Positions 1 through 64,000 of a stretch of 64,000 bases of DNA are shown here, in pieces. The notes under the pieces were generated by a model. The model searched no databases and was not told the origin of the DNA. It saw nothing but the letters and a program-made list of their open reading frames with translations. This stretch comes from Tessaracoccus sp. MC1679. Its GTDB lineage: Bacteria > Actinomycetota > Actinomycetes > Propionibacteriales > Propionibacteriaceae. Every line of letters starts with the position of its first letter. Position 1 is the stretch's first letter. The stretch is from the NCBI RefSeq assembly GCF_014164775.1, contig NZ_JACJGB010000001.1:558001-622000 (forward strand), in the 5' to 3' direction. The translations under genes were made by a program, and so were the position numbers.

Positions 1-22
1 CTGCGCAGTGCCGCCCTGCCGT
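1..22 (-). repeat. Fragment of composite two-hairpin repeat, cut by window edge
   Basis: The first 22 bases are the reverse complement of the left-arm region seen at 23165-23186 and 59208-59229 (arm word CGGCAGGGCGGC followed by ACTGCGCAG). A fourth copy of the roughly 247-bp element, in inverted orientation, therefore probably extends leftwards out of the window. Only this piece is visible. Confidence 0.6.
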
Positions 23-53
23 CCAGCACCCTCGCTGTCAGCCGTGGTTCTCG

Positions 54-174
54 ACCCTTCGAGACTTCCCCGGTCGCTTCGCGACGCGGGACCCTCACCG
101 ACCGAGCTTGGCCGCCCCTGTTTCGCTCCCTGAGGAGGGCCGCCCGCGGAGCGGCGGCGGCCGTCTCGAAGGGT
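54..174. repeat. Intergenic inverted repeat with 12-bp arms; rest of 1-241 has no gene
   Basis: Arms ACCCTTCGAGAC (54-65) and GTCTCGAAGGGT (163-174) are perfect reverse complements around a GC-rich interior. Positions 120-156 are a 37-base exact reverse-complement match to 38236-38272, and 160-176 match 38169-38185 in inverted orientation, so this is a dispersed intergenic repeat. I see no coding sequence in 1-241. Confidence 0.7.
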
Positions 175-241
175 TGTAACTCCAGCTGACAGGCAATCTC
201 TGGATCGCTGGGGCCGCTCCCCCCTTGCATCCGCGGGCTGG

Positions 242-1267
242 TCAGCCGAGGTCGATCGACCGGCCCTCGAGGGCGCTCTGACGCGCGGCGTCCAGAACCT
301 CCAGGGTGCGGATTGCGTCGGCGCCAGTGACCGGCATGGGCCCCTCCCCTGCCACGGCGCGCGCGAACTGGGAGTAGAAGTCCTGGTAGGCGCCGCGCTC
401 CGACGGCATCCGGCGCTCGCCCGTCGCCGTGCGCAGCGCGCCCCAGCGCTCCTCCGCCTCGTACCCCCAGCGGTCACCCTCGTCGACCGGGCGCCGTCCG
501 GAGAAGACGGCGGCCGCCTGCACGTCGCTCATCTGCGACTCATAGCTTCCCGCGCTCCCGTAGACGCGCAGCTCGCGGGCGACGAGGTGGTTGGCCTTGC
601 TCGCACGCATCGTCGAGCTCACCCCCGAGGCGTGGCGCAGGACCACGGAGAAGCCGGCGTCTGTGCGCCCCTGCGGCAGATCGATCCAGTCCAGCTTGGC
701 GTAGACCTGCTCCACGGGGCCGAAGAGCCACAGCAGCTGGTCCGCCAGATGCGTGCCAAGGTCCCGCAGGAGTCCGCCCGTCGGCCCCGGGTCGAGGGTG
801 GAGGGCTCGTCGAGATCGAAGCGGGACTCCACCCGCCACGGCGTACCCAGCTCGCCGGCATCGAGGAGCGCCTTGAGGGTCCGCACGTCGGTGTCCCACC
901 GCCTGTTGTGGAACACGGCCATCGGGGCTCCGAGGCGTTCGACAGCGGCGACCAGCTCGCGGGCATCCTGGGCGCTGGGGGCGAAGGGCTTGTCCGCGAC
1001 GATCCCGACGCCCCGCCCTGCCGCCTCGAGCACGAGCTCCCGCCTCGTCTCCGGCGGGGTGGTGATGGTGACGGCGTCGACGCCGGAGTCCAGCAGGGCG
1101 CTCATCGAGTCGAACACCGGGACGCCTGGAAGGTCAGCAGCGACCTCCGCGCGGCGTTCCGGGCTGCGCGTCACCACGCCTGCGAGCTCAAGTCCCCCTG
1201 CCGCCTGAATAAAGGGGGCGTGGAAAATCCTGCCGCCCATGCCGTAGCCCACCACGCCGATCCTCAT
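242..1267 (-). CDS. Gfo/Idh/MocA-family NAD(P)-dependent oxidoreductase
   Basis: A 341-residue protein of the usual length for this family, which oxidises or reduces sugars, inositols and related polyols in the cytoplasm. The N-terminus has a Rossmann dinucleotide-binding turn (GYGMGG, residues 7-12). About residue 90 there is the ADKPF segment, a variant of the family's EKP motif that keeps the catalytic lysine. The C-terminal half matches the alpha/beta substrate domain. The substrate cannot be read from the sequence and no sugar-catabolic partner is adjacent. It starts at ATG 1267, 57 bases upstream of a repeat-only region on its 3' side. The next gene upstream is on the same strand 43 bases away, so the two may be co-transcribed. 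Confidence 0.85.
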   Translation of the reverse strand: MRIGVVGYGMGGRIFHAPFIQAAGGLELAGVVTRSPERRAEVAADLPGVPVFDSMSALLDSGVDAVTITTPPETRRELVLEAAGRGVGIVADKPFAPSAQDARELVAAVERLGAPMAVFHNRRWDTDVRTLKALLDAGELGTPWRVESRFDLDEPSTLDPGPTGGLLRDLGTHLADQLLWLFGPVEQVYAKLDWIDLPQGRTDAGFSVVLRHASGVSSTMRASKANHLVARELRVYGSAGSYESQMSDVQAAAVFSGRRPVDEGDRWGYEAEERWGALRTATGERRMPSERGAYQDFYSQFARAVAGEGPMPVTGADAIRTLEVLDAARQSALEGRSIDLG

Positions 1268-1309
1268 GGCGGCAGTATGCCCGGTCCATCCCCGCGACGG
1301 TGGGCGGGC

Positions 1310-2251
1310 TCACGTGGATGCGTCGGCGCCGGCGCGCGCCCAGCGCCCCACCCTGCTCTCCGGCGTCAGCGACCATCGGACCACGGCCGTGGCGAACCGC
1401 CCGCACGGCAAGCCCACCAACCTGTCGAACCAGCGGCTGGCCGGGAGCCCCAGCTCCCGGCGCGCCCACACCGGCAGAGTCGAGATGGCGCCGGCCGCCA
1501 GCATCCAGTACCCGGGACGGGCCGGCCATGGGATGGGTGGGTGACGCAGCAGGAAGGTGACGGTGTCGACGGCGGCCGCGGAGGCGCGCAACTCGGGGCG
1601 ATACCGCTCGAGGGCCGCGAGCAGGTCGGCCTCGGTCCGAGGGAGGTCGACGGCGCCGAGGAGTTCACCGACGGGGGCGGCCTGGGCCACGTACTCGTCG
1701 GCCTCCCCCCGGCTGAGCCGCCGGTCCCCGAAGTGCTGGAAGCTGGCCAGGAAACTCTGCGTCTCGGTGAGGTGCACCCACTCGAGGAGGTGCGGGTCAG
1801 ACGCCCGGTATGGAGTGCCGTCGTCGGTCTTGCCCCTGACGCGTTCGTGGACGGCCTTGACCCGCTCGATGAGCGCCAGCGCCGACGGGATGGGCCCGTA
1901 GGTGGTCATGGCGATGAACTCGGAGGTGCGCTGCAGGCGGCCCCACGGGTCCGACTTGTAGCCGGAGTGCCCCGCGACACCCGCCATGGCCGCGGGGTGC
2001 AGCGTCTGCAGGAGAAGGGAACGGATGCCGCCCGCGTACATCGCCGCGTCCCCGTTGACATGCCAGATCACGTCGTCGGGGGTGTGCCACCGCTCGCCGT
2101 CGACCTGCCAGATGAAGTGCGCCTTCTCGTCGGCGTCGTCGCCAGCGACTCGGCTGCGGAGGGTCCGCCCGATCAGCACTCGGAGGCGTTCGATGGGGCT
2201 GCGCATACTTCCGAGAATACGTCGGACGGCCGATGCACCGGAGTCAGCCAC
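1310..2251 (-). CDS. Oxygenase MpaB family / DUF2236 protein
   Basis: A 313-residue protein resembling the DUF2236 (latex-clearing protein / MpaB-like) family. Features seen are an N-terminal helix, the DDVIWHVNGDAAMYAGGIRSLL segment region (about residues 58-80), TLHPAAMAGVAGHS (about 84-97), and later histidines in LLEWVHLTETQSFLASF. Members characterised elsewhere bind haem and oxidise rubber or related hydrophobic substrates; most actinobacterial ones have unknown substrates. An alternative start at ATG 2206 (MRSPIER) would remove 15 non-conserved residues and is plausible. A zinc-ribbon gene lies 42 bases upstream on the same strand. Confidence 0.75.
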   Translation of the reverse strand: MADSGASAVRRILGSMRSPIERLRVLIGRTLRSRVAGDDADEKAHFIWQVDGERWHTPDDVIWHVNGDAAMYAGGIRSLLLQTLHPAAMAGVAGHSGYKSDPWGRLQRTSEFIAMTTYGPIPSALALIERVKAVHERVRGKTDDGTPYRASDPHLLEWVHLTETQSFLASFQHFGDRRLSRGEADEYVAQAAPVGELLGAVDLPRTEADLLAALERYRPELRASAAAVDTVTFLLRHPPIPWPARPGYWMLAAGAISTLPVWARRELGLPASRWFDRLVGLPCGRFATAVVRWSLTPESRVGRWARAGADAST

Positions 2252-2293
2252 TGGCGGGGACCATCCCTAGACGCTGTCTTCCTGATGGTGTCA

Positions 2294-2470
2294 CTACTCG
2301 ACGACGCCCGCGGACCCATCGTCGGCGGACTCGGTGCGCTCGTTGAGCTCGATCCAGGAGGTGTCACAGCCGGGGCACCGATACACGGGCGCGCCCTCCA
2401 CCCGCTCGTCGGTCTCCACCGTGCCGCACGCGTCCTGGCACGGCCACGTGGTGAGGAATCGAGCGCTCAT
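2294..2470 (-). CDS. 58-residue zinc-ribbon protein
   Basis: A small open frame beginning at ATG 2470 and ending TAG at 2294-2296. It encodes 58 residues with two cysteine pairs, CQDAC at 11-15 and CPGC at 32-35, spaced as in a small zinc ribbon, and an acidic C-terminal tail. It lies between the terminator of the ribosomal operon (2501-2539) and the DUF2236 gene. Both pairs of cysteines are intact and codon use is GC-rich at third positions, which favours a real gene. The function is unknown; small ribbons of this type bind RNA, DNA or protein partners. Confidence 0.6.
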   Translation of the reverse strand: MSARFLTTWPCQDACGTVETDERVEGAPVYRCPGCDTSWIELNERTESADDGSAGVVE

Positions 2471-2500
2471 CCCCCAACCCTACGGCCAGCCCAAGGCCCC

Positions 2501-2539
2501 GAAAAAGCGAGAGAGCCCCGGTCGAAACCGGGGCTCTCT
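2501..2539 (-). terminator. Rho-independent terminator of the rpsF-ssb-rpsR-rplI operon
   Basis: A perfect 13-bp stem (2510-2522 with 2527-2539) closes a CGAA tetraloop. On the minus strand it is followed by a CTTTTTC tract (complement of 2501-2507). It begins 18 bases after the rplI stop codon. Confidence 0.9.
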
Positions 2540-2557
2540 GCTGTGGGTTGCCTCAGA

Positions 2558-3004
2558 TCACTGGGCGACGACCTCGAAGGGAACGTACGCGGTGACAGCC
2601 TGGTGCAGCTTGACAGCGGCGGTGTGGGTGCCGACGGACTTGACCGGCTTCGCGAACGAAACCGTGCGCTTGTCGATCGTGGGGCCGCCGGCCTTCTTGA
2701 CGGCGACCGCGAGGTCGCTGGAGGTGACGGAACCGAACAGGTGGCCCTGATCGGAGACCCGTGCCCCCACCGAGACGGTGAGGCCCTCGAGCTGGACGCG
2801 CAGTTCCTGCGCGTGCTCGACGCCACGCACCTCACGGGCGTCACGCGCCCGCTTGATGCCGTCGATCTGCTTCTCGGTGCCACGGGTCCAGCGGATCGCC
2901 TTCGACTGTGGCAGCAGGAAGTTGCGGCCGTAGCCGTCCTTGACTTCAACGACGTCCCCGGCGATGCCGAGCTTGTCGACGGTGCTGGTCAGAATGAGCT
3001 TCAT
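2558..3004 (-). CDS. rplI: 50S ribosomal protein L9
   Basis: 148 residues, normal L9 length. It begins MKLILTSTVDKLG and has the conserved N-terminal RNA-binding segment (VVEVKDGYGRNFLLPQ, about 19-34), then the long connecting helix and the C-terminal domain. It is the last gene of the rpsF-ssb-rpsR-rplI operon, 17 bases after rpsR, with a GGAGGAG-type ribosome-binding site directly upstream. A strong terminator follows. Confidence 0.97.
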   Translation of the reverse strand: MKLILTSTVDKLGIAGDVVEVKDGYGRNFLLPQSKAIRWTRGTEKQIDGIKRARDAREVRGVEHAQELRVQLEGLTVSVGARVSDQGHLFGSVTSSDLAVAVKKAGGPTIDKRTVSFAKPVKSVGTHTAAVKLHQAVTAYVPFEVVAQ

Positions 3005-3021
3005 TGTTTCTCCTCCTGCGC

Positions 3022-3261
3022 TCAGCGAGCGGTCGACGCGTAGGGCAGCAGGGCCACCTCACGCGCGTTCTTGACGGCGATGGCAACCTTGCGCTGATCC
3101 TGAACCGACAGCCCGGTGACGCGGCGGGCGCGGATCTTCCCACGCTCAGAAATGAACTTCTTGAGCAGGTTGACGTCCTTGTAATCGACGTTTGCGACCC
3201 GCGTCTTCTTTACCGGAAGGATCTTCTTCTTGTTCACAGGCTTGCGCTGTGGACCGGCCAT
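3022..3261 (-). CDS. rpsR: 30S ribosomal protein S18
   Basis: 79 residues, with the S18 core ([19 protein letters not shown], about 25-43, then [23 protein letters not shown]). S18 pairs with S6 on the 30S platform. No CxxC-type zinc cysteines are present, so this is a zinc-independent (C-minus) form. Bacteria that carry both forms switch between them by zinc supply, so a second rpsR elsewhere is possible but not visible here. It lies between ssb and rplI in the standard order. Confidence 0.97.
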
Positions 3262-3328
3262 TGTGGTGCTCTCCTTTACTCCCGGGCTTGCCGCCCGTGA
3301 AAGCCCGTCTTGCGACGGAATGTGCCAG

Positions 3329-3346
3329 CTAGCCCAGGAGGGCTAG
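3329..3346. repeat. Small hairpin in the ssb-rpsR gap
   Basis: Arms CTAGCCC and GGGCTAG flank AGGA. It lies 13 bases after the ssb stop and about 67 bases before the rpsR start, in transcribed intercistronic sequence. No T-run follows, so it is more likely an mRNA stability or processing hairpin than a terminator. Confidence 0.45.
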
Positions 3347-3359
3347 TTAAGCGGATGGA

Positions 3360-3914
3360 TCAGAACGGGGGCTCTTCCGGCTGGGACTGTGCCCAGGGAT
3401 CGTTCCCGCCGCGGTTGCCGCCGGGTGCACTGGGTGCACCGGCTGCTCCGGAGCCGGACCACGGGTCGGACTGCTGTCCGCCACCGCCGCCAGCCTGGGC
3501 GTTACCGCCGCCCTGATTGCCCTGCCAGCTACCGCCACCGCCGCCGCCACCCTGAGTACGGGTGATCTTGGCCGTGGCGTAGCGAAGGGCCGGACCGACT
3601 TCGTCGACATCTACCTCAAACACGGTGCGCTTCTCACCCTCGCGGGTTTCGTAGCTGCGCGACTTCAGCCGACCGGAAACGATGACGCGGGTGCCCTTCT
3701 GCAGGGACTCGGCCACGTTCTCGGCGTACTGACGCCACACGGAGCAGTTGAGGAACATGGCGTCGCCGTCCTTCCACTCGTTCGTCTGACGATCGAACGT
3801 GCGGGGGGTGGACGCGACCGTGAAGTTCGCGACGGCCGCCCCATTGGGCGTGAAACGAAGCTCGGGATCGGCGGTGAGGTTGCCGATGAGCGTGATGGGG
3901 GTTTCGCCTGCCAT
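3360..3914 (-). CDS. ssb: Single-stranded DNA-binding protein
   Basis: 184 residues starting at ATG 3914 ([13 protein letters not shown]). An upstream in-frame ATG would add 22 non-homologous residues and is rejected. The OB fold covers about residues 1-115 ([34 protein letters not shown]). A Gly/Gln-rich linker follows, then the acidic tip ending EEPPF, a variant of the DDIPF protein-interaction tail. It sits between rpsF and rpsR as in most actinobacteria, so expression is tied to the ribosomal operon. Confidence 0.96.
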
Positions 3915-4071
3915 GTCTGTGTGTGCCTTCCGATATCGGACTTGGGTTGCCTCTGCTACCTTACGGCGCCCCTCCGACACTCGGTGCCGGATCTGCGCCT
4001 GGTGCGACTGCCTTCACTCTTGGCTGATCGCCCCGAGTTTTCTCAGTCTGCACAGAGGCTGTGGATAACTT

Positions 4072-4359
4072 TCAGTCCTCGCGACGCAGCACCTTGGTGC
4101 GCACGATCCGCTCGTCGATGGACATGAGTCGATCCATCTCGGACACGATCGCGGGCTCCGCGGTGATCTGCAGCACGGCGTAGATCGCTTCGGACTTCTT
4201 GTTGATGTCGTAAGCGAGACGACGACGACCCCAGTGGTCGGTGTTGTCGACGGTGCCACCACCCTTGGTGATGACTTCGAGATGCTTATCGACGAGCGCG
4301 GGAACAAGGCGTTCATCAACTTCAGAATCGATGAGAACCATGACTTCATACTTGCGCAT
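4072..4359 (-). CDS. rpsF: 30S ribosomal protein S6
   Basis: 95 residues, normal length, beginning MRKYEVMVLID with the conserved YDINKKSEAIYAVLQ segment near residue 60. The start at ATG 4359 is fixed by a very strong ribosome-binding site AAGGAGGT (complement of 4370-4377), 10 bases upstream. It is the first gene of the S6-SSB-S18-L9 operon, 157 bases before ssb. The leader between a candidate -10 (complement of 4448-4453) and the start is about 80 bases. S6:S18 autoregulatory leaders exist in many bacteria, but I could not confirm the motif here. Confidence 0.97.
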   Translation of the reverse strand: MRKYEVMVLIDSEVDERLVPALVDKHLEVITKGGGTVDNTDHWGRRRLAYDINKKSEAIYAVLQITAEPAIVSEMDRLMSIDERIVRTKVLRRED

Positions 4360-4447
4360 GCTCAGCCCCACCTCCTTCGGACTAACGGCCACGGGTCTGT
4401 CCCGCGGCAGGAGGGCATGACTGACTTCGGATGTCAGCCGACCGCCT

Positions 4448-4453
4448 AGGTTA
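4448..4453 (-). promoter_or_regulatory. Candidate -10 of the rpsF operon
   Basis: On the minus strand these bases read TAACCT, which fits the TANNNT actinobacterial -10. They lie about 90 bases upstream of rpsF and downstream of the inverted repeat at 4501-4587 that may insulate the operon from the upstream gene. No convincing -35 was found. Confidence 0.3.
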
Positions 4454-4500
4454 CCCGTCGGCACTGCGCGGGGGAAATCGCCGGTCCCCGCCGGAGGGGT

Positions 4501-4587
4501 GCGTTGAGCAAATGGCAGGGCTCAACGATGCGCCCACGCTCACGCTCCCCCGGCCCGGCTCCACGACCCGTGCCATTTGCTCAACGC
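4501..4587. repeat. Long-loop inverted repeat, family TTGAGCAAATGGCA (copy 1)
   Basis: Perfect 17-bp arms (4501-4517 and 4571-4587), core TTGAGCAAATGGCA, separated by 53 bases, with further partial complementarity outside the arms. The same core, spacing and loop start (GGG, then TCAACG) recur at 42043-42130. Both copies lie after a minus-strand stop codon and before the next minus-strand gene, so a terminator or insulator role is possible. Confidence 0.85.
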
Positions 4588-4625
4588 CCTCCCCCCGGAG
4601 GACCAGAATCCGAGACCGGACCGGA

Positions 4626-5378
4626 TCAATCAGCAACGCGCAACTGGTCCAAGCGCCCGCTGGCCACGATCGTCCCCCAGAACGCCTCCGCCCACCCCTC
4701 GTAACCGCGGTCGTTGGGATGGAAGAAGTCGCCGGCGGTGTGCCGGTGATAGCCGAGCATGCCGGTCTGCCGCGACACCCGATGCAGCGGCACCAGGTGA
4801 TGCCCGTGCCGCTCCACCAGCGCCGCGGCCAGGACCGACATCCGCTGGGACTGCCCCCCGAGCACCGGCACCATGAACCACGGAACGTCGGCGACGAAGC
4901 TCCCCGCGGGCAGCGCCGCGAGGATCTGGTCCAGGCTGCGCTCGAACGTGGCGGCGTTGTGCCCGGGGTAGATGACGTCGTTGCCGCCGATGTCCAGGGT
5001 CACCAGGTCCGGAACGAAGCCCAGCTCGGCGAACTGCGGAAGCTGGTCGCGCACCACGTCGTCGCTGGTGGCGCCCGAGACCGACAGGTTGGTGACCAGA
5101 ACGTCGCGGCCGCTGGCGGTGCGCAGCCGTTCGGCGACCCTCGGCACGTACCCGCGGGTCACGGCCGTGGCGCCCACGCCCTGGGCGGCCGAGTCCCCCA
5201 GCGCCACGTAGCGCAACTGTCCCTCGGCCCCCTCGGGACGCTGCCCCCAGTGGGCGCGGTAGTCCTCGACATGGCGGTCGATGGTGCGGCGCCCCTCGAG
5301 CCAACGGGTGGCCAGCGCGGACGCCGTCGCTCCGGCCAGCACGCCGCCGACGAAGGGCGCCACCCAGACGGGACGCAC
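4626..5378 (-). CDS. SGNH/GDSL-family hydrolase, membrane-anchored
   Basis: 250 residues. An N-terminal hydrophobic stretch (about 5-24) suggests a membrane anchor or uncleaved signal. Block I is LGDSAAQG (about 60-67) with the nucleophilic serine, block III is DIGGNDV (about 129-135), and block V is DFFHPND (about 217-223) with the catalytic Asp and His. It is therefore a complete esterase or lipase of the SGNH type, probably acting at the outer face of the membrane. The substrate is unknown. Its start is 2 bases past the stop of the rhodanese gene, so it is the last gene of a four-gene operon headed by an acyl-CoA synthetase. Confidence 0.85.
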   Translation of the reverse strand: MRPVWVAPFVGGVLAGATASALATRWLEGRRTIDRHVEDYRAHWGQRPEGAEGQLRYVALGDSAAQGVGATAVTRGYVPRVAERLRTASGRDVLVTNLSVSGATSDDVVRDQLPQFAELGFVPDLVTLDIGGNDVIYPGHNAATFERSLDQILAALPAGSFVADVPWFMVPVLGGQSQRMSVLAAALVERHGHHLVPLHRVSRQTGMLGYHRHTAGDFFHPNDRGYEGWAEAFWGTIVASGRLDQLRVAD

Positions 5379-5379
5379 C

Positions 5380-5763
5380 TCAGCGCCGTCGGCGGTAGGG
5401 GCCGGGGAGCACCGGGTTGCCGTCCTTCGCCCAGGCTCGGAGCCCGCCCGCGACCGACTCCGCCAGCAGCCCCTTGGACCGCAGCTCGGCCGCCGCGATC
5501 GAGGACCGCAGGCCGTTGTCGCAGATGACGATCACCGCACCGTCGCGCTCCGCGAGCGGGTCGTCGCCGTGGATGGCATCCAGGGGGTTCTCGTGCAGGG
5601 CCTTCGGGTCCACCGGACGCGCGCCCGGCGCGTGGCCTGCCTCGTACTCCACCTGGGTGCGCACGTCGATGAGCACCGCGCCCTTACTGAGCGCCATCAG
5701 CGTCTCCTCGACGGAGAGGCCGGGCGAACGCTTCCCGAGGAAGTCAAGCAATCCCATGGGCAT
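5380..5763 (-). CDS. Rhodanese-like domain protein
   Basis: 127 residues forming one rhodanese domain. The signature VLIDVRTQVEYEAGHAPGA spans about 30-48, and the active-site loop CDNGLRSS has an intact cysteine near residue 81, so sulfurtransferase activity is possible. Starts at 5763 or at the second ATG (5757) are both possible. It lies between a small membrane protein and the SGNH hydrolase, with tight spacing. Single-domain rhodaneses move sulfane sulfur, but the acceptor cannot be inferred here. Confidence 0.85.
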   Translation of the reverse strand: MPMGLLDFLGKRSPGLSVEETLMALSKGAVLIDVRTQVEYEAGHAPGARPVDPKALHENPLDAIHGDDPLAERDGAVIVICDNGLRSSIAAAELRSKGLLAESVAGGLRAWAKDGNPVLPGPYRRRR

Positions 5764-5802
5764 ATGGTGCTCCCTCCGTGTCGGGCAGCCAAGTCAGCCG
5801 CC

Positions 5803-6135
5803 TCACAGGATGCCGAACATCACCAGCCCGACGGCGCCCACGACGGCGCTGAGCCCCAGCCCGAGCAGCAGGTACCCGGCCCACCGCTTCCGGGCCCAGC
5901 GACAAGTCAGCACCGGCAGCGCCAACGCCGCGACACCCACAGCCAGCGCCACCCCACGGGTGAACATCCCCTGCCCCGCGACCTCGAAGTCCACGCCCAC
6001 GCCCCCGTCGTCCGGCAGCAGCGCCGTGCCGAGCAGCGCGACGATGCCCCAGGCCGCCATCGCCAGCGAAGCGGCCGCCATGGTCAACGCCCCCGGCCAG
6101 GTGGCCCACCAGGGGCGACGGTGCGTCCTCGTCAC
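5803..6135 (-). CDS. Small membrane protein with three to four TM segments
   Basis: 110 residues starting at GTG 6135, which overlaps the TGA stop of the acyl-CoA synthetase gene by four bases (GTGA), indicating translational coupling. Hydrophobic segments appear near residues 10-32, 53-72 and 84-108. There is no recognised family motif. The gene is supported by the overlap and by membrane-like composition; the function is unknown. Confidence 0.65.
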   Translation of the reverse strand: MTRTHRRPWWATWPGALTMAAASLAMAAWGIVALLGTALLPDDGGVGVDFEVAGQGMFTRGVALAVGVAALALPVLTCRWARKRWAGYLLLGLGLSAVVGAVGLVMFGIL

Positions 6136-7922
6136 GGCTGCGCGCGCCGGGCCTCCATCCGGGCGTACATCTCGTCGACGAGCGCCTTGAACCGGGCCTC
6201 GACCGCGCGGCGGCGCACCTTCAGGGTGGGCGTGAGGAGGCCGTTGTCCATGGTGAACTCCTCGTTGAGTACCTGCGTGTCCTTCGGCCGCTCCTGGCTG
6301 GGCAGCTTCGCCGTCATCTCGTCGACCCTCTTCTTGAGCTCCTCGAGCAGTTCGTTGCTGGCGAGCCAGTCGTGCACCTCGCCGGGCCACGCGCGCGTCT
6401 TGGCCAGGGCTTCCACGTGCGGCAGCGACGGCTTCACCAACAGCGTGACGAAGGGGCGGTTGTCGCCGAGGAGCACGGCGTGCTCGAAGAGGGGGTCCGA
6501 CAGGATGAGGCCCTCGATGGGCTGGGGGGCCACATTCTTCCCGCCGAGGGTGACGATGATGTCCTTCAGCCGATCCGTGATGGTGAGGAACCCCTCGGTG
6601 TCCACATAGCCGACGTCGCCGGTGTGCAGCCACCCGTCGATGAGCACCTCGGCCGTGGCCTCAGGGGCGTTCCAGTAGCCGAGCATCACGTTGGGGCCCT
6701 TGTAGAGGATCTCGCCGAGGTCCCCGATCCGCAGCTCGCCGCCAGGGAGCACCTTGCCGACGGTGCCGGCCTTGAAGTCGTCCGGCGCGTTGAACGAGAT
6801 CAGCGGCGAGGTCTCCGTCAGCCCGTAGCCCTGTTGGATGGGGAGTCCCACCGAGGAGAAGAACTCCTCGATCTCCGGGCGCAACGGCGCGCCGCCGCAG
6901 GCCAGGACGGTCTTGGGGCCGCCGAGAGCCGCGCGGACGTTGCCCAGCACCAGCTTGTCCGCCAGCGCCAGCTGGGTGCGCAGCAGGGCGCTGGGGCGCC
7001 TGCCGGAGCGGTAGGCGTACTGGTTGTGGCGGCCCACCTTGAGCGCCCAGGCGAAGATCTGCCGCTTGGCCGCGGACGACTCAACCTTCGCGTGGGCAGT
7101 GGCGTACACCGTCTCGAACAGCTTCGGCACGCTGACCATCATCGTGGGCTGCGCCAGCACCATCTGCTCGGCCACGGTCCGCGCGTTCTCCACGTAGGTG
7201 TTCATGGACCCGTGCAGCAGCACCACGTAGGTCCACGCCCGCTCCAGCGCGTGTGAGAGCGGGAGGAAGCTCAAGGAGTGGTCCTCGGGCTGGATATTGA
7301 AGAAGCTGTCCAACGCGTCGCTCTGCGTCACGAAGGCGCTGTGCTGCAGCATCACGCCCTTGGGGTTGCCGGTGGTCCCCGAGGTGTAGATGATCGAGGC
7401 GAGGTCGTCGCCGCTGGCTTCGGCGAAGCGGGCCTCGACGGCGCCGTGGTCTGGCTCGGCCAGGAAGTCCGCGTAGCTCGTCACGTTCTCCGGCATCCCC
7501 GGGTAGGGCTTGAGGATCACGACGTGGGCCAGGTCCGGCAGTTCGTCGGCCACCGACAGGACGCGCTCACACTCGCTCTGATTGCCGACGAACATCACCG
7601 TGAGTCCGGAATCGGCCGCGATGTGGCTGATCTGCTCAGGAGTGGAGGTGGCGTACAACGGCACCGGGACGGCGCGGGCGGTGGCCGCCCCGAAGTCGAT
7701 CTCCGACCATTCCGGCCGGTTGGCGAGGAAGATCCCGACACGGCCGCCGGGCTCGACGCCGAGGTTGATCAGCCCCTGCGCGACGCGGTTGACCTTGCCC
7801 TGGAACTGCGTGTACGTCTGCGTGACCCAGCGCTCCCCCTCGCGGATGCGGGTGGCGGTACGCGACCCGTGCTGCGCGACGACCGCGCGAAGACGCGTGA
7901 CGACGTGGTTGATCTGAGGCAT
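6132..7922 (-). CDS. Long-chain acyl-CoA synthetase (AMP-forming), FadD15-like
   Basis: 596 residues starting at ATG 7922 (MPQINHVV). A longer in-frame start adds 65 residues of non-conserved sequence from the divergent promoter region and is rejected. The AMP-binding P-loop YTSGTTGNPKG is near residue 180, the QGYGLTETSP motif near 362 and the TGDVGYVD motif near 441. These are diagnostic of ANL enzymes that activate long-chain fatty acids with ATP and CoA. It heads an operon with a membrane protein, a rhodanese and an SGNH hydrolase, and is divergent from the ABC1 kinase gene. Confidence 0.9.
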   Translation of the reverse strand: MPQINHVVTRLRAVVAQHGSRTATRIREGERWVTQTYTQFQGKVNRVAQGLINLGVEPGGRVGIFLANRPEWSEIDFGAATARAVPVPLYATSTPEQISHIAADSGLTVMFVGNQSECERVLSVADELPDLAHVVILKPYPGMPENVTSYADFLAEPDHGAVEARFAEASGDDLASIIYTSGTTGNPKGVMLQHSAFVTQSDALDSFFNIQPEDHSLSFLPLSHALERAWTYVVLLHGSMNTYVENARTVAEQMVLAQPTMMVSVPKLFETVYATAHAKVESSAAKRQIFAWALKVGRHNQYAYRSGRRPSALLRTQLALADKLVLGNVRAALGGPKTVLACGGAPLRPEIEEFFSSVGLPIQQGYGLTETSPLISFNAPDDFKAGTVGKVLPGGELRIGDLGEILYKGPNVMLGYWNAPEATAEVLIDGWLHTGDVGYVDTEGFLTITDRLKDIIVTLGGKNVAPQPIEGLILSDPLFEHAVLLGDNRPFVTLLVKPSLPHVEALAKTRAWPGEVHDWLASNELLEELKKRVDEMTAKLPSQERPKDTQVLNEEFTMDNGLLTPTLKVRRRAVEARFKALVDEMYARMEARRAQP

Positions 7923-8073
7923 GGTGAGCTCCCGTTGACGGCCTGTTGAGCACAGGCTACCCACGCGGTCTGCGGCCTTGAGGCCGCTTGACAGGATCCG
8001 ACTCGACCTCGGCGTGCGCCCGCTCCCACCGAGGTCCTCTGGGAGACTGGGACAACACGCGGAGGAGAACGGC

Positions 8074-10011
8074 ATGGACGTCTTCATCGGAGCCCTCATC
8101 AACATCCTGGTGCTCATCTACCTCACCCGGAGGCTGCTCGGCGTGCCCGTCGGATGGGGCCGCGTGCTGATCATCGCCGCGCTGGCCAACGCGACAGCCT
8201 GGGAGACCGGCGACGATCTTCTCACTTCCCTGGCCGTCACGGCGGACAGTCCCCCGCTCCCGCTGCTCCTCATCGCCGTGGTCGCGGCCGGATCCGTCAT
8301 CACCGGCCAGATGATCGTGCTCACGGTCCTCGAGGTGATCCTCCCCACGAGCCGCGTCCCCAGCCTGTCGTCCGTCATCACGGGTATTCCCGGCGCCCTC
8401 CGTCGGCTACGCCGCTATGTGGTGATCTGGTGGATCCTGCTGCGTCGCGGGCTGACCGCCTACCTCGGGCCCGTGGCGAAGGCCGACGTCGGCTCGCCAC
8501 GGGTGGCGCGCTCGCTTCGCAAGGCGCTCACCGACGCCGGGGTCACGTTCGTCAAGTTCGGCCAGATGCTCGCCACGCGGGCCGACCTGCTGCCGCCCAC
8601 CTTCGTCCGGGAGCTGTCCACACTGCACTCGCAGGTGGAGGCCGAGCCGTGGGCGGACATCCGCCCGGTGCTGGAGGCCGGCCTGGACCGCCCCCTGTCC
8701 GAGGTGTTCGACACCGTGGAGGAGAAGCCGATCGCAGCAGCGTCGGTGGCTCAGATCCACGCGGCGCGCCTGGCCGACGGGACAGACGTGGTGGTGAAGG
8801 TCCAACGTCCTCGTGCCCGACGCCAGGTGACCGCGGACCTGGACATCCTGCTCCGGCTCGCCCATGGCCTGGAGCGTCGGACCGTGTGGGCGCGACAGAT
8901 CGGCGCCGTGGGACTGGCGGAAGGCTTCGCGGCCTCGCTGCACGAAGAACTGGACTACCGGGTGGAGGTGGCCAACATGCGCGGCGTGGCCGCCTCCGGC
9001 ACCCTGATCGTCCCGCAGGCCTTCGACGAGCTGTCGTCCGAACGCGTCATCGTGATGGAGAGGCTTTCCGGCGATCCGTTGTCCACGGCTGGGGACGCGC
9101 TAGCTTCATTGCCCAGCGAGCGGCGCCGTGCGCTCGCGGAGGAGCTTGTCGCCGGCATCGTGCACCAGGTCTTCGTCACCGGCGTGTTCCACGCCGACCT
9201 CCACCCTGGGAATGTGGTCCTCACCGACGACGGCGAGCTGGCCCTGCTCGACTTCGGTTCCGTGGGACGACTCGACCGCCCTGCAAGGTCCGCGCTCGCG
9301 ATGTTGATGTACGCCGTGGAGCGGCAGGACTCCCTCGTGGCGACGGACGCGGTCCTCGATCTCATGGATCGCCCGCCCGGGCTCGACGATCGCGCGCTCG
9401 AGCGCGACATCGGAGGACTCGTCATGCGTTTCAGCGGCGACTCGGCTCCGGGCGGGGCGGCGGCGATGTTCGCCGAACTGCTGGACCTGGTGGTGCGGCA
9501 CGGATTCAGGGTCCCGCCGCAGCTGGCCGCGGTATTCCGCACCCTCGGCACCCTGGACGGCACCCTCCGGCTCCTCGATCCCCGGATCGACCTGGTCTCC
9601 GTCGCCCGCGCCAAGGGCGCCGAACTCGCCCACGAGTTGGCGAGCCCGGAGAAGATGCGCGAGCAGGCCTCGCACCAGCTGGCTGCGCTGCTCCCCTTGC
9701 TGGCTCGCATGCCGAGGCGGTTGTCCCGCATCGCCGAACACCTGGAGGACGGCACGCTGCAGGTGAACGTGCGCGGCTTCGCCGACCCCGACGAACGACG
9801 GTTCCTGGCGGGGATCGGTCAACAGCTCAACCTCACCCTGATCGCCAGCGTGCTCGGCCTCGGCGGCCTCTTCCTCCTCACCCGCGACGGCGGGCCGTTG
9901 ATGCTGCCGACGGTGCCGCTCTGGGTGTTCCTCGGGGTGACCTGCCTGTTCCTCGCCTTCACCCTGGGCGCCCGGGTGCTGGCCACCATCTTCTTCCAGC
10001 CCCGCGGATAG
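8074..10011 (+). CDS. ABC1/AarF/UbiB-family atypical kinase, membrane protein
   Basis: 645 residues starting at ATG 8074 behind GGAGGAG. Three hydrophobic segments precede the kinase (roughly residues 2-20, 28-48 and 60-88). The ABC1 kinase-like domain has the family KxGQ motif (KFGQMLATRADLLP, about 164-177), the lysine of VVVKVQRPRAR, and DLHPGNVVL with LLDFGSVG in the catalytic loop. Two C-terminal TM segments follow, as in UbiB/COQ8. Family members act as ATPases or kinases that support isoprenoid-quinone biosynthesis or lipid handling. No quinone gene is adjacent. nfo follows 10 bases downstream. Confidence 0.88.
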   Translation: MDVFIGALINILVLIYLTRRLLGVPVGWGRVLIIAALANATAWETGDDLLTSLAVTADSPPLPLLLIAVVAAGSVITGQMIVLTVLEVILPTSRVPSLSSVITGIPGALRRLRRYVVIWWILLRRGLTAYLGPVAKADVGSPRVARSLRKALTDAGVTFVKFGQMLATRADLLPPTFVRELSTLHSQVEAEPWADIRPVLEAGLDRPLSEVFDTVEEKPIAAASVAQIHAARLADGTDVVVKVQRPRARRQVTADLDILLRLAHGLERRTVWARQIGAVGLAEGFAASLHEELDYRVEVANMRGVAASGTLIVPQAFDELSSERVIVMERLSGDPLSTAGDALASLPSERRRALAEELVAGIVHQVFVTGVFHADLHPGNVVLTDDGELALLDFGSVGRLDRPARSALAMLMYAVERQDSLVATDAVLDLMDRPPGLDDRALERDIGGLVMRFSGDSAPGGAAAMFAELLDLVVRHGFRVPPQLAAVFRTLGTLDGTLRLLDPRIDLVSVARAKGAELAHELASPEKMREQASHQLAALLPLLARMPRRLSRIAEHLEDGTLQVNVRGFADPDERRFLAGIGQQLNLTLIASVLGLGGLFLLTRDGGPLMLPTVPLWVFLGVTCLFLAFTLGARVLATIFFQPRG

Positions 10012-10021
10012 GGTTGGGCGC

Positions 10022-10816
10022 ATGACTCTGCGACTTGGCGCCCACGTCGACTCCACGGATCCGCTGGCCGAGGCCGCCGCGCTCGGCGTGGACGTGGTCC
10101 AGATCTTCCTGGGCGACCCGCAGAGCTGGAAGAAGCCGGCCACCCTGGTCGACGGCGGGGCCGCTGCTCTGAAGTCCGCCGCGGAGGCCGCCGGCGTCGG
10201 CATTGTCGTGCACGCCCCCTACGCCCTCAATGTGGCCTCCACCAACAACCGGATCCGCATCCCCTCGCGCAAGCTGCTGCAGCAGACGGTCACGGAGGCC
10301 GCCGCCATAGGCGCCATCGGCGTGGTGGTCCACGGAGGCCACGTCACCGCCAACGAGGACCCGGCTGTCGGATTCGTTAACTGGCGCAAGTGTGTGGACG
10401 CGCTGGAGCTGGAGGTGCCGATCTTCATCGAGAACACCGCCGGCGGCGGCAACGCGATGGCCAGGCACCTGGAGGCCATCGACAGGCTGTGGGACGCACT
10501 CTCGGGCTCGCCGAACGCGGACCGGGTGGGCTTCTGCCTCGACACCTGCCATGCGCACGCCGCGGGTCTGGAGCTCGACGGGCTCCTCGGGAGGATCACC
10601 GCGATCACCGGCCGGGTGGACGTGCTGCACTGCAACGACTCGCGCGACGAGGCGGGCAGCGGCGCGGACCGGCACGCCAACCTGGGGCAGGGGCTGATCG
10701 ACGGCGACACCCTGGCTTCGCTCGTCCGGGAGGCCGACACGATCACCGTCCTCGAGACCCCGGGCGGGATCCCCGAGCGGACCCTCGACCTCGCCTGGCT
10801 GCGCGGACACCTCTAG
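10022..10816 (+). CDS. nfo: Deoxyribonuclease IV (AP endonuclease)
   Basis: 264 residues, a TIM-barrel endonuclease IV that cleaves 5' to abasic sites in base excision repair. Metal-binding segments are intact: HAPYALN (about 64-70), VVHGGH, IENTAGGGNAMA (about 139-150), CLDTCHAHAAG (about 173-183), HCNDSRDEAGSGADRHAN and LETPGG near the end. It starts at ATG 10022, 10 bases after the ABC1 kinase gene, so the two are probably co-transcribed. It converges on the AAA ATPase gene with a 44-base gap that contains no clear terminator. Confidence 0.94.
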   Translation: MTLRLGAHVDSTDPLAEAAALGVDVVQIFLGDPQSWKKPATLVDGGAAALKSAAEAAGVGIVVHAPYALNVASTNNRIRIPSRKLLQQTVTEAAAIGAIGVVVHGGHVTANEDPAVGFVNWRKCVDALELEVPIFIENTAGGGNAMARHLEAIDRLWDALSGSPNADRVGFCLDTCHAHAAGLELDGLLGRITAITGRVDVLHCNDSRDEAGSGADRHANLGQGLIDGDTLASLVREADTITVLETPGGIPERTLDLAWLRGHL

Positions 10817-10860
10817 GATCGGTACGGCTCGCGCTCCAAACGTCTGGCCGCAACGGCGGG

Positions 10861-12030
10861 CTACAGCGCCTGCCGCCTCACGAACTCGGCCATGGCGGGA
10901 ACTGTGTAAGCCACCACCCCGTGATCCGGCGAATAGATCAGACCCTTGTTGATGAGGTTGGCCCGGACGGGCCCGAGAGCGGTGGTCTTCTTGCGCAGGC
11001 GAGCGGCAACCTCACCGGAGCTGCTCCCACCATCACCATCCACCGCCATGGCCTTCAGATACTCCTTCTCTGCACTGGTGGCCCGATCCCAGCGGATCCG
11101 AAAGAAGCCCGTGTCGAGCGCGAGTTGGCCGATCGCCACCCCTAACTTCGCGTCTGGCAGGGTGATCGGAGGCAGCTCCGTCGCGTTCCACGTGTCCTGA
11201 CCGAACTGCTGAAGGAAGTACGGGTAGCCGCTCGCCGCCACCACAATGTGGTTCATGGCTGCCTCCTCCCACCCCACACCCTCTGCTTCGGCGGGAGTCA
11301 CCAGTGCGGCAGCGGCGTCGTCATCGGCGAGCGCATCGACTGTCCGGTAGTTGAAGAGCCGTTCGGCGTAGGACTTCGCCTCCGCGAGCTTGCGTGGGAG
11401 ACTCGGCAACCCGGCGAGTGCGAGAACGAGGCGATCCTGCCGCTGGTTGGCTGCGTGGACGATGGAACACAACGCGATCAGCTCCTCGTCGGGAAGGTCC
11501 TGAGCCTCATCGACGAGAACCGCCACACCAACCCCCTGTTCCTCCGCAGCGCCACCGAGGTCCCGAAGGAGCTTCCCCAGATCGGACTCGAACGTCCCGG
11601 TGTCCGCGCCTCCGCCTGGGCTGTCGTTGAGGTTGACGCCGAAGTTCCACGTGCCGGTGACGTCGTACGAGGCTTTGAAACTCAGGGCGGTCTTTAATGC
11701 CTTCAACACCCTGGCGCCCACACCGGGCTTCGCCAGGTCCACGAGATCGTCATGGAGTGCCTCGCCCACCATGTCACGCACGGACCTCCCAGATTTCGCC
11801 TCGATCTGGGCCACGATCCAGCCCCGTTCGCCGGCCATTCGGGCGAACTGGGTAAGCAGCACCGTCTTTCCCACCCCGCGGAGCCCATATAGGACAACAG
11901 ACTGGGCGTCCCTCCCGATAGTGATTCTTCGGAGCGCGACGTCCCAGGCCTCGAGCTGCGTCCCGCGCCCGACCAGCGCCGCTGGAAGGCGTCCCGCCCC
12001 GGGTGAGTACGGATTCGACACTGGATCCAC
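10861..12030 (-). CDS. Orphan AAA ATPase with C-terminal winged helix (ORC/Cdc6-like)
   Basis: 389 residues from GTG 12030, chosen because AGGGAGG lies 5 bases upstream; an ATG at 12063 would give 400 residues. Walker A is GLRGVGKT (49-56) and Walker B is VLVDEAQD (about 171-178). An ATPase lid follows, and the C-terminal 70 residues look like a winged helix (ARLRKKTTALGPVRANLINKG region). This is an AAA_16/ORC-like layout common in mobile or defence-linked actinobacterial genes. The gene and its AT-richer upstream region (12046-12110) are visibly less GC-rich than their neighbours, suggesting transfer. No partner gene is adjacent. The function is unknown. Confidence 0.8.
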   Translation of the reverse strand: MDPVSNPYSPGAGRLPAALVGRGTQLEAWDVALRRITIGRDAQSVVLYGLRGVGKTVLLTQFARMAGERGWIVAQIEAKSGRSVRDMVGEALHDDLVDLAKPGVGARVLKALKTALSFKASYDVTGTWNFGVNLNDSPGGGADTGTFESDLGKLLRDLGGAAEEQGVGVAVLVDEAQDLPDEELIALCSIVHAANQRQDRLVLALAGLPSLPRKLAEAKSYAERLFNYRTVDALADDDAAAALVTPAEAEGVGWEEAAMNHIVVAASGYPYFLQQFGQDTWNATELPPITLPDAKLGVAIGQLALDTGFFRIRWDRATSAEKEYLKAMAVDGDGGSSSGEVAARLRKKTTALGPVRANLINKGLIYSPDHGVVAYTVPAMAEFVRRQAL

Positions 12031-12197
12031 GACGACCTCCCTGTGTATCGATTGATGTCCCAATGTATCAAGAACTTATACAGGCCCACAGATGGCTATA
12101 AACCTCGCCGGTGTCGATGTTCCGGCATCACCGGAGGCCTTGTGCGCCCGATAGACTGACCCCGCCACCACGAACCCAAGGAGATGGGAGTTCTGGC

Positions 12198-15100
12198 GTG
12201 CTTCTCGCGCTGATCGCCGCCCACGCGGTCCTCGGCGCGCTCGCACCACTCTTCGTCCGATGGCTCGGGGCCCGCTCCTTCTTCGTGCTGATGCTGGGCC
12301 CGCTGGCAGCGGCGGTGTGGCTCACCACCCTCGCCCCCACCGTCGTGGCCGGCGGCGAATACCTGGTGAGCTACCAGTGGATCCCGCTGCTGGGCGTGGA
12401 CCTCACCCTCAGGATCGGGCTGCTCCAATGGGTGCTCGCAATGATCGTGACCTGGATCGGCGCCCTGATCCTGCTCTACAGCCGGTGGTACTTCGACGGC
12501 ATGACCGTGGCCCGGTCCGCGGCCATCCTGACGATCTTCGCCGGCACGATGCTGGGGCTGGTCACCGCGGACAACCTGGTGGTGCTCTACATCTTCTGGG
12601 AGCTGACCACGATCTTCTCCTACCTGCTCATCGCCCACGACCCCACCCGTCGGGCCAACCGCGGCGCCGCCCAGACCGCGCTGATCGTCACCACCACCGG
12701 CGGACTGGCCATGCTCGTGGGCATCGTCGCGCTCTGGCAGACCTCCGGCACGCTGTCCATGCAGGAGATTCTGGCGGAGCCGCCGACGGGCACGCTGGCC
12801 ACCGTCGGCGCGCTGCTGATGCTGGTGGGCGCGCTCAGCAAGTCCGCCCTCGTCCCGTTCCACTTCTGGCTGCCCGGCGCGATGGCTGCCCCGACGCCCA
12901 TCTCGGCCTACCTGCACGCCGCCGCCATGGTGAAGGCCGGCGTGTACCTGGTGGCCGCGCTTGCGCCCGCCTTCGCGTCGGTGCCGTGGTGGCGGCCCAC
13001 CGTCATGCTGCTGGGCATCATCACCATGATCCTGGGCGGCTGGCGCGCCCTCCGCCAGACGGATCTCAAGCTCCTCCTCGCCTACGGCACCGTGAGCCAA
13101 CTCGGATTCCTGGTGCTGCTGGTGGGGCTCGGCACCGAGGCGGCCGCCCTCGCCGGGCTCGGCATGGTCATCGCGCACGCCCTGTTCAAGTCCACCCTCT
13201 TCATGTGCGTGGGCATCATCGACCACTCCGCCGGCACCCGCGACCTCCGGGAGCTCAACGGCGTGGGGTACCGCGTGCCGTGGCTGGCCGCCCTCGGCGG
13301 GCTGGCCGTGCTGTCCATGGCGGGGGTGCCACCGCTGGTGGGGTTCGTCGCCAAGGAGGCCGCCTTCGAGTCCATCGAGTACCTCGTCTCCGGAGACGTC
13401 GAGGCGGTGACCCCACTGGCCGCCGCCGCGCTGGCCGCCGCCCTGGTCTTCGGCTCCGCGCTCACCGCCGCGTACTCCCTGCGCTGGTGGTGGGGGGCGT
13501 TCGCGTCCAAGGACGGCGCCCCGGAGCTGTCCTGGCACCGGCCCGCCGTCGGGATCGCCGCCGTGCCGATGTTCCTGGGCCTGCTGTCCCTGATCGGCGG
13601 GTTCCTCGGCCCCCAGCTGACTGATCTGCTTGACCCCTACGCCCGCACCGTCGCCACCGGCAAGGCCAGCCACGGCTTCGCGCTGTGGCACGGCTTCACC
13701 CCGCCCCTGATCATGTCGATCGTCGCGTTGGTGGCCGGTGTTGCCCTCTTCGTGTTCCGTGAGCGCATCGCCCGCATCCAGGCCACGTTCCCGCAGGTCA
13801 CCACGGCCGAGGAGTTCTACCACCGCTCCATGCACAACCTGGACCGGGTGTCGGTCGAGGTCACGGCCCGCTCCCAGCGCGGATCGCTGTCGATCTACCT
13901 GGGCACCATCCTCGTCACCCTGGTGACCCTGGCCAGCTACGCGCTGCTCCGGGTCCGCCTCTGGCCCGAGATCCGGGTCTTCGACCACTGGGCACAACTG
14001 CTGGTGGCGGCCGTCATGATCACCGCCGCCGTCCTGGCCGCAGGATCGCGGGGCCGGATCCGCGGCGTCCTCCTGGTCGGCGTCACGGGCTACGGGTTGG
14101 CGCTGATGTTCGCCATGGCAGGCGCCCCCGATCTGGCCCTCACGCAGGTCCTCGTCGAAACCGTCACGCTGGTGGTGTTCGTGCTGGTGGTGCGCAAACT
14201 GCCCCGCTACTTCACCAACCGGCCCCTCAGCTCCACCCGGTGGTGGCGGGTGCTTGTAGCCGCCGCGGTGGGGACCACGGTGACCCTGGTGGCGATCGTG
14301 GCAGCCGGCGCCCGGGTGGCCGATCCGGTGTCCGACGCCTGGTACGAGGCCGCCTACCAGATCGGCTACGGCAAGAACATCGTCAACGTCGCCCTGGTCG
14401 ACACGCGCGCCTGGGACACCCTCGGGGAGATCGCGGTGCTGGTCATCGCGGCCACCGGCGTCGCCTCGCTGATCTTCCTCCGCTCCCGCGTGGGGTCGGT
14501 CACGCGCACCGACGAGGTCTTCGAGGACCGCGAGGACGCCCCCATGTCGGACACCGCTCCGGGGGTGTGGCTGCGGGCGGGCCAGACGCTGTCCCCCCTG
14601 GTCCGGTCGCTGGTCTTCGAGGTGATCACCCGGCTGTTGTTCGGCGTGATGATCATCCTGTCGGTCTATCTCCTGCTGGCCGGCCACAACTCCCCCGGCG
14701 GCGGCTTCGCCGGAGGGATGGTGGCGGGCATGGCCCTGATCATCCGCTACCTGGCGGCGGGGCGTCACGAGCTCGACGAGGCCGCCCCGTTCGACGCCGG
14801 CCGCCTACTGGGCGGAGGCCTGTTCCTGCTGCTGGGAACCGCCGTCGTCCCGGTGCTCTTCGGCGGCAAGGTGCTGGAGAGCTACGAGTACTACTGGGAC
14901 GTGCCGGGCCCGGACGCGCTCTCCACGCCGTGGGGCGCGCTCCCCCTCTTCGGTGAGGTGCACCTCGTGTCGTCGACGATCTTCGACCTGGGCGTCTACC
15001 TCGTGGTGGTGGGCATGCTGCTCGACGTGGTCCGCAGCCTCGGCTCGGGAATCGACCAGCACGCCAGCGACCAGCTGGCCCCCATGCCGCTCCCGGACTC

Positions 15101-15218
15101 CACCATCGCGCTTCCGGCGCGGCACGGCGGAACCGCCGAGGACCGCGGCCGGCCGGACGCGCACGACGACTCCCCGCGCCACACCCGGCACACCCGACGC
15201 GGGGAGGAGCTGCGATGA
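12198..15218 (+). CDS. mrpA: Mrp cation/proton antiporter subunit A with fused MrpB
   Basis: 1006 residues from GTG 12198 (ribosome-binding site AAGGAGATGGG). The first part, about 1-600, is the NuoL-like proton-channel subunit, with LLIAHDPTRR near 145 and LVPFHFWLPGAMAAPTPISA near 218. About 620-760 holds the MrpA C-terminal domain. From about residue 800 (SLVFEVITRLLFGVMIILS, HNSPGGGFAGG) it is the MrpB domain, so A and B are one polypeptide, as in many actinobacteria and group 2 Mrp operons. Mrp complexes exchange Na+ or K+ for H+ for pH and salt homeostasis. The stop overlaps mrpC by four bases (ATGA). Confidence 0.95.
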   Translation: MLLALIAAHAVLGALAPLFVRWLGARSFFVLMLGPLAAAVWLTTLAPTVVAGGEYLVSYQWIPLLGVDLTLRIGLLQWVLAMIVTWIGALILLYSRWYFDGMTVARSAAILTIFAGTMLGLVTADNLVVLYIFWELTTIFSYLLIAHDPTRRANRGAAQTALIVTTTGGLAMLVGIVALWQTSGTLSMQEILAEPPTGTLATVGALLMLVGALSKSALVPFHFWLPGAMAAPTPISAYLHAAAMVKAGVYLVAALAPAFASVPWWRPTVMLLGIITMILGGWRALRQTDLKLLLAYGTVSQLGFLVLLVGLGTEAAALAGLGMVIAHALFKSTLFMCVGIIDHSAGTRDLRELNGVGYRVPWLAALGGLAVLSMAGVPPLVGFVAKEAAFESIEYLVSGDVEAVTPLAAAALAAALVFGSALTAAYSLRWWWGAFASKDGAPELSWHRPAVGIAAVPMFLGLLSLIGGFLGPQLTDLLDPYARTVATGKASHGFALWHGFTPPLIMSIVALVAGVALFVFRERIARIQATFPQVTTAEEFYHRSMHNLDRVSVEVTARSQRGSLSIYLGTILVTLVTLASYALLRVRLWPEIRVFDHWAQLLVAAVMITAAVLAAGSRGRIRGVLLVGVTGYGLALMFAMAGAPDLALTQVLVETVTLVVFVLVVRKLPRYFTNRPLSSTRWWRVLVAAAVGTTVTLVAIVAAGARVADPVSDAWYEAAYQIGYGKNIVNVALVDTRAWDTLGEIAVLVIAATGVASLIFLRSRVGSVTRTDEVFEDREDAPMSDTAPGVWLRAGQTLSPLVRSLVFEVITRLLFGVMIILSVYLLLAGHNSPGGGFAGGMVAGMALIIRYLAAGRHELDEAAPFDAGRLLGGGLFLLLGTAVVPVLFGGKVLESYEYYWDVPGPDALSTPWGALPLFGEVHLVSSTIFDLGVYLVVVGMLLDVVRSLGSGIDQHASDQLAPMPLPDSTIALPARHGGTAEDRGRPDAHDDSPRHTRHTRRGEELR

Positions 15219-15643
15219 CAGCCAACCTCGTCCTGGCCGTCACCGCGGGCATCCTGGTGGCCTCCGGCGTCTACCTGTTGCTCGAGCGCTCCCTGACCAG
15301 GATCCTGCTCGGCGTCCTGCTGGCCAGCAACGGCGTGAACCTCCTGTTCATCGTCGCCGCCGGAGAACCGGGCGCCGCGCCCATCGTCGGACTGGCGGAT
15401 CCTGATCAGACCTCGGACCCGCTGCCGCAGGCGATGGTCCTCACGGCCATCGTCATCACCATGGCGGTCGCGGCGTTCGTGCTCACCGTCGCCTACCGCA
15501 GCTTCCAGCTGCACGGGCACGACGAGGTGGCCGACGATGTCGAGGACGCCCGCATCCGGCGGCTCGCCGAGGCGGATGTGGCCTCCGAGTCCTACGAGGA
15601 CACCACCTTCTCCGACACCGGCGAGGACGTGGTGAGCGAATGA
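15215..15643 (+). CDS. mrpC: Mrp antiporter subunit C
   Basis: 142 residues, NuoK-like, with three TM segments (about 5-24, 30-50 and 70-92). The motif RILLGVLLASNGVNLLFI lies near residue 28. The C-terminal 40 residues are acidic and soluble. The start ATG overlaps the mrpA stop and its own stop overlaps mrpD (ATGA at both ends), so translation is coupled along the operon. Confidence 0.94.
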   Translation: MTANLVLAVTAGILVASGVYLLLERSLTRILLGVLLASNGVNLLFIVAAGEPGAAPIVGLADPDQTSDPLPQAMVLTAIVITMAVAAFVLTVAYRSFQLHGHDEVADDVEDARIRRLAEADVASESYEDTTFSDTGEDVVSE

Positions 15644-17193
15644 TGGAGAACCTGCTCCCCGTGCCGGTGCTGCTGGCCATCTTCGGCGCCGCCGTCGCCC
15701 TGGCGCTACCGCGGCGCCCGGCCACCCAGCGCATCGTCTCGGTGCTCAGCCTCTCCGGCATCGTCGTGGTGGCCGGCATCCTGATCTGGCACACGCATCA
15801 GGTGGGGCCGATCGCCTTGTGGCTGGCGAACTGGCCGGAGCCGCTCGGCATCGCGTTGGTGGCGGACCGGCTGAGCTCCCTGATGCTGTTCGTGGCATCG
15901 GTGGTGGCCCTGTGCGTCCTCCTCTTCGCCACCGGCCAGGACAGCGACGAGGTGCGCCGCGAGACCCCCGTGTCGATCTTCCACCCCACCTTCCTGCTGC
16001 TGATGGCCGGCGTGTCGAACGCGTTCCTGGCCGGGGATCTGTTCAACCTGTTCGTGGGATTCGAGATCCTGCTGTTCGCCTCCTACGTGCTGCTCACGCT
16101 GGGCGGCACGGGGGACCGCATCCGCGCCGGCACCACCTATGTGATCGTCTCCCTGCTCAGCTCATCGCTGTTCCTCATCTCCATCTCGGCGGTCTACGCC
16201 GCCACGGGCACGGTCAACCTCGCACATCTGGCGGTGCGTCTGCGGGACCTCAGCGAGCCGGTCCAGCTACTGCTCGAGGTGCTTCTGATCGTCACCTTCG
16301 CCGTCAAGGCGGCGATGTTCCCGCTCGGGTCCTGGCTGCCGGACTCCTACCCCACAGCGCCCGCGCCCGTCACCGCGGTCTTCGCGGGCCTGCTCACCAA
16401 GGTGGGCGTGTACGCCATCATCCGCACCGAGACGCTGCTGTTCCCGTCGTCACCGGTCAACGACGTCCTGATGGTGGCCTCGCTGCTGACGATGGTGGTC
16501 GGCATCCTGGGCGCCATCGCGCAGGTGGAGATCAAGCGCATGCTCTCCTTCACCCTCGTCAGCCACATCGGATTCATGATCTTCGGCATCTCGCTCGGCA
16601 GCGACGCGGGGATGGCGGCCACCATCTTCTACACGGCCCACCACATCACCATCCAGGCCACCCTGTTCCTCGTCACCGGGCTCATCGAGCGTCGCGGCGG
16701 CACGTCGTCGCTGGAGGGCCTCGGCGGGCTCCTGAAGGTGGCTCCGCTGCTGGCCGTCCTGTTCTTCCTCCCGGCCATGAACCTGGCCGGGATCCCGCCC
16801 TTCTCGGGGTTCATCGGCAAGCTCGGCCTGCTTCAGGCCGGGGCCGCCCACGGCGGCGCGCTGGCCTGGGCGGTGGTGGCCGGCGGCGTGGTGACCAGCC
16901 TCCTCACCCTGATCGCCATGGCCAAGGTGTGGAACCGGGCGTTCTGGGGCGTCACCCCGGCCGAGCATCGCCGCGCGGAGTCGGAGCGGCTCAACGAGGA
17001 CCTGGACGAGCTCATCGACGACGACACCCGGCCCATGCCGCCGCTCCAGGTGGGCGCCACGATGGCGCTGGTGGCGTTCGGCCTGGCGCTGACAGCCTTC
17101 GCCGGCCCGCTGTACGAGTACACGCACGCCGCCGCCGCCGCGCTGCGCGACGGGTCGTACATCGTCGCCGTCCTCCCCGAGGGGTTGCGATGA
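15640..17193 (+). CDS. mrpD: Mrp antiporter subunit D
   Basis: 517 residues, NuoM/N-like proton-channel subunit with about 14 TM segments. Conserved features are LFNLFVGFEILLFASYVLLT (about 133-152), the KAAMFPLGSWLPDSYPTAPAPVTAVFAGLLTKVGVYA region near 222-258, and IPPFSGFIGKLGLLQAG near 386. It is the second large proton-pumping subunit next to MrpA. ATGA overlaps with mrpC and mrpE show tight coupling. Confidence 0.95.
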   Translation: MMENLLPVPVLLAIFGAAVALALPRRPATQRIVSVLSLSGIVVVAGILIWHTHQVGPIALWLANWPEPLGIALVADRLSSLMLFVASVVALCVLLFATGQDSDEVRRETPVSIFHPTFLLLMAGVSNAFLAGDLFNLFVGFEILLFASYVLLTLGGTGDRIRAGTTYVIVSLLSSSLFLISISAVYAATGTVNLAHLAVRLRDLSEPVQLLLEVLLIVTFAVKAAMFPLGSWLPDSYPTAPAPVTAVFAGLLTKVGVYAIIRTETLLFPSSPVNDVLMVASLLTMVVGILGAIAQVEIKRMLSFTLVSHIGFMIFGISLGSDAGMAATIFYTAHHITIQATLFLVTGLIERRGGTSSLEGLGGLLKVAPLLAVLFFLPAMNLAGIPPFSGFIGKLGLLQAGAAHGGALAWAVVAGGVVTSLLTLIAMAKVWNRAFWGVTPAEHRRAESERLNEDLDELIDDDTRPMPPLQVGATMALVAFGLALTAFAGPLYEYTHAAAAALRDGSYIVAVLPEGLR

Positions 17194-17780
17194 TGAAGTC
17201 CGCCACCCCGTGGCGCCAACGGGTGAGATTCCGGCCTCTGTCGGTGTTCGGCATGGCAGGCGTCTGGGTCCTCGCGTGGGGCAGCGCGTCCCCGCTGGTG
17301 CTGCTCCTGGGCATCGCGCTGGGCTGGGTCATCGGCGTGATGTTCCCGCTGCCCCCGATCTTCTGGCAAGGCAGATTCCGCCCCGTCGGTTTCGCCCTGC
17401 TGACCTGGCACCTCCTCTACGACCTGGTGGTCTCGTCGGTCCGCCTGCTGCGCCTCGCCTTCCAGCGGGAGGTGAACCTCCACGCCGGGATCGTGCGCGT
17501 GGACCTCCACACCGACGACGACCTGTACCAGGTCCAGGTGGCCGAGATCCTGTCGCTGGTGCCGGGGACGGTGGTGATCGAGGTGGTCCGCGAGCCGCGC
17601 CGCCTGTACATGCACGCCCTCGAGCTGGTCGACGACGCGGCCCTCGACAGGGTGCAGCACCTGGCCATGGCCGTCGAGTCGCGGGTGGTGCGCGCCTTCG
17701 GCTCCGACGAGGAGATCGCCGCCTTCGACGCCGCGTGCCTCACCCACCCCGTCAACGCGTCCCCCCGGATGGAGGAGTGA
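17190..17780 (+). CDS. mrpE: Mrp antiporter subunit E
   Basis: 196 residues from ATG 17190, overlapping the mrpD stop by four bases. Two or three N-terminal TM segments (about 18-52 and 65-85) are followed by a cytoplasmic domain with LVPGTVVIEV and LYMHALE, typical of MrpE. An open frame continues upstream through mrpD in a different reading phase and is not part of the gene. MrpE is needed for full assembly and activity of Mrp complexes. Confidence 0.94.
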   Translation: MMKSATPWRQRVRFRPLSVFGMAGVWVLAWGSASPLVLLLGIALGWVIGVMFPLPPIFWQGRFRPVGFALLTWHLLYDLVVSSVRLLRLAFQREVNLHAGIVRVDLHTDDDLYQVQVAEILSLVPGTVVIEVVREPRRLYMHALELVDDAALDRVQHLAMAVESRVVRAFGSDEEIAAFDAACLTHPVNASPRMEE

Positions 17781-17781
17781 C

Positions 17782-18102
17782 ATGGTTCAAGTGCTCACCG
17801 ACGTGATCCTGAGTGTCGCGGCCGTGGTGCTCACGGTGTCCGCGATCATCGGGGCAAACCGGATCGCGGAGGGCCCCACCCAGCTGGACCGCTCCGTGGC
17901 CGCGGACCTGATCGTGGCCGTCGTCGTGGCATCGCTGGGGTTGTGGACGGTGTGGTCCGACAGCTCCACGGAGGTGCTCATCCTGGTGTTGCTGTCCATG
18001 CTGGGCTTCACCAGCGCCGTGTCGGTGGCGCGGATGGTGGCCGACCGGATGGCCACCCGGCGCCACTACAGCGCCAACCGAGACCGGAAGGGGGCCCAAT
18101 GA
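17782..18102 (+). CDS. mrpF: Mrp antiporter subunit F
   Basis: 106 residues with three TM segments (about 5-25, 38-58 and 62-80) and the family features ANRIAEGPTQLDRSVAADLI and LLSMLGFTSAVSVAR. The start lies one base after the mrpE stop. The stop overlaps mrpG by four bases. Confidence 0.93.
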   Translation: MVQVLTDVILSVAAVVLTVSAIIGANRIAEGPTQLDRSVAADLIVAVVVASLGLWTVWSDSSTEVLILVLLSMLGFTSAVSVARMVADRMATRRHYSANRDRKGAQ

Positions 18103-18473
18103 CAGACGAGATCTTCGACCTCATCGCGTCGCTGTTCGTGCTGGCGGGCGCGCTGCTGTGCTTCGGCGCCGCCGTCTCGCTGGTGCGCTTCCCCGACGTG
18201 CTGGGAAAGATGCACGCCATCACCAAACCCCAGGTGCTGGGGTTGATCTCGGTCACGGTGGGTATCACGCTCAGCCTGCGCACCTGGTGGGCAGTGGGTC
18301 TGTGCCTGCTCGTCATCGTGCTGCAGCTGCTGACCGCGCCTGTGTCCGCGAGCCTGGTGGCGCGCGGCGCCTACCGCGCCGGGCTGATCAAGGACGAACT
18401 GCTACTGGTGGACCATCTCACGGAGGACCTCGAGCAGGCGGGATATACCCGCCCCCCGGAGAGCAGCCGCTGA
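18099..18473 (+). CDS. mrpG: Mrp antiporter subunit G
   Basis: 124 residues starting at ATG 18099 in an ATGA overlap with mrpF. Three TM segments carry the MrpG signature VRFPDVLGKMHAITKPQVLG (about 27-46). The C-terminal tail is longer than in minimal MrpG proteins. It is the last gene of the operon, and only 10 bases separate it from the convergent LLM oxidoreductase, with no clear terminator. Confidence 0.93.
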   Translation: MTDEIFDLIASLFVLAGALLCFGAAVSLVRFPDVLGKMHAITKPQVLGLISVTVGITLSLRTWWAVGLCLLVIVLQLLTAPVSASLVARGAYRAGLIKDELLLVDHLTEDLEQAGYTRPPESSR

Positions 18474-18483
18474 GCGGGTCAGC

Positions 18484-19551
18484 TCACAGCAGCGCCTCGG
18501 CCAGGAGCTCCAGGCCGCGGAGCTTGGCCGGCCAGGCGTCGGCCGGGTCGCCGTCGCGGGCGCCCGCCACTGGATGGACCATGATCTCGTCCACCCCGAA
18601 CTCGTCGGCGGTGGCAAGCAGCTGGTCGCGGACCTGCGCCACGTCGCCCACCGCCCAGCTGGCGACGGCGGGCGTGACGGCGGCGCGGAGGTCGTCGGTG
18701 AACAACGCTCGCACCTCGTCGCCGACGTGCGGCTGCGGGTCCATGCCTCCGCGGGTGGTCAGTGAGGCCATGAGGTACTGATGGGGCTCGGAGAGGTCCC
18801 ATGCCTCGTCGGCGGTTTCGGCCACGCACACGTTGACGCTGACGAAGGTGCGCGGGCGGGGCTCTTGCCCGCCGGGCTGGAAGCCGCCGCGGTAGAGGTC
18901 GAGGGCGCGTTGGGTGCCGCGGCCGGAGAAATGGTGCGCGAACACGTAGGGAAGCCCGAGGGAGGCCGCGAGCTCAGCGGAGTAGTCGCTGGAACCGAGC
19001 AGCCACACCTGAGGTGCCGCCTCCAAGGTGGGCGCGGCACGCAGCGTGTAGGTCTGACCGTGGCGGAGGCGGATCTCGGCGCCCTGGGGGCTGAGCAGGG
19101 CGAGGATGTCGGTGACGTTGCGTGGGAACTCCAGCACAGGATCCATCGGCCGGCCCGCCGCGTCGACGAACTGCCCGCCGCCGAGGCGGCCGCGGATCGC
19201 GGCTGAGGTGACGGGGTCCGTGCCGGGCGCGCGCCCGATGCCGAGATCGATCCTGTCGCCGTAGACGGCAGCCAGCAGCGCGAACTGCTCGGCGATCGCG
19301 AGCGGGGCGTGGTTGGGCAGCATCACGCCGCCAGAGCCGAGCCGGATCCGGGAGGTGTCCTGCCCGAGGTACATGAGCTCGACGGCGGGGGACGTGGACG
19401 CCACAGAGGTCGCGTTGTGGTGCTCCGCCACCCAGTAGCGGGTGTAGCCGAGGCGGTCCGCCGCGTCGACCAGGGCCTTGCCCGCGCGGAGCGCCTGGCC
19501 GGTGCTCTGGCCGCGGCGGACGGGGAGAAGATCGAGGACGGAGAGGCGCAT
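18484..19551 (-). CDS. LLM-class flavin-dependent oxidoreductase
   Basis: 355 residues starting at ATG 19551 (MRLSVLDLLPV); 26 upstream in-frame residues lack homology and are left out. The pattern is the luciferase-like 'MsnO8' group: RYWVAEHHNATSVASTSPAV (about 43-62), IRLGSGGVMLPNHAPL, DLGIGRAPGTDP (about 111-122), and VWLLGSSDYSA for flavin binding. Such enzymes use FMN or F420, and the substrate is not predictable. It is convergent with the Mrp operon and divergent from the subtilase gene, with a 168-base shared promoter region. Confidence 0.88.
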   Translation of the reverse strand: MRLSVLDLLPVRRGQSTGQALRAGKALVDAADRLGYTRYWVAEHHNATSVASTSPAVELMYLGQDTSRIRLGSGGVMLPNHAPLAIAEQFALLAAVYGDRIDLGIGRAPGTDPVTSAAIRGRLGGGQFVDAAGRPMDPVLEFPRNVTDILALLSPQGAEIRLRHGQTYTLRAAPTLEAAPQVWLLGSSDYSAELAASLGLPYVFAHHFSGRGTQRALDLYRGGFQPGGQEPRPRTFVSVNVCVAETADEAWDLSEPHQYLMASLTTRGGMDPQPHVGDEVRALFTDDLRAAVTPAVASWAVGDVAQVRDQLLATADEFGVDEIMVHPVAGARDGDPADAWPAKLRGLELLAEALL

Positions 19552-19719
19552 GAGTCCCGAGCCTATGCGCCCCCCCCCGAGTCCGCGCCCGTCCTGGACT
19601 GTCCCGCCCGGGATGCTCCTCCGCTTCACCCACCGCGCGACTTTCGTTCATTGACTCGCTCAGACAGCACTCATAGTGTGACGGCCAGCACTATCTCCCC
19701 TAGTGATTTGGCGGAACGC

Positions 19720-22700
19720 ATGAAGAAGGTCGGCGCCGTAGCCCTCACCGCACTGCTCGCCCTGGCAGTCCCCGCGACAGCGCAGGCGGCCCCGGAAGAC
19801 CCACTGGACCGGTTCGAGCGCGTGGACGGCGGCCAGATCTCCTCAGACTTCGTGCCCGTCTCCGCCGACGGCGAGGCCAAGGTGACCGTCATGGTCGAAC
19901 TGGCGTCGGACCCCGTCGCCGTCGTGGACGCCGCCTCCACCCGGCCCCTCACCAAGGCGGAGCGCGACTCACTCAAGGCCCAACGCAAGGCTGAGCAGGA
20001 CCAGCTGAAGCCCGCCCTCAGCAAGCTTGGGGCCCAGGTCCGCTCCCAGGTGCAGTCCGCCTACAACGGCATCAAGGTGTCGGTGGCGCGCAAGGACCTC
20101 CCTGCATTGGAGGCGCTGCCCGGGGTCAAGGCGGTGCAGCGGGTGCAGACGCACGAGCCCACCACCCTCACCTCCGTCCCCTACCTGGGCGTCGATCAGG
20201 TGTGGCAGGACAACGGGTACACCGGCGCGGGCGTCAAGGTGGCGATCATCGACACCGGGATCGACTACACCCACGCCACCTTCGGCGGCCCGGGGACCCC
20301 GGAGGCCTTTGCGGCCGCGTCCGCCACCAACACGACGAACCGAGCCTGGATCGGCGACGCCGCTCCGCGGGTCAAGGGCGGCTGGGACTTCGTCGGCGAC
20401 TCCTACAACGCCAGCGACCCAGCCAACTCGACACCGAAGCCCGACGCCAACCCCATCGACTGCAGCGGCCACGGCACCCACGTGGCCGGTACCACCGGTG
20501 GCGGCGGCGTGACCGACGACGGCATGCCCTACACCGGGCCCTATGACGCCACAACGTTCGGGAACACCTTCCGGGTCGGGCCGGGCGTGGCGCCAGAGGT
20601 GGACCTCTACGCGCTGAAAGTGTTCGGCTGCCAGGGCTCAACGGACCTCACGGTCGAGGCCATCGACTGGGCGGTCGAGGCGGGTATGGACGTCATCAAC
20701 ATGTCGCTCGGATCCGATTACGGCAACGCCGACGACCCGGCCTCGGTCGCGGCCAGCAACGCTGCCGCCAAGGGAATCGTCGTGGTGGCCTCCGCGGGCA
20801 ACGCCGGCCCCAACCCGTATCTGGCCGGTTCCCCGGGCGCAGGCAACGGGGTGATCAGTGTCGCGGCCAACGACTCGACGGCGACGTTCCCTGGGGCGAA
20901 CCTCACGCTGGGCGGCGAAACCATCAATGCGATCAACGCCAACGACGCCGACCTCGCGGTGGGTCCCTATGACGTGGTGGTCCTGACGGACGATCCAGAC
21001 ACTGAGGCGGCGAACGAGGCCCTCGGCTGCGCAGTGAGCGACTACACGGACGCAGGCATCAGCGCGGCGGCGTCCACGCCCCAGATCGCGGTGACCACCC
21101 GCGGAGACTGCGCCCGCGTGGCGCGCGCCGCGTACGGCCAACAGGCAGGCGCCGACGCCGTCGTCATGATCAACGACAGCGACACCCTTCCCCCGTTCGA
21201 GGGGACGATCACCGAGGTCCCCGACGTCAACGGTGGCCCCTCGGAGGAGTTCCTCGTCACCATCCCGTTCCTCGGCGTGACGAGCAGCGACGGCCCTCTG
21301 CTGGTTGGAGCCGACGGCCAGTCCCTGTCCATGACCGCGAAGGACCTCGCCAATCCGGGATTCGAGCGCTACGCCTCATTCAGCTCAGGTGGGCCGCGGA
21401 TGGGCGACTCAGCGCTCAGGCCGAGCGTCACCGCCCCTGGCGTGTCCATCTCCTCGGCCGCCGTAGGCACCGGGTCCGGCGCGCTCATCCTCTCGGGGAC
21501 CTCGATGGCGGCCCCGCACGTCGCGGGGGTCGCGGCGCTGGGTGTGCAGGCCCACCCGGACTGGTCCGGTCAGGATGTCTCGGCCGCACTCGTCTCGACG
21601 GCGGATCCCGCCGAGGTGGCGGGCTACCGCCTGACCCTCGGCGGAGGCCTCGTCGACCCGGCCGGCCTGGTGAACGCCGAGATCTTCGCCTACGGTGACT
21701 CGGCGAAGGGCAGGGGCGCCTTCCGGGAGTCCACGCTCAGCTTCGGCTTCGCCGAGGTGGCGTGGGACTTCACCGCGACCAGGACGGTCACGCTCGTCAA
21801 CCGGAGTGCCTCCGCCCGCACGTACACCGTCGGCTACGAGAAGACGGCCGAGTCGTTGCCCGCCAAGGTCACGTTCAACCGGAAGAGTGTCGCGGTGCCG
21901 GCAGGCGGCACCGCAACGGTGAGGGTGACCCTCGCGGTGAAGGCCACAGATGTACCCGGCTCAGTCGGCGCCACCCAGGCCAACCTCGCCGAGGTCTCCG
22001 GCACCGTGGTGCTCACCAGCAGCGCCGACACCCTGCGGGTGGGCGCCCTCCTGGTGCCGCGGCCCTCGACCAAGGTTTCGGCGACTGTGAGCGGCTCGCT
22101 CAACGGCCCCCAGACGCAGGCCACCTTGGCGGTGTCCAACATGGGTGCCGTCACCGCCGGTGTCGCTGACGTGTACACGTGGGGGCTCGAGGACCGCAAG
22201 GACCAGCGTCTCGGCGGCGGTTTCGACCTCCAGGCGGCAGGAGTCCAGTCGTTCCGGGTCCCACGGGTCGACCTGGATGGTGCCCCTGAGGACGACCTCC
22301 TGGTGTTCGCCGTCTCGACGCACGACCGCTACAGCAACGCCGCCAGCATCGAGTTCGACATCCCGATCGACACCGACGGGGACGGCGCCGACGACGTGGT
22401 GCTGTTCAGCTACGACGCCGGGGCGATTCTCACCGGCGACCACAACGGGGACAACTGGGTGTTCATCTACAACCTCGAAACTGAGGCGATCTCCTTTTCG
22501 GGCTTCGCTGCGGGATCGCCCACCAACTCCAGCACGGTGCTCCTGCCAGTTTTCGCCGGCGACCTGGGGATCGAGGGCGCCTTCAGCTACACCGTCGTGT
22601 CCTTCAACGGCGACGCGTTCGACCAGTTTCCGGGCAGGGCGACGTACAACGCGACCGCGAAACCCTTCAACGACGGCGGATACGTCGAGGTCGCGGCGGG

Positions 22701-22827
22701 GGGCAAGGCGAGCGTCCCTGTGACGAAGGATCCGGCGGCATTCTCGGCACTCAAGCCGTTGGGCCTGATGGCGGTGTCGTACGACAACCCGGCCGGCAAG
22801 GAGGCCTCGCTTATCCGGGTCAAGTAG
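19720..22827 (+). CDS. Secreted subtilisin-family (S8) protease with PA and C-terminal beta domains
   Basis: 1035 residues starting at ATG 19720, chosen because it begins a clean signal peptide (MKKVGAVALTALLALAVPA, cleavage after AQA at about 23). An inhibitor-like I9 prodomain covers about 50-145. The catalytic triad is complete: Asp178 (IIDTGID), His251 (SGHGTHVAG) and Ser595 (SGTSMAAPHVAG). A protease-associated insert lies at about 410-540. Fn3-like/C5a-type domains follow from about 680. No sortase motif or C-terminal TM is seen, so the enzyme is probably released. Repeats fill the 705-base gap downstream. Confidence 0.92.
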   Translation: MKKVGAVALTALLALAVPATAQAAPEDPLDRFERVDGGQISSDFVPVSADGEAKVTVMVELASDPVAVVDAASTRPLTKAERDSLKAQRKAEQDQLKPALSKLGAQVRSQVQSAYNGIKVSVARKDLPALEALPGVKAVQRVQTHEPTTLTSVPYLGVDQVWQDNGYTGAGVKVAIIDTGIDYTHATFGGPGTPEAFAAASATNTTNRAWIGDAAPRVKGGWDFVGDSYNASDPANSTPKPDANPIDCSGHGTHVAGTTGGGGVTDDGMPYTGPYDATTFGNTFRVGPGVAPEVDLYALKVFGCQGSTDLTVEAIDWAVEAGMDVINMSLGSDYGNADDPASVAASNAAAKGIVVVASAGNAGPNPYLAGSPGAGNGVISVAANDSTATFPGANLTLGGETINAINANDADLAVGPYDVVVLTDDPDTEAANEALGCAVSDYTDAGISAAASTPQIAVTTRGDCARVARAAYGQQAGADAVVMINDSDTLPPFEGTITEVPDVNGGPSEEFLVTIPFLGVTSSDGPLLVGADGQSLSMTAKDLANPGFERYASFSSGGPRMGDSALRPSVTAPGVSISSAAVGTGSGALILSGTSMAAPHVAGVAALGVQAHPDWSGQDVSAALVSTADPAEVAGYRLTLGGGLVDPAGLVNAEIFAYGDSAKGRGAFRESTLSFGFAEVAWDFTATRTVTLVNRSASARTYTVGYEKTAESLPAKVTFNRKSVAVPAGGTATVRVTLAVKATDVPGSVGATQANLAEVSGTVVLTSSADTLRVGALLVPRPSTKVSATVSGSLNGPQTQATLAVSNMGAVTAGVADVYTWGLEDRKDQRLGGGFDLQAAGVQSFRVPRVDLDGAPEDDLLVFAVSTHDRYSNAASIEFDIPIDTDGDGADDVVLFSYDAGAILTGDHNGDNWVFIYNLETEAISFSGFAAGSPTNSSTVLLPVFAGDLGIEGAFSYTVVSFNGDAFDQFPGRATYNATAKPFNDGGYVEVAAGGKASVPVTKDPAAFSALKPLGLMAVSYDNPAGKEASLIRVK

Positions 22828-22930
22828 GTCCTTCGCCCAGGGCATCGCTGGTCGAGCGGGCCTCGCGCGGGTCCTCGAACCGGGTGCGGGGGGCTTCGAC
22901 GCGGGAGCGGCGCCCCCCACCACCACCGTT

Positions 22931-23037
22931 GGCTGAGGTGCCGCGCAGCGGCCTCGAAGCCTCACAAAGGGGAGCTGACAAGGAACGTTGCACAGGCTTC
23001 GAGGCTCGTCGCTGCGCTCCTCACTCCTCAGCCAGCG
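22931..23037. repeat. REP-like inverted pair, CTTCGAGGC...CTCAGCC family
   Basis: Positions 22931-22962 are an exact 32-base reverse complement of 50097-50128. A diverged partner in the opposite orientation lies at 22994-23037 (AGGCTTCGAGG, then CCTCAGCC), so the pair can fold into a long imperfect hairpin. This arrangement resembles REP/BIME-type intergenic elements. Confidence 0.75.
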
Positions 23038-23111
23038 GATGAGTTGACCCTCAGAGGATCGTGCCGTTCGACGCGCGGCGCTCACTCAAGACCTTCTCGC
23101 AAGGGTGGGGA

Positions 23112-23412
23112 ACGGCAGGGCGGCACTGCGCACGGCAGGGCGGCACCGCGCACAAGGGTGGGGAACGGCAGGGCGGCACTGCGCAGCGGTGCCCAACGCT
23201 AGGCTCGCTCGGCTGGCATGCCGCCAAGGACCAACCCAAGCCAATGCCGCCCTGCCGGTCGGCACCCGGGTGCGGAAGGGCAACAGCGGGACGACTGCGG
23301 TGAGCCGGAAGACGAGGCACGGGCGGCCTCACTCCCCGGCCACAGCCCAACCGTCACGCACACCCATTCTGTGGACAGCGGCCGCCCGTGACTCGGGTCC
23401 CGGCTCACCGCA
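23112..23412 (+). repeat. Composite two-hairpin element (copy 1) with triplicated left arm
   Basis: Module A has exact 12-bp arms CGGCAGGGCGGC (23166-23177) and its complement (23246-23257) around 68 bases. After 38 bases, module B has 33-base arms (23296-23328 and 23380-23412, about 28 of 33 paired) around 51 bases. Two additional left-arm copies precede it, starting at 23112 and 23132, and the word AAGGGTGGGGAACGGCAGGG repeats. The same layout occurs at 37886-38135 and 59209-59456. Confidence 0.85.
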
Positions 23413-23532
23413 CCAGGGGCCTGCCCGAGCCAGCGACGTCGCCCTCCCGAACGAACTACGGGCGGATGCTCAACTCCTTCCCCGATGGAATCACGGGCCG
23501 GGGTGTCCCGGAAAGGGCGATAAGGTGTCCCC

Positions 23533-25590
23533 GTGACGAAAAGCGTTTACATTGCCTCATCGGAGCGGCAGGTCAGCAAGTCGTCGATCGCCCTCGGCCT
23601 CATCGACCTGTTCGCCCGCCAAGTGCGTTCCATCGGCGTCTTCCGCCCGCTCGTGCACTCCACCGAGTCGGACCCGGTCACCGAAGCGCTCCTCTCACAG
23701 AAGGGCGTCAAGGAGAAATTCGACGACGCCGTCGGCGTCACCTACGAGGACTACGCGGCCAACACCGGCGACGCAATCGACACCATCGTCGCCAAGTACA
23801 GCACCCTCGCCGCGGCGCACGACGCGGTGGTGGTGCTCGGCTCCGACTACGAGGACATCGAGACCCCGTCCGAGTTGGGGCACAACGCCGTGATCGCCGC
23901 CAACCTCAACGCCCCGGTGCTGTACGTGTGCAAGGCCCTGGGCCGCACCGTCGAGCAGGTGGCGCGCCTGGCCGAGTCGGCCATCGAGGCGTACGAGGCC
24001 AAGCACAACACCGTGATCGGCATCATCGTCACCCACGTCGACGAGGCGGACGGAGAGTCGCTGCGGGCGGCCCTCCGCGCGGTGCGGGACGTGGCGATCT
24101 CCGTGCTTCCCGAGGATCCGGTCCTCACCGCGCCACTGGTGGGCGCCCAGTTCGACGCCGTGGACGCCGTCCAATGGTTGGGCAAGCCGGAGTTCCGCTC
24201 CCACGAGTCGCTGCACAACATCGTGGCCGGCATGACGCTGCCCAACCTGCTCCCCCGCCTCAAGCGCGAGGCCACCGTCATCATGCCCGCGGACCGCCTG
24301 GATCTGCTTCCTGGGCTGGTGATGGCGCACCGCTCCCCGGACTACGGTCCGCTGGCGGCGCTGATCCTGACCGGCGGCTTCGAGGTGCCGGAGTCGGTCT
24401 CCAAGCTCTTCGCAGACTCTGAGATCGATCTGCCCATCGCGGTGACCCAGCGCGACACGTTCTCCACCGCCGTGCGGCTGCAGAGCGTCCAGGGCACCTC
24501 GACGAGTTCCCCGCGCAAGATCGAGGTGTCGCGCGCGCTGTTCTCCCAGCATGTCGACGAGGCCGCGCTCCTGGCTGCCATCGACCTGCCGCGAACCGAG
24601 ATCCGCACGCCCACCATGTTCGAGCACCAGATCATGCAGATGGCGCGCACCCGCAAGCAGCGCATCGTGCTGCCCGAGTCCGCCGACGACCGGGTGCTGA
24701 CGGCCGCGGCCGTCGTGCTGCAGCGGGCTGTGGCGGACATCATCCTGCTGGGGGATTCGGCGAAGATCAGCCGTCGCGCCTCCGAGCTGGGCCTGAACCT
24801 CGCCGACGCCACCGTGGTCAACCCCGAGGATCCCGAGCTGGCGGAGAAGTTCTCCGGCGAGTACGCCAGACTTCGCTCCCACAAGGGCGTGAGCATCGAG
24901 AAGGCCCGTCTGACGTTGAAGGATCTGTCCTACTTCGCCACCATGATGGTGCACTTCGGCATGGCCGACGGCATGGTCTCGGGGGCCATCAACACCACGG
25001 CCAACACGATCCGCCCATCGCTGGAGTTCATCAAGACCACCCCTGGGGTCTCGGTGGTCTCCGGGTCGTTCCTCATGTGCATGAGTGATCGCGTCCTGGT
25101 CTACGCGGACTGCGCCGTCAACCCGGATCCCACCGCTGAGCAGCTGGCGGACATCGCCATCTCGTCGGCCAAGACGGCGGAGAGCTTCGGCATCGAGCCC
25201 CGGGTGGCCATGCTGTCGTACTCGACGGGCGACTCGGGCTCCGGCGCGGAGGTCGACAAGGTCCGCGAGGCCACCCGCCTGGTGCGGGAGCGGGCACCCG
25301 AGCTGAAGGTGGAGGGCCCCATCCAGTTCGACGCCGCCGTCGACGAGGTGGTGGCGAAGAAGAAGATGCCCGGCTCCGAGGTCGCGGGCCGCGCCACCGT
25401 GTTCATCTTCCCGGACCTCAACACCGGCAACAACACCTACAAGGCCGTCCAGCGCACCTCCGGTGCCGTGGCCATCGGCCCGATGCTCCAGGGTCTACGC
25501 AAGCCCGTCAACGACCTGTCGCGCGGCGCCCTCGTCGACGACATCGTGTCCACCATCACCATCACAGCCATCCAGGCCCAGGCGGTCTGA
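23533..25590 (+). CDS. pta: Phosphate acetyltransferase, long form
   Basis: 685 residues. It starts at GTG 23533 (MTKSVYIASSERQVSKSSIALG), with AAGGTG at 23522-23527 as ribosome-binding site. Residues 1-210 form a P-loop-like dethiobiotin-synthetase-fold domain, followed by the DRTGG domain to about 350. The catalytic PTA domain covers about 365-685 (RIVLPESADDRVLTAA, SYSTGDSGSGAEVDKVREAT, FPDLNTGNNTYKAVQR). It interconverts acetyl-CoA and acetyl phosphate. ackA follows 18 bases downstream, giving the standard acetate-forming, ATP-yielding pair. Confidence 0.96.
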   Translation: MTKSVYIASSERQVSKSSIALGLIDLFARQVRSIGVFRPLVHSTESDPVTEALLSQKGVKEKFDDAVGVTYEDYAANTGDAIDTIVAKYSTLAAAHDAVVVLGSDYEDIETPSELGHNAVIAANLNAPVLYVCKALGRTVEQVARLAESAIEAYEAKHNTVIGIIVTHVDEADGESLRAALRAVRDVAISVLPEDPVLTAPLVGAQFDAVDAVQWLGKPEFRSHESLHNIVAGMTLPNLLPRLKREATVIMPADRLDLLPGLVMAHRSPDYGPLAALILTGGFEVPESVSKLFADSEIDLPIAVTQRDTFSTAVRLQSVQGTSTSSPRKIEVSRALFSQHVDEAALLAAIDLPRTEIRTPTMFEHQIMQMARTRKQRIVLPESADDRVLTAAAVVLQRAVADIILLGDSAKISRRASELGLNLADATVVNPEDPELAEKFSGEYARLRSHKGVSIEKARLTLKDLSYFATMMVHFGMADGMVSGAINTTANTIRPSLEFIKTTPGVSVVSGSFLMCMSDRVLVYADCAVNPDPTAEQLADIAISSAKTAESFGIEPRVAMLSYSTGDSGSGAEVDKVREATRLVRERAPELKVEGPIQFDAAVDEVVAKKKMPGSEVAGRATVFIFPDLNTGNNTYKAVQRTSGAVAIGPMLQGLRKPVNDLSRGALVDDIVSTITITAIQAQAV

Positions 25591-25608
25591 ACCCGAAGAA
25601 AGGGCGTC

Positions 25609-26799
25609 ATGTCCCAGCCGATCCTCCTGCTCAACTGCGGGTCGTCGTCGATCAAGTACCAGTACCTCGACCCCGCGATCGGTGTGCCTCAGGCCGTCGG
25701 CATCGTGCAGCGGATCGGGCAGGACGTCTCCACCATCACCCACGAGGTGGGTGAGGCGGAATATCACGACGAGCGCCCGTTCGCGAACCACACGGAGGCA
25801 GTGGCAGCCGTGGTGGCGATGTTCCGGGACCACGGACCCAGCCTCGACCACGTGACGGCCGTCGGTCATCGCGTGGTGCACGGCGGGGCGAAGCTGGTGC
25901 ACTCCACCCTCATCGACGACGACGTGGTGGCCCAGCTGGAGGAGCTCTCCGGCCTCGCTCCCCTGCACAACCCGCCTGCTGTGGCCGGCATCCGCGGCGC
26001 GCAGGAGGTCCTGCCTGGTGTGCCGCACGTGGCGATCTTTGACACCGCGTTCTTCTCCACCATCCCGCCGGCGGCCTACACCTACGCCGTCGACTACGAC
26101 ACCGCCCAGCGCCTGGGGGTGCGGAAGTACGGCTTCCACGGCACCTCGCACAGCTTCGTGTCCAAGGAGGCGGCGAAGTTCCTCGGACGCCCGCTGGAGG
26201 AGACGAAGATCATCGTGTGCCATCTCGGCAACGGGGCGTCGATCTCGGCGGTCGACGGCGGTGTCGCGGTGGACACGTCCATGGGTCTCACCCCTCTGCA
26301 AGGCCTGGTGATGGGCACCCGCTCCGGAGATGTTGATCCTGGCCTCCACGCCTACCTCGTGCGCAACGGGATGACCATCGACGAGGTCGACGACCTGCTC
26401 AACAAGCAGTCCGGCATGGGCGGCATGTGCGGCTACACCGACATGCGCGATGTCGCGGCCCAGATCGAGGCCGGCGACGAGCGCGCCAGGCTCGCTCTGG
26501 ACGTCTACGTGCACCGGCTGGTCAGCTACATCGGCTCCTACATCGCCATCCTCGGCGGATGTGACGCGCTGGTGTTCACCGCCGGCGTGGGCGAGAACGC
26601 CGCGCACGTGCGGCGGCCCGTCATCGACCGGCTGAAGGGTCTGGGCTTCGAGTTGGACGTGCACGCCAACCTGGTGCGCTCCAGGGAGCCCCGCGAGATC
26701 TCCACCCCGGCGTCCAAGGTGCGCGTCCTCGTGGTACCCACCAATGAGGAGCTGGCCATGGCCCGCGAGACGGTCGCGGTCACCGCGGCCGCCGAGTAG
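25609..26799 (+). CDS. ackA: Acetate kinase
   Basis: 396 residues, normal length. It has the N-terminal NCGSSSIKYQ (about 7-16), VGHRVVHGG (about 85-93), the FDTAFFSTIPPAAYTYAV segment (about 144-161), HLGNGASISAVDGG (about 205-218), DTSMGLTPLQG and GVGENAAHVR near the C-terminus, all consistent with an active acetokinase. It makes ATP and acetate from acetyl phosphate. A GAAAGGG ribosome-binding site precedes the start, and a strong terminator follows. Confidence 0.97.
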   Translation: MSQPILLLNCGSSSIKYQYLDPAIGVPQAVGIVQRIGQDVSTITHEVGEAEYHDERPFANHTEAVAAVVAMFRDHGPSLDHVTAVGHRVVHGGAKLVHSTLIDDDVVAQLEELSGLAPLHNPPAVAGIRGAQEVLPGVPHVAIFDTAFFSTIPPAAYTYAVDYDTAQRLGVRKYGFHGTSHSFVSKEAAKFLGRPLEETKIIVCHLGNGASISAVDGGVAVDTSMGLTPLQGLVMGTRSGDVDPGLHAYLVRNGMTIDEVDDLLNKQSGMGGMCGYTDMRDVAAQIEAGDERARLALDVYVHRLVSYIGSYIAILGGCDALVFTAGVGENAAHVRRPVIDRLKGLGFELDVHANLVRSREPREISTPASKVRVLVVPTNEELAMARETVAVTAAAE

Positions 26800-26827
26800 T
26801 CAGGGACGCCGTCGACAGACTGCGCGG

Positions 26828-26870
26828 GCCGGCTGGTTGTGGCACCCCCACAACCAGCCGGCTCTTTGAT
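26828..26870 (+). terminator. Rho-independent terminator after ackA
   Basis: A perfect 15-bp stem (26828-26842 with 26848-26862) around a 5-base loop is followed by TCTTTGATT. It starts 29 bases after the ackA stop and separates pta-ackA from the lipid operon. Confidence 0.88.
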
Positions 26871-26948
26871 TGTCGGACTACAACGAACGGGCGCGTCAGG
26901 GCGCCGTACGCATCGCGGCGACCCTCCCGGGTGGCGTACCTTAATCCC

Positions 26949-27725
26949 ATGGCTTCAGCACTGATCACGGGCGGGACTTCAGGCATCGGACACGCGTTCG
27001 CGCGCGAACTCGCCGGCCGCGGGACGCACCTGATCCTCGTTGCCCGCGACACCGACAGGCTTGAGTCCGTGGCCGCAGAGTTGCAGGCGGAGCACGGGGT
27101 CGACGTGGAGGTGATCAGCGCGGACCTGGCCGTCCGGGCCGATGTGCTGCGCGTGGCTGAGCGTCTCGAGGATCCCGCCCGCCCCGTCGACCTGCTCGTC
27201 AACAACGCGGGGTTCGGCCTGCACACCACGCTGCTGGACAAGAACGACATCGACATGCACGCCAAGGCCCTCGACGTGATGTGCCTGGCCGTCCTGATCC
27301 TCGGCGGCGCCGCCGCGAGGTCGATGCGCGCGCGCGGCCACGGCCGGATCATCAACGTCTCATCGACGGCGGGCACCATCTTCACCGGCAACTACTCGGC
27401 GGTGAAGGCCTGGTGCACCACCTACTCGCAGGCCCTGGCGCTGGAGCTCAGCGGCACCGGCGTCACGTCCACCGCGCTCTGCCCGGGGTGGGTGCGCACC
27501 GAGTTCCATCAGCGCGCCGGCATCCGGGCCACGTCCCTGCCCAGCATCGTGTGGATCGACGCCGAGACCCTGGTGCGAGGGGCGCTCGCGGACGCCGAGA
27601 AGGGGCGCTTCGTCTCCGTTCCCACCCTGAAGTGGAAGGTGGCCAACTTCATCGCCGTCCACGGCCCGCGGTCGTTCACCCGCTGGTTCTCCCACAAGCT
27701 GAGCGCGTCGCGGAAGAAGCACTGA
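26949..27725 (+). CDS. Short-chain dehydrogenase/reductase
   Basis: 258 residues from ATG 26949 (MASALITGGTSGIGHAF). The cofactor loop TGGTSGIG is at 7-14, LLVNNAGFG near 84-92, the catalytic serine in NVSSTAG near 139 and YSAVK near 152-156, so the classical SDR active site is complete. An arginine after the first strand region (VARDTDRL) suggests NADPH preference. It is the first gene of a three-gene operon with an acyltransferase (one base after its stop) and an alkyl-DHAP-synthase-like flavoprotein. The context suggests reduction of an acyl- or alkyl-DHAP or of a fatty aldehyde; that role is inference. Confidence 0.88.
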   Translation: MASALITGGTSGIGHAFARELAGRGTHLILVARDTDRLESVAAELQAEHGVDVEVISADLAVRADVLRVAERLEDPARPVDLLVNNAGFGLHTTLLDKNDIDMHAKALDVMCLAVLILGGAAARSMRARGHGRIINVSSTAGTIFTGNYSAVKAWCTTYSQALALELSGTGVTSTALCPGWVRTEFHQRAGIRATSLPSIVWIDAETLVRGALADAEKGRFVSVPTLKWKVANFIAVHGPRSFTRWFSHKLSASRKKH

Positions 27726-27726
27726 C

Positions 27727-28530
27727 GTGGCCAAGGACGTCGATCCGGCCAATACCAGGTACACCTCGAAGGTTCAGGCCACCACGCGCCAGACGGCCCA
27801 GATGCTGCTCCTCAAACCGGCGCTGCTGCGGATCCTGAAGATCCACGTGCACGGGTTGTCCAACCTGGACGGGTTGGAGGGCGCGTTCGTGGTGTTCGGC
27901 AACCACTCCTCGCACCTGGACGCCCCGCTCATCCTGTGCTCGCTGCCCACCCGGCTGTCGAAGTTCGTCGCCACTGGCGCGGCCGGCGACTTCTTCTTCG
28001 ACAACTGGATGAAGTCGATGTCGATGTCGCTGTTCATGAACGCCTTCGCGATCGACCGCGGCAAGGGCGGCAAGGGCAAGCGCGGCATGTCGGCGCAGCT
28101 TCTCGACGACGGGGTGCCGATCCTGCTGTTCCCGGAGGGCACCCGCTCCCGCACCGGGGCGATGGCGCCCTTCGTCCCGGGCGTTGCGTCGCTGTGCATC
28201 TCCAGGGGGGTGCCCGCACTGCCCGTGGCCCTCGTCGGAGCGTTCGACGCGTGGCCTTCGCGGCAGAAACACCTCCCGAAGGGCCGGCCTGAGGTGCACG
28301 TGGTGTTCGGCCGCCCCATGACCCCGTACCCGGGCGAGATCGCCCACGAGTTCAACGAACGGATGCGCCGCCAGGTGCTCCAGCTCCACGACACCACGGC
28401 CCGCGCCTACGGCAAGAAGACCCTCGCCGAGTATGCCCGCACCGAGGCCATCGAGCTGGCCCAGAAGTCCCACATCGCCGCCTTGGTTGAGGATGCCAAG
28501 GAACAGGCACATAAGCAGGAGGATCGATGA
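27727..28530 (+). CDS. PlsC-type 1-acyl-glycerol-3-phosphate (or DHAP) acyltransferase
   Basis: 267 residues from GTG 27727, starting one base after the SDR stop. The acyltransferase blocks are intact: NHSSHLD (59-65, the HX4D catalytic motif), then FAIDRGKGGKGKRG, and FPEGTRSR (135-142). There is no long TM segment beyond a short hydrophobic stretch, so it is a peripheral membrane enzyme. Family members acylate lysophosphatidate. Next to an AGPS-like gene it could instead acylate dihydroxyacetone phosphate, but this cannot be decided from sequence. Its stop overlaps the next gene by four bases (ATGA). Confidence 0.88.
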   Translation: MAKDVDPANTRYTSKVQATTRQTAQMLLLKPALLRILKIHVHGLSNLDGLEGAFVVFGNHSSHLDAPLILCSLPTRLSKFVATGAAGDFFFDNWMKSMSMSLFMNAFAIDRGKGGKGKRGMSAQLLDDGVPILLFPEGTRSRTGAMAPFVPGVASLCISRGVPALPVALVGAFDAWPSRQKHLPKGRPEVHVVFGRPMTPYPGEIAHEFNERMRRQVLQLHDTTARAYGKKTLAEYARTEAIELAQKSHIAALVEDAKEQAHKQEDR

Positions 28531-30233
28531 TCGACGGCGTCAAGCAGCAGAAGTGGTGGGGTTGGGGTGAGGAAGGCAAGGCCTACCGCTACGAGGACAA
28601 GCCGAAGTTCCCGCCCTTCGTGATGAAGATGGTGGGCGTGGACATCACGGCCCCCGTCGAGCCCATCCCTCCGTTCTCCTCCCTCGAGGTGCCCGCCAGC
28701 CGTCTCTCGGACACGCTGAGGGCCGAGCTCGCCGGGATCATCGGCGAGGGCTTCGTGCAGACCGACGACGAGACCCGCGTCGTTCACGCCTTCGGCAAGG
28801 GTGTCCGTGACCTCCTGCGCGTCCGCAGCGGCCTGCTGGGACGCATCCCGGACGCGGTGCTCTACCCCGGAACGCAGCGCGAGGTGGAGCTGCTCGTCGA
28901 CGCGGCTGTCGCGGCCGACGCGGTGCTCATCCCGTTCGGCGGTGGGTCCAACATCGTCGCCGCCCTGGAGGCGCAACCCGGTGAGACGCGCCAGGTGCTG
29001 TCGGTGAACCTCGGCCGGATGAGCAGGGTACTGGAGATCGACGAGGTCTCCGGGCTCGCTCACATCGAGGCGGGCGTCTTCGGGCCGGACATGGAGGATC
29101 AGCTGAAGGCACGGGGCTGGACGATGGGGCACCACCCGGACTCGTTCGTGTGGTCCACGCTGGGCGGCTGGATCGCCACCCGGTCCTCGGGCATGCAGTC
29201 GGACAAGTACGGTGACATCGCTGACATCTGCCGCGGTCTCACCATGGTCATGCCCGGCCAGGTGCTGACGCTCCGGCCGCTTCCGTCGTCGTCGTCGGGT
29301 CCGAGCGTGCGGGAGATGGTGCTGGGGTCTGAGGGCCGCCTGGGGATCATCACGTCGGCGTGGGTCAACGTGCACCGCATCCCGGAGGTGCGGGAGCTGC
29401 AGGCCTACTTCTTCGCCACGTACGAGGACGGCCTGCGGGCCTGCCAGGAGATCGTCGAGTCTGACGCCTCGGTGATGATGGCCCGCGTCTCTGACGCCGT
29501 TGAGACGCAATACATCATGGCCAACGGGAAGAAGTCCAGCCGGCTGGGCTCGCTCAGCAGCAAGGCCATCCAGCGGATCATGCTCCAGAAGGGCTGGGAT
29601 CTGGAGAAGATCGCCATGAGCTTCGTGGGCTACGAGGGATCCCCCACGCACGTGCGCTACGAGAAGGGCCTCGTGGCCAAGATCGTGCGCAATCACGGCG
29701 GGATCGGCGTCGGCAAGGGCCCCGGCTCGCTATACGACCAGAAGAAGTACGACACCCCCTACATCCGGGATTTCATGCTGGACCGCGGCCTGGTGGCCGA
29801 CGTGTCCGAGACCACTACGCCGTGGGCCTATGTGGAGCAGATCCACACCAACACGGTCGCGGCGTTCCACAAGGCGATGGCGGAGATCGGGGTGCGCGGC
29901 GTGGTGTTCTGCCACCTCAGCCACTCCTACCATTCGGGAGCGTGCCAGTATTTCACGTTCGCCATCGCCGACAAGTCGGACAACGCCATGGTCACCTACG
30001 ACGTGGCCAAGCGCGTGCTGCAGCAGTCGTTCATGGACAATCACGGCACGGTGTCGCACCACCACGGCGTGGGCGAGGAGCACAGCCCCTGGATGGATCA
30101 GGACATCTCTCCGGCCGGCGTATCCATCCAGCGTGCACTGTTCGACGGCGTGGACCCGGGGCACAACCTGAACCCTGGCAAGATCATCCACGAAGGCCGG
30201 CCGGGCATCTCGACCAACTCGCTGGACGCCTGA
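28527..30233 (+). CDS. FAD-binding oxidase, alkyldihydroxyacetonephosphate synthase (AGPS)-like
   Basis: 568 residues. The VAO-type FAD domain has IPFGGGSNIV at about 134-143 and the HHPDSFVWSTLGGWIATRSSGMQS region at about 202-225. The C-terminal domain carries the AGPS landmarks CHLSHSYHSGACQYFTF (about 464-480) and GTVSHHHGVG (about 506-515), which in the eukaryotic enzyme bind the acyl-DHAP substrate. AGPS exchanges the acyl chain of acyl-DHAP for a fatty alcohol, making the ether bond. Overlap with the acyltransferase gene and the SDR upstream give the three activities of the ether-lipid pathway. Actual substrates are inferred, since other FAD oxidases share the fold. Confidence 0.85.
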   Translation: MIDGVKQQKWWGWGEEGKAYRYEDKPKFPPFVMKMVGVDITAPVEPIPPFSSLEVPASRLSDTLRAELAGIIGEGFVQTDDETRVVHAFGKGVRDLLRVRSGLLGRIPDAVLYPGTQREVELLVDAAVAADAVLIPFGGGSNIVAALEAQPGETRQVLSVNLGRMSRVLEIDEVSGLAHIEAGVFGPDMEDQLKARGWTMGHHPDSFVWSTLGGWIATRSSGMQSDKYGDIADICRGLTMVMPGQVLTLRPLPSSSSGPSVREMVLGSEGRLGIITSAWVNVHRIPEVRELQAYFFATYEDGLRACQEIVESDASVMMARVSDAVETQYIMANGKKSSRLGSLSSKAIQRIMLQKGWDLEKIAMSFVGYEGSPTHVRYEKGLVAKIVRNHGGIGVGKGPGSLYDQKKYDTPYIRDFMLDRGLVADVSETTTPWAYVEQIHTNTVAAFHKAMAEIGVRGVVFCHLSHSYHSGACQYFTFAIADKSDNAMVTYDVAKRVLQQSFMDNHGTVSHHHGVGEEHSPWMDQDISPAGVSIQRALFDGVDPGHNLNPGKIIHEGRPGISTNSLDA

Positions 30234-30247
30234 CCCCCACGACTGAC

Positions 30248-30291
30248 GAGACCCTCGGATCCGGCACCTGTGTGCTGGATCCGAGGGTCTC
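30248..30291 (+). terminator. Terminator-like hairpin after the AGPS-like gene
   Basis: A perfect 15-bp stem (30248-30262 with 30277-30291) has further pairing inside the loop. It starts 15 bases after the stop codon. The following GGTTCGTCT is only weakly T-rich. Confidence 0.75.
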
Positions 30292-30343
30292 GGTTCGTCT
30301 GCGGCCTCGTTGGTGCCCTCCCCCCCCGGGGGACACCCTCCCC

Positions 30344-30367
30344 GATGCGAGGCCACAGCCTCGCATC
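30344..30367. repeat. Hairpin flanked by C- and G-runs
   Basis: Ten-bp arms GATGCGAGGC and GCCTCGCATC surround a 4-base loop. Outside lie runs of C followed by CGGGG on both sides, which extend the structure. The role is unknown; it could be a second terminator or a structured leader element. Confidence 0.5.
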
Positions 30368-30551
30368 CCCCCGGGGCGGGGATCGCCGACATCTCCGAGA
30401 CTAGGCACCAACCCCCCGCGTGGACGAACCACCAGCTGTACGAGAGTGCACCGGTTACACAAACCCGTTGTCAGGCCCACGTGTCGCGGGGCCCGTCCAG
30501 GCGGGACGACCCGCCGAATCCGCGGGGGGACGGGGCAAGTATCGTGCCGCC

Positions 30552-33500
30552 ATGCAGCCACCACTGAGCCGCGAGGCCCTCGCCGAGCACATCGGCGCGG
30601 CGCGACACGCCACCAACCTCTCGATCCGCCGAGCGGCGTCGCTGGCGAAGGTGCCGCCGTCGACTGCCCAGGGCTGGTTCGAGGGAAGGCTGCCAACACC
30701 GGCGCTCACCTCCAACTTCCTCGACCTGCTCGAGGCACTGGGGCTGGTGACCTCGCCGGAGGAGCGCGAGGCCTGGCAGCGGGCGGTGGCATCCGCCAGG
30801 TCCGCCCCCGTCGTCGAGGCGTCCCCCTTCGTGGGCCTGCGCAGCTACACGGCGCAGGAGAGCGCCGTCTATGTGGGCAGGGAGCGCGCCTACCAGGCTC
30901 TGGTCGAGGCCTGCCTGCGTGACGACGCGCCCCGCCCCGTCGTCGTGCTGGGAGACTCCGGCGCCGGAAAATCATCGCTGCTCGCCGCGGGCCTCATCGG
31001 CACCGCCTGCGCCCCGGATGGGCCGCTGGCTGCGTTCACGCCCGTTGCCGTGCGGGTGGCCGACCTTCACACGCTGACGCTCCCGCCGGGCCGGGTGCTG
31101 CTCGTGGTGGATCAGGTGGAGGAGGCCGCTGCACTCCCCGCCGCCGAGCGCGCCGCGTTCTTCGACGCCCTGACCGGGCTGCCGCCTCGCGTGACGTCGG
31201 TGGTGGCGATCACCGCCGACGCGTTCGGGTTCGCCATGCGCGACGAGCGGCTCGCGGCCTCGCTCGCGGCGCCGATCCTCGTCGGGCCGCTCAGCACGGC
31301 CGAGTACACCCGCATCATCGAGGAGCCCGCCCGCCGGCACGGCCGGACCGTCGCGCCTGACCTGGTCCGGCTCATCCTGCGTGACCTGCGGCTCTACGGG
31401 GAACCCGCACCCGGCACCGCGCTGCCGCTCCTGTCCAGCGCAATGCGGCGCTGCTGGGCCGCGGCGCACGGCGCCACCCTCACCCCCACGCACTACCTCG
31501 CCATGGGCGGGCTGTGGTCGGCGCTCGATGAGGAGGCCGAGGCGGTCCACGCCGGCCTCACCGAGCAGCAGAAGCCGCTGGCCCGGAGGCTCCTGCTCGC
31601 CCTGATCCAGCTCGACGGCGACCGTGTGCTCCGCGGCAGGCTGCCGCTGGAGGACCTCTCCGAGGAGATGTCGCCGATCGTCGACGCCTTCCTCGGGTCG
31701 CGCCTGTTCACCCTGTACGGCGGCAGTGTCGCGGTGTCCCACGATGCCCTGCTGAACAGTTGGCAGCGCCTCCGCGGCTGGATCGACGAGGAGCGGACGT
31801 CCCTGCTCATCGCGCGCCGCATCCAGATGGCGGCCCAGGTGTGGGAGGAGGGCGGCAGGCAGGACGACGCTCTGATGCCGGTGGAGGCCGAGCTGTGGAG
31901 CACGTGGGCCAGGCAGGCGGGCGCCCCGCTTCTGTCTGCCCGGGAGAACAGCTTCATCACCGCCAGCCTCGATCTGGCAGACGCCCAGCAGCGCGCGCAG
32001 GCGGACACGATCCGCACGCTGCGCCGACGGCAGCAACTCGCCGTCGCCGCCGCCGCGATCGCCATCGCGATGCTCGTCGTGGCGGTGGGGGCCGGCCTGC
32101 AGTCCTCCAGCCTGCGCCAGGCCGCACAGGCCTCGGAACGATCCGCGCAGGCGCGGCAGCTGGCGCTCATCGCCGACGAGATCCGGCCGTCCGCCCCCAA
32201 CCGCGCGGCGCAGTTGAGCGTGGCCTCCCTGGCACTCGACGAGAGCGTGGAAAGTCGCTCGGCGGTGCTCAAGTCAGCCGGCACCCCACTGTCGACGCGG
32301 TCCGTCGGGCCGAGTGGGACCACCATGGTGTCCCACGTCGACGGGGCGGATGTGACGCTACGCGCTGACAGCTCCGGGAGCGTGACGCTGTGGCGCGGCG
32401 GCTCGATCACGGGCGAGGCCGAGACGTTCGACAGCGGCGGCGGCCAGCTGTTCGTCCTCGAGGGCGCGACCGTGGCGGGGCGCGCCCTGGTCCTGGTCGG
32501 GGGCCAGCAGACCGCTGCAGTGTGGGACGTCACCGGTGAACCCACCAGGCTCCTGGAGTTGGGAGACGACACCGTCGCGTACAGCGCTGCGTGGTCCGGT
32601 CCAACGGTCGCCGTCGGCACCCTCGAGGGTGACGTGCGCCGTGTGGACCTCACGGACCCGGATGCCCCGGTGCCGTTGCCCGATCTCAGCCTCGACGAGC
32701 CGATGGCGGTGACGGGGTTGGCGATGACGCCCGAGACCGTCTTCGTCGGTGGCGTGAGCGACACCGTGACGGTGTTCGGCGTCGACGGCACGCGGCAGGC
32801 CGATCTGGCCGTCGCCGGCACCGTGATCTCGATGAACGCCTCTCCGGACGGCAGCGAGGTGCTTGCTGGGACCACGCAGGGGTTCGGCTACCGCTTCGCC
32901 ACGCCGCCCGCCGGCCCCTCCCTGATCGACTCGGTCGAGTTCGAGGCCTCAGCCAACGCAGTCCGGCACCTCGGGGACCGGCTCCTGGTCGGAGGGGCCT
33001 TCGGGGAGCTGCGTGAGTACCTCCCCGGGTGGGAGTTGGTGCGCAGTTTCCCCGAGCCGACGGTCGTGACCAGCCTGGGTGCGCGCGGCGATGTCCTGCT
33101 CGCGGGCGCGACGGGCGGCGCGGTGACCGCCTGGCCCACGGCTGAGGACCCGAGGGTCCTGCAGCTGGCGGAGGGCCGCTTCTTCGGTGTGTATGGCGGC
33201 GCCGACGCCGTGATGCTGGGCTCCTCCTCCGGCGGGCTGGTGCTGGGACGCGACGACGACGCCTGGGTGGAGCTCCCCGTCGAGGCTCCGGCCGACGGAG
33301 ACACCTACAACGGCTTCGCCATCCTGAGCGAGGATGCCTCCGTGCTGGTTAATCTCACCGAGGGCGGCACGCTGGTCACCCTCGAACGGACCGAGGACGG
33401 GTTCGCGGCGGCGCACCGCATGCCCGGTCAGGGCGGTCTGGCGGATGTCGAGGTCTCCGCGTCCGGGCGCTATCTGGCGCTCGGCTACCGCGGCGAGCCC

Positions 33501-34151
33501 GGCTACCACCTCTTCGAACGCGACGGCGACGGCTGGGCGCTCGTCAGCGTCCTGGAAGACACCTGGCCCGGCGGGTCGGGGTTCACACCCGACGAGAGCA
33601 CGTTCGTGGCCATGCACGTCGACGGCAAGTCGGCCGTCCTGTGGCGGCTCACCGACAACGGCCCGGAGGAGGCCGCCACCCTGACGTTGGCGGACGACGC
33701 CATTCCCATCGACTACGCATTCTCGGCTCGAGGCACCCTCGCCGTCGGCGACACCGCGGGGCGGATCACCGTCTTCGATGTCTCCACGCCTGAGGCTCCG
33801 CAGGTCCTGCACGAGCTGAACCAGGCGCAGTCCGAGTTGACGCAGGTGGGCTTCGGACGCGGCGGCGACCTGCTGTACGCCGCCACCCGGGCGGGGCGGC
33901 TCTGGGTGTGGCGCATCGATGACGGCTCGGCGCGCCTCGAGCTGTCGCTGAGGCCGGAGGCCACCAACCTCACCGGGGCGGCGTGGGTCGACGGCCACTT
34001 CGTGATGGCGCTCAACGGGGGCCGCGCCGTCGCCTGGCCCGACGACCCGAAGGCCGCCGTCGAGGACCTGTGCGGCCGGTTCGGGTCCCGCGTGTCACAG
34101 GAGGAGTGGGATGCGCTGGTGCCCGGGGTCGAGCTGACCGACGGCTGCTGA
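30552..34151 (+). CDS. HTH - nSTAND1 NTPase - TM - beta-propeller protein
   Basis: 1199 residues from ATG 30552. Residues 1-80 look like an XRE-type helix-turn-helix (IRRAASLAKVPPSTAQGWFEG). SPFVGLRSYTAQESAVYVGRE at about 91-111 is the nSTAND1 entry, followed by Walker A GDSGAGKS (134-141) and Walker B LLVVDQVEEA near 185. The STAND winged-helix region runs to about 480. One TM segment lies near 495-518. From about 575 to the end are repeated beta strands that fit a six- to eight-blade WD40-like propeller, presumably extracytoplasmic or a sensor. STAND NTPases are ligand-triggered switches in signalling and antiphage defence. Here the usual effector position holds a DNA-binding-like domain. 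No partner gene is adjacent. Confidence 0.82.
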   Translation: MQPPLSREALAEHIGAARHATNLSIRRAASLAKVPPSTAQGWFEGRLPTPALTSNFLDLLEALGLVTSPEEREAWQRAVASARSAPVVEASPFVGLRSYTAQESAVYVGRERAYQALVEACLRDDAPRPVVVLGDSGAGKSSLLAAGLIGTACAPDGPLAAFTPVAVRVADLHTLTLPPGRVLLVVDQVEEAAALPAAERAAFFDALTGLPPRVTSVVAITADAFGFAMRDERLAASLAAPILVGPLSTAEYTRIIEEPARRHGRTVAPDLVRLILRDLRLYGEPAPGTALPLLSSAMRRCWAAAHGATLTPTHYLAMGGLWSALDEEAEAVHAGLTEQQKPLARRLLLALIQLDGDRVLRGRLPLEDLSEEMSPIVDAFLGSRLFTLYGGSVAVSHDALLNSWQRLRGWIDEERTSLLIARRIQMAAQVWEEGGRQDDALMPVEAELWSTWARQAGAPLLSARENSFITASLDLADAQQRAQADTIRTLRRRQQLAVAAAAIAIAMLVVAVGAGLQSSSLRQAAQASERSAQARQLALIADEIRPSAPNRAAQLSVASLALDESVESRSAVLKSAGTPLSTRSVGPSGTTMVSHVDGADVTLRADSSGSVTLWRGGSITGEAETFDSGGGQLFVLEGATVAGRALVLVGGQQTAAVWDVTGEPTRLLELGDDTVAYSAAWSGPTVAVGTLEGDVRRVDLTDPDAPVPLPDLSLDEPMAVTGLAMTPETVFVGGVSDTVTVFGVDGTRQADLAVAGTVISMNASPDGSEVLAGTTQGFGYRFATPPAGPSLIDSVEFEASANAVRHLGDRLLVGGAFGELREYLPGWELVRSFPEPTVVTSLGARGDVLLAGATGGAVTAWPTAEDPRVLQLAEGRFFGVYGGADAVMLGSSSGGLVLGRDDDAWVELPVEAPADGDTYNGFAILSEDASVLVNLTEGGTLVTLERTEDGFAAAHRMPGQGGLADVEVSASGRYLALGYRGEPGYHLFERDGDGWALVSVLEDTWPGGSGFTPDESTFVAMHVDGKSAVLWRLTDNGPEEAATLTLADDAIPIDYAFSARGTLAVGDTAGRITVFDVSTPEAPQVLHELNQAQSELTQVGFGRGGDLLYAATRAGRLWVWRIDDGSARLELSLRPEATNLTGAAWVDGHFVMALNGGRAVAWPDDPKAAVEDLCGRFGSRVSQEEWDALVPGVELTDGC

Positions 34152-34172
34152 GGGGGCGTTAGACTCGCTGCC

Positions 34173-34943
34173 ATGCTCACCGTGCTGTCGCCGGCCAAGT
34201 CGCTGGACTTCGAGTCTCCGCTGCCCACGAGGAAGCGGTCCGAGCCCAGGCTGCTCGGCGAAGCCAGCGAGCTCATCGAGATCATGCGCGAGAAGTCCCC
34301 GTCGGACATTGCGGCGCTCATGCACATCTCCGACGACCTGGCCCACCTCAACGCCACCCGATACGCGGAGTTCACAGCCGACCACACACCCCGTAGCGCC
34401 CGGCCGGCGGTGCTGGCCTTCAACGGTGACGTGTACCAGGGCCTGGCTGCGCGGACCCTGGACGAGCGGGACTTCACCGAGGCCCAGAAGACGCTGCGCG
34501 TCCTGTCCGGCCTATACGGTCTCCTGCGCCCGCTGGACCTGATCCAGCCGCACCGGCTCGAGATGGGGACCCGCCTGGAAACGGGGCGGGGCCTTTCTCT
34601 GTATGACTGGTGGGGCGATCAGGTCACCGACCTGCTGCGTCGCGACCTCGACGAGTCGCCCGGCGCCGACGTCCTGATCAACCTGGCCTCGCAGGAGTAC
34701 TTCGCATCGGTGCGGCCCGAGCGCCTCGGTGCCCGCATCATCAGCCCGCGCTTCGAGGACCGGGACCCGCACGGGAAGCCTCGGGTGGTCAGCTTCCACG
34801 CCAAGCGGGCCCGCGGCACCATGGCCGGCTGGATGATCCGTGGCCGGGTGCGCACGCCCGGGAAGCTCGCGGACTTCGACGGCGACGGCTACGCCTACGA
34901 TGAGGCCCGCTCCACGAAGGACCAGCCGGTCTTCGTCCGATGA
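34173..34943 (+). CDS. yaaA: Peroxide stress protein YaaA (UPF0246/DUF328)
   Basis: 256 residues, normal length. It begins MLTVLSPAKSLDFESP and has FNGDVYQGLAA (about 86-96), RVLSGLYGLLRPLDLIQPHRLEMGTRL region (about 109-135), NLASQEYF (about 170-177) and the AKRARGTMAGWMI region (about 209-221). In E. coli YaaA lowers free iron during H2O2 stress and has a DNA-binding fold. It starts 21 bases after the nSTAND1 gene and may share its transcript. A hairpin terminator follows. Confidence 0.93.
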   Translation: MLTVLSPAKSLDFESPLPTRKRSEPRLLGEASELIEIMREKSPSDIAALMHISDDLAHLNATRYAEFTADHTPRSARPAVLAFNGDVYQGLAARTLDERDFTEAQKTLRVLSGLYGLLRPLDLIQPHRLEMGTRLETGRGLSLYDWWGDQVTDLLRRDLDESPGADVLINLASQEYFASVRPERLGARIISPRFEDRDPHGKPRVVSFHAKRARGTMAGWMIRGRVRTPGKLADFDGDGYAYDEARSTKDQPVFVR

Positions 34944-35009
34944 GCCCCTCCGAGTGGGGTGGAGCCGGCCCCGATGGGCGAGGTGCAGCCTGGCCCCGAC
35001 GACTGAGAG

Positions 35010-35043
35010 GCGGATCTGGTGGCGTAGTCGACACCAGATCCGC
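35010..35043 (+). terminator. Terminator-like hairpin after yaaA
   Basis: A perfect 12-bp stem (35010-35021 with 35032-35043) around a 10-base loop lies 66 bases after the yaaA stop. No U-run is visible. Confidence 0.65.
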
Positions 35044-35179
35044 CGCCTGAGACTCCTGCTCCAGCAGACGGGGGGCTCGCGCGACACGACGGACCAAATC
35101 CCCACCCGCCCGCATGCGGCGGGTTGCGTGGAATACGCTACGCGGGTCAGCACACCCCCACTCCCTGAAGGGAGGGCAC

Positions 35180-36733
35180 ATGTCCGAACCCAAGACCGCG
35201 AACCGTGAGGTCTTCCACTCACGAAACGTGTTCATCCTCGCCGCCATCGGCTCCGCCGTCGGCCTGGGCAACATCTGGCGTTTCCCGTATGTCGCCTACA
35301 CCAACGGCGGCGGCGCGTTCGTCATCCCCTACCTGGTCGCTCTGTTGACCGCAGGCATTCCGCTGCTCTTCTTCGACTACGCGCTGGGGCATCGCTACCG
35401 CTCCGCTCCCCCGCTTGCTCTCCGTCGCGCCGGGAAGAAGTGGACCGAGGTGTTCGGCTGGTGGCAGGTGCTGGTGTGCTTCGTCATCGCCGTCTACTAC
35501 GCCGCCATCCTGGCCTGGGCCGCGATGTACTTCTTCTTCAGCTTCACCGAGGCCTGGGGCGACGATCCGGGCGGCTTCCTGATGGGCGAGTTCCTGCAGG
35601 TGGCGGAGACGCCGAGCGTCGGCTTCGACTTCGTGCCTCAGGTCGCTATCCCGATGGCTGCGGTGTGGATCCTGGTCATCGCGGTCATCGCGCTCGGGGT
35701 CAAGCGGGGCATCGCCCGCGCCAACGTGATCATGATTCCGCTGCTTGTGGTCATGTTCCTCGTCCTGGTCATCCAGGCTGTCACCCTGCCGGGCGCGATG
35801 GATGGCCTCAACGCCTTCTTCACCCCGAACTGGGCCGCCTTGGGAGACCCAGGGGTGTGGGCCGCCGCCTACGGCCAGATCTTCTTCTCGCTGTCTGTCG
35901 GCTTCGGCATCATGATCACCTACTCGTCCTACCTGAGGCGCCGCACCAACCTCAGCGGGTCCGGGCTCGTGGTGGCGTTCGCCAACTCGGGCTTCGAGCT
36001 GCTCGCCGGCATCGGCGTGTTCGCGGCGCTCGGCTTCCTCATGCAGGCCACGGGCCAGCCGATGGAAGAGGTCGCGGCCGGCGGCATCGGGCTCGCGTTC
36101 ATCGCCTTCCCCAGCATCGTGTCTTCGACGTCCTTCGGACCTCTACTCGGCGTACTGTTCTTCGCCTCGCTGGTGTTCGCCGGGTTCACCTCGATGATCT
36201 CCATCGTGGAGGTCGTGGTCGCGGCTATCCAGGACAAGCTCGGCCTGGGCCGACTCAAGGCCACGCTGGCCGTCAGCGTGCCGATGGCACTGGTCTCGAT
36301 GCTGCTCCTCCCCACGACGACGGGGCTCTACTTCCTGGACATCACGGACGAGTTCATCAACAAGTTCGGCATCCTCGCCGGAGCCTTCTCGATGGTGGTC
36401 GTGGTGGCCTGGGTGCTACGCAAGCTGCCGCTGCTGCAGCGCCACGTGGACCGCGTCTCGAGCATCCGCTTCGGCCGGCTCTGGCTGGTCCTGGTGGGCG
36501 TTGTGGTGCCCATTGTCCTGGGATACATCCTGGTCAATGAGGTAATCACCAAGGTCACCGCGCCCTACGGTGACTACCCGCTGGGCATGCTGGGCTTCTT
36601 CGGCTGGGGCATGTCTGCGTTGCTGATCGTCGTGGCCGCGGCGCTGGCGTTCACGCCGTGGAAGCGTTCCACCATCACTCACGTCGACGAGGATGCTCTC
36701 GACGCCAGGTACGAGGAGATCATGGCGAAATGA
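35180..36733 (+). CDS. metP: Sodium-dependent NSS-family transporter, MetP-like (methionine/alanine)
   Basis: 517 residues from ATG 35180, with GGGAGGGC just upstream; 22 upstream in-frame residues are rejected. The LeuT-type signature AIGSAVGLGNIWRFPY is at about 19-34, and about 12 TM segments follow. The small gene directly downstream, overlapping by four bases, encodes a MetS-like subunit, the pair described in Corynebacterium glutamicum for Na+-coupled methionine and alanine uptake. That makes MetP the best call, though substrate range is inferred. A hairpin at 35104-35124 lies in the upstream region, but I could not match it to a known riboswitch. Confidence 0.88.
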   Translation: MSEPKTANREVFHSRNVFILAAIGSAVGLGNIWRFPYVAYTNGGGAFVIPYLVALLTAGIPLLFFDYALGHRYRSAPPLALRRAGKKWTEVFGWWQVLVCFVIAVYYAAILAWAAMYFFFSFTEAWGDDPGGFLMGEFLQVAETPSVGFDFVPQVAIPMAAVWILVIAVIALGVKRGIARANVIMIPLLVVMFLVLVIQAVTLPGAMDGLNAFFTPNWAALGDPGVWAAAYGQIFFSLSVGFGIMITYSSYLRRRTNLSGSGLVVAFANSGFELLAGIGVFAALGFLMQATGQPMEEVAAGGIGLAFIAFPSIVSSTSFGPLLGVLFFASLVFAGFTSMISIVEVVVAAIQDKLGLGRLKATLAVSVPMALVSMLLLPTTTGLYFLDITDEFINKFGILAGAFSMVVVVAWVLRKLPLLQRHVDRVSSIRFGRLWLVLVGVVVPIVLGYILVNEVITKVTAPYGDYPLGMLGFFGWGMSALLIVVAAALAFTPWKRSTITHVDEDALDARYEEIMAK

Positions 36734-36852
36734 CCACCACCGCACTGATCATGATGATCATCGCAATGCTCACCCTGTGGGGCGGGCTCGCCGCCTCGAT
36801 CGTGCACCTCGTGCGCACGCCGGAGGTCGTCGTCGACGAGGGCGACGACTGA
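36730..36852 (+). CDS. metS: MetS-family small subunit of the NSS transporter
   Basis: A 40-residue protein in an ATGA overlap with metP. It has one TM segment (about 5-27, MMIIAMLTLWGGLAASIVHL) and a short acidic tail (VVVDEGDD). This matches the MetS/MetT small-subunit type that accompanies NSS transporters in actinobacteria. The overlap and the strong terminator 13 bases downstream support it as a real gene. Confidence 0.88.
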   Translation: MTTTALIMMIIAMLTLWGGLAASIVHLVRTPEVVVDEGDD

Positions 36853-36864
36853 CCTTCAGAAACC

Positions 36865-36910
36865 GACGAAGGGGGCGGGTCGACCATCAGGTCGGCCCGC
36901 CTCCTTCGTC
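36865..36910. terminator. Bidirectional terminator between metS and the convergent gene
   Basis: A 21-bp stem with two G-T wobbles (36865-36885 with 36890-36910) closes an ATCA loop between convergent genes. It can serve metPS on the plus strand and the low-complexity membrane protein on the minus strand. Confidence 0.85.
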
Positions 36911-36957
36911 TCCCGACCCCGTGGGGGTCTCAGGCGTGTAGGGGCGCCTGGGCGATG

Positions 36958-37584
36958 CTAGAAGCCGGTGGTGGCGAAGAGCCCGAACATGAAGACCAAC
37001 CAGACGATGGTGAGGACCACCGAGGCGATCTGGATGATGCCCAGGATCTTGCCGATCAGATAGCCGATCTTCAGGGTTCCGTCCCACTGATACGGCGCGC
37101 CGGACTCGATCTGCCTCTTGATCTGGCCGCCCATGTACCAGGCGACGAACGGCACGATGGGCACGAAGAAGCCCAGGATGCCGAGCACCAGGATGGTGGT
37201 GGCCTGAGGGTGTTCCGGGTAGCCGTAGCCGTAGCCGGGCTGCTGGCCGTAGGCCTGCTGGCCGTAGGGCGCCACGCCGTAAGACGGCGGGATTCCCTGG
37301 CCGTACGGCGCCTGGCCGTAGGGGGTCTGGCCGTAGTCGGCGCCGTAGGAGGGCTGGGCCGGATCGCCGTAGGCCGGCTGCGCGTAGCCCGTCGCGGACC
37401 CGCCGTCGCGCGGCAGCTCGCCATAGGTGGGCTGCGCGTAGGGATCCGGGGAGCTCGGCGGGTAGATGGGCATCCGCTCGGTCTGGCCGCTCTGCTCCAG
37501 GGGCTGCGCGTACGGGTCTGCCGACCCGGGGTAGGTGGGCGACTCCTGCGGATCGGGCTGGCGGAATCCGGGCTGGTCGGACAT
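36958..37584 (-). CDS. DUF4190-like membrane protein with Tyr/Gly/Gln/Pro-rich N-terminus
   Basis: 208 residues. The first 125 are low complexity, with repeated PYGQ, YAQP and SYG units, and are probably disordered and cytoplasmic. Two TM segments follow (about 130-152 and 180-205), separated by a short basic loop, as in DUF4190-type actinobacterial proteins. Function unknown. The N-terminal repeats are coding and in phase; they are not related to the intergenic repeats. The promoter side faces the repeat-rich gap at 37585-38324. Confidence 0.78.
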   Translation of the reverse strand: MSDQPGFRQPDPQESPTYPGSADPYAQPLEQSGQTERMPIYPPSSPDPYAQPTYGELPRDGGSATGYAQPAYGDPAQPSYGADYGQTPYGQAPYGQGIPPSYGVAPYGQQAYGQQPGYGYGYPEHPQATTILVLGILGFFVPIVPFVAWYMGGQIKRQIESGAPYQWDGTLKIGYLIGKILGIIQIASVVLTIVWLVFMFGLFATTGF

Positions 37585-37765
37585 GGCGCTCCTTCAAAGG
37601 CGTTGCTACCTCATGATTGTCCTGGATCGGAGGTCCACACGCCACCTGGTGACGCCCCTGGCCCGGCCCTGGTTCCGCGTACGAGCGGATCAGGGGGAGG
37701 GCCCAGCTCCGCTGGCTGGCTTGACGACAAGTCCGGTTGGGCGTGTCAGGGAACTCCAGTGCGGT

Positions 37766-37807
37766 GAGCCGGGCCGCTCCCCGCGGGTTGAGCCGGGCCG
37801 CTCCCCG
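37766..37807. repeat. Tandem duplication of an 18-base GC-rich word
   Basis: GAGCCGGGCCGCTCCCCG occurs at 37766-37783 and again at 37790-37807, a period of 24 bases. It lies just before the composite element. Confidence 0.75.
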
Positions 37808-37885
37808 ACGCTTCTATGCCGTGTCAAGTCGGGCGGCCATGTTCGATCACAGAGCATCCCGCTCCCGAGAGCAAGGGTGGAGGAC

Positions 37886-38135
37886 GTCAGGGCGGCGCCG
37901 CGTCGCGGTGCCCAACCCGACGACCACCCAACCGGCATCCCGCCCGAGCAGACCCGACCCCAACGCCGCCCTGCCGGCCCGCACCCGGGACCAGGCAACG
38001 CCACAGGAGAACGAGTGCGGGGAGACGGGAGGCGAGGCCCGGGCGGCCTCAACAACCCAACCACCAACCAGACCAGCAGCCGACACGGGACCCTGGACAA
38101 CGGCCGCCCGGGCCTCGACTCACGGCTCCCCGCAT
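37886..38135 (+). repeat. Composite two-hairpin element (copy 2)
   Basis: Module A has arms CAGGGCGGCG (37888-37897) and CGCCGCCCTG (37964-37973), around 66 bases that include the conserved CGGTGCCCAACCCGACGA. Module B has arms 38015-38048 and 38101-38135 around 52 bases, with the shared inner word CGAGGCCCGGGCGGCC. Module order and both loop lengths match copies 1 and 3. Confidence 0.85.
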
Positions 38136-38168
38136 CCGACCACGAGAACTGCGTGAAGGTGGTAGTCA

Positions 38169-38272
38169 CAACCCTTCGAGACGGCACCCGCGCCTTCGGC
38201 GGCGCGCCTCCTCAGGGAACGATGGGGACGCACCACGCCGCTCCGCGGGCGGCCCTCCTCAGGGAGCGAAAC
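38169..38272. repeat. Dispersed repeat shared in inverted orientation with 120-176
   Basis: 38169-38185 matches the complement of 160-176, and 38236-38272 is a 37-base exact complement of 120-156. An internal near-duplication (CCTCCTCAGGGA at about 38207 and 38254) lengthens this copy. Confidence 0.8.
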
Positions 38273-38279
38273 GAGGGGC

Positions 38280-38304
38280 GGTCGGCAGCACACTGCTGCC
38301 GACC
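38280..38304 (-). terminator. Terminator-like hairpin after ppdK
   Basis: A perfect 11-bp stem (38280-38290 with 38294-38304) around CAC lies 20 bases past the ppdK stop on the minus strand. Confidence 0.75.
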
Positions 38305-38324
38305 GCCCCATCATCCAGTTGCGC

Positions 38325-40973
38325 TCAGCGCTGCTTCAGCACCGCCTTCGCCGCCGCGAACCGCGCGATCGGCACCCGGAACGGCGAGCAGCTCACGTAG
38401 TCCAGGCCGACGGAGTTGAAGAACTCGATCGAGTCCGGATCCCCACCGTGCTCACCGCAGACACCGGTCTTGAGCTTCGGCTTCACCGAGCGGCCCTTCT
38501 CGACGCCCATCTGGACGAGTTGGCCCACGCCCTCGACGTCGATCGTCTCGAAGGGGTTGCGCTCCAGCACGCGCTCCATCACGTAGGTGGTGAGGAAGCC
38601 GTTCTCGGCGTCGTCACGCGAGATGCCGATGGCGGTCTGGGTCAGGTCGTTGGTGCCGAACGAGAAGAAGTCCGCGAACTCGGCGATCTTGTCCGCCACC
38701 AGCGCGGCGCGCGGAAGCTCGATCATGGTGCCCACCGTGTAGTCCAGCTCACGGCCGGCCTTGGCCAGCTCCTCCTCGACAGCCGCGACGACGATGGCCC
38801 GCTGGGTCTCCAGCTCCTGGGTGAGCGCGACGAGCGGGATCATGATCTCCACGCCCACCGTCTCCCCCTCACGGTCCAGCACCGCGAGCGCGGCGCGGAC
38901 GATGGCGCGGGCCTGCATGTCCGGAATCTCCGGGTACAGCATGGCGAGGCGGCAGCCGCGGGTGCCGAGCATCGGGTTGATCTCGTGCAGCCTCTTGACC
39001 TGGGCGAGCGTCGCCTTGGCGTCTGCCAACTCCTGCGCGTCCCCACCCTGCAGCTCCAGCCGCTGCACCAGCAGCGACTGCTCCACGAGGTTTGGCAGGA
39101 ACTCGTGCAGCGGCGGGTCCAGCAGGCGAACCGTGACCGGCAGCCCCTTCATGGCGGTGAAGATGCCCTCGAAGTCCACCTGCTGCATGGGCAGGATCTC
39201 GGCGAGCGCGGCGGAGCGCTGCTCCGGGCTCTCCGCGAGGATCATCTTGCGCACCGCGGGAAGGCGGTCCTGCGCCATGAACATGTGCTCGGTGCGGCAG
39301 AGCCCGATCCCCTCGGCCCCCAGCTCGCGGGCCTTCGTCGCGTCCTCGAAGTTGTCCGCGTTGGCCCGCACACCGAGGCGGCGCACCTCGTCGGCCCACT
39401 CGACCACACGGGAGAAGTCCTCATTGATCTGCGGAGGAATGAGCTCGAGCTCCTCGCCGTAGACGAGGCCCTCGGTGCCGTCGAGGGTGATGATCTCGCC
39501 CTCGGCGATGACCCGATCACCGATGGTGAGGGTCTTGCCCACAGTGTCGATCCGGATGCCCTGAGCGCCGGCCACGCACGGCTTGCCCATGCCGCGTGCC
39601 ACGACGGCCGCGTGCGAGGTCATGCCACCGTGGGCTGTGAGGATGCCCTGGCAGACGATGACGCCGTGGATGTCGTCAGGGGTGGTCTCGAAGCGGACGA
39701 GGACCACGGGCTCGCCGCGACCCCCGCGCTCCGCGGCGGTGTCTGCATCGAAGACCACCTCGCCGACGGCGGCGCCGGGTGAGGCCGGCAGGCCCTGGGC
39801 GATGGGCGTCTTGCCGTGATGCGGGTCGATGGCCGGGTGCAGCAGCTGGTCCAGCTGTCCGGGCTCGATGCGCATCAGGGCCTCCTCCTGCGTGAGCAGG
39901 CCCTCGTCGACGAGGTCCGAGGCCACCTTGAGGGCGGCTGCGGCGGTGCGCTTGCCGTTGCGGGTCTGCAGCAGGTAGAGCTTGCCGTTCTCGACGGTGA
40001 ACTCCATGTCCTGCATGTCGCGGTAGTGCTGCTCCATCTTGTGCATGGTGGCGATCAGCTCGTCGTAGGCCTCGGGCAGCACCTCCCTCATCTCACCGAG
40101 CGGGCGGGGGGTGCGGATGCCGGCGACGACGTCCTCGCCCTGGGCGTTGACCAGGAACTCGCCGTAGAGGGCCTTCTCGCCGGTGGAGGGGTCGCGGGTG
40201 AAGCAGACGCCGGTGGCCGAGGTGTCGCCGCGGTTGCCGAAGACCATCTGCATGATGTTGACCGCGGTGCCCAGGTCCGCAGGGATGTTGTGGGCGCGGC
40301 GGTAGACGTCCGCGCGGGGGTTGAGCCAGGACTTGAACACGGCGTCGATGGCCCGGTTGAGCTGCTCAACGGGGTCCGAGGTCCACTCGCCGCCCAGGTG
40401 GTCGTTGGAGATGTCCTTGAAGGACTTGACGAGGCCCTTGAGGTCCTCGGCGGACAGGTCAGTGTCCAGCTCGACGCCGCGCTGGTGCTTGAGTGCGGTC
40501 AGGGCATCCTCGTAGGCATGCCCGGGCACGCCCTCCACCACTTCGCCGTACATCTGGATGAAGCGGCGGTAGCAGTCCCACGCGAAGCGCTCATTGCCGG
40601 ACTCCGCGGCCACCGCGGCCACCGACTCGTCGGAGATGCCCAGGTTGAGGATGGTGTCCATCATTCCTGGCATCGAGTGGACGGCGCCGGAGCGGACGGA
40701 GACGAGCAGCGGCTTCTCGCTGCCGCCGAGCGTGCGCCCGGTGCGCTCCTCCAGGCGGGCCAGACCGGCCGCGATCTGATCCGAGAGGCCCTCCGGCCAT
40801 TCGCCCTTGCGCTTCATGGTCTGGACGCAGGCCGTGGTGGTGACGGTGAACGCGTCGGGCACGGGAACGCCCACGCGCTTCATCTCCGCGACGCCGGCGC
40901 CCTTACCTCCGAGGAGGTTACGCATCGTGGCGTCACCCTCGGACAGGTCATAGATGTAACGATCCTCGCTCAT
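38325..40973 (-). CDS. ppdK: Pyruvate, phosphate dikinase
   Basis: 882 residues from ATG 40973 (MSEDRYIYDLSEGD); 16 upstream in-frame residues are rejected. The nucleotide-binding domain is N-terminal (LLGGKGAGVAEM, about 19-30). The phosphohistidine domain has TSHAAVVARG with His454, equivalent to the catalytic His of known PPDKs. The PEP/pyruvate barrel is C-terminal (LCRTEHMFM, FGTNDLTQTAIGISRDDAE, SCSPFRVPIAR). It interconverts pyruvate, ATP and Pi with PEP, AMP and PPi. Its regulator is next to it upstream, and a membrane pyrophosphatase lies 6 kb away, so PPi released here can be used for ion pumping. Confidence 0.97.
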   Translation of the reverse strand: MSEDRYIYDLSEGDATMRNLLGGKGAGVAEMKRVGVPVPDAFTVTTTACVQTMKRKGEWPEGLSDQIAAGLARLEERTGRTLGGSEKPLLVSVRSGAVHSMPGMMDTILNLGISDESVAAVAAESGNERFAWDCYRRFIQMYGEVVEGVPGHAYEDALTALKHQRGVELDTDLSAEDLKGLVKSFKDISNDHLGGEWTSDPVEQLNRAIDAVFKSWLNPRADVYRRAHNIPADLGTAVNIMQMVFGNRGDTSATGVCFTRDPSTGEKALYGEFLVNAQGEDVVAGIRTPRPLGEMREVLPEAYDELIATMHKMEQHYRDMQDMEFTVENGKLYLLQTRNGKRTAAAALKVASDLVDEGLLTQEEALMRIEPGQLDQLLHPAIDPHHGKTPIAQGLPASPGAAVGEVVFDADTAAERGGRGEPVVLVRFETTPDDIHGVIVCQGILTAHGGMTSHAAVVARGMGKPCVAGAQGIRIDTVGKTLTIGDRVIAEGEIITLDGTEGLVYGEELELIPPQINEDFSRVVEWADEVRRLGVRANADNFEDATKARELGAEGIGLCRTEHMFMAQDRLPAVRKMILAESPEQRSAALAEILPMQQVDFEGIFTAMKGLPVTVRLLDPPLHEFLPNLVEQSLLVQRLELQGGDAQELADAKATLAQVKRLHEINPMLGTRGCRLAMLYPEIPDMQARAIVRAALAVLDREGETVGVEIMIPLVALTQELETQRAIVVAAVEEELAKAGRELDYTVGTMIELPRAALVADKIAEFADFFSFGTNDLTQTAIGISRDDAENGFLTTYVMERVLERNPFETIDVEGVGQLVQMGVEKGRSVKPKLKTGVCGEHGGDPDSIEFFNSVGLDYVSCSPFRVPIARFAAAKAVLKQR

Positions 40974-41092
40974 GCTGGGGAAAATCTCCTTTGACAACCC
41001 TGGGGACCTCGATGTCCCCATCCGTCGCCCAGCCTAGACCCGACGCCTCGGCACCGCGCCCCAGGGGCGAACTTCTCCCACCCCTTGCGGGA

Positions 41093-41980
41093 TCACGGAG
41101 ACCAGGGCGTGCCCGGCCGGACGATGCCCGGTGGGCGACGGAGTCGTGCGCCCACCTGCTTGGCCCGATCGTCGACCATTTCGATGATCCGCGACGCCGC
41201 CTCCTCGATGGCCACCCCAGTGGTGTCGACGATGGGGCACCCCAGGCGCTTCTGGACCTTGCCGATCTCGTCGAGTTCGTCATAGATCTTGACCAGGTCC
41301 GCGTAGCCGTCCTTGGTGCCGAAGCCGCCCATGCCCCGCACGCGCTGCCCGCGGATCTTCAGCAGCCGCTCGGCGTCCATCGTCAATCCGACGATGCGCC
41401 ACCGGTCCAGCTCGAAGAGTTCCTTGGGTGGCGTGATGCCGGGCACCAGCGGCACGTTGACGGCCTTGTAGCCCATGTAGCCCAGGTAGATCGACAGGGG
41501 CGTCTTCCCGGATCGCGACGGCCCCACCAGGCAGATGTCGGCCTCCCGCAGCGCTGCAGGGAGGGAGCCGTCGTCCATCCGGACGGCGAAGTCGATGGCC
41601 GCCATCCGCACGAAGTACTCGGCCTCCACCCCGGGGGGACGCATCGCCACCTGGTCCGCCTCGATGCCCGAGATGCGCTCCAGGGCGTGCATCGCGTCGG
41701 TCATCAGGTCCGCGTACGGGAGGTCGGCGTCGCGGCAGAAGTTGCGCACCAGGTCCGCCAGCTCCTCGTTGACGAGGGTGAAGAACACGGCTGCGGCAGG
41801 CGCGCTGTCGCGGACGGCCTCCAACGCGCGCAGCAGGGCCGCGGTGGTGTTGATCTTGCGATGGCGGACGATGGTGAAGTCGCGGCTCGGGAACTGGGTG
41901 ATCGCCGCCCGCGCGATCCGGGCGGCCGTCTCCCCCGTCGAGTCGGCGATGATGTGGATTTCCAGCGGCTCTGCTGACAT
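41093..41980 (-). CDS. PPDK regulatory protein (DUF299 bifunctional kinase/pyrophosphorylase)
   Basis: 295 residues from ATG 41980 (MSAEPLEIHIIADSTGETA). It has the DUF299 P-loop GPSRSGKT (153-160), TPLSIYLGYMGYKAVNVPLVPG next, and RLLKIRGQRVRGM near 235. Members phosphorylate a threonine next to the catalytic His of PPDK (or PEP synthase) using ADP and remove it using Pi. Adjacency to ppdK on the same strand (119-base gap) makes PPDK the target. It is downstream of the PTS operon, separated by the inverted repeat at 42043-42130. Confidence 0.94.
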   Translation of the reverse strand: MSAEPLEIHIIADSTGETAARIARAAITQFPSRDFTIVRHRKINTTAALLRALEAVRDSAPAAAVFFTLVNEELADLVRNFCRDADLPYADLMTDAMHALERISGIEADQVAMRPPGVEAEYFVRMAAIDFAVRMDDGSLPAALREADICLVGPSRSGKTPLSIYLGYMGYKAVNVPLVPGITPPKELFELDRWRIVGLTMDAERLLKIRGQRVRGMGGFGTKDGYADLVKIYDELDEIGKVQKRLGCPIVDTTGVAIEEAASRIIEMVDDRAKQVGARLRRPPGIVRPGTPWSP

Positions 41981-42042
41981 GGTCCACACTCTATGACCCC
42001 GGGCTCGGAGCGAGAGGCCGCCCCAGCGCTCGGGCCAGGCTC

Positions 42043-42130
42043 GGGTTTGAGCAAATGGCATGGGTCAACGCGGACTCGGGCCTATTTGATCGATCCAGAG
42101 AACCGTGAGCCCTGCCATTTGCTCAAACCC
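42043..42130. repeat. Long-loop inverted repeat, family TTGAGCAAATGGCA (copy 2)
   Basis: Perfect 18-bp arms (42043-42060 and 42113-42130) around 52 bases share the core TTGAGCAAATGGCA and the loop start GGGTCAACG-type word with 4501-4587. It lies between the PTS IIBC stop and the PPDK regulator start, both on the minus strand. Confidence 0.85.
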
Positions 42131-42136
42131 CTCCCA

Positions 42137-42162
42137 ACCCGCCAGCCCGGGAGGCGGCGGGT
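42137..42162 (-). terminator. Terminator-like hairpin after the PTS IIBC gene
   Basis: Arms ACCCGCC (42137-42143) and GGCGGGT (42156-42162) lie 15 bases past the stop on the minus strand. There is no clear U-run, and the neighbouring inverted repeat may act with it. Confidence 0.5.
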
Positions 42163-42176
42163 GATGGGGCTAGGAG

Positions 42177-43940
42177 TCAGACGGAGGCGAGGCGCCGTCG
42201 CATCCCCTCGGCGTACTGTTCCGCCTCCAGACCGGCGACGAGGTGCCACGTGTTGGGCGCCACCTTGACCGCGCCTGCCAGGCCGGCCCGCTGCAGCGCC
42301 TCGACATCCACGAGGGAGTCGTCCTTGACACCGACGCGCACGCGGGTCTCAGCGATCCACTCCACGCCGTCGACGTTCTCCTCGCCGCCGAGGGCCGTCA
42401 CCCACTGGCGGGCCTGGTTGACCTGGACATCGTCGACGACGATGATGCGGGGCTCCGCCGTTGCGGCGACGTCGGCGTCCACGTTGCCGCGGCGTGCGGC
42501 CGCCTTCTGCTCCGGCGTGCGGTAGTCGGTGAAGACGACCAGCAGCATCGAGGTGAAGAACGCAGCCGCGATGGCCAGGGCGTAGAGGGCGATGTTGTCG
42601 AACGCCGGGATGGTCAGCAGGGAGGTGAACACGAACGCGCTCGTCTTCAGGCCACCGCCGAAGCCGATGATGACGCCGCCGACGAGGCAGCCGGCCAGCA
42701 GGCGCGGATAGATCTTCTTGAATCGCAGATGGATGCCGTAAAGGCTGGGCTCGGAGATGCCGCCGAGCAGGCCCGCGGCCAACGCACCGGAGGCCGTCTG
42801 CCGCATCTGGACATCGCGTTCCTTCCACGCGAGGTACAGCACTCCGGCGGTGGCCCCGAAGCAGGCGAAGTTCCAGGCGCCCATGGGGCCCTGGATGTAG
42901 TCGAACCCGTTCTGCGAGATGTTGAGCAGCATGATGGCGTTGATCGGCCAGTGCAGACCCAGCGGCACCATGAAGGGGTATGCCAGGGGGACCACGATCG
43001 CGAAGATGAACGGCGAGAAGGCGTTGATGGACTCCAGCACCGAGGCCAGGCCGGCGCCGGCGTAGACGCCGATCGGGCCGATGAGGAAGGCCGTCAGCGG
43101 CAGCATGACCAGCATGGCGAGGAACGGCACGAAAATGAGGTGCAGGTTCTCAGGGATGACCTTCTTCAACAGCTTGTAGAGCGGGCCCAGCACCCCTGCC
43201 ATGAGCAGCGGCGGGAACACCTGCGAGGAGTAGTTGAAGATGGTCAGCGGGACGCCGAAGATGTCGACCAGCGTCACCTCGCTCCCCGCGATCATCGCCG
43301 TGTAGGCCTCGTCGATGCCGCCCAGAGCGCTGAAGCCCGGCAACATGACCAGGCCCATGATCGCGAACCCCACCCATGGGTCAGCGCCGAGCTTCTTCGA
43401 GGCGTTGTAGGCCACCATGAGCGGCAGGAACACGAACACCGACTGCCACAGCAGGTTCATGAACTGCCACGACGGCGGGAGCGTCACGCGCGGATCCGCC
43501 CAGTTCCCGATCACGCCGAGGGTGCTCATCAGCGACATGAAGGTGATGAACAGGGAGGCGCCGAGCAGGGCGCCGAGGATGGGACGGAAGCTGTCCGAGA
43601 GGAACTCGAAGAACGAGTCGATCCAGGCGAACCTGCCCCGTACTCCGCCGGCCCGGGCTGCGGCCTTGAGCTCCTCGTCGCTCAATGGCGTCTGGTTCTT
43701 GAGCTCCGGCAGCTCGTTGATCTCGTTGTAGACGTTCTGCACGGCGCCGCCGATGATCACCTGGAAGCGTTCGCCCGACTGGGGCACCGCGCCCATCACA
43801 CCCTTGATGGATTCGACGGCGGCCACGTCGATGCCCGAGGCGTCGCGCAGCTGGAACCGGAGGCGGGTGGCGCAGTGGCTCAGCCCGACGATGTTTCCGC
43901 CCCCACCGACGGCGGTGACGATGTCCTGTGCGGTGCTCAT
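42177..43940 (-). CDS. PTS beta-glucoside/sucrose-family IIBC with an extra degenerate C-terminal IIB
   Basis: 587 residues from ATG 43940. IIB is residues 1-90, with phospho-acceptor Cys23 (SHCATRLRF). The IIC domain covers about 105-480, with ten or so TM segments and the GISEPSLYGIHL motif typical of the beta-glucoside/sucrose group. Glucose-type IIC normally has a TEPIEF motif instead. The last 86 residues (502-587) resemble a second IIB, but the CxTRLR site reads AETRVR, so the phosphorylatable cysteine is missing. No IIA is fused; it is supplied by the fusion gene 13 bases upstream. The sugar is uncertain, with a beta-glucoside, sucrose or amino sugar possible. Confidence 0.88.
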   Translation of the reverse strand: MSTAQDIVTAVGGGGNIVGLSHCATRLRFQLRDASGIDVAAVESIKGVMGAVPQSGERFQVIIGGAVQNVYNEINELPELKNQTPLSDEELKAAARAGGVRGRFAWIDSFFEFLSDSFRPILGALLGASLFITFMSLMSTLGVIGNWADPRVTLPPSWQFMNLLWQSVFVFLPLMVAYNASKKLGADPWVGFAIMGLVMLPGFSALGGIDEAYTAMIAGSEVTLVDIFGVPLTIFNYSSQVFPPLLMAGVLGPLYKLLKKVIPENLHLIFVPFLAMLVMLPLTAFLIGPIGVYAGAGLASVLESINAFSPFIFAIVVPLAYPFMVPLGLHWPINAIMLLNISQNGFDYIQGPMGAWNFACFGATAGVLYLAWKERDVQMRQTASGALAAGLLGGISEPSLYGIHLRFKKIYPRLLAGCLVGGVIIGFGGGLKTSAFVFTSLLTIPAFDNIALYALAIAAAFFTSMLLVVFTDYRTPEQKAAARRGNVDADVAATAEPRIIVVDDVQVNQARQWVTALGGEENVDGVEWIAETRVRVGVKDDSLVDVEALQRAGLAGAVKVAPNTWHLVAGLEAEQYAEGMRRRLASV

Positions 43941-43953
43941 CTTGGATCGCCTC

Positions 43954-46554
43954 TCAGTTCTCAGCCATGGGCACGAGCGCCCGGACTTCTTGCGGGGTGG
44001 AGCAGGCCACCGCACGGGCGGCCAACTCCTGACAGGTGACCAGGTCGTAGGCGCGGACCATGGCCTTGACCGCCGGGATGGCGGGGATCGAGCAGCTGAG
44101 CTCGTCCACCCCGAGCCCGACGAGGAGTGGCACGGCCTGCGGATCCGAGGCCACACCTCCGCACACGCCCAGCCACTTCCCGTGCGCGTGCAGCGCCTCC
44201 GCGGCGCCACCGATCAGGGTGAGGACCGCCGGGTTGCACGGATCCACCTGGGCTGCGAGCTTCGGGTGGCCACGGTCCATGGCGAGGGTGTAGCTAGTCA
44301 GGTCGTTGGTGCCCACGCTGAAGAAGTCGCAACCCTCCTCAGCAGCGAACTGCTTGGCCATGACGGCCACCGACGGGACCTCCATCATGATCCCCACCAC
44401 CACGTCCGCGTCCGGCGCGTGGGCGGCGCGTTCCTCGTCGAAGATGGCCTTGGTCCGCCGCCAGTCCTCGATGGTGGCGATCATCGGGAACATCACGTGC
44501 AGCTTCGCGCCGGCGCCCGCCGCGTCGAGGATGGCCCGGATCTGGGTCCTGAGCACCTCCGGCTGCTCCAGCCCGACGCGCACGCCGCGGATGCCGAGGA
44601 ACGGGTTCTCCTCGGCCGGGATCGGAAGGTAGGCCAGCGGCTTGTCGCCGCCCACGTCCAGCGTCCGGATGACCAGGGGCTGGCCCGGGCTGAGCGCCCG
44701 CGAGCACTGGGCGTAGATCTCGGCCTGCTCGTCCTCCGTGGGCGCGGTGGCGCGTCCCATGAACACGAACTCGCTGCGCAGCAGGCCGACGCCCTCGGCG
44801 CCCTTGGTCATGGCGCGCTCGGCGTCCTCCACGCCGCCGATGTTGGCCACCACCGCGACGCGATGACCGTCGGTGGTCACGGCAGGCTCATCCTTGGCCG
44901 CCTCCTCCTCAGCCTTGCGGACGGCGAGCCGCTCCTGCCTCCCACGGATCTCCTCCACCTGGTCCTCGGTGACGTTCATCCGCAGCGAGCCCGCGGTGCC
45001 GTCGAGGACAACCAGGGTGCCGTCGGCGATCTCGAGAGCCCTGCCCTCGATTCCGGCGACGGCCGGGATGTCGAGGGAGCGGGCGATGATGGCCACATGG
45101 CTGGAGGCGCCGCCGGCGGAGGTGGCGAAGCCGACGACGCGGCTGCGGTCCAGCTGGGCGGTGTCCGACGGGGTGAGGTCCTCGGCGATGAGAATGGTGT
45201 TCTCCGGCAGCTCGGCGCGCTCGGAGCGCTGGCCGGTGAGCTCCTCCAGGACCCGCTGGCCCACGTCGCGGACGTCGTTGGCGCGCCCGGCGAGCACCTC
45301 GTTACTCAGGCCGGCCAGCTGATCGGCGAAGGTGCCGAAGGCGGCGCGCCATGCGAACGGCGCGGACTTGCCCTTATCGATGGCGCTTGCCGCCAGGTCC
45401 AGCAGGTCGGGGTCCGCCAGGATCTCCTGGTGCGCGGCGAAGATGGCCGCCTTGTCCTCCGACGCCTCGTCGGCGAGCCGCTTCTCGAGGGCGGACAGGT
45501 CCAGCAGGGCCCGGTCGATGGCCGAGTTGAGCTTGCGCCGCTCCAGGTGGTGATCCTCGGCCACCTCGTCGACGTCGATGTCCTTGCGCCGCATCTGGAG
45601 TACGCGGCCGATCCCGAGGCCCGGCGAGGCCGCGACACCCAGCATCAGGTCCCAGTCCCCGGACTTCGGGCCGACGGCCTGCGGCTCCGGCCCTGGCTCG
45701 ACCTCGGGCTCCGGCTCGGCGACGGCCCGCCTCGCGGGAACCTCTTCCTCGGCGGCGGTCAGCGGTGGGCAGTCCTCCCCCAGGCCATCACGAACGGCCT
45801 GCGCCAACGCCGCGACGGCGTCCTCGGCGTCCGGCCCGTGGGCGGTGAACGTCACCTTCTCGGCGCGCGCCACGGCCAGGCCCATCACGGAGACGATGGA
45901 CTTGGCGTTGGCCGATTCGTCGCCACGGCGGAGCCGGATATCGGAGCGGTACTGCTTCGCAAGGGCGGACAGGGTCGCGGCCGGGCGGGCGTGGATACCG
46001 GTGGGGTTGGGCACCAGGATGCCGTCGGAGGCCGCGGTCCGCGCCGGGCCGGCGGCGGCAGGGTCATCGTCGGAGGCAACCGCCAGGACGACGGTGGCAG
46101 CCACGTCGACGCCAGCCGTGACCAGCCCGGTGGCAGCTTCGATGCTCGCCACGGCGTCCGAGTTGGTGATCACCATCTGGGTGAGGAGGCTCTTGGCCTT
46201 GCGGCCCACCTCGTCGAGGTCGAACTCGATCAGCGGATCCCCGACCGCGACGCGCTGGCCGGCCTTGACCTTGGGTGTAAACCCCTCGCCCACGAGGCGC
46301 ACCGTGTCCAGCCCGATGTGCATGAGGATCTCGAGCCCCTCGTCGCTACGCACGGTCACGGCGTGCGCGGAGGGCTGGACGTCCATCACCTCACCCGCCA
46401 CCGGGGAGATCAGGATGTGACCGAACGGGTCGATGGAGATCCCGTCGCCCACCATCTTGCGCGCGAACACCGGGTCCGGCACCTGGTCCAGCGGCACAAG
46501 CACTCCGGTCAGCGGCGCCAGCAGCGTCACGACTGTCGGGTTCTGAATGCTCAC
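43954..46554 (-). CDS. PTS fusion IIA(Glc-type)-HPr-Enzyme I
   Basis: 866 residues combining all the soluble PTS steps. IIA of the glucose/Crr type covers 1-150, with His64 and catalytic His79 (LEILMHIG). HPr covers about 177-263, with His188 (NPTGIHARPA). A Pro/Glu-rich linker lies at about 268-300. Enzyme I covers about 303-866, with His486 (GGASSHVAII), SVGTNDLTSYTLA and the PEP-site LGVCGGVASDP. Phosphate therefore passes from PEP to IIA within one protein and on to Cys23 of the next gene's IIBC. The domain order is that of NagF-like proteins. The 230-base upstream region, shared with the SRPBCC gene, has a palindrome GAGAATTCTC (46656-46665) that could be an operator. Confidence 0.94.
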   Translation of the reverse strand: MSIQNPTVVTLLAPLTGVLVPLDQVPDPVFARKMVGDGISIDPFGHILISPVAGEVMDVQPSAHAVTVRSDEGLEILMHIGLDTVRLVGEGFTPKVKAGQRVAVGDPLIEFDLDEVGRKAKSLLTQMVITNSDAVASIEAATGLVTAGVDVAATVVLAVASDDDPAAAGPARTAASDGILVPNPTGIHARPAATLSALAKQYRSDIRLRRGDESANAKSIVSVMGLAVARAEKVTFTAHGPDAEDAVAALAQAVRDGLGEDCPPLTAAEEEVPARRAVAEPEPEVEPGPEPQAVGPKSGDWDLMLGVAASPGLGIGRVLQMRRKDIDVDEVAEDHHLERRKLNSAIDRALLDLSALEKRLADEASEDKAAIFAAHQEILADPDLLDLAASAIDKGKSAPFAWRAAFGTFADQLAGLSNEVLAGRANDVRDVGQRVLEELTGQRSERAELPENTILIAEDLTPSDTAQLDRSRVVGFATSAGGASSHVAIIARSLDIPAVAGIEGRALEIADGTLVVLDGTAGSLRMNVTEDQVEEIRGRQERLAVRKAEEEAAKDEPAVTTDGHRVAVVANIGGVEDAERAMTKGAEGVGLLRSEFVFMGRATAPTEDEQAEIYAQCSRALSPGQPLVIRTLDVGGDKPLAYLPIPAEENPFLGIRGVRVGLEQPEVLRTQIRAILDAAGAGAKLHVMFPMIATIEDWRRTKAIFDEERAAHAPDADVVVGIMMEVPSVAVMAKQFAAEEGCDFFSVGTNDLTSYTLAMDRGHPKLAAQVDPCNPAVLTLIGGAAEALHAHGKWLGVCGGVASDPQAVPLLVGLGVDELSCSIPAIPAVKAMVRAYDLVTCQELAARAVACSTPQEVRALVPMAEN

Positions 46555-46784
46555 GGGGACCCCCTTCAGCGGCGCCGCCGACCCGGGGATCGGGCCTCGT
46601 CAGCGGGACCGTTCGATTGCTTGGGAGCGTATCCGTTTCAGGGCTCAGATGGAGGGAGAATTCTCTGATCTGCGGGGTCCGGGCGGGTTTCTGCCCATCC
46701 CCCTGCCCGACGTCAGACCGGCGGTACTACGCTGGATGGACAAGGGCACCACAGTCGTTGCCCGGCTTACCAGGAGGTGCAGTC

Positions 46785-47183
46785 ATGGAGACCATGGAGG
46801 AGACCACCGAACCGAGAAGCGTGCGGGTGACACGCGTGGTCGCCCACCCGTTGGACAGCGTGTGGAATGTCCTCATGAAACCCCACGGAGCCGAAGCACT
46901 GCTCGGCGAAGGGGGACAGCTGGGTAGTAAGGGCGAGGATTGGCGCGCCTCAGACGGCACGTACGGCGTGACGCGCAGCTTCCATCCCAGAGAACAGATC
47001 AGATTCTCCTGGCACGCGAGCGACGGCGCCCCGCGCACGCTCGTGGACCTGCACATGCGTCAAGCCGGAGACCGGACCGAGCTCGAACTCGTCCATGAGC
47101 ACCTGCCCAAGGACGTCGACGCGGATGAGTTGGAGCGGCGCTGGCAAGCGGCCCTCGAGAGGATCGACAGCGCGGCCTCGTGA
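46785..47183 (+). CDS. SRPBCC / AHSA1-like domain protein
   Basis: 132 residues from ATG 46785 behind AGGAGG. The START-like fold is suggested by VTRVVAHPLDSVWNVLMKP at the N-terminus, then QIRFSWHASDGAPRTLVDL and the TELELVHEHLP strand, with a C-terminal helix (RRWQAALERI). Such proteins bind small hydrophobic ligands or act as Hsp90-activator-like cofactors; the ligand is unknown. It is divergent from the PTS operon and followed by a good terminator. Confidence 0.85.
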   Translation: METMEETTEPRSVRVTRVVAHPLDSVWNVLMKPHGAEALLGEGGQLGSKGEDWRASDGTYGVTRSFHPREQIRFSWHASDGAPRTLVDLHMRQAGDRTELELVHEHLPKDVDADELERRWQAALERIDSAAS

Positions 47184-47190
47184 GACGGCA

Positions 47191-47230
47191 GCTGGCCCGG
47201 GAGCGATCCCGGGCCAGCGTCATTTCTGCC
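47191..47230 (+). terminator. Rho-independent terminator after the SRPBCC gene
   Basis: A perfect 12-bp stem (47191-47202 with 47207-47218) with a GCGA tetraloop is followed by GTCATTTCTG. It begins seven bases after the stop codon. Confidence 0.85.
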
Positions 47231-47400
47231 TGGAGGAGGGTGCGCGCCCCCGCATCAGGGAACTCGGAAATGTACTAACTAACCCCGCCCGAGTGTCATT
47301 ACTACCGGGCGTAGGATGTTCGCGACGGCATGGGCGCCGTGACCTGTTTCAAGGACATGAGCACCCACATGGAAGCTCAAACAACCTCAAGGAAGACATC

Positions 47401-49974
<2,574 letters not shown>

Positions 49975-49991
49975 ACACAGCACTGACCGCG

Positions 49992-50026
49992 CGAGGGCCG
50001 GAGGCAGATTCTGCCTCTGGCCCTCG
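49992..50026 (+). terminator. Terminator-like hairpin after hppA
   Basis: A 16-bp stem with a single G-U wobble (49992-50007 with 50011-50026) around ATT lies 17 bases after the stop. Only a weak T-rich tail follows. Confidence 0.8.
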
Positions 50027-50096
50027 TGCTGTGCCGATGGAAGACAGAGGGTGGAATCCAACGAAAAAGGCAGTAGATGAACAGCCCACGTTTCAT

Positions 50097-50190
50097 AGGC
50101 TTCGAGGCCGCTGCGCGGCACCTCAGCCAGGGGAAGCGGACCTGCGCGGCACCTCAGCCAGCGAGATGGACACTCCGCGGCACCTCAGAT
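50097..50190. repeat. REP-like repeat, CTTCGAGGC...CTCAGCC family, with tandem tails
   Basis: 50097-50128 is an exact 32-base complement of 22931-22962. Its 3' part (GCGCGGCACCTCAGCCA) then repeats at about 50143-50160 and, diverged, at about 50175-50190, giving a short tandem array. Confidence 0.75.
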
Positions 50191-50210
50191 GGCGGGTGGG
50201 ACCCCACCCT

Positions 50211-50282
50211 CTGCAACTTGCTATCCAGAGCGCGGTATCTGTGTATATACGCAGATACCGCGCTCTGGATAGCAAGTTGCAG
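50211..50282. repeat. 72-bp near-perfect palindrome
   Basis: Perfect 31-bp arms (50211-50241 and 50252-50282) surround TGTATATACG. The loop itself pairs except for one T-G wobble and a 2-4 base turn. It would form a cruciform or a very stable RNA hairpin. It is much less GC-rich than its surroundings. It lies between the hppA terminator and the fumC fragment. Confidence 0.92.
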
Positions 50283-50313
50283 ACCCGTCCTCCCTCGCCG
50301 GTGCCGGTGAGGG

Positions 50314-50547
50314 CTACTTCCCCGTCATGTCCGCCGGAATCACCCACGCGTCGAAGTCCTGACCGCTCACCCCGTTGGCCAGCGCCGACTCCCGCAGCGA
50401 CGTCCCCTCCTTGTGCGCCTGCTTGGCGATCTTCGCCGCCTTGTCGTAGCCGATGTGCCGGTTCAGGGCGGTCACCAGCATGAGGTTGGTCGACAGGTTG
50501 TGCTCGATGCGCGGCAGGTTCGGCTCGATGCCGACGGCGCAATGCAT
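50314..50547 (-). pseudogene. fumC: 3' fragment of class II fumarase (fumC)
   Basis: An open frame of 77 codons matches only the C-terminal end of class II fumarase: CAVGIEPN, then a segment close to the conserved [22 protein letters not shown] block, and the final PADMTGK. A full fumarase is about 460-470 residues, so roughly 85 percent is missing from the 5' side. Upstream of about 50545 the reading frame no longer resembles fumarase, and a different broken gene begins on the other strand. It is a remnant, and an intact fumC is expected elsewhere. Confidence 0.85.
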
Positions 50548-50662
50548 CGTCCACTTCGAGATCCACGCGGGGGACGTCCCGCAGGCGTCGACTTCTATGT
50601 GGCCGGCCTTCGCTGGAAGGCGGAGGACTGGACCGCCTTCACCACTTCGCCCTACATCGGGT
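50546..50662 (+). pseudogene. Start-less, frameshifted fragment of a VOC (glyoxalase-like) gene
   Basis: Plus-strand frame 1 reads [14 protein letters not shown] (50546-50587), the typical start of VOC-fold proteins. The continuation [18 protein letters not shown] is in another frame from 50587, so there is at least one frameshift. No start codon precedes it, because the sequence to the left is the fumC fragment. The frame loses similarity after about 50662. It is a degraded remnant. Confidence 0.55.
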
Positions 50663-50882
50663 CACGACGCACGAGGAGGGTGAGCCCGGCATCCGCTCCC
50701 CGCGGTCAGTTGACTGGTGCGGGAACCGGGTTCCGCTGCCCCGATCACCGTCCCTTGCGAACCCTAGGACCCCGCGTCCCGACGACCAGCCCTAGGGCAG
50801 CGATCCGCTGAGGAGGCGATCCCGTGTAGGAGTGATCGACGGGGCTGGCCGCGGTCGGGCCTCGGAATCCGGAACGTCAGGG
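50548..50882. other. 335-base stretch without an intact gene
   Basis: It holds the VOC remnant to about 50662. From 50663 to 50882 I see no recognisable coding sequence, repeat or RNA; it ends at the FKBP stop codon. Confidence 0.5.
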
Positions 50883-51263
50883 TCAGTTGAGCGCGACCAG
50901 GTCGCACACAAAGACCAGCGTCTCCCCGGGCGCGATGACGCCGCCGGCGCCGCGCTCACCGTAGGCCAGGTGCGACGGGATGACGAGCTGGCGACGACCG
51001 CCCACCTTCATGCCCTGGATGCCCTGATCCCAGCCCTGGATGACACGGCCGGCACCGAGCGGGAACGACAGCGGCGCGCCGCGGCCCCAGGAGGAGTCGA
51101 ACTCCTCGCCGGAGCTGAACGCCACGCCGACGTAGTGCACGTGGGCTGTATCTCCGGCCTTCGCCTCGACGCCGTCGCCCTCCACGATCTCCGTGATCTG
51201 CAGGTCCGCGGGGGCCTCGCCACCGGGGAAGTCGACTTCTGGCTTCTCATTCATGTTCGTCAT
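50883..51263 (-). CDS. FKBP-type peptidyl-prolyl cis-trans isomerase
   Basis: 126 residues, one FKBP domain with no signal peptide, so cytoplasmic. The FKBP core is clear: VHYVGVAFSSGEEFDSSW (about 42-59), FPLGAGRVIQGWDQGIQGMKVGG (about 67-89), IPSHLAYGERGAGGVIAPGETLVFVCDL (about 95-122). It accelerates proline isomerisation during protein folding. Starts at 51263 or at the second ATG (51254) are equally possible. Confidence 0.93.
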   Translation of the reverse strand: MTNMNEKPEVDFPGGEAPADLQITEIVEGDGVEAKAGDTAHVHYVGVAFSSGEEFDSSWGRGAPLSFPLGAGRVIQGWDQGIQGMKVGGRRQLVIPSHLAYGERGAGGVIAPGETLVFVCDLVALN

Positions 51264-51466
51264 GCTGCGAGCCTAACGCCCGACCCGGACAAGCCCAACC
51301 CTCCCGCCCGGGCCACCCTCGGGCACGACACGCCGCCTCAGACCGCACCCAAGCCCACCAGCGGACCCGGAGGGCAACTCCGACGGCGTTTCGTGCCCGC
51401 CGGACTCGTGACGGCGACCCGACGATGTGCGACAGTGACCGCGTACCACCCACGAAAGGACTGACG

Positions 51467-52084
51467 ATGAGCGATCAGTACCCGCAATACCAACCCCCTT
51501 CCGACGGAGGCCCCGGTCAGCCCCAGGGCCAGCCGGACGACGCCAGACGGTTCGACGCGCCCTACGGCCAGCCCGGCCCCTCCGGTTACGGCGCCCAGCC
51601 AAGCGATCCGTCGCACTACGGCGCCCAGCCTCCCGGCCCCTCCGGCTACGGACCGCAGGCACCCGCGCCCGGGTCATGGACACCCGACCCGGGCTACCAG
51701 TACCAGACCCCTCAGCCCGGGCCGCCCCACGCCGGGCCGCCACCGGGACCGCAGCCCTGGCTGGCCCCAGGCACCGCGACAAACGTCGGCAACTCTGCAA
51801 AGGGCTTCCTGGCGGCCCTCTTCGACTTCAACTTCGACACCTTCATCACGCCGAAGATCATCAAGGCCGTCTACATCGTCGTGACCGTGATCATCGGGTT
51901 GACCGCGGTGGGCTTCCTCCTCTCCGCAGTCGTCAGCGGTGAACCCGGCTTCATCGTGCTCGCACTCATCGGCGTGCCCCTGGCCGCCATCGTGTACCTC
52001 GCCATGGCCCGGATGACGCTCGAGCTGTACTTCGCCGTCGTCCGGCTCTCCGAGGACGTCCACGAGCGTCTGCCGCGACAGTGA
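51467..52084 (+). CDS. DUF4282 membrane protein with Pro/Gly/Gln-rich N-terminus
   Basis: 205 residues from ATG 51467 (MSDQYPQYQ), after AAAGGA. Residues 1-105 are low complexity, with SGYG and HYGAQP repeats. The DUF4282 domain follows (FLAALFDFNFDTFITPKIIK, about 117-136), with two TM segments and a cytoplasmic C-terminal helix (LYFAVVRLSEDVHERL). Function unknown. The layout parallels the DUF4190-like protein at 36958-37584, though the domains differ. femX follows 37 bases downstream. Confidence 0.85.
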   Translation: MSDQYPQYQPPSDGGPGQPQGQPDDARRFDAPYGQPGPSGYGAQPSDPSHYGAQPPGPSGYGPQAPAPGSWTPDPGYQYQTPQPGPPHAGPPPGPQPWLAPGTATNVGNSAKGFLAALFDFNFDTFITPKIIKAVYIVVTVIIGLTAVGFLLSAVVSGEPGFIVLALIGVPLAAIVYLAMARMTLELYFAVVRLSEDVHERLPRQ

Positions 52085-52121
52085 AGCCTTGAAGCAGCCG
52101 CCGTCGCGGTAAGTTGGCGGG

Positions 52122-53249
52122 GTGAGTATCACCTGTGGACCCATCACCGCCGAGCAGCATCTCGTGTTCATCGAGCAGCGCGGTGCCGCGTCGTTCCTGC
52201 AGACGCCCGCCTGGGCGAAAGTGAAGCCGGAGTGGCGCGGGGAGTCGGTGGGGTTCTTCGCTGACGGCGAACTCACGGGGGTGGCGCTGGTGCTCTACCG
52301 GCAGCTCCCCAAGCTCCCCCGCTACCTGGCCTACCTGCCCGAGGGACCGGTCCTTGATTGGGGCCGCCCGGACATTGCCGCCCACCTGGAGGCGCTCGTC
52401 GCCCACGCGAAGCGCAGCAAGGCGTTCGCGGTACGGATCGGCCCGGCGCTGGTGCACCGCCGCTGGAGGGCGGACACCATCAAGGCCGCCATCGCCGACG
52501 AGGCCGTCACCCGCCTCTCGGACGTGGCGCCGGACGAAACCACCCTCGTCGGCACCCGCGTGATCAACCAGCTCATCCACGGCGGCTGGCACACCGACGA
52601 GAGCGGCCACGGCTTCGCCGCCGGGCAACCCATGTTTAATTTCCAGCTGCCGCTGCGCCACGACGACGGCACCCAGAAGTCCGAGGACGAGCTCCTCAAG
52701 GGCATGAATCAGCTGTGGCGGCGCAACATCAAGAAGGCGGCCAAGGAGGGCGTCGAGGTGCGCCGCGGCACCCGCGAGGACCTGGCCTCCTTCCACCAGG
52801 CCTACCTGGAGACCGCCGCCCGCGACGGTTTCACGGGACGCTCGCTGGCCTACTTCCAGACCATGTGGGACGCGCTCAACGCCGAGGATGAAGACCGGAT
52901 GCGCGTCTACCTCGCCGAGCACGACGGCGACCAGGTGGCCGCCACCACCTTCGTCCGCGTCGGCGAGCACTCGTGGTACTCCTACGGCGCCTCCACCAAC
53001 GCCAAGCGGGAGGTCCGGGGCTCCAACGCGGTGCAGTGGCAGATGATCCGCGATGCCAACGCTGCCGGGTGCGCCGTCTACGACCTGCGGGGCATCGTCG
53101 AGGGGGTCGGCGCCGATGACCCGGAGATCGGGCTGATCCAGTTCAAGGTGGGCACCGGCGGCGAGGCAGTGGCCTACCTCGGCGAATGGGACTACCCGAT
53201 CAACAAGGCGCTGTACCGGGCGTTCGACCTCTACCTGAAGAAGCGCTGA
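52122..53249 (+). CDS. FemX/FemAB-family peptidyltransferase (lipid II interpeptide bridge)
   Basis: 375 residues from GTG 52122. Two GNAT-like lobes are visible: FLQTPAWAKVKPEW (about 24-37), RYLAYLPEGPVLDW (about 67-80), a helical arm around LLKGMNQLWRRNIKKAAKEGVEV (about 192-214), and WYSYGASTNAKREVRGSNAVQWQMI (about 285-309). FemX enzymes add an amino acid, often glycine, from aminoacyl-tRNA to the stem-peptide side chain of lipid II. In Streptomyces the homologue lies beside ponA and rpsF. Here it is followed two bases later by an alanine-racemase-like gene and is about 48 kb from rpsF. Confidence 0.9.
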   Translation: MSITCGPITAEQHLVFIEQRGAASFLQTPAWAKVKPEWRGESVGFFADGELTGVALVLYRQLPKLPRYLAYLPEGPVLDWGRPDIAAHLEALVAHAKRSKAFAVRIGPALVHRRWRADTIKAAIADEAVTRLSDVAPDETTLVGTRVINQLIHGGWHTDESGHGFAAGQPMFNFQLPLRHDDGTQKSEDELLKGMNQLWRRNIKKAAKEGVEVRRGTREDLASFHQAYLETAARDGFTGRSLAYFQTMWDALNAEDEDRMRVYLAEHDGDQVAATTFVRVGEHSWYSYGASTNAKREVRGSNAVQWQMIRDANAAGCAVYDLRGIVEGVGADDPEIGLIQFKVGTGGEAVAYLGEWDYPINKALYRAFDLYLKKR

Positions 53250-53251
53250 CG

Positions 53252-54277
53252 ATGACGCTCACCCTCACCATCGACCGCTCCCGATGGCAAGCGCACCAGC
53301 GCGCCATCCTGGAGGACGCGCCGGGCCTGGTTCCCGTCGCGAAGGGCAACGGCTACGGCTTCGGGCTGAGGCTGCTGGCGTCCGAGTCGGCGCGTCTGGG
53401 CGTGAAGACCATCGCGGTGGGCATCGCCCAGGAGGTGCCGGCCGTGCGCGCGGGCGGGTTCGACGGCGACATCGTCGTCCTCAGCCCCTGGCGCCCGTTC
53501 GACGACGCGGCCACCGCACTGCTGCACGACCCGAAGGTGATCACGACGGTGTCGCGGGCCGAGGATCTCCGCGCGCTGGCCTCGGCGCACCCGGGCGTGC
53601 GGGTCATCGTCGAGATCGAGACCTCGATGCACCGGCACGGACTGGATCCCCGCACCCTGACGGAGCAGGACTTCGGCCCGCTGACCTTCGAGGGCTGGAC
53701 CATTCACCTTCCGGCCAATGGCTCGCTCGACGAGGCGAAGAGGCTGGCGGGCGCGGGCCTCGGGGTGCGCCGCGGCCCGGTGTGGGTCTCGCATCTGAGC
53801 GTCACCGACTATCGCGTGCTGCGCACCGCGCTGGGCGTCCGGACGCATCTGCGGGTGGGGACGCGGCTGTGGCTGGGTGACAAGCGCGCCTACGCCACCA
53901 CCGCCACTGTGCTTGACGTGCACCGGATCACCTCGGGCTCTCCTTTGGGCTATCACGGAGTCAAGGCGCCGGGCAACGGATGGCTCGTCATCGTGTCGGG
54001 CGGCACCGCCCATGGGGTGGCGATGAGCGCACCCACACCGCAGCGGTCGCTGCGCCAGCGTGGCGTGACCGTCGCTCAGGGCGTGCTCGACGCGTTGGGG
54101 CGCTCACTCTCGCCGTTCACGATCGGCGGCCGGAAGCGCGCCTTCGCCGAGCCGCCGCACATGCACTCCTCCATGGTGTTCGTGCCGGGATCCGATGCCC
54201 CCGCCCAGGTGGGCGACGAGGTGCCGGTGACCACCCGGATGACGACGGTCACCGTCGACGAGATCCGCCAGGTCTGA
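53252..54277 (+). CDS. Alanine-racemase-like PLP enzyme paired with FemX
   Basis: 341 residues from ATG 53252, two bases after the femX stop. The PLP barrel begins with LVPVAKGNGYGFG (about 28-40), whose lysine corresponds to the Schiff-base residue of Alr. EIETSMHRHGLD (about 123-134) matches the substrate-side strand. The C-terminal beta domain is present but short, ending in MVFVPGSDAPAQVGDEVPV, and I could not identify the second catalytic tyrosine with confidence. A fold-type III amino-acid racemase or a non-catalytic relative is likely. Adjacency suggests a role with FemX in peptidoglycan precursor chemistry; that is inference. Confidence 0.8.
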   Translation: MTLTLTIDRSRWQAHQRAILEDAPGLVPVAKGNGYGFGLRLLASESARLGVKTIAVGIAQEVPAVRAGGFDGDIVVLSPWRPFDDAATALLHDPKVITTVSRAEDLRALASAHPGVRVIVEIETSMHRHGLDPRTLTEQDFGPLTFEGWTIHLPANGSLDEAKRLAGAGLGVRRGPVWVSHLSVTDYRVLRTALGVRTHLRVGTRLWLGDKRAYATTATVLDVHRITSGSPLGYHGVKAPGNGWLVIVSGGTAHGVAMSAPTPQRSLRQRGVTVAQGVLDALGRSLSPFTIGGRKRAFAEPPHMHSSMVFVPGSDAPAQVGDEVPVTTRMTTVTVDEIRQV

Positions 54278-54284
54278 GCCGGCC

Positions 54285-55637
54285 TCAGTCTGGGATGGGA
54301 GCCAGTTCGCCGGTGTTGAGCTCGCCCCCCAGGGGGTCCGGCTGGTCCGGCCTGCGCAACGGATCCCGACCGGGGTCCACGATGTCGGTCAGCGACGACG
54401 CCAACACCCACGCCTCCACCGCGGCCCGGGCGATGATGGCGCCCCAGTACACGCCGTAGGGGCCGAGCTGACTGAGGGTGAGGCTCCCCGCCAGCCAGCC
54501 CCAGACGGCCAGGTAGTGGGCAACGTGCGCCACCGACACCGCCGCCCACTCCTGGCGCAGCGGCCGCGACACCAGTACCGCGAACATCACCCACAGCGAG
54601 GTCTGCGGTGGGAAGGACGGCCCGAGGAGGGTGGCGGCGAGGATCATCACGGCCACCAGCGATCCGACGCGTGGCCGCCGCCGCGACACGTACAGGTACG
54701 CCACCAGGACCGCGAGGAACAGGGCCAGGAACAGGAATCCGAGTGAACCGGCGTGCCTGAGCGGACGGCCCAGCAGCGACATCAGGTACCACAGTGAGCC
54801 GTAGCCGGCCTCCTTGTGGATCTCCTGGTGGTAGAAGCCGAACACCTTCCCGGCGTCGGCGAGCAGCAGGGGCAGGTGCACCGCGGCGACGGTGATCGCC
54901 GCTGGGCCGGCGAAGGTGAGGGCCTGCCGCACTCCGCCGCGCAGCCCCGCCGCGACCGTCACTGCCAGGATGACGGCGAACGGCATGGTGCCGGCGCACG
55001 CGGCCAACCCCAGCACGATGCCCGACTCCAGAGCACGCCCGCGGGCGTACTGGGCCAGCCCGAGCGCCGTGATGGCCAGCGGAAGCAGGTCCCAACTGAT
55101 CAGGCCCACCGCGAACACGATCGGCGATCCGGCCACGAGGATGGCGTCCCACGACTGTGCGCGCCCTCGGCGGCCGAGCCGGGAGGTCGCGGCGATCAGG
55201 AGGAGGAAGCAGAAGAAGAGGCCGACGACGGTGATGCCGAAGAACGCGACGCTGGAGTCGACCTGGTCCTGCAGGGGCGCCCCGGGTCCGACTGGGGCGC
55301 CCAGGAGCGCCGCCGCCCGGACGGCCAGCAGGATGGCGACGCCGACCAGCGGAGAGAAGGCGAGCTTCTCCCCGCTGAACGGGGTGGCGCCGAGGCCGAA
55401 CCCCTGGCCGAGGAACGTGCCCTGAATGTCGGAGTAACACAGCAGTGCGTAGCTGTTGATCTGGACCTCGGCGTCGGTCTGGACGCACTGGGTGTGCCGC
55501 AAGAACAGGACGAGGAACAGCACGGTGCCGACGGCGATCGCCCAGGGGAGCGCCGCGAACCAGAGCCCGCGCCCGGCGGCGTGGCGACCCATCGGTCCGC
55601 CCAGGCCGGGCAGCAGCGCGTTGTCCACGCCGGACAC
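54285..55637 (-). CDS. Polytopic glycosyltransferase-like membrane protein (GT87/DUF2029 type)
   Basis: 450 residues with about 10-11 TM segments, starting MSGVDNALLPGLGG. The first extracytoplasmic loop (QTDAEVQINSYALLCYSDIQ, about 53-72) carries acidic residues as in polyprenyl-phosphate-dependent GT-C enzymes. In mycobacteria the same position, next to ponA1, holds Rv0051, a protein of this kind. It starts 32 bases after the ponA stop and is probably co-transcribed. It is convergent with the alr-like gene, 7 bases apart. Donor and acceptor are unknown. Confidence 0.82.
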   Translation of the reverse strand: MSGVDNALLPGLGGPMGRHAAGRGLWFAALPWAIAVGTVLFLVLFLRHTQCVQTDAEVQINSYALLCYSDIQGTFLGQGFGLGATPFSGEKLAFSPLVGVAILLAVRAAALLGAPVGPGAPLQDQVDSSVAFFGITVVGLFFCFLLLIAATSRLGRRGRAQSWDAILVAGSPIVFAVGLISWDLLPLAITALGLAQYARGRALESGIVLGLAACAGTMPFAVILAVTVAAGLRGGVRQALTFAGPAAITVAAVHLPLLLADAGKVFGFYHQEIHKEAGYGSLWYLMSLLGRPLRHAGSLGFLFLALFLAVLVAYLYVSRRRPRVGSLVAVMILAATLLGPSFPPQTSLWVMFAVLVSRPLRQEWAAVSVAHVAHYLAVWGWLAGSLTLSQLGPYGVYWGAIIARAAVEAWVLASSLTDIVDPGRDPLRRPDQPDPLGGELNTGELAPIPD

Positions 55638-55669
55638 TCTAGCCGGGGGTCACCCGGCCGGAGTCAGCG

Positions 55670-57922
55670 TCAGGTGGTGGGGTTGGGCGTGGGACGTACC
55701 CCGGCCCCCACCCCTGCACCGGCCCCGGGTGCGTCCTCGGTGACGGTCTCCTCTACGGTCTCGCTGGGAGTGGGCGTCGGCTCCGGGCTCTGACCGGGTG
55801 GCGTCGGTTTTCCGCTCTGGCCAGGGGGCGTGGGCTCCTCGGTCGGCTCCTGCTCGGTCGGCTCCGGGGTGGGAGTCTCCGTGGTGGGCTCCTCAGACGG
55901 GGTGGGCGAGGGCGTTTCGGAGGGGGTCTCCGACGGCGACGGCGTGGGCGTGGGTGATGGCGACGCGCTCTCTGAGCCCTTCGTCGCCCGGATTTCGCGC
56001 GGCACGTCGAACTGCTCGACGGGCATGCCATCGGTGGCCCGGGTCATGAACTCCACCCAGGTCATGAGGGGATAGCTGGAGCCGAAGAAGGTGGGATCCT
56101 GGGGGCGCTTGTAGTCGTCGAGATCCTCGTTGCCGGAGTCGCCTGCCACATACATGACGGCGGTGGAGATCTGCCTGGTGTATCCGACGAACCATGCCGA
56201 GGTGATGTCGTCCTCGACGCCGTTGGTGCCGGTCTTGCCCGCGACGGGGCGTCCCAGCTCGGAGGCGCGCCTGCCGGTGCCCTCCTGCACCACGGAGGTG
56301 AGGGAGTCTGTCACGTTGGCGGCCACATTCTGGTCGATGCTCTGCACGCCCTCGGGGTTGGCCTCGAGGAGCACCTCGCCGTTGCGTCCCTCAACCTTCG
56401 CCACGACGTGCGCGGGGTTGCGCCGGCCGCTGTTGGCCAGCGTGGCGTAGGCGGTTGCCATGTTGACCGGGCTCACCTCGGCGGCGCCGAGCGCGATGCG
56501 ATTGTTGGCGTCCCAGCCGCGGCTGGTGGGCGCGCCGGCGTCGTTGGCGGCCGTGATCACCTGGTTGGCGCCGTCGGGGATCTGCTGAGTCATGTCGACG
56601 AAGGCGGTGTTGATGGACTCCGCCGTCGCCTCTCGGAGCGTGACCGGGCCGTACTGGTTGCTGAACTCGTTGCGGATGGTCTGGGTGTCGCCGTCGGGGG
56701 TGAACGTGTTGCCGTTGAAGATCGACTTGAGCGAGAATCCGTTGCGGAGTCCGGCGATGGTGGCGAACGTCTTGAACGTCGACGCGGCGGGGCGGTCGGT
56801 CATGGCCCAGTTCCGGGAGCTCGCCACGTAGTCCGGCCCGCCGTACATCGCGAGCACACCACCGGTGGCGGTGTCGATGGAGGCGATGGCGGCGTGCAGC
56901 TGCGCGGGATCCTGGTCGCCTTCCGCGTCCTCCGCGGCCTGAGCTGTGTACTTCTGGGCCGTCTCCACGGCCGCGGCCTGCATGGACTCGTCGAAGGTGG
57001 TGGTGACCTTCAGCCCGCCGCCCTGAATCTCGCCCTCGGTGAAGCCGCTGGCAAGAAGCTCATCCTCCACGGCTTTGATGAGGAAGCCCTTCGGGCCGCC
57101 GTAGCGGTCGTTGACCGGTACCTCCGGGAAGGCGGGCAGCTGCGGGCGGGCCGCGACGTGCTCAGCGTCGGTGATGGCGCCCATCTCGAGCATGCCGTCG
57201 AGCACGTACTGGTAGCGACCGAGGAGTCGCTCCACCTTCTCCGGGCCACCGGACGGGTTGAAGCCGGCCGGGTTGTTGAGGATCGCGGCCAGCGCCGCCG
57301 TCTCCTCGATGGTGAGGGCGCTGGCATCCTTGAGGAAGTAGGACTTGGCTGCCGCCTGGATCCCGTAGGCGCCGCGGCCGAAGTAGATGGTGTTCAGGTA
57401 TCCCTCGAGGATCTCCTCTTTGGAGAGTTCCCGCCCCATCTTGATCGCCAGGAACAGCTCCTTGACCTTGCGGGACAGGCGCTGACCGGAGTCCAGGTAG
57501 AGGATCTTGATGTACTGCTGAGTGATGGTTGAGCCGCCCTGCAACTCGCCGCCGGTGGCGATGGACACCATGCTGCGCGCGATGCCTGAAGCCGAGAACC
57601 CCGGATCCTCCCAGAAGCTGCGGTTCTCAGCCGCGACGACGGCGTCCTTCATCAGCTGCGGCATCTCCGCGTAGTCCAGCGTGACCCGGTTCTGGACCGC
57701 GAGGGAGCCCAGCTGGGTGGTCCCGTCGTTGTAGTAGAGGAAGGTGGTGTTGGTCTGGAAGTCCGCGTTGGGATCCGGGAGATCCGTGGTGGCGTAGAGG
57801 TACGCGAAGGCGCCCAGTCCGGTCAGCCCCGTGATGATGAACAGCACAAGGGCCGTGAGTCCGATCCGCTTCCAGATCGTCCCCGCCGTCGTCTTCTTCG
57901 CAGCACGCTTCGCTTTAGCCAT
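55670..57922 (-). CDS. ponA: Class A penicillin-binding protein (PBP1)
   Basis: 750 residues. A cytoplasmic basic N-terminus and one TM segment (about 20-43) precede the GT51 transglycosylase, with catalytic Glu99 (AAENRSFWEDPGF) and GGSTITQQYIK (129-139). The transpeptidase has Ser381 (STFK), SIN (436-438) and KTG (563-565), so both activities look intact. From about 655 there is a long Pro/Thr/Ser/Glu tail, likely a wall-spanning linker. It polymerises and cross-links peptidoglycan outside the membrane. GT87 follows on the same strand. Confidence 0.96.
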   Translation of the reverse strand: MAKAKRAAKKTTAGTIWKRIGLTALVLFIITGLTGLGAFAYLYATTDLPDPNADFQTNTTFLYYNDGTTQLGSLAVQNRVTLDYAEMPQLMKDAVVAAENRSFWEDPGFSASGIARSMVSIATGGELQGGSTITQQYIKILYLDSGQRLSRKVKELFLAIKMGRELSKEEILEGYLNTIYFGRGAYGIQAAAKSYFLKDASALTIEETAALAAILNNPAGFNPSGGPEKVERLLGRYQYVLDGMLEMGAITDAEHVAARPQLPAFPEVPVNDRYGGPKGFLIKAVEDELLASGFTEGEIQGGGLKVTTTFDESMQAAAVETAQKYTAQAAEDAEGDQDPAQLHAAIASIDTATGGVLAMYGGPDYVASSRNWAMTDRPAASTFKTFATIAGLRNGFSLKSIFNGNTFTPDGDTQTIRNEFSNQYGPVTLREATAESINTAFVDMTQQIPDGANQVITAANDAGAPTSRGWDANNRIALGAAEVSPVNMATAYATLANSGRRNPAHVVAKVEGRNGEVLLEANPEGVQSIDQNVAANVTDSLTSVVQEGTGRRASELGRPVAGKTGTNGVEDDITSAWFVGYTRQISTAVMYVAGDSGNEDLDDYKRPQDPTFFGSSYPLMTWVEFMTRATDGMPVEQFDVPREIRATKGSESASPSPTPTPSPSETPSETPSPTPSEEPTTETPTPEPTEQEPTEEPTPPGQSGKPTPPGQSPEPTPTPSETVEETVTEDAPGAGAGVGAGVRPTPNPTT

Positions 57923-58014
57923 AGAGGTTCTCTACTCGTCTCTTCTTGACACCACTTCCGTTCAAGGGTAGGTGTCGCGGCGCGGAGCGCCAAAGACGGG
58001 CGGTTGGTGAGTTG

Positions 58015-58422
58015 TCAGTACGGGTTGAACATGACGTAGATGATGACGTACACCCACGCACCGATGACTGCCGCCCCGATCAGGAGACCTGTCCACGTCG
58101 GCCAGCCCCGATCGCCCCGTTTGAGGGCGAGACCGGCGGTGGCCGCAGCAGCGATCCCGGTGACCGTGCCCACCATGTAGAGGCTCTGCGAGTCGAACTC
58201 TCCTGAGGCCGCCGCAGCCTCGGCCTCCGACGCGAAGTCAGGCGCGAAGGCGTAGCCGACGGCGGCGAGGATGAGGGTCAGGACGCCGAGGCCCAGCGCG
58301 GCCCACCCGAATCCGGTGGAACCGCCTTGGGAGTCGCCACCTTTGGCTGCTCGGACGATGAGGACGACGACGAGCGCCGCCACTGCCAGTCCGCCAAGAA
58401 CGGCCAGCACCATCTGAGTCAT
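58015..58422 (-). CDS. Small membrane protein, four TM segments
   Basis: 135 residues from ATG 58422, in an ATGA overlap with the stop of the preceding gene (58419-58874). TM segments lie at about 4-22, 43-63, 82-100 and 108-130, with a small acidic linker (FASEAEAAAASGEF). No family recognised. Coupled translation with the next-upstream membrane protein suggests they form a complex. Confidence 0.7.
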   Translation of the reverse strand: MTQMVLAVLGGLAVAALVVVLIVRAAKGGDSQGGSTGFGWAALGLGVLTLILAAVGYAFAPDFASEAEAAAASGEFDSQSLYMVGTVTGIAAAATAGLALKRGDRGWPTWTGLLIGAAVIGAWVYVIIYVMFNPY

Positions 58423-58874
58423 GATGAATCCCTTCCATCCTCCACGGGCGCCGGGCGCCTCGTGCCGATCAGTCCGGCGAGCGCCGGTCCGAGAAGGATG
58501 CAAAGCAGGTAGACCCACGCGCCGAGCAGCACAAACACCTGTACAACCCCGGGCTGGAGTCCCAGGAGGAACTGGCTCAGCCCCACGACGGCGACCCAGA
58601 CGGCGCCGCGCTTGAGGCCGTCGGCCACCCCGTCGGTCTTCAGCAGCCAGCCGAGCAGGAAGCTGAGGATCAGCATCCCGACGGAGGCGAGAAGGTACAT
58701 CGCGTTGATCTGGTCGAGCAGCGCGGGCGGGGTGCTGCCGTCCTCCGGAGCCATCTCGTAGGGCATCGGGATGCCGAGCATCGGGCCGGTGAAACTCGCC
58801 GCCAACAAGACGAACTGGCCGGCAATCGCCAGGCCGAGGCCGGCTGCGACGTCGACGAAGACTCGCTTGATCAT
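58419..58874 (-). CDS. Small membrane protein, four TM segments (upstream partner)
   Basis: 151 residues from ATG 58874. TM segments are at about 8-34, 56-78, 88-106 and 110-134, and a 20-residue extracytoplasmic loop reads PMPYEMAPEDGSTPP. No family recognised. It is the first gene of a two-gene unit and lies 92 bases upstream of ponA's start, with only the second small gene between. It may be expressed separately from ponA. Confidence 0.7.
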   Translation of the reverse strand: MIKRVFVDVAAGLGLAIAGQFVLLAASFTGPMLGIPMPYEMAPEDGSTPPALLDQINAMYLLASVGMLILSFLLGWLLKTDGVADGLKRGAVWVAVVGLSQFLLGLQPGVVQVFVLLGAWVYLLCILLGPALAGLIGTRRPAPVEDGRDSS

Positions 58875-58964
58875 GAGGTCCTCCGACCACGAGTAGTACC
58901 TCCAACGCTACTCCTGAACACACCTCGGGCGCGGAAAGCGCAGCCAGCGGCTGGGCCCGACCGC

Positions 58965-59012
58965 CTAAATGTCAGAGCTGGTGTCGACTACGGCACCAGC
59001 TCTGACATTTAG
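58965..59012. repeat. 48-bp near-perfect palindrome
   Basis: Perfect 19-bp arms (58965-58983 and 58994-59012) around TCGACTACGG. As in the palindrome at 50211-50282, the loop's outer bases pair apart from one T-G wobble, leaving a short turn. The sequences of the two palindromes are unrelated. Confidence 0.9.
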
Positions 59013-59040
59013 CGAACCGGAAGGCAACGCGAGGGCGGGA

Positions 59041-59208
59041 GACGGCAGGGCGGCACTGCGACGCGAGGCGGGAACGCGAGGGCGGGAAACGGCAGGGCGG
59101 CACTGCGACGCGAGGCGGGAACGCGAGGGCGGGAACGCGAGGGCGGCACTGCGACGCGAGGTGGGAACGCGAGGTGGGAACGCGAGGCGGGAACGCGAGG
59201 GCGGGAAA
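59041..59208. repeat. Amplified left-arm units of the composite element
   Basis: Words GGCAGGGCGGCACTGCGACG, ACGCGAGGCGGGA and ACGCGAGGGCGGGA repeat many times in shuffled order up to the start of the full element. The same kind of left-arm amplification, on a smaller scale, precedes the copy at 23166. Confidence 0.85.
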
Positions 59209-59456
59209 CGGCAGGGCGGCACTGCGCAGCGGTGCCCAACCCGACGATCACCCAACTGGCATCCCGCCCAGACAGGCTCGACCCAGGGCCGCCCTGCCGG
59301 GTCGCGCCCGAACGCGACGACGCCACGGGCAATCCAGTGCGGGGAGACGGGACACGAGGCACGGGCGGCCTCGACACCCGACCCGAGTCCAGCTGGCGTG
59401 TGCGTGCTGTGGTGGGAAGAGCGGCCGCCCGGGCCTCGTGTCCCGGCTCCGTGCAC
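59209..59456 (+). repeat. Composite two-hairpin element (copy 3, best preserved)
   Basis: Module A: 12-bp perfect arms (59209-59220 and 59288-59299), loop 67 bases. Spacer 37 bases. Module B: 34-base arms (59337-59370 and 59423-59456) with about 30 of 34 positions paired, loop 52 bases. Loop lengths agree with copies 1 and 2 to within two bases, although loop sequences differ. Confidence 0.88.
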
Positions 59457-59470
59457 CGGTCCGGGGGGTT

Positions 59471-59546
59471 TCGACGCAGCAGCGGGGGGTTCGACGCAGC
59501 AGCGGGGGGTTCGACGCAGCAGCGGGGGGTTCGACGCAGCAGCGGG
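59471..59546. repeat. 20-bp tandem repeat, about four units
   Basis: The unit TCGACGCAGCAGCGGGGGGT occurs exactly at 59471, 59491 and 59511, and a fourth unit at 59531 diverges in its last bases. Confidence 0.92.
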
Positions 59547-59586
59547 CGCTTCGCGCCGCGGCTGGCTCAACCAGCGACATACGGGA

Positions 59587-60459
59587 TCAGGGGGCGGCGG
59601 GGCGGGCGCCGGGGAGGATCGGCCCGCGGATCCCCTCGGCGGCCAGCGCACGCTGCGCGCGGGCCCGCGCCTCCCGCATCGGCCCCCACTGCTTGTCGGG
59701 CCCCGTCTTGAGCAGGATCCGCAGCACCATCGTGCCCTCGCTCATCGACTCGACCCCCAGCACCGTCGGGTTCTCAAGCAGCACCTCGGACCACTCGGGC
59801 TCCTCCCCCATGGTCCCGACGGCGCCGCGCAACACGTCCTGCACCCGGTCCGGGTCCTCGTCGATCGCCACCGGGACCTCGACCAACGCCGTCGAGAACC
59901 CCTGCGACACGTTGCCCAGCGTCAGCACTTCACCGTTGCGCACGTACCAGACCGTGCCCGACGGGTCGCGCAGCTTCGTCACCCGCAAGGTCACCTCCTG
60001 GACGGTGCCGCGGAGCTCCCCCACCTGGATCAGGTCTCCCACCCCGAACTGGTCCTCGGCGAGCATGAAGATGCCGGACAGGTAGTCCTTCACCAGGGAC
60101 TGCGCGCCGAAGCCGAGCGCCACGCCACCGACGCCTGCCGAGGCCAGCAGCGGCGCCATCGGCACCCCGAACGTGGCCAGGACGGTCAGCACCACCACCA
60201 CGATCAGCACCACGTCTACGACGCTGCGCAGCAACGACCCAAGCGTGGTCACCCGCTGCCTCTGGCGCTCGTCGCCCAGACCGCCCGCCCTCGCGAGGAT
60301 GGAGCGGGCCTTCGCCCCCAGGTCGTCGTTGCGGTCCTTCGGCTTGCTCGCCAGGGCCTTCACGGATCGTCTGATCACGTGGACCAGGACGGCCCGCAGT
60401 ATCAGCGCGACCACGAGCACGACCGCGCTCAGCAGTACCTTCTCCCACACATCAGCCAT
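59587..60459 (-). CDS. MscS-family mechanosensitive channel
   Basis: 290 residues from ATG 60459 (MADVWEKVLL). 24 additional upstream residues in frame are rejected because they overlap the pcnA upstream region. Three TM segments lie at about 6-25, 78-98 and 104-128. The pore-lining third helix is Gly/Ala-rich (ASAGVGGVALGFGAQSLVKDYLSGIFML, about 108-135). The beta domain follows (DQFGVGDLIQVGELRGTVQEVTLRVTKLRD). It releases solutes on hypo-osmotic shock. It is divergent from pcnA. Confidence 0.9.
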   Translation of the reverse strand: MADVWEKVLLSAVVLVVALILRAVLVHVIRRSVKALASKPKDRNDDLGAKARSILARAGGLGDERQRQRVTTLGSLLRSVVDVVLIVVVVLTVLATFGVPMAPLLASAGVGGVALGFGAQSLVKDYLSGIFMLAEDQFGVGDLIQVGELRGTVQEVTLRVTKLRDPSGTVWYVRNGEVLTLGNVSQGFSTALVEVPVAIDEDPDRVQDVLRGAVGTMGEEPEWSEVLLENPTVLGVESMSEGTMVLRILLKTGPDKQWGPMREARARAQRALAAEGIRGPILPGARPAAP

Positions 60460-60535
60460 GCCCCCATCATGACGCACCGCGATACCCCGCCCGCGGCGGA
60501 GACCTCCCCGCACCGCCGTCGGAGCGCGCACGACG

Positions 60536-60541
60536 TAGACT
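60536..60541 (+). promoter_or_regulatory. Candidate -10 for a leaderless pcnA transcript
   Basis: TAGACT ends 8 bases before the GTG start of pcnA, and no Shine-Dalgarno sequence precedes that start. This spacing would place the transcription start at or next to the initiation codon. The -35 is not evident. Confidence 0.4.
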
Positions 60542-60549
60542 CAACCCTC

Positions 60550-61992
60550 GTGCCGGACCTGACTCAAGCGCAGACCAACGCGATGCATGAACTGCTGCGC
60601 ATCGCGCCCGTGATCGACGACCTGGGCCGCCTGTACCGCGAGGAGGGGCACCAGCTGTACCTCGTCGGCGGCTCCGTCCGCGACGCGCTCCTCGGCTCCC
60701 TCGGCCACGACCTGGACTTCACCACCTCCGCCACGCCGGAGCAGACGCACGAGATTCTCAAGCGCTTCACGCCCACCACCTGGGACATCGGCAAGGAGTG
60801 GGGCACCATCGGCGCCTTGAAGCGGGCCGCGGATCAGGACTGGCAGATCGAGGTGACCACCTTCCGAGCTGATGTGTACCGCAGCGAGTCCCGCAAGCCC
60901 GAGGTGACCTTCGGGGACACCATCGACGGCGACCTCCACCGCCGCGACTTCACCGTCAACGCCATGGCCGTGGACGTGTCCACCCGCGCCTTCGTCGACC
61001 CGTACGGCGGGCTCGCGGACCTGGCGGACCAGGTGCTGCGCACGCCGTCGACGCCCGAGTCGTCCTTCTCGGACGACCCGCTGCGCATGATGCGTGCGGC
61101 CAGGTTCGCGTCCCGGCTCGGGTTCCAGGTGGCGCCCGAGGTGGTCGCTGCCATGACGGACATGGCAGAGCGCATCACGATCGTCTCGTCGGAACGCATC
61201 CAGGGCGAGCTGACCGGCCTCCTGCTGACGGACAATCCGCGGGTGGGCCTGGATCTCCTGGTGAGCACCGGCATCGCGGACCACATCCTTCCTGAGCTGC
61301 CGGCGCTGCGGCTGGAAGTCGACGAACACGCCCTCCACAAGGACGTCTACCAGCACACCCTGACCGTGCTGGACCAGGCGATCGAGCTGGAGAAGGCCCG
61401 CGGCCACGAGCCTGACATCGTCAATCGGCTCGCCGCCCTCCTCCACGACATCGGCAAGCCCGCGACCCGCCGGTTCGAGGGATCGAAGGTGACGTTCTAC
61501 CACCACGACATCGTGGGGGCGAAGCAGGCGACGAAGCGGCTCAGGACGCTCAACTACCCCACGCAGGTGGTGAAGTCGGTGGCCAAGCTGATCGAGCTTC
61601 ATCTCCGGTTCCACGGCTACTCCGACGGCGAGTGGACCGACGCGGCGGTGCGCCGCTACGTCCGCGACGCCGGCGACGAACTCGAGCACCTGCACATGCT
61701 GACCCGCGCGGACTGCACCACCCGCAACCGTCAGCGCGCCACGAAGCTGCGCCGCGCCTACGAGGAACTGGAGTGGCGGATCGACGAGCTGGCAGGGCAG
61801 GAGGAGCTGGCCGCGCTGCGCCCGCACCTCGACGGGACCCAGATCATGGAGATCCTGGGCATCTCACCCGGGCGCGCCGTCGGGGAGGCCTACTCGTTCC
61901 TGCTGGAGCACCGCACCGAGCACGGCCCCATCCCCCACGACGACGCCGTGGCGCTGCTCCAGCAGTGGTGGGCCGATCGCGGCGGCCAGTGA
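60550..61992 (+). CDS. pcnA: CCA tRNA nucleotidyltransferase with HD domain
   Basis: 480 residues from GTG 60550 (VPDLTQAQTNAMHELLRI). The open frame continues far upstream through repeats, but homology begins here. The class II nucleotidyltransferase head is LVGGSVRDALLGSLGHDLDFTT (about 37-58), then RRDFTVNAMAVD (about 132-143) and DDPLRMMRAARFASRLGF (about 176-193). The HD domain follows (LLHDIGKPATRRF, about 297-309). It adds or repairs the tRNA CCA end. The pcnA-DUF6049-murJ order matches Rv3907c-Rv3909-Rv3910 of mycobacteria in content. Confidence 0.95.
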   Translation: MPDLTQAQTNAMHELLRIAPVIDDLGRLYREEGHQLYLVGGSVRDALLGSLGHDLDFTTSATPEQTHEILKRFTPTTWDIGKEWGTIGALKRAADQDWQIEVTTFRADVYRSESRKPEVTFGDTIDGDLHRRDFTVNAMAVDVSTRAFVDPYGGLADLADQVLRTPSTPESSFSDDPLRMMRAARFASRLGFQVAPEVVAAMTDMAERITIVSSERIQGELTGLLLTDNPRVGLDLLVSTGIADHILPELPALRLEVDEHALHKDVYQHTLTVLDQAIELEKARGHEPDIVNRLAALLHDIGKPATRRFEGSKVTFYHHDIVGAKQATKRLRTLNYPTQVVKSVAKLIELHLRFHGYSDGEWTDAAVRRYVRDAGDELEHLHMLTRADCTTRNRQRATKLRRAYEELEWRIDELAGQEELAALRPHLDGTQIMEILGISPGRAVGEAYSFLLEHRTEHGPIPHDDAVALLQQWWADRGGQ

Positions 61993-62020
61993 CGCGAGCT
62001 TCCGCGGGGGCCCCGGCAAC

Positions 62021-62026
62021 TACCAT
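62021..62026 (+). promoter_or_regulatory. Candidate -10 before the DUF6049 gene
   Basis: TACCAT lies 6 bases before the GTG at 62033, with no ribosome-binding site, a second possible leaderless start like that of pcnA. Weak evidence. Confidence 0.25.
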
Positions 62027-62032
62027 GGGACG

Positions 62033-63931
62033 GTGATGGTCGGTCGGTTCGCGCGCGCGCTGCTGGTGGCGGCGCTGCTCGCCCTGGCGGTGGTGATCGT
62101 CGACCCCCGGCCCGCCGCGGCCGCCACGGACTACCTCGAGGTGGAGCTGACCAGCGTCTCCACGCCCACCCTGGATCTGGCAGACCCGGCGCAGGTGGTG
62201 GAGCTGAGCGGGACTCTCACCAACGTCTCCACGGTGCCCATCCGCTACGTCAACGTCCACTTCTGGCGGCTGAGCACGCCGCAGACCACCACCACCCAGC
62301 TGGCCCAGACCCTGGCTGACGTGCCGATCGGCGCCAGGCTGTTCGACGAGCAGGCCGGCAACCTCGACATTCTCACCCGGGACGAGGACTTCGCGCCCGG
62401 GCAGCGCGCCGACTTCACCGTACGGGCCACCGTCGCTCAACTGACCGCCGGGCAATACGCCTTGACCAGGACCGATGCCGGGTATCTGCTCGGCGTGCAG
62501 GTGCGCGGCATCCCGGCCGATGGCCCCAACCAGGTGGTGGGCGAGGACCAGGTGGTGGTGGCGGCCACCACGGAACCCGTGGAGTCCAGCGCCCTCGTGC
62601 TGCTCACCGCCCCACCCACCTGGCTGCCCGACGGGGACTTCATCGACGACTCCCTCGCCCGCGACCTCGCCGGCCGACTCGACACCCTCCTGGCCAGCGC
62701 CGAGCGCGACGGGGTGGTCGCGGCCGTGGATCCGGCTCTGCTGGAGGCCGTCGAGCTGATGACCGGGGACCACGTCGTGGGCGGGGTGAGCACCCCCGGA
62801 AGCGGGGTGGCGCTCGCCTGGCTGCGGCGCGTCCAGGCCCTCGCCGAGCAGGACCGGCTCTGGCGGCTCCCCTACGCCAACCCCCATCTGACCAGGGCCG
62901 ACGCCGCCGGTGAGCTGGACCGGGTGCTGGAATGGAGCGCCACCGCCACCCCGCCGTCGATGCTGGCGCTGCCGGGTGTCGCGGTGATGGAGGACGGCGC
63001 CGGCGAGCAACTGGCCGAGCAGCTGACCGACGTCGACACCGTCGTGGTGCGGAACGCCAGCGGCAGCCGCGGCGGCGCGCCCGCGCTGCTGGGTGCCTCT
63101 CCCCTGGCCAGCTTCGCGGCGCTACCGCCCGGCGTGCGGCTGGGCAGGCTGATCACCGAGGAGTTGCTCGCCGACGCGACGCCGCTCTACGTCATCTCGA
63201 CGGTGGAGGCGGCGGAGGCGGACGCCACCCCCGGCGCTCAGCGGCGCCACATCGCCCCCGGCTCCAGCCCCGCCGGCCGGCTTGTCTGGCCGGATGCCAC
63301 CGAGCCCGCCCAGTGGCCCGCCCTGGCAGACCGCCTGCACGCCATCGAGGCCGACGCGGAGTTCCTGCGCCAACTCATGGGCTCCGACGAGCCGACGGAC
63401 CTGTCCAGGATCGGGTCCACGGCCTTCTCGAAGGACTTCGCCGACGAGGCCGCCGCGCTGGCCTATCTCGACGCCGTCGCCCCCTCCCGCATCGACGCCT
63501 CGCTGGTGACACTGCGGGCGGCCGAATCGTTCGTCATGGGGTCGCGCACCAACACGTTCCCGGTCACCGTCACCAACGGCCTGGGCGTTCCCATCCAGGT
63601 GAGGCTGGAGTTCGCGTCGGACTCCCCGCAGCGCATCCGGGTCCCCGCGGTGGGTCCCGTGACGGTGGGGCCGGGCCAGGCGGCCACCGTCGACATCACG
63701 CCGGAGGCCACCGCCAACGGGGTCGCGATCGTGCGCGCCCAACTGACCACGGTGGCGGGCGACCCCTTGGGGAGGCCGCTGCCCATCGAAATCAGCGCTA
63801 CCGACTTCGGGCGCGTCGGCTGGATCATCATCGTCGTCTCGGGTGCTGTAGTGGTGGGGGGCACCGCCCTCCGGATCCGCGCCGTGCAACGCGAACGTTC
63901 GGGCAAGGAGAACAGTGAGCCAAGTCAGTAG
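62033..63931 (+). CDS. Secreted, membrane-anchored DUF6049 protein (Rv3909-like)
   Basis: 632 residues. It starts at GTG 62033 or ATG 62036; no ribosome-binding site separates them. A signal sequence covers about 1-30 (LLVAALLALAVVIVDPRPAAAA). A large extracytoplasmic region of beta-rich domains runs to about 595. One TM segment lies at about 602-622 (GWIIIVVSGAVVVGGTALRI), followed by a basic cytoplasmic tail. Between pcnA and murJ, actinobacteria commonly carry a protein of this kind, and a role near MurJ and cell-wall assembly is suggested by context only. Its 3' end overlaps murJ by 17 bases. Confidence 0.85.
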   Translation: MMVGRFARALLVAALLALAVVIVDPRPAAAATDYLEVELTSVSTPTLDLADPAQVVELSGTLTNVSTVPIRYVNVHFWRLSTPQTTTTQLAQTLADVPIGARLFDEQAGNLDILTRDEDFAPGQRADFTVRATVAQLTAGQYALTRTDAGYLLGVQVRGIPADGPNQVVGEDQVVVAATTEPVESSALVLLTAPPTWLPDGDFIDDSLARDLAGRLDTLLASAERDGVVAAVDPALLEAVELMTGDHVVGGVSTPGSGVALAWLRRVQALAEQDRLWRLPYANPHLTRADAAGELDRVLEWSATATPPSMLALPGVAVMEDGAGEQLAEQLTDVDTVVVRNASGSRGGAPALLGASPLASFAALPPGVRLGRLITEELLADATPLYVISTVEAAEADATPGAQRRHIAPGSSPAGRLVWPDATEPAQWPALADRLHAIEADAEFLRQLMGSDEPTDLSRIGSTAFSKDFADEAAALAYLDAVAPSRIDASLVTLRAAESFVMGSRTNTFPVTVTNGLGVPIQVRLEFASDSPQRIRVPAVGPVTVGPGQAATVDITPEATANGVAIVRAQLTTVAGDPLGRPLPIEISATDFGRVGWIIIVVSGAVVVGGTALRIRAVQRERSGKENSEPSQ

Positions 63932-64000
63932 CACCAGGAAACTCATCGGCGCCGGCGCCATCATGGCGTCCGGGACGATGATCTCGCGCATCCTCGGAGT
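63915..64000 (+). CDS. murJ: Lipid II flippase MurJ, 5' end only
   Basis: Starts at GTG 63915, inside the last codons of the DUF6049 gene, with AAGGAG at 63905-63910 as ribosome-binding site. The 28 visible residues include KLIGAGAIMASGTMISRILG, the typical first TM segment of MurJ/MviN. The gene runs out of the window. The overlap implies co-expression with the DUF6049 protein. Confidence 0.85.
   Translation, partial: MSQVSSTRKLIGAGAIMASGTMISRILG

What the first reader, a model, noticed from the sequence alone, without database searches (positions are those of the whole stretch)
59209..59456. A dispersed ~247-bp element built of two long stem-loops, three full copies in 64 kb
At 23166-23412, 37886-38135 and 59209-59456 the same architecture recurs: hairpin A (10-12 bp perfect arms, loop 66-68), spacer of about 37-41, hairpin B (33-35 base arms, 28-30 paired, loop 51-52). 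A fourth, inverted fragment starts the window. Arms and loop lengths are conserved better than loop sequence, which suggests selection or copying on structure. All copies are intergenic. It could be a non-autonomous mobile element, a structured RNA, or a nucleoid or topology site. I do not recognise it as a named family, and novelty cannot be judged without a search.
Basis: partly seen in the sequence, partly recalled or inferred. Interest (0 to 1): 0.75.

Follow-up and report, generated by a model that had tools for sequence, protein, structure and literature searches.

The report
Structured repeat flanking HNH-nuclease genes
The window carries copies of a roughly 265-base, two-stem-loop repeat found at least 43 times in this bacterium's genome; in a sister species nearly every copy that was found sits, facing outward, beside a gene for an uncharacterised DNA-cutting protein, which hints at a new kind of self-spreading repeat system.

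Summary
In detail: a ~265-bp element with two long stem-loops has three full copies in the window, a fourth cut by its start, and at least 43 in the 3.57-Mb genome (genus Tessaracoccus). Pairing is kept by compensatory changes and no Rfam family matches. Multi-copy full-length families were seen in 3 of 39 genus genomes.

The main result lies outside the window. In T. lapidicaptus 15 of 16 copies found (one a fragment) lie beside eleven DUF222-HNH endonuclease genes (13E12 family), all facing outward. Of 82 exact matches to one REP pattern there, 61 lie within 2 kb of those genes (1.6 expected), all outward. In another family of the order, 21 of 22 matches to another REP lie beside DUF222-HNH genes, all outward, mostly on one side. 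Both patterns were taken from such flanks. No Y1 transposase was found in 39 genomes.

Best reading: a structured end module of a REPtron-like unit built on an HNH nuclease instead of a RAYT; most copies here lack the gene. Anatomy and association are shown; mobilisation is inferred. No target duplication or exact empty site was found, and seven of eleven genomes tested lack the arrangement.

The parts
1..34 (-). last 34 bases of a fourth full copy (G000:C9:557769-558034), cut by the window start
127..173 (-). REP-type palindrome (class CCCTTCGAGAC...CTCAGGGA)
23100..23152 (+). repeated fragments of the element's 5' arm in front of copy 1
23153..23415 (+). copy 1 of the two-stem-loop element, between a subtilase gene and a phosphate acetyltransferase gene
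37872..38137 (+). copy 2, beyond the 3' end of the PPDK gene; lineage-specific insertion
38172..38218 (+). REP-type palindrome about 35 nt after copy 2, the arrangement seen in 25 of 43 copies
59026..59174 (+). tandem array of 47-bp units holding the 5' arm of the element, in front of copy 3
59196..59458 (+). copy 3 of the two-stem-loop element
59209..59220 (+). hairpin A, 5' arm of copy 3
59233..59269 (+). conserved core of loop A (contains GCCCAACCCGACGATCACCC), the part kept in the diverged G005 copy
59288..59299 (+). hairpin A, 3' arm of copy 3
59337..59370 (+). hairpin B, 5' arm of copy 3
59371..59422 (+). loop B, variable between copies
59423..59456 (+). hairpin B, 3' arm of copy 3
59462..59572 (+). 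20-bp tandem repeat followed by a REP-type palindrome (TTCGACGC...CTCAACC)

Best explanation
The element ('EL') is the structured end module of a repeat system centred on a DUF222-HNH endonuclease gene (Pfam PF02720 + PF01844, the 13E12 repeat family). In its fullest form the gene has EL and/or REP-type palindromes on both sides, all with their 5' side towards the gene, comparable to RAYT genes flanked by REPs in a REPtron. SHOWN: the element, its pairing, its outward placement beside one clade of DUF222-HNH genes in T. lapidicaptus and beside two such genes in this genome, outward REPs beside DUF222-HNH genes in two families of the order, and no Y1 transposase hit in the genus. INFERRED: the HNH protein recognises the palindromic EL/REP DNA, perhaps through its N-terminal half, and nicks or cuts there, and repair or gene conversion copies the module to new sites. 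Gene-less EL-REP units, which are most copies in this genome including all in the window, would then spread in trans or be relics of units that lost the gene. The + strand has been kept foldable, as single-stranded DNA during copying or as RNA; which of the two is undecided.
For: Of 82 exact REP-pattern matches 61 lie within 2 kb of them (1.6 expected), 61 of 61 outward, with REPs on both sides of 9 of 11 genes. With a looser REP pattern, 60 of 61 matches within 1 kb of the 35 DUF222 genes scored point outward (my sum of its rows). Second family of the order (G248): 21 of 22 matches of another REP lie within 2 kb of 12 listed genes, 21 of 21 outward; 18 of the 21 on the gene's 5' side, 2 of 12 genes with REPs on both sides, one with none. 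Flank repeats in inverted versus direct sense: G248 25/2, G264 3/0, G005 9/0. The 13 EL-linked genes fall in one 17-row clade (support 99/96) confined to G000, G011, G029 and G037; 2 label changes against 11.9 in shuffles, a test that near-copies make easy. All five pairs of copies less than 2 kb apart in G000 are outward, one enclosing a DUF222-HNH gene, and so is one pair in G029. DUF222 sequence on the 5' side of EL in 4 of 43 copies, on the 3' side in 0 of 43. PF01797 in 0 of 39 genus genomes, while 5 of 14 control genomes ring. His, Asn and Cys positions of the HNH region are nearly invariant in 40 proteins. AF2 model: residues 43-160 resemble ParB/Noc DNA-binding domains (Z 9.0-7.3 in the six best rows), C-terminus HNH. 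Strand polarity: unpaired parts 64-74% A+C, fold z -4.6 on + against -2.5 on - for copy 2.
Against: The REP patterns were written from repeats seen in DUF222 flanks, and G248 was the best of seven further genomes, so proximity is partly by choice; orientation is less affected. In this genome only 2 of 4 clade genes have an EL and 4 of 43 copies have DUF222 sequence beside them (three further 5' hits are element-derived). In G029, which has at least ten copies, one DUF222 fragment was found beside them, and its fetched clade gene L137 has no EL (best hit E 0.73). Seven of 11 genomes show no outward flank repeats (G212, G276, G238, G136, G013, G014, G023), and at E <= 0.1 the EL model hits only L188 of 54 other loci searched. 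G037 has a clade gene but no EL hit. Duplication of gene plus flanks as one block would create part of the association, and tandem REPs are not independent counts. One pair of copies 2.9 kb apart is tandem. No flanking direct repeat of 11 or more bases; the empty site is not exact. The ParB-like match is a helical domain with Z under 13, which can be mere arrangement. Foldseek had no match at E <= 0.001. One REP near G000 L165 points inward.
Confidence: 0.5

Rival explanations
1. An ordinary non-autonomous DNA element (MITE- or REP-like) moved by an unrelated enzyme; the DUF222-HNH genes merely sit in the same repeat-rich spots or were copied along with them.
For: Most copies in G000 and those examined in G029 have no DUF222 gene beside them. 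In four of five fetched group-1 loci EL lies inside a REP(-)...REP(+) doublet with spacer 321-322 (424 in the fifth), against 37-48 in ten EL-less doublets, as if REPs were the moving ends. 74 REPs of this class in G000 against 0 for the reversed pattern.
Against: Outward orientation of 15 of 15 EL and 61 of 61 REPs beside the genes, repeated with another REP in another family; clade specificity; no Y1 hit in the genus.
Confidence: 0.25
2. A structured RNA or 3'-end signal (terminator, mRNA stabiliser) spread over many operons and kept for the host's benefit.
For: 55 of 76 neighbouring gene ends are 3' ends and 1 of 38 scored copies lies between divergent genes (no genome-wide baseline was computed); compensatory changes; + strand polarity with more G-U (37) than A-C (15) cells.
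Against: At PPDK the gene keeps its own hairpin beyond its stop, in G000 and in the unoccupied relatives G011 and G030 (read by eye). Avoiding promoters is also what selection against harmful insertions gives. Multi-copy full-length families in only 3 of 39 genus genomes.
Confidence: 0.12
3. EL encodes a guide or scaffold RNA for the HNH protein (an omega-RNA-like partner); the variable loop B would be the guide.
For: The nearest solved HNH sequences are IscB (E 0.0074, weak); conserved loop A core with variable loop B; + strand foldability.
Against: Little or no excess match between loop B and its own flanks (mean longest match 8.5 against 8.0 with other copies' flanks). The HNH match covers only the nuclease domain, whose nearest structural matches also include McrA and Cap5. 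EL stands on either side of the gene, or without it.
Confidence: 0.05
4. A chromosome-organisation site bound by a ParB-like protein.
For: ParB/Noc-like fold match of the DUF222 N-terminal part.
Against: Patchy presence (multi-copy in 3 of 39 genomes) and association with a nuclease gene.
Confidence: 0.03

Closest known systems
REPtrons: RAYT (Y1 HUH) transposase genes with flanking REPs; REPINs (PMC3733652, passages read; PMC3116915, search listing only)
   Same: a gene flanked by palindromic repeats plus many gene-less copies elsewhere; inverted REP doublets in G000
   Different: the central gene is DUF222-HNH, and no Y1 hit in 39 genus genomes; flanks here are consistently outward, while PMC3733652 says that organisation and position of REPs in REPtrons vary; the unit includes a 265-nt two-stem-loop module
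TIRtrons (PMC3733652, passages read)
   Same: a gene flanked by long inverted repeats that also form a dispersed family
   Different: their gene is a tyrosine transposase
REP13E12 / 13E12 repeat family of mycobacteria (PMC13061034 and PMC10589994, passages read; family link to DUF222-HNH partly recalled)
   Same: multi-copy genes of the DUF222-HNH family; PMC13061034 reports frequent gene conversion at the mycobacterial copies and no defined biological function
   Different: no structured outward end module or REP flank is described in the passages read; mycobacterial loci were not examined here
CGTC REPs (PMC3733652, passages read)
   Same: REP families without a dedicated transposase
   Different: reported from five phyla that do not include Actinobacteria; stems of 8-9 bp; not tied to an HNH gene in the passages read
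ERIC and other intergenic palindromic elements of about 100-250 bp (recalled)
   Same: dispersed, intergenic, foldable
   Different: no partner nuclease gene is known to me for them
IscB-omega RNA
   Same: an HNH nuclease next to a structured non-coding segment
   Different: only the HNH domain matches (E 0.0074; VIA Z 5.8); no guide evidence

Membership tests
RAYT-mobilised REP/REPIN (REPtron) | Y1 tyrosine transposase gene in the genome | tested here: not met
   PF01797 in 0 of 39 genus genomes at E <= 0.001; control rings in 5 of 14 named genomes
RAYT-mobilised REP/REPIN (REPtron) | inverted REP doublets as the repeated unit | tested here: met
   ten REP(-)/REP(+) doublets with spacers 37-48 in nine loci fetched because one search showed close pairs
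RAYT-mobilised REP/REPIN (REPtron) | central gene flanked by REPs | tested here: met
   for DUF222-HNH instead of RAYT: REPs on both sides of 9 of 11 genes in G011; in G248 on both sides of 2 of 12, on one side of 9
MITE of a DDE transposase | terminal inverted repeats with target-site duplication | tested here: inconclusive
   no direct repeat of 11 or more bases flanking six composite or paired loci; shorter duplications not tested systematically; the two termini share only a weak motif (by eye)
13E12 / DUF222-HNH family (partner gene) | DUF222 plus HNH domains | tested here: met
   L096: PF02720 E 7.2e-33, PF01844 E 1.2e-5, both over cut-off; the G000 gene L025: PF02720 E 2.1e-33, HNH models just under cut-off
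Known Rfam family | match at gathering score | tested here: not met
   0 matches over the 64-kb window
Structured RNA | covariation supporting a fold | tested here: met
   10 pairs changed on both sides; 65 such cells against 21.1 shuffled; does not separate RNA from single-stranded DNA
Structured RNA | transcription | not testable with these tools
   no expression data at hand
IscB/TnpB-type RNA-guided nuclease | guide segment matching a target | tested here: inconclusive
   loop B against own flanks 8.5, against other flanks 8.0; no genome-wide target search
ParB-like DNA-binding protein (partner gene) | ParB/Noc DNA-binding fold | tested here: inconclusive
   VIA Z 9.0-7.3 over about 100 residues, under the level trusted for helical domains

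The most novel reading that the evidence does not exclude
DUF222-HNH (13E12) proteins are movers of RAYT-less REP-type palindromes in Actinobacteria: nuclease-driven, transposase-free REPtrons, of which the two-stem-loop element is an enlarged, structured end module.
Probability: 0.4. Interest if true: 0.9.

Novelty: new variant of a known kind. Interest (0 to 1): 0.72.

Why it matters
DUF222 genes have no assigned function and are common here: 37 of 39 genus genomes have a match, up to 24 in one genome, and 92 of 117 sampled genomes of the order have a relative of the T. lapidicaptus protein at E <= 1e-20. REP families without a dedicated transposase are an open question in print (PMC3733652, passages). 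A consistent outward REP/EL flank around DUF222-HNH genes in two families suggests a testable function for the proteins and names candidate DNA substrates. In the library searched, 'DUF222' as a whole word occurs in three papers. No title or abstract start in the listings points to this arrangement; of those listings I opened passages of two papers, so most listed papers were not read and one search listed only 10 of 133.

Tried and rejected
Exact 31-base pattern in genome contigs: 0 stretches. Loop A core pattern in viral contigs, and copy 2 in plasmids and phages: no match. RAYT as mover: rejected. Element as the terminator of its neighbour: weakened by the retained PPDK hairpin. Direct repeats at six composite or paired loci: none of 11 or more bases. 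Empty site by comparison with G029: alignment not clean. High-copy relatives elsewhere: G005, G002 and G030 gave one to three rows each (self, partial, or echo of the palindrome), G023 one weak row, G008, G006, G014 and G034 none. Long-hairpin scan beside other DUF222 genes: the one notable score (L180) lies in what reads as a coding stretch and was dropped. Loop B k-mer test: the genome-wide part is uninformative because other copies were not masked; only the own-flank part is used. Rows dropped: 3 of 43 copies from alignment A1 (truncated or shifted); 5 of 43 without two called flanks from the orientation count, antisense echoes of hairpin B, one of which (L157) slipped through the filter and overlaps an outward copy; of 14 Pfam DUF222 matches in G011 13 are listed and were fetched: 11 close-clade, two distant without EL (L160, L161), the fourteenth not looked at. 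The DUF222 tree uses 55 fetched rows, for many genomes one each, and warns of long branches. Genome searches score only part of the candidates, so copy numbers are lower bounds. The control loci for REP density (2 matches in 92.8 kb) come mostly from other genomes.

Full report
Observation. The inverted fragment at the window start is the end of a fourth full copy cut by the window edge. The genome (G000, 3.57 Mb, 17 contigs) holds at least 43 distinct copies. Alignment A1 has 58 copies: 40 of the 43 from G000, 10 from G029 and 8 from G011.

Structure. RNAalifold finds hairpin A (columns 16-27 with 98-109) and hairpin B (154-185 with 256-287). On the sequence-only alignment 97.3% of cells pair; sliding the partners by 1-3 columns gives 37-47%. 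Ten pairs have changes on both sides, and 65 cells do, against 21.1 in shuffles (0 of 500 as high). Related sequences can inflate such shuffles, so the slid control and the diverged relatives matter more: a copy in G030 keeps the architecture with largely different B arms (fold z -5.5), and one in G005 keeps the loop A core with exchanged arms. The + strand is the more foldable one: unpaired parts are 64-74% A+C with 2-8% T, z is -4.6 on + against -2.5 on - for copy 2, and G-U cells outnumber A-C cells 37 to 15 (18 against 9 occurrences by pair and type, suggestive only). This cannot separate RNA from single-stranded DNA.

Distribution. By BLAST 6 of 39 genus genomes have a match and three (G000, G011, G029) many full-length ones. 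The covariance model finds matches in 9 of 198 genomes of the family: those three, five more genus genomes with one or two matches each, most of them partial, and one 72% complete genome of another genus, on a short contig. At most 10 candidates per genome were scored there. Rfam, plasmid, phage and viral searches are negative.

Position and mobility. Of 43 copies, 38 had both neighbours called: 18 convergent, 19 tandem, 1 divergent; 55 of 76 neighbouring ends are 3' ends (no genome-wide baseline). Copy 2 is a lineage-specific insertion: at the same PPDK 3' end G011 and G030 have a short intergenic region with a hairpin behind the PPDK gene, while G000 has several hundred extra bases holding the element and REPs beyond its own hairpin. 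The edges are too diverged for an exact empty site. Other copies are old: C9_514221, C9_403675 and C16_196630 have an element at the orthologous place in G029, and at a fourth place (C15_175779) the G029 element is in the opposite orientation near a contig end. Twenty-five of 43 copies have a REP of the class CCCTTCGAGAC...CTCAGGGA about 35 nt behind the 3' end. Four of five fetched loci lie inside an inverted REP doublet with spacer 321-322 (424 in the fifth), against 37-48 in ten EL-less doublets. That REP class has 74 copies in the genome, 0 for the reversed pattern. Six composite or paired loci show no flanking direct repeat of 11 or more bases.

The partner gene. In G011 the gene next to most copies belongs to one family, which Pfam names DUF222 + HNH. 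All 11 close-clade genes fetched in G011 have an element 107-274 bp from the DUF222-HNH match; 4 of 11 have one on each side, one of these a fragment 1.26 kb away; all 15 elements point outward, and the sixteenth found in that genome is not near such a gene. In G000 2 of 4 clade genes have an element. DUF222 sequence lies on the 5' side of EL in 4 of 43 copies and on the 3' side in 0 of 43 (three further 5' hits fall in a part of the query frame that I judge to be element-derived). All five pairs of copies less than 2 kb apart in G000 are outward; one encloses a DUF222-HNH gene and one an unidentified ORF remnant; the next closest pair, 2.9 kb apart, is tandem. One G029 pair is outward too. 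The 13 EL-linked genes lie in one supported 17-row clade. Genome-wide, 61 of 82 exact REP-pattern matches in G011 lie within 2 kb of these 11 genes, against 1.6 expected, and all 61 point outward; REPs stand on both sides of 9 of the 11 genes. With a looser pattern, within 1 kb of 35 DUF222 genes of G011, G000, G005, G014 and G023, 60 matches point outward and 1 inward; G014 and G023 have none.

Outside the genus. I fetched flanks of DUF222-HNH relatives in seven more genomes and compared 11 in all, counting repeats shared by the two flanks in inverted versus direct sense: G011 846/45, G248 25/2, G005 9/0, G264 3/0, G136 0/1, and none in G212, G276, G238, G013, G014, G023. The G248 repeat is GGCTCCTTTCGACAAGCTCAAGGAGCGGG. 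Its 20-base core occurs 22 times in that genome; 21 lie within 2 kb of 12 listed genes and 21 of 21 point outward; 18 are on the gene's 5' side, 2 of 12 genes have them on both sides and one has none. One of the 21 lies inside a match span that reads through a stop. Both REP patterns were written from repeats seen in such flanks, and G248 was chosen as the strongest of the new genomes, so the proximity counts are partly by choice; orientation is less affected. Clustered copies are not independent, and copying gene plus flanks as a block would give part of this; such a block is however itself the unit proposed here.

Mechanism. No Y1 transposase hit is found in 39 genus genomes, so the RAYT route fails that test; other transposase families were not searched. 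The HNH-region residues are nearly invariant. The AF2 model (mean pLDDT 81.8, pTM 0.51) places the N-terminal part near ParB/Noc/Spo0J DNA-binding domains (Z 9.0-7.3 in the six best rows) and the C-terminus near Cap5, McrA, IscB and Cas9 HNH domains; Foldseek alone has nothing at E <= 0.001. I infer a palindrome-binding nuclease whose cuts promote copying or conversion of the flanking modules. No step of this was shown. A guide-RNA reading is possible but unsupported.

Literature. [quoted passage not shown] PMC13061034 (passages) reports frequent gene conversion at mycobacterial REP13E12 loci, which lack defined biological function. PMC10589994 (passages) lists REP13E12/HNH endonuclease/DUF222 among repeats found beside insertion sequences; its only mention of REPs concerns another subject. 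'DUF222' as a whole word is in three papers of the library. Searches joining DUF222, 13E12 or HNH with repeats, palindromes or Tessaracoccus listed no title or abstract start on this arrangement; most listed papers were not opened.

Verdict. Observation confirmed; interpretation partly supported; the system works like a REPtron but fails its defining Y1 test, so it is filed as a new variant, with a bolder reading kept in the section on the most novel reading.

Noticed in passing
G000 genome, e.g. L228-L236: Inverted REP doublets (REP- then REP+) with spacers of 37-48 nt, REPIN-like, in a genus without any Y1 transposase hit.
   Followed up: partly
window 59026-59174 and 23100-23152; L101: Tandem or repeated fragments of only the element's 5' arm lie in front of copies 1 and 3 and of an orthologous copy in G029.
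   Followed up: partly
alignment A1, loop B columns: By eye, similar loop B variants recur in copies that differ elsewhere, as if loops were exchanged by gene conversion.
   Followed up: no
L035 (G000:C15:148443): One copy is cut off inside hairpin B next to an open frame that looks like a transposase by eye; not tested.
   Followed up: no
G000 C15_175779 versus G029 L089: At what looks like the same intergenic region the element has opposite orientation in the two species; the G029 contig ends there.
   Followed up: no
G139:C99 (L075): A strong full copy in a 72% complete genome of another genus, on an 8.4-kb contig; either transfer or a misplaced contig.
   Followed up: no
window 48128-48221: ARAGORN reports a doubtful tRNA (anticodon gcgt) inside a long predicted gene; probably false.
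   Followed up: no
G212, G215 and other genomes of the order: Many similar DUF222-HNH relatives per genome (13 scored in G212 and G215); in G212 the upstream flanks share repeats but without the outward inverted pattern.
   Followed up: partly
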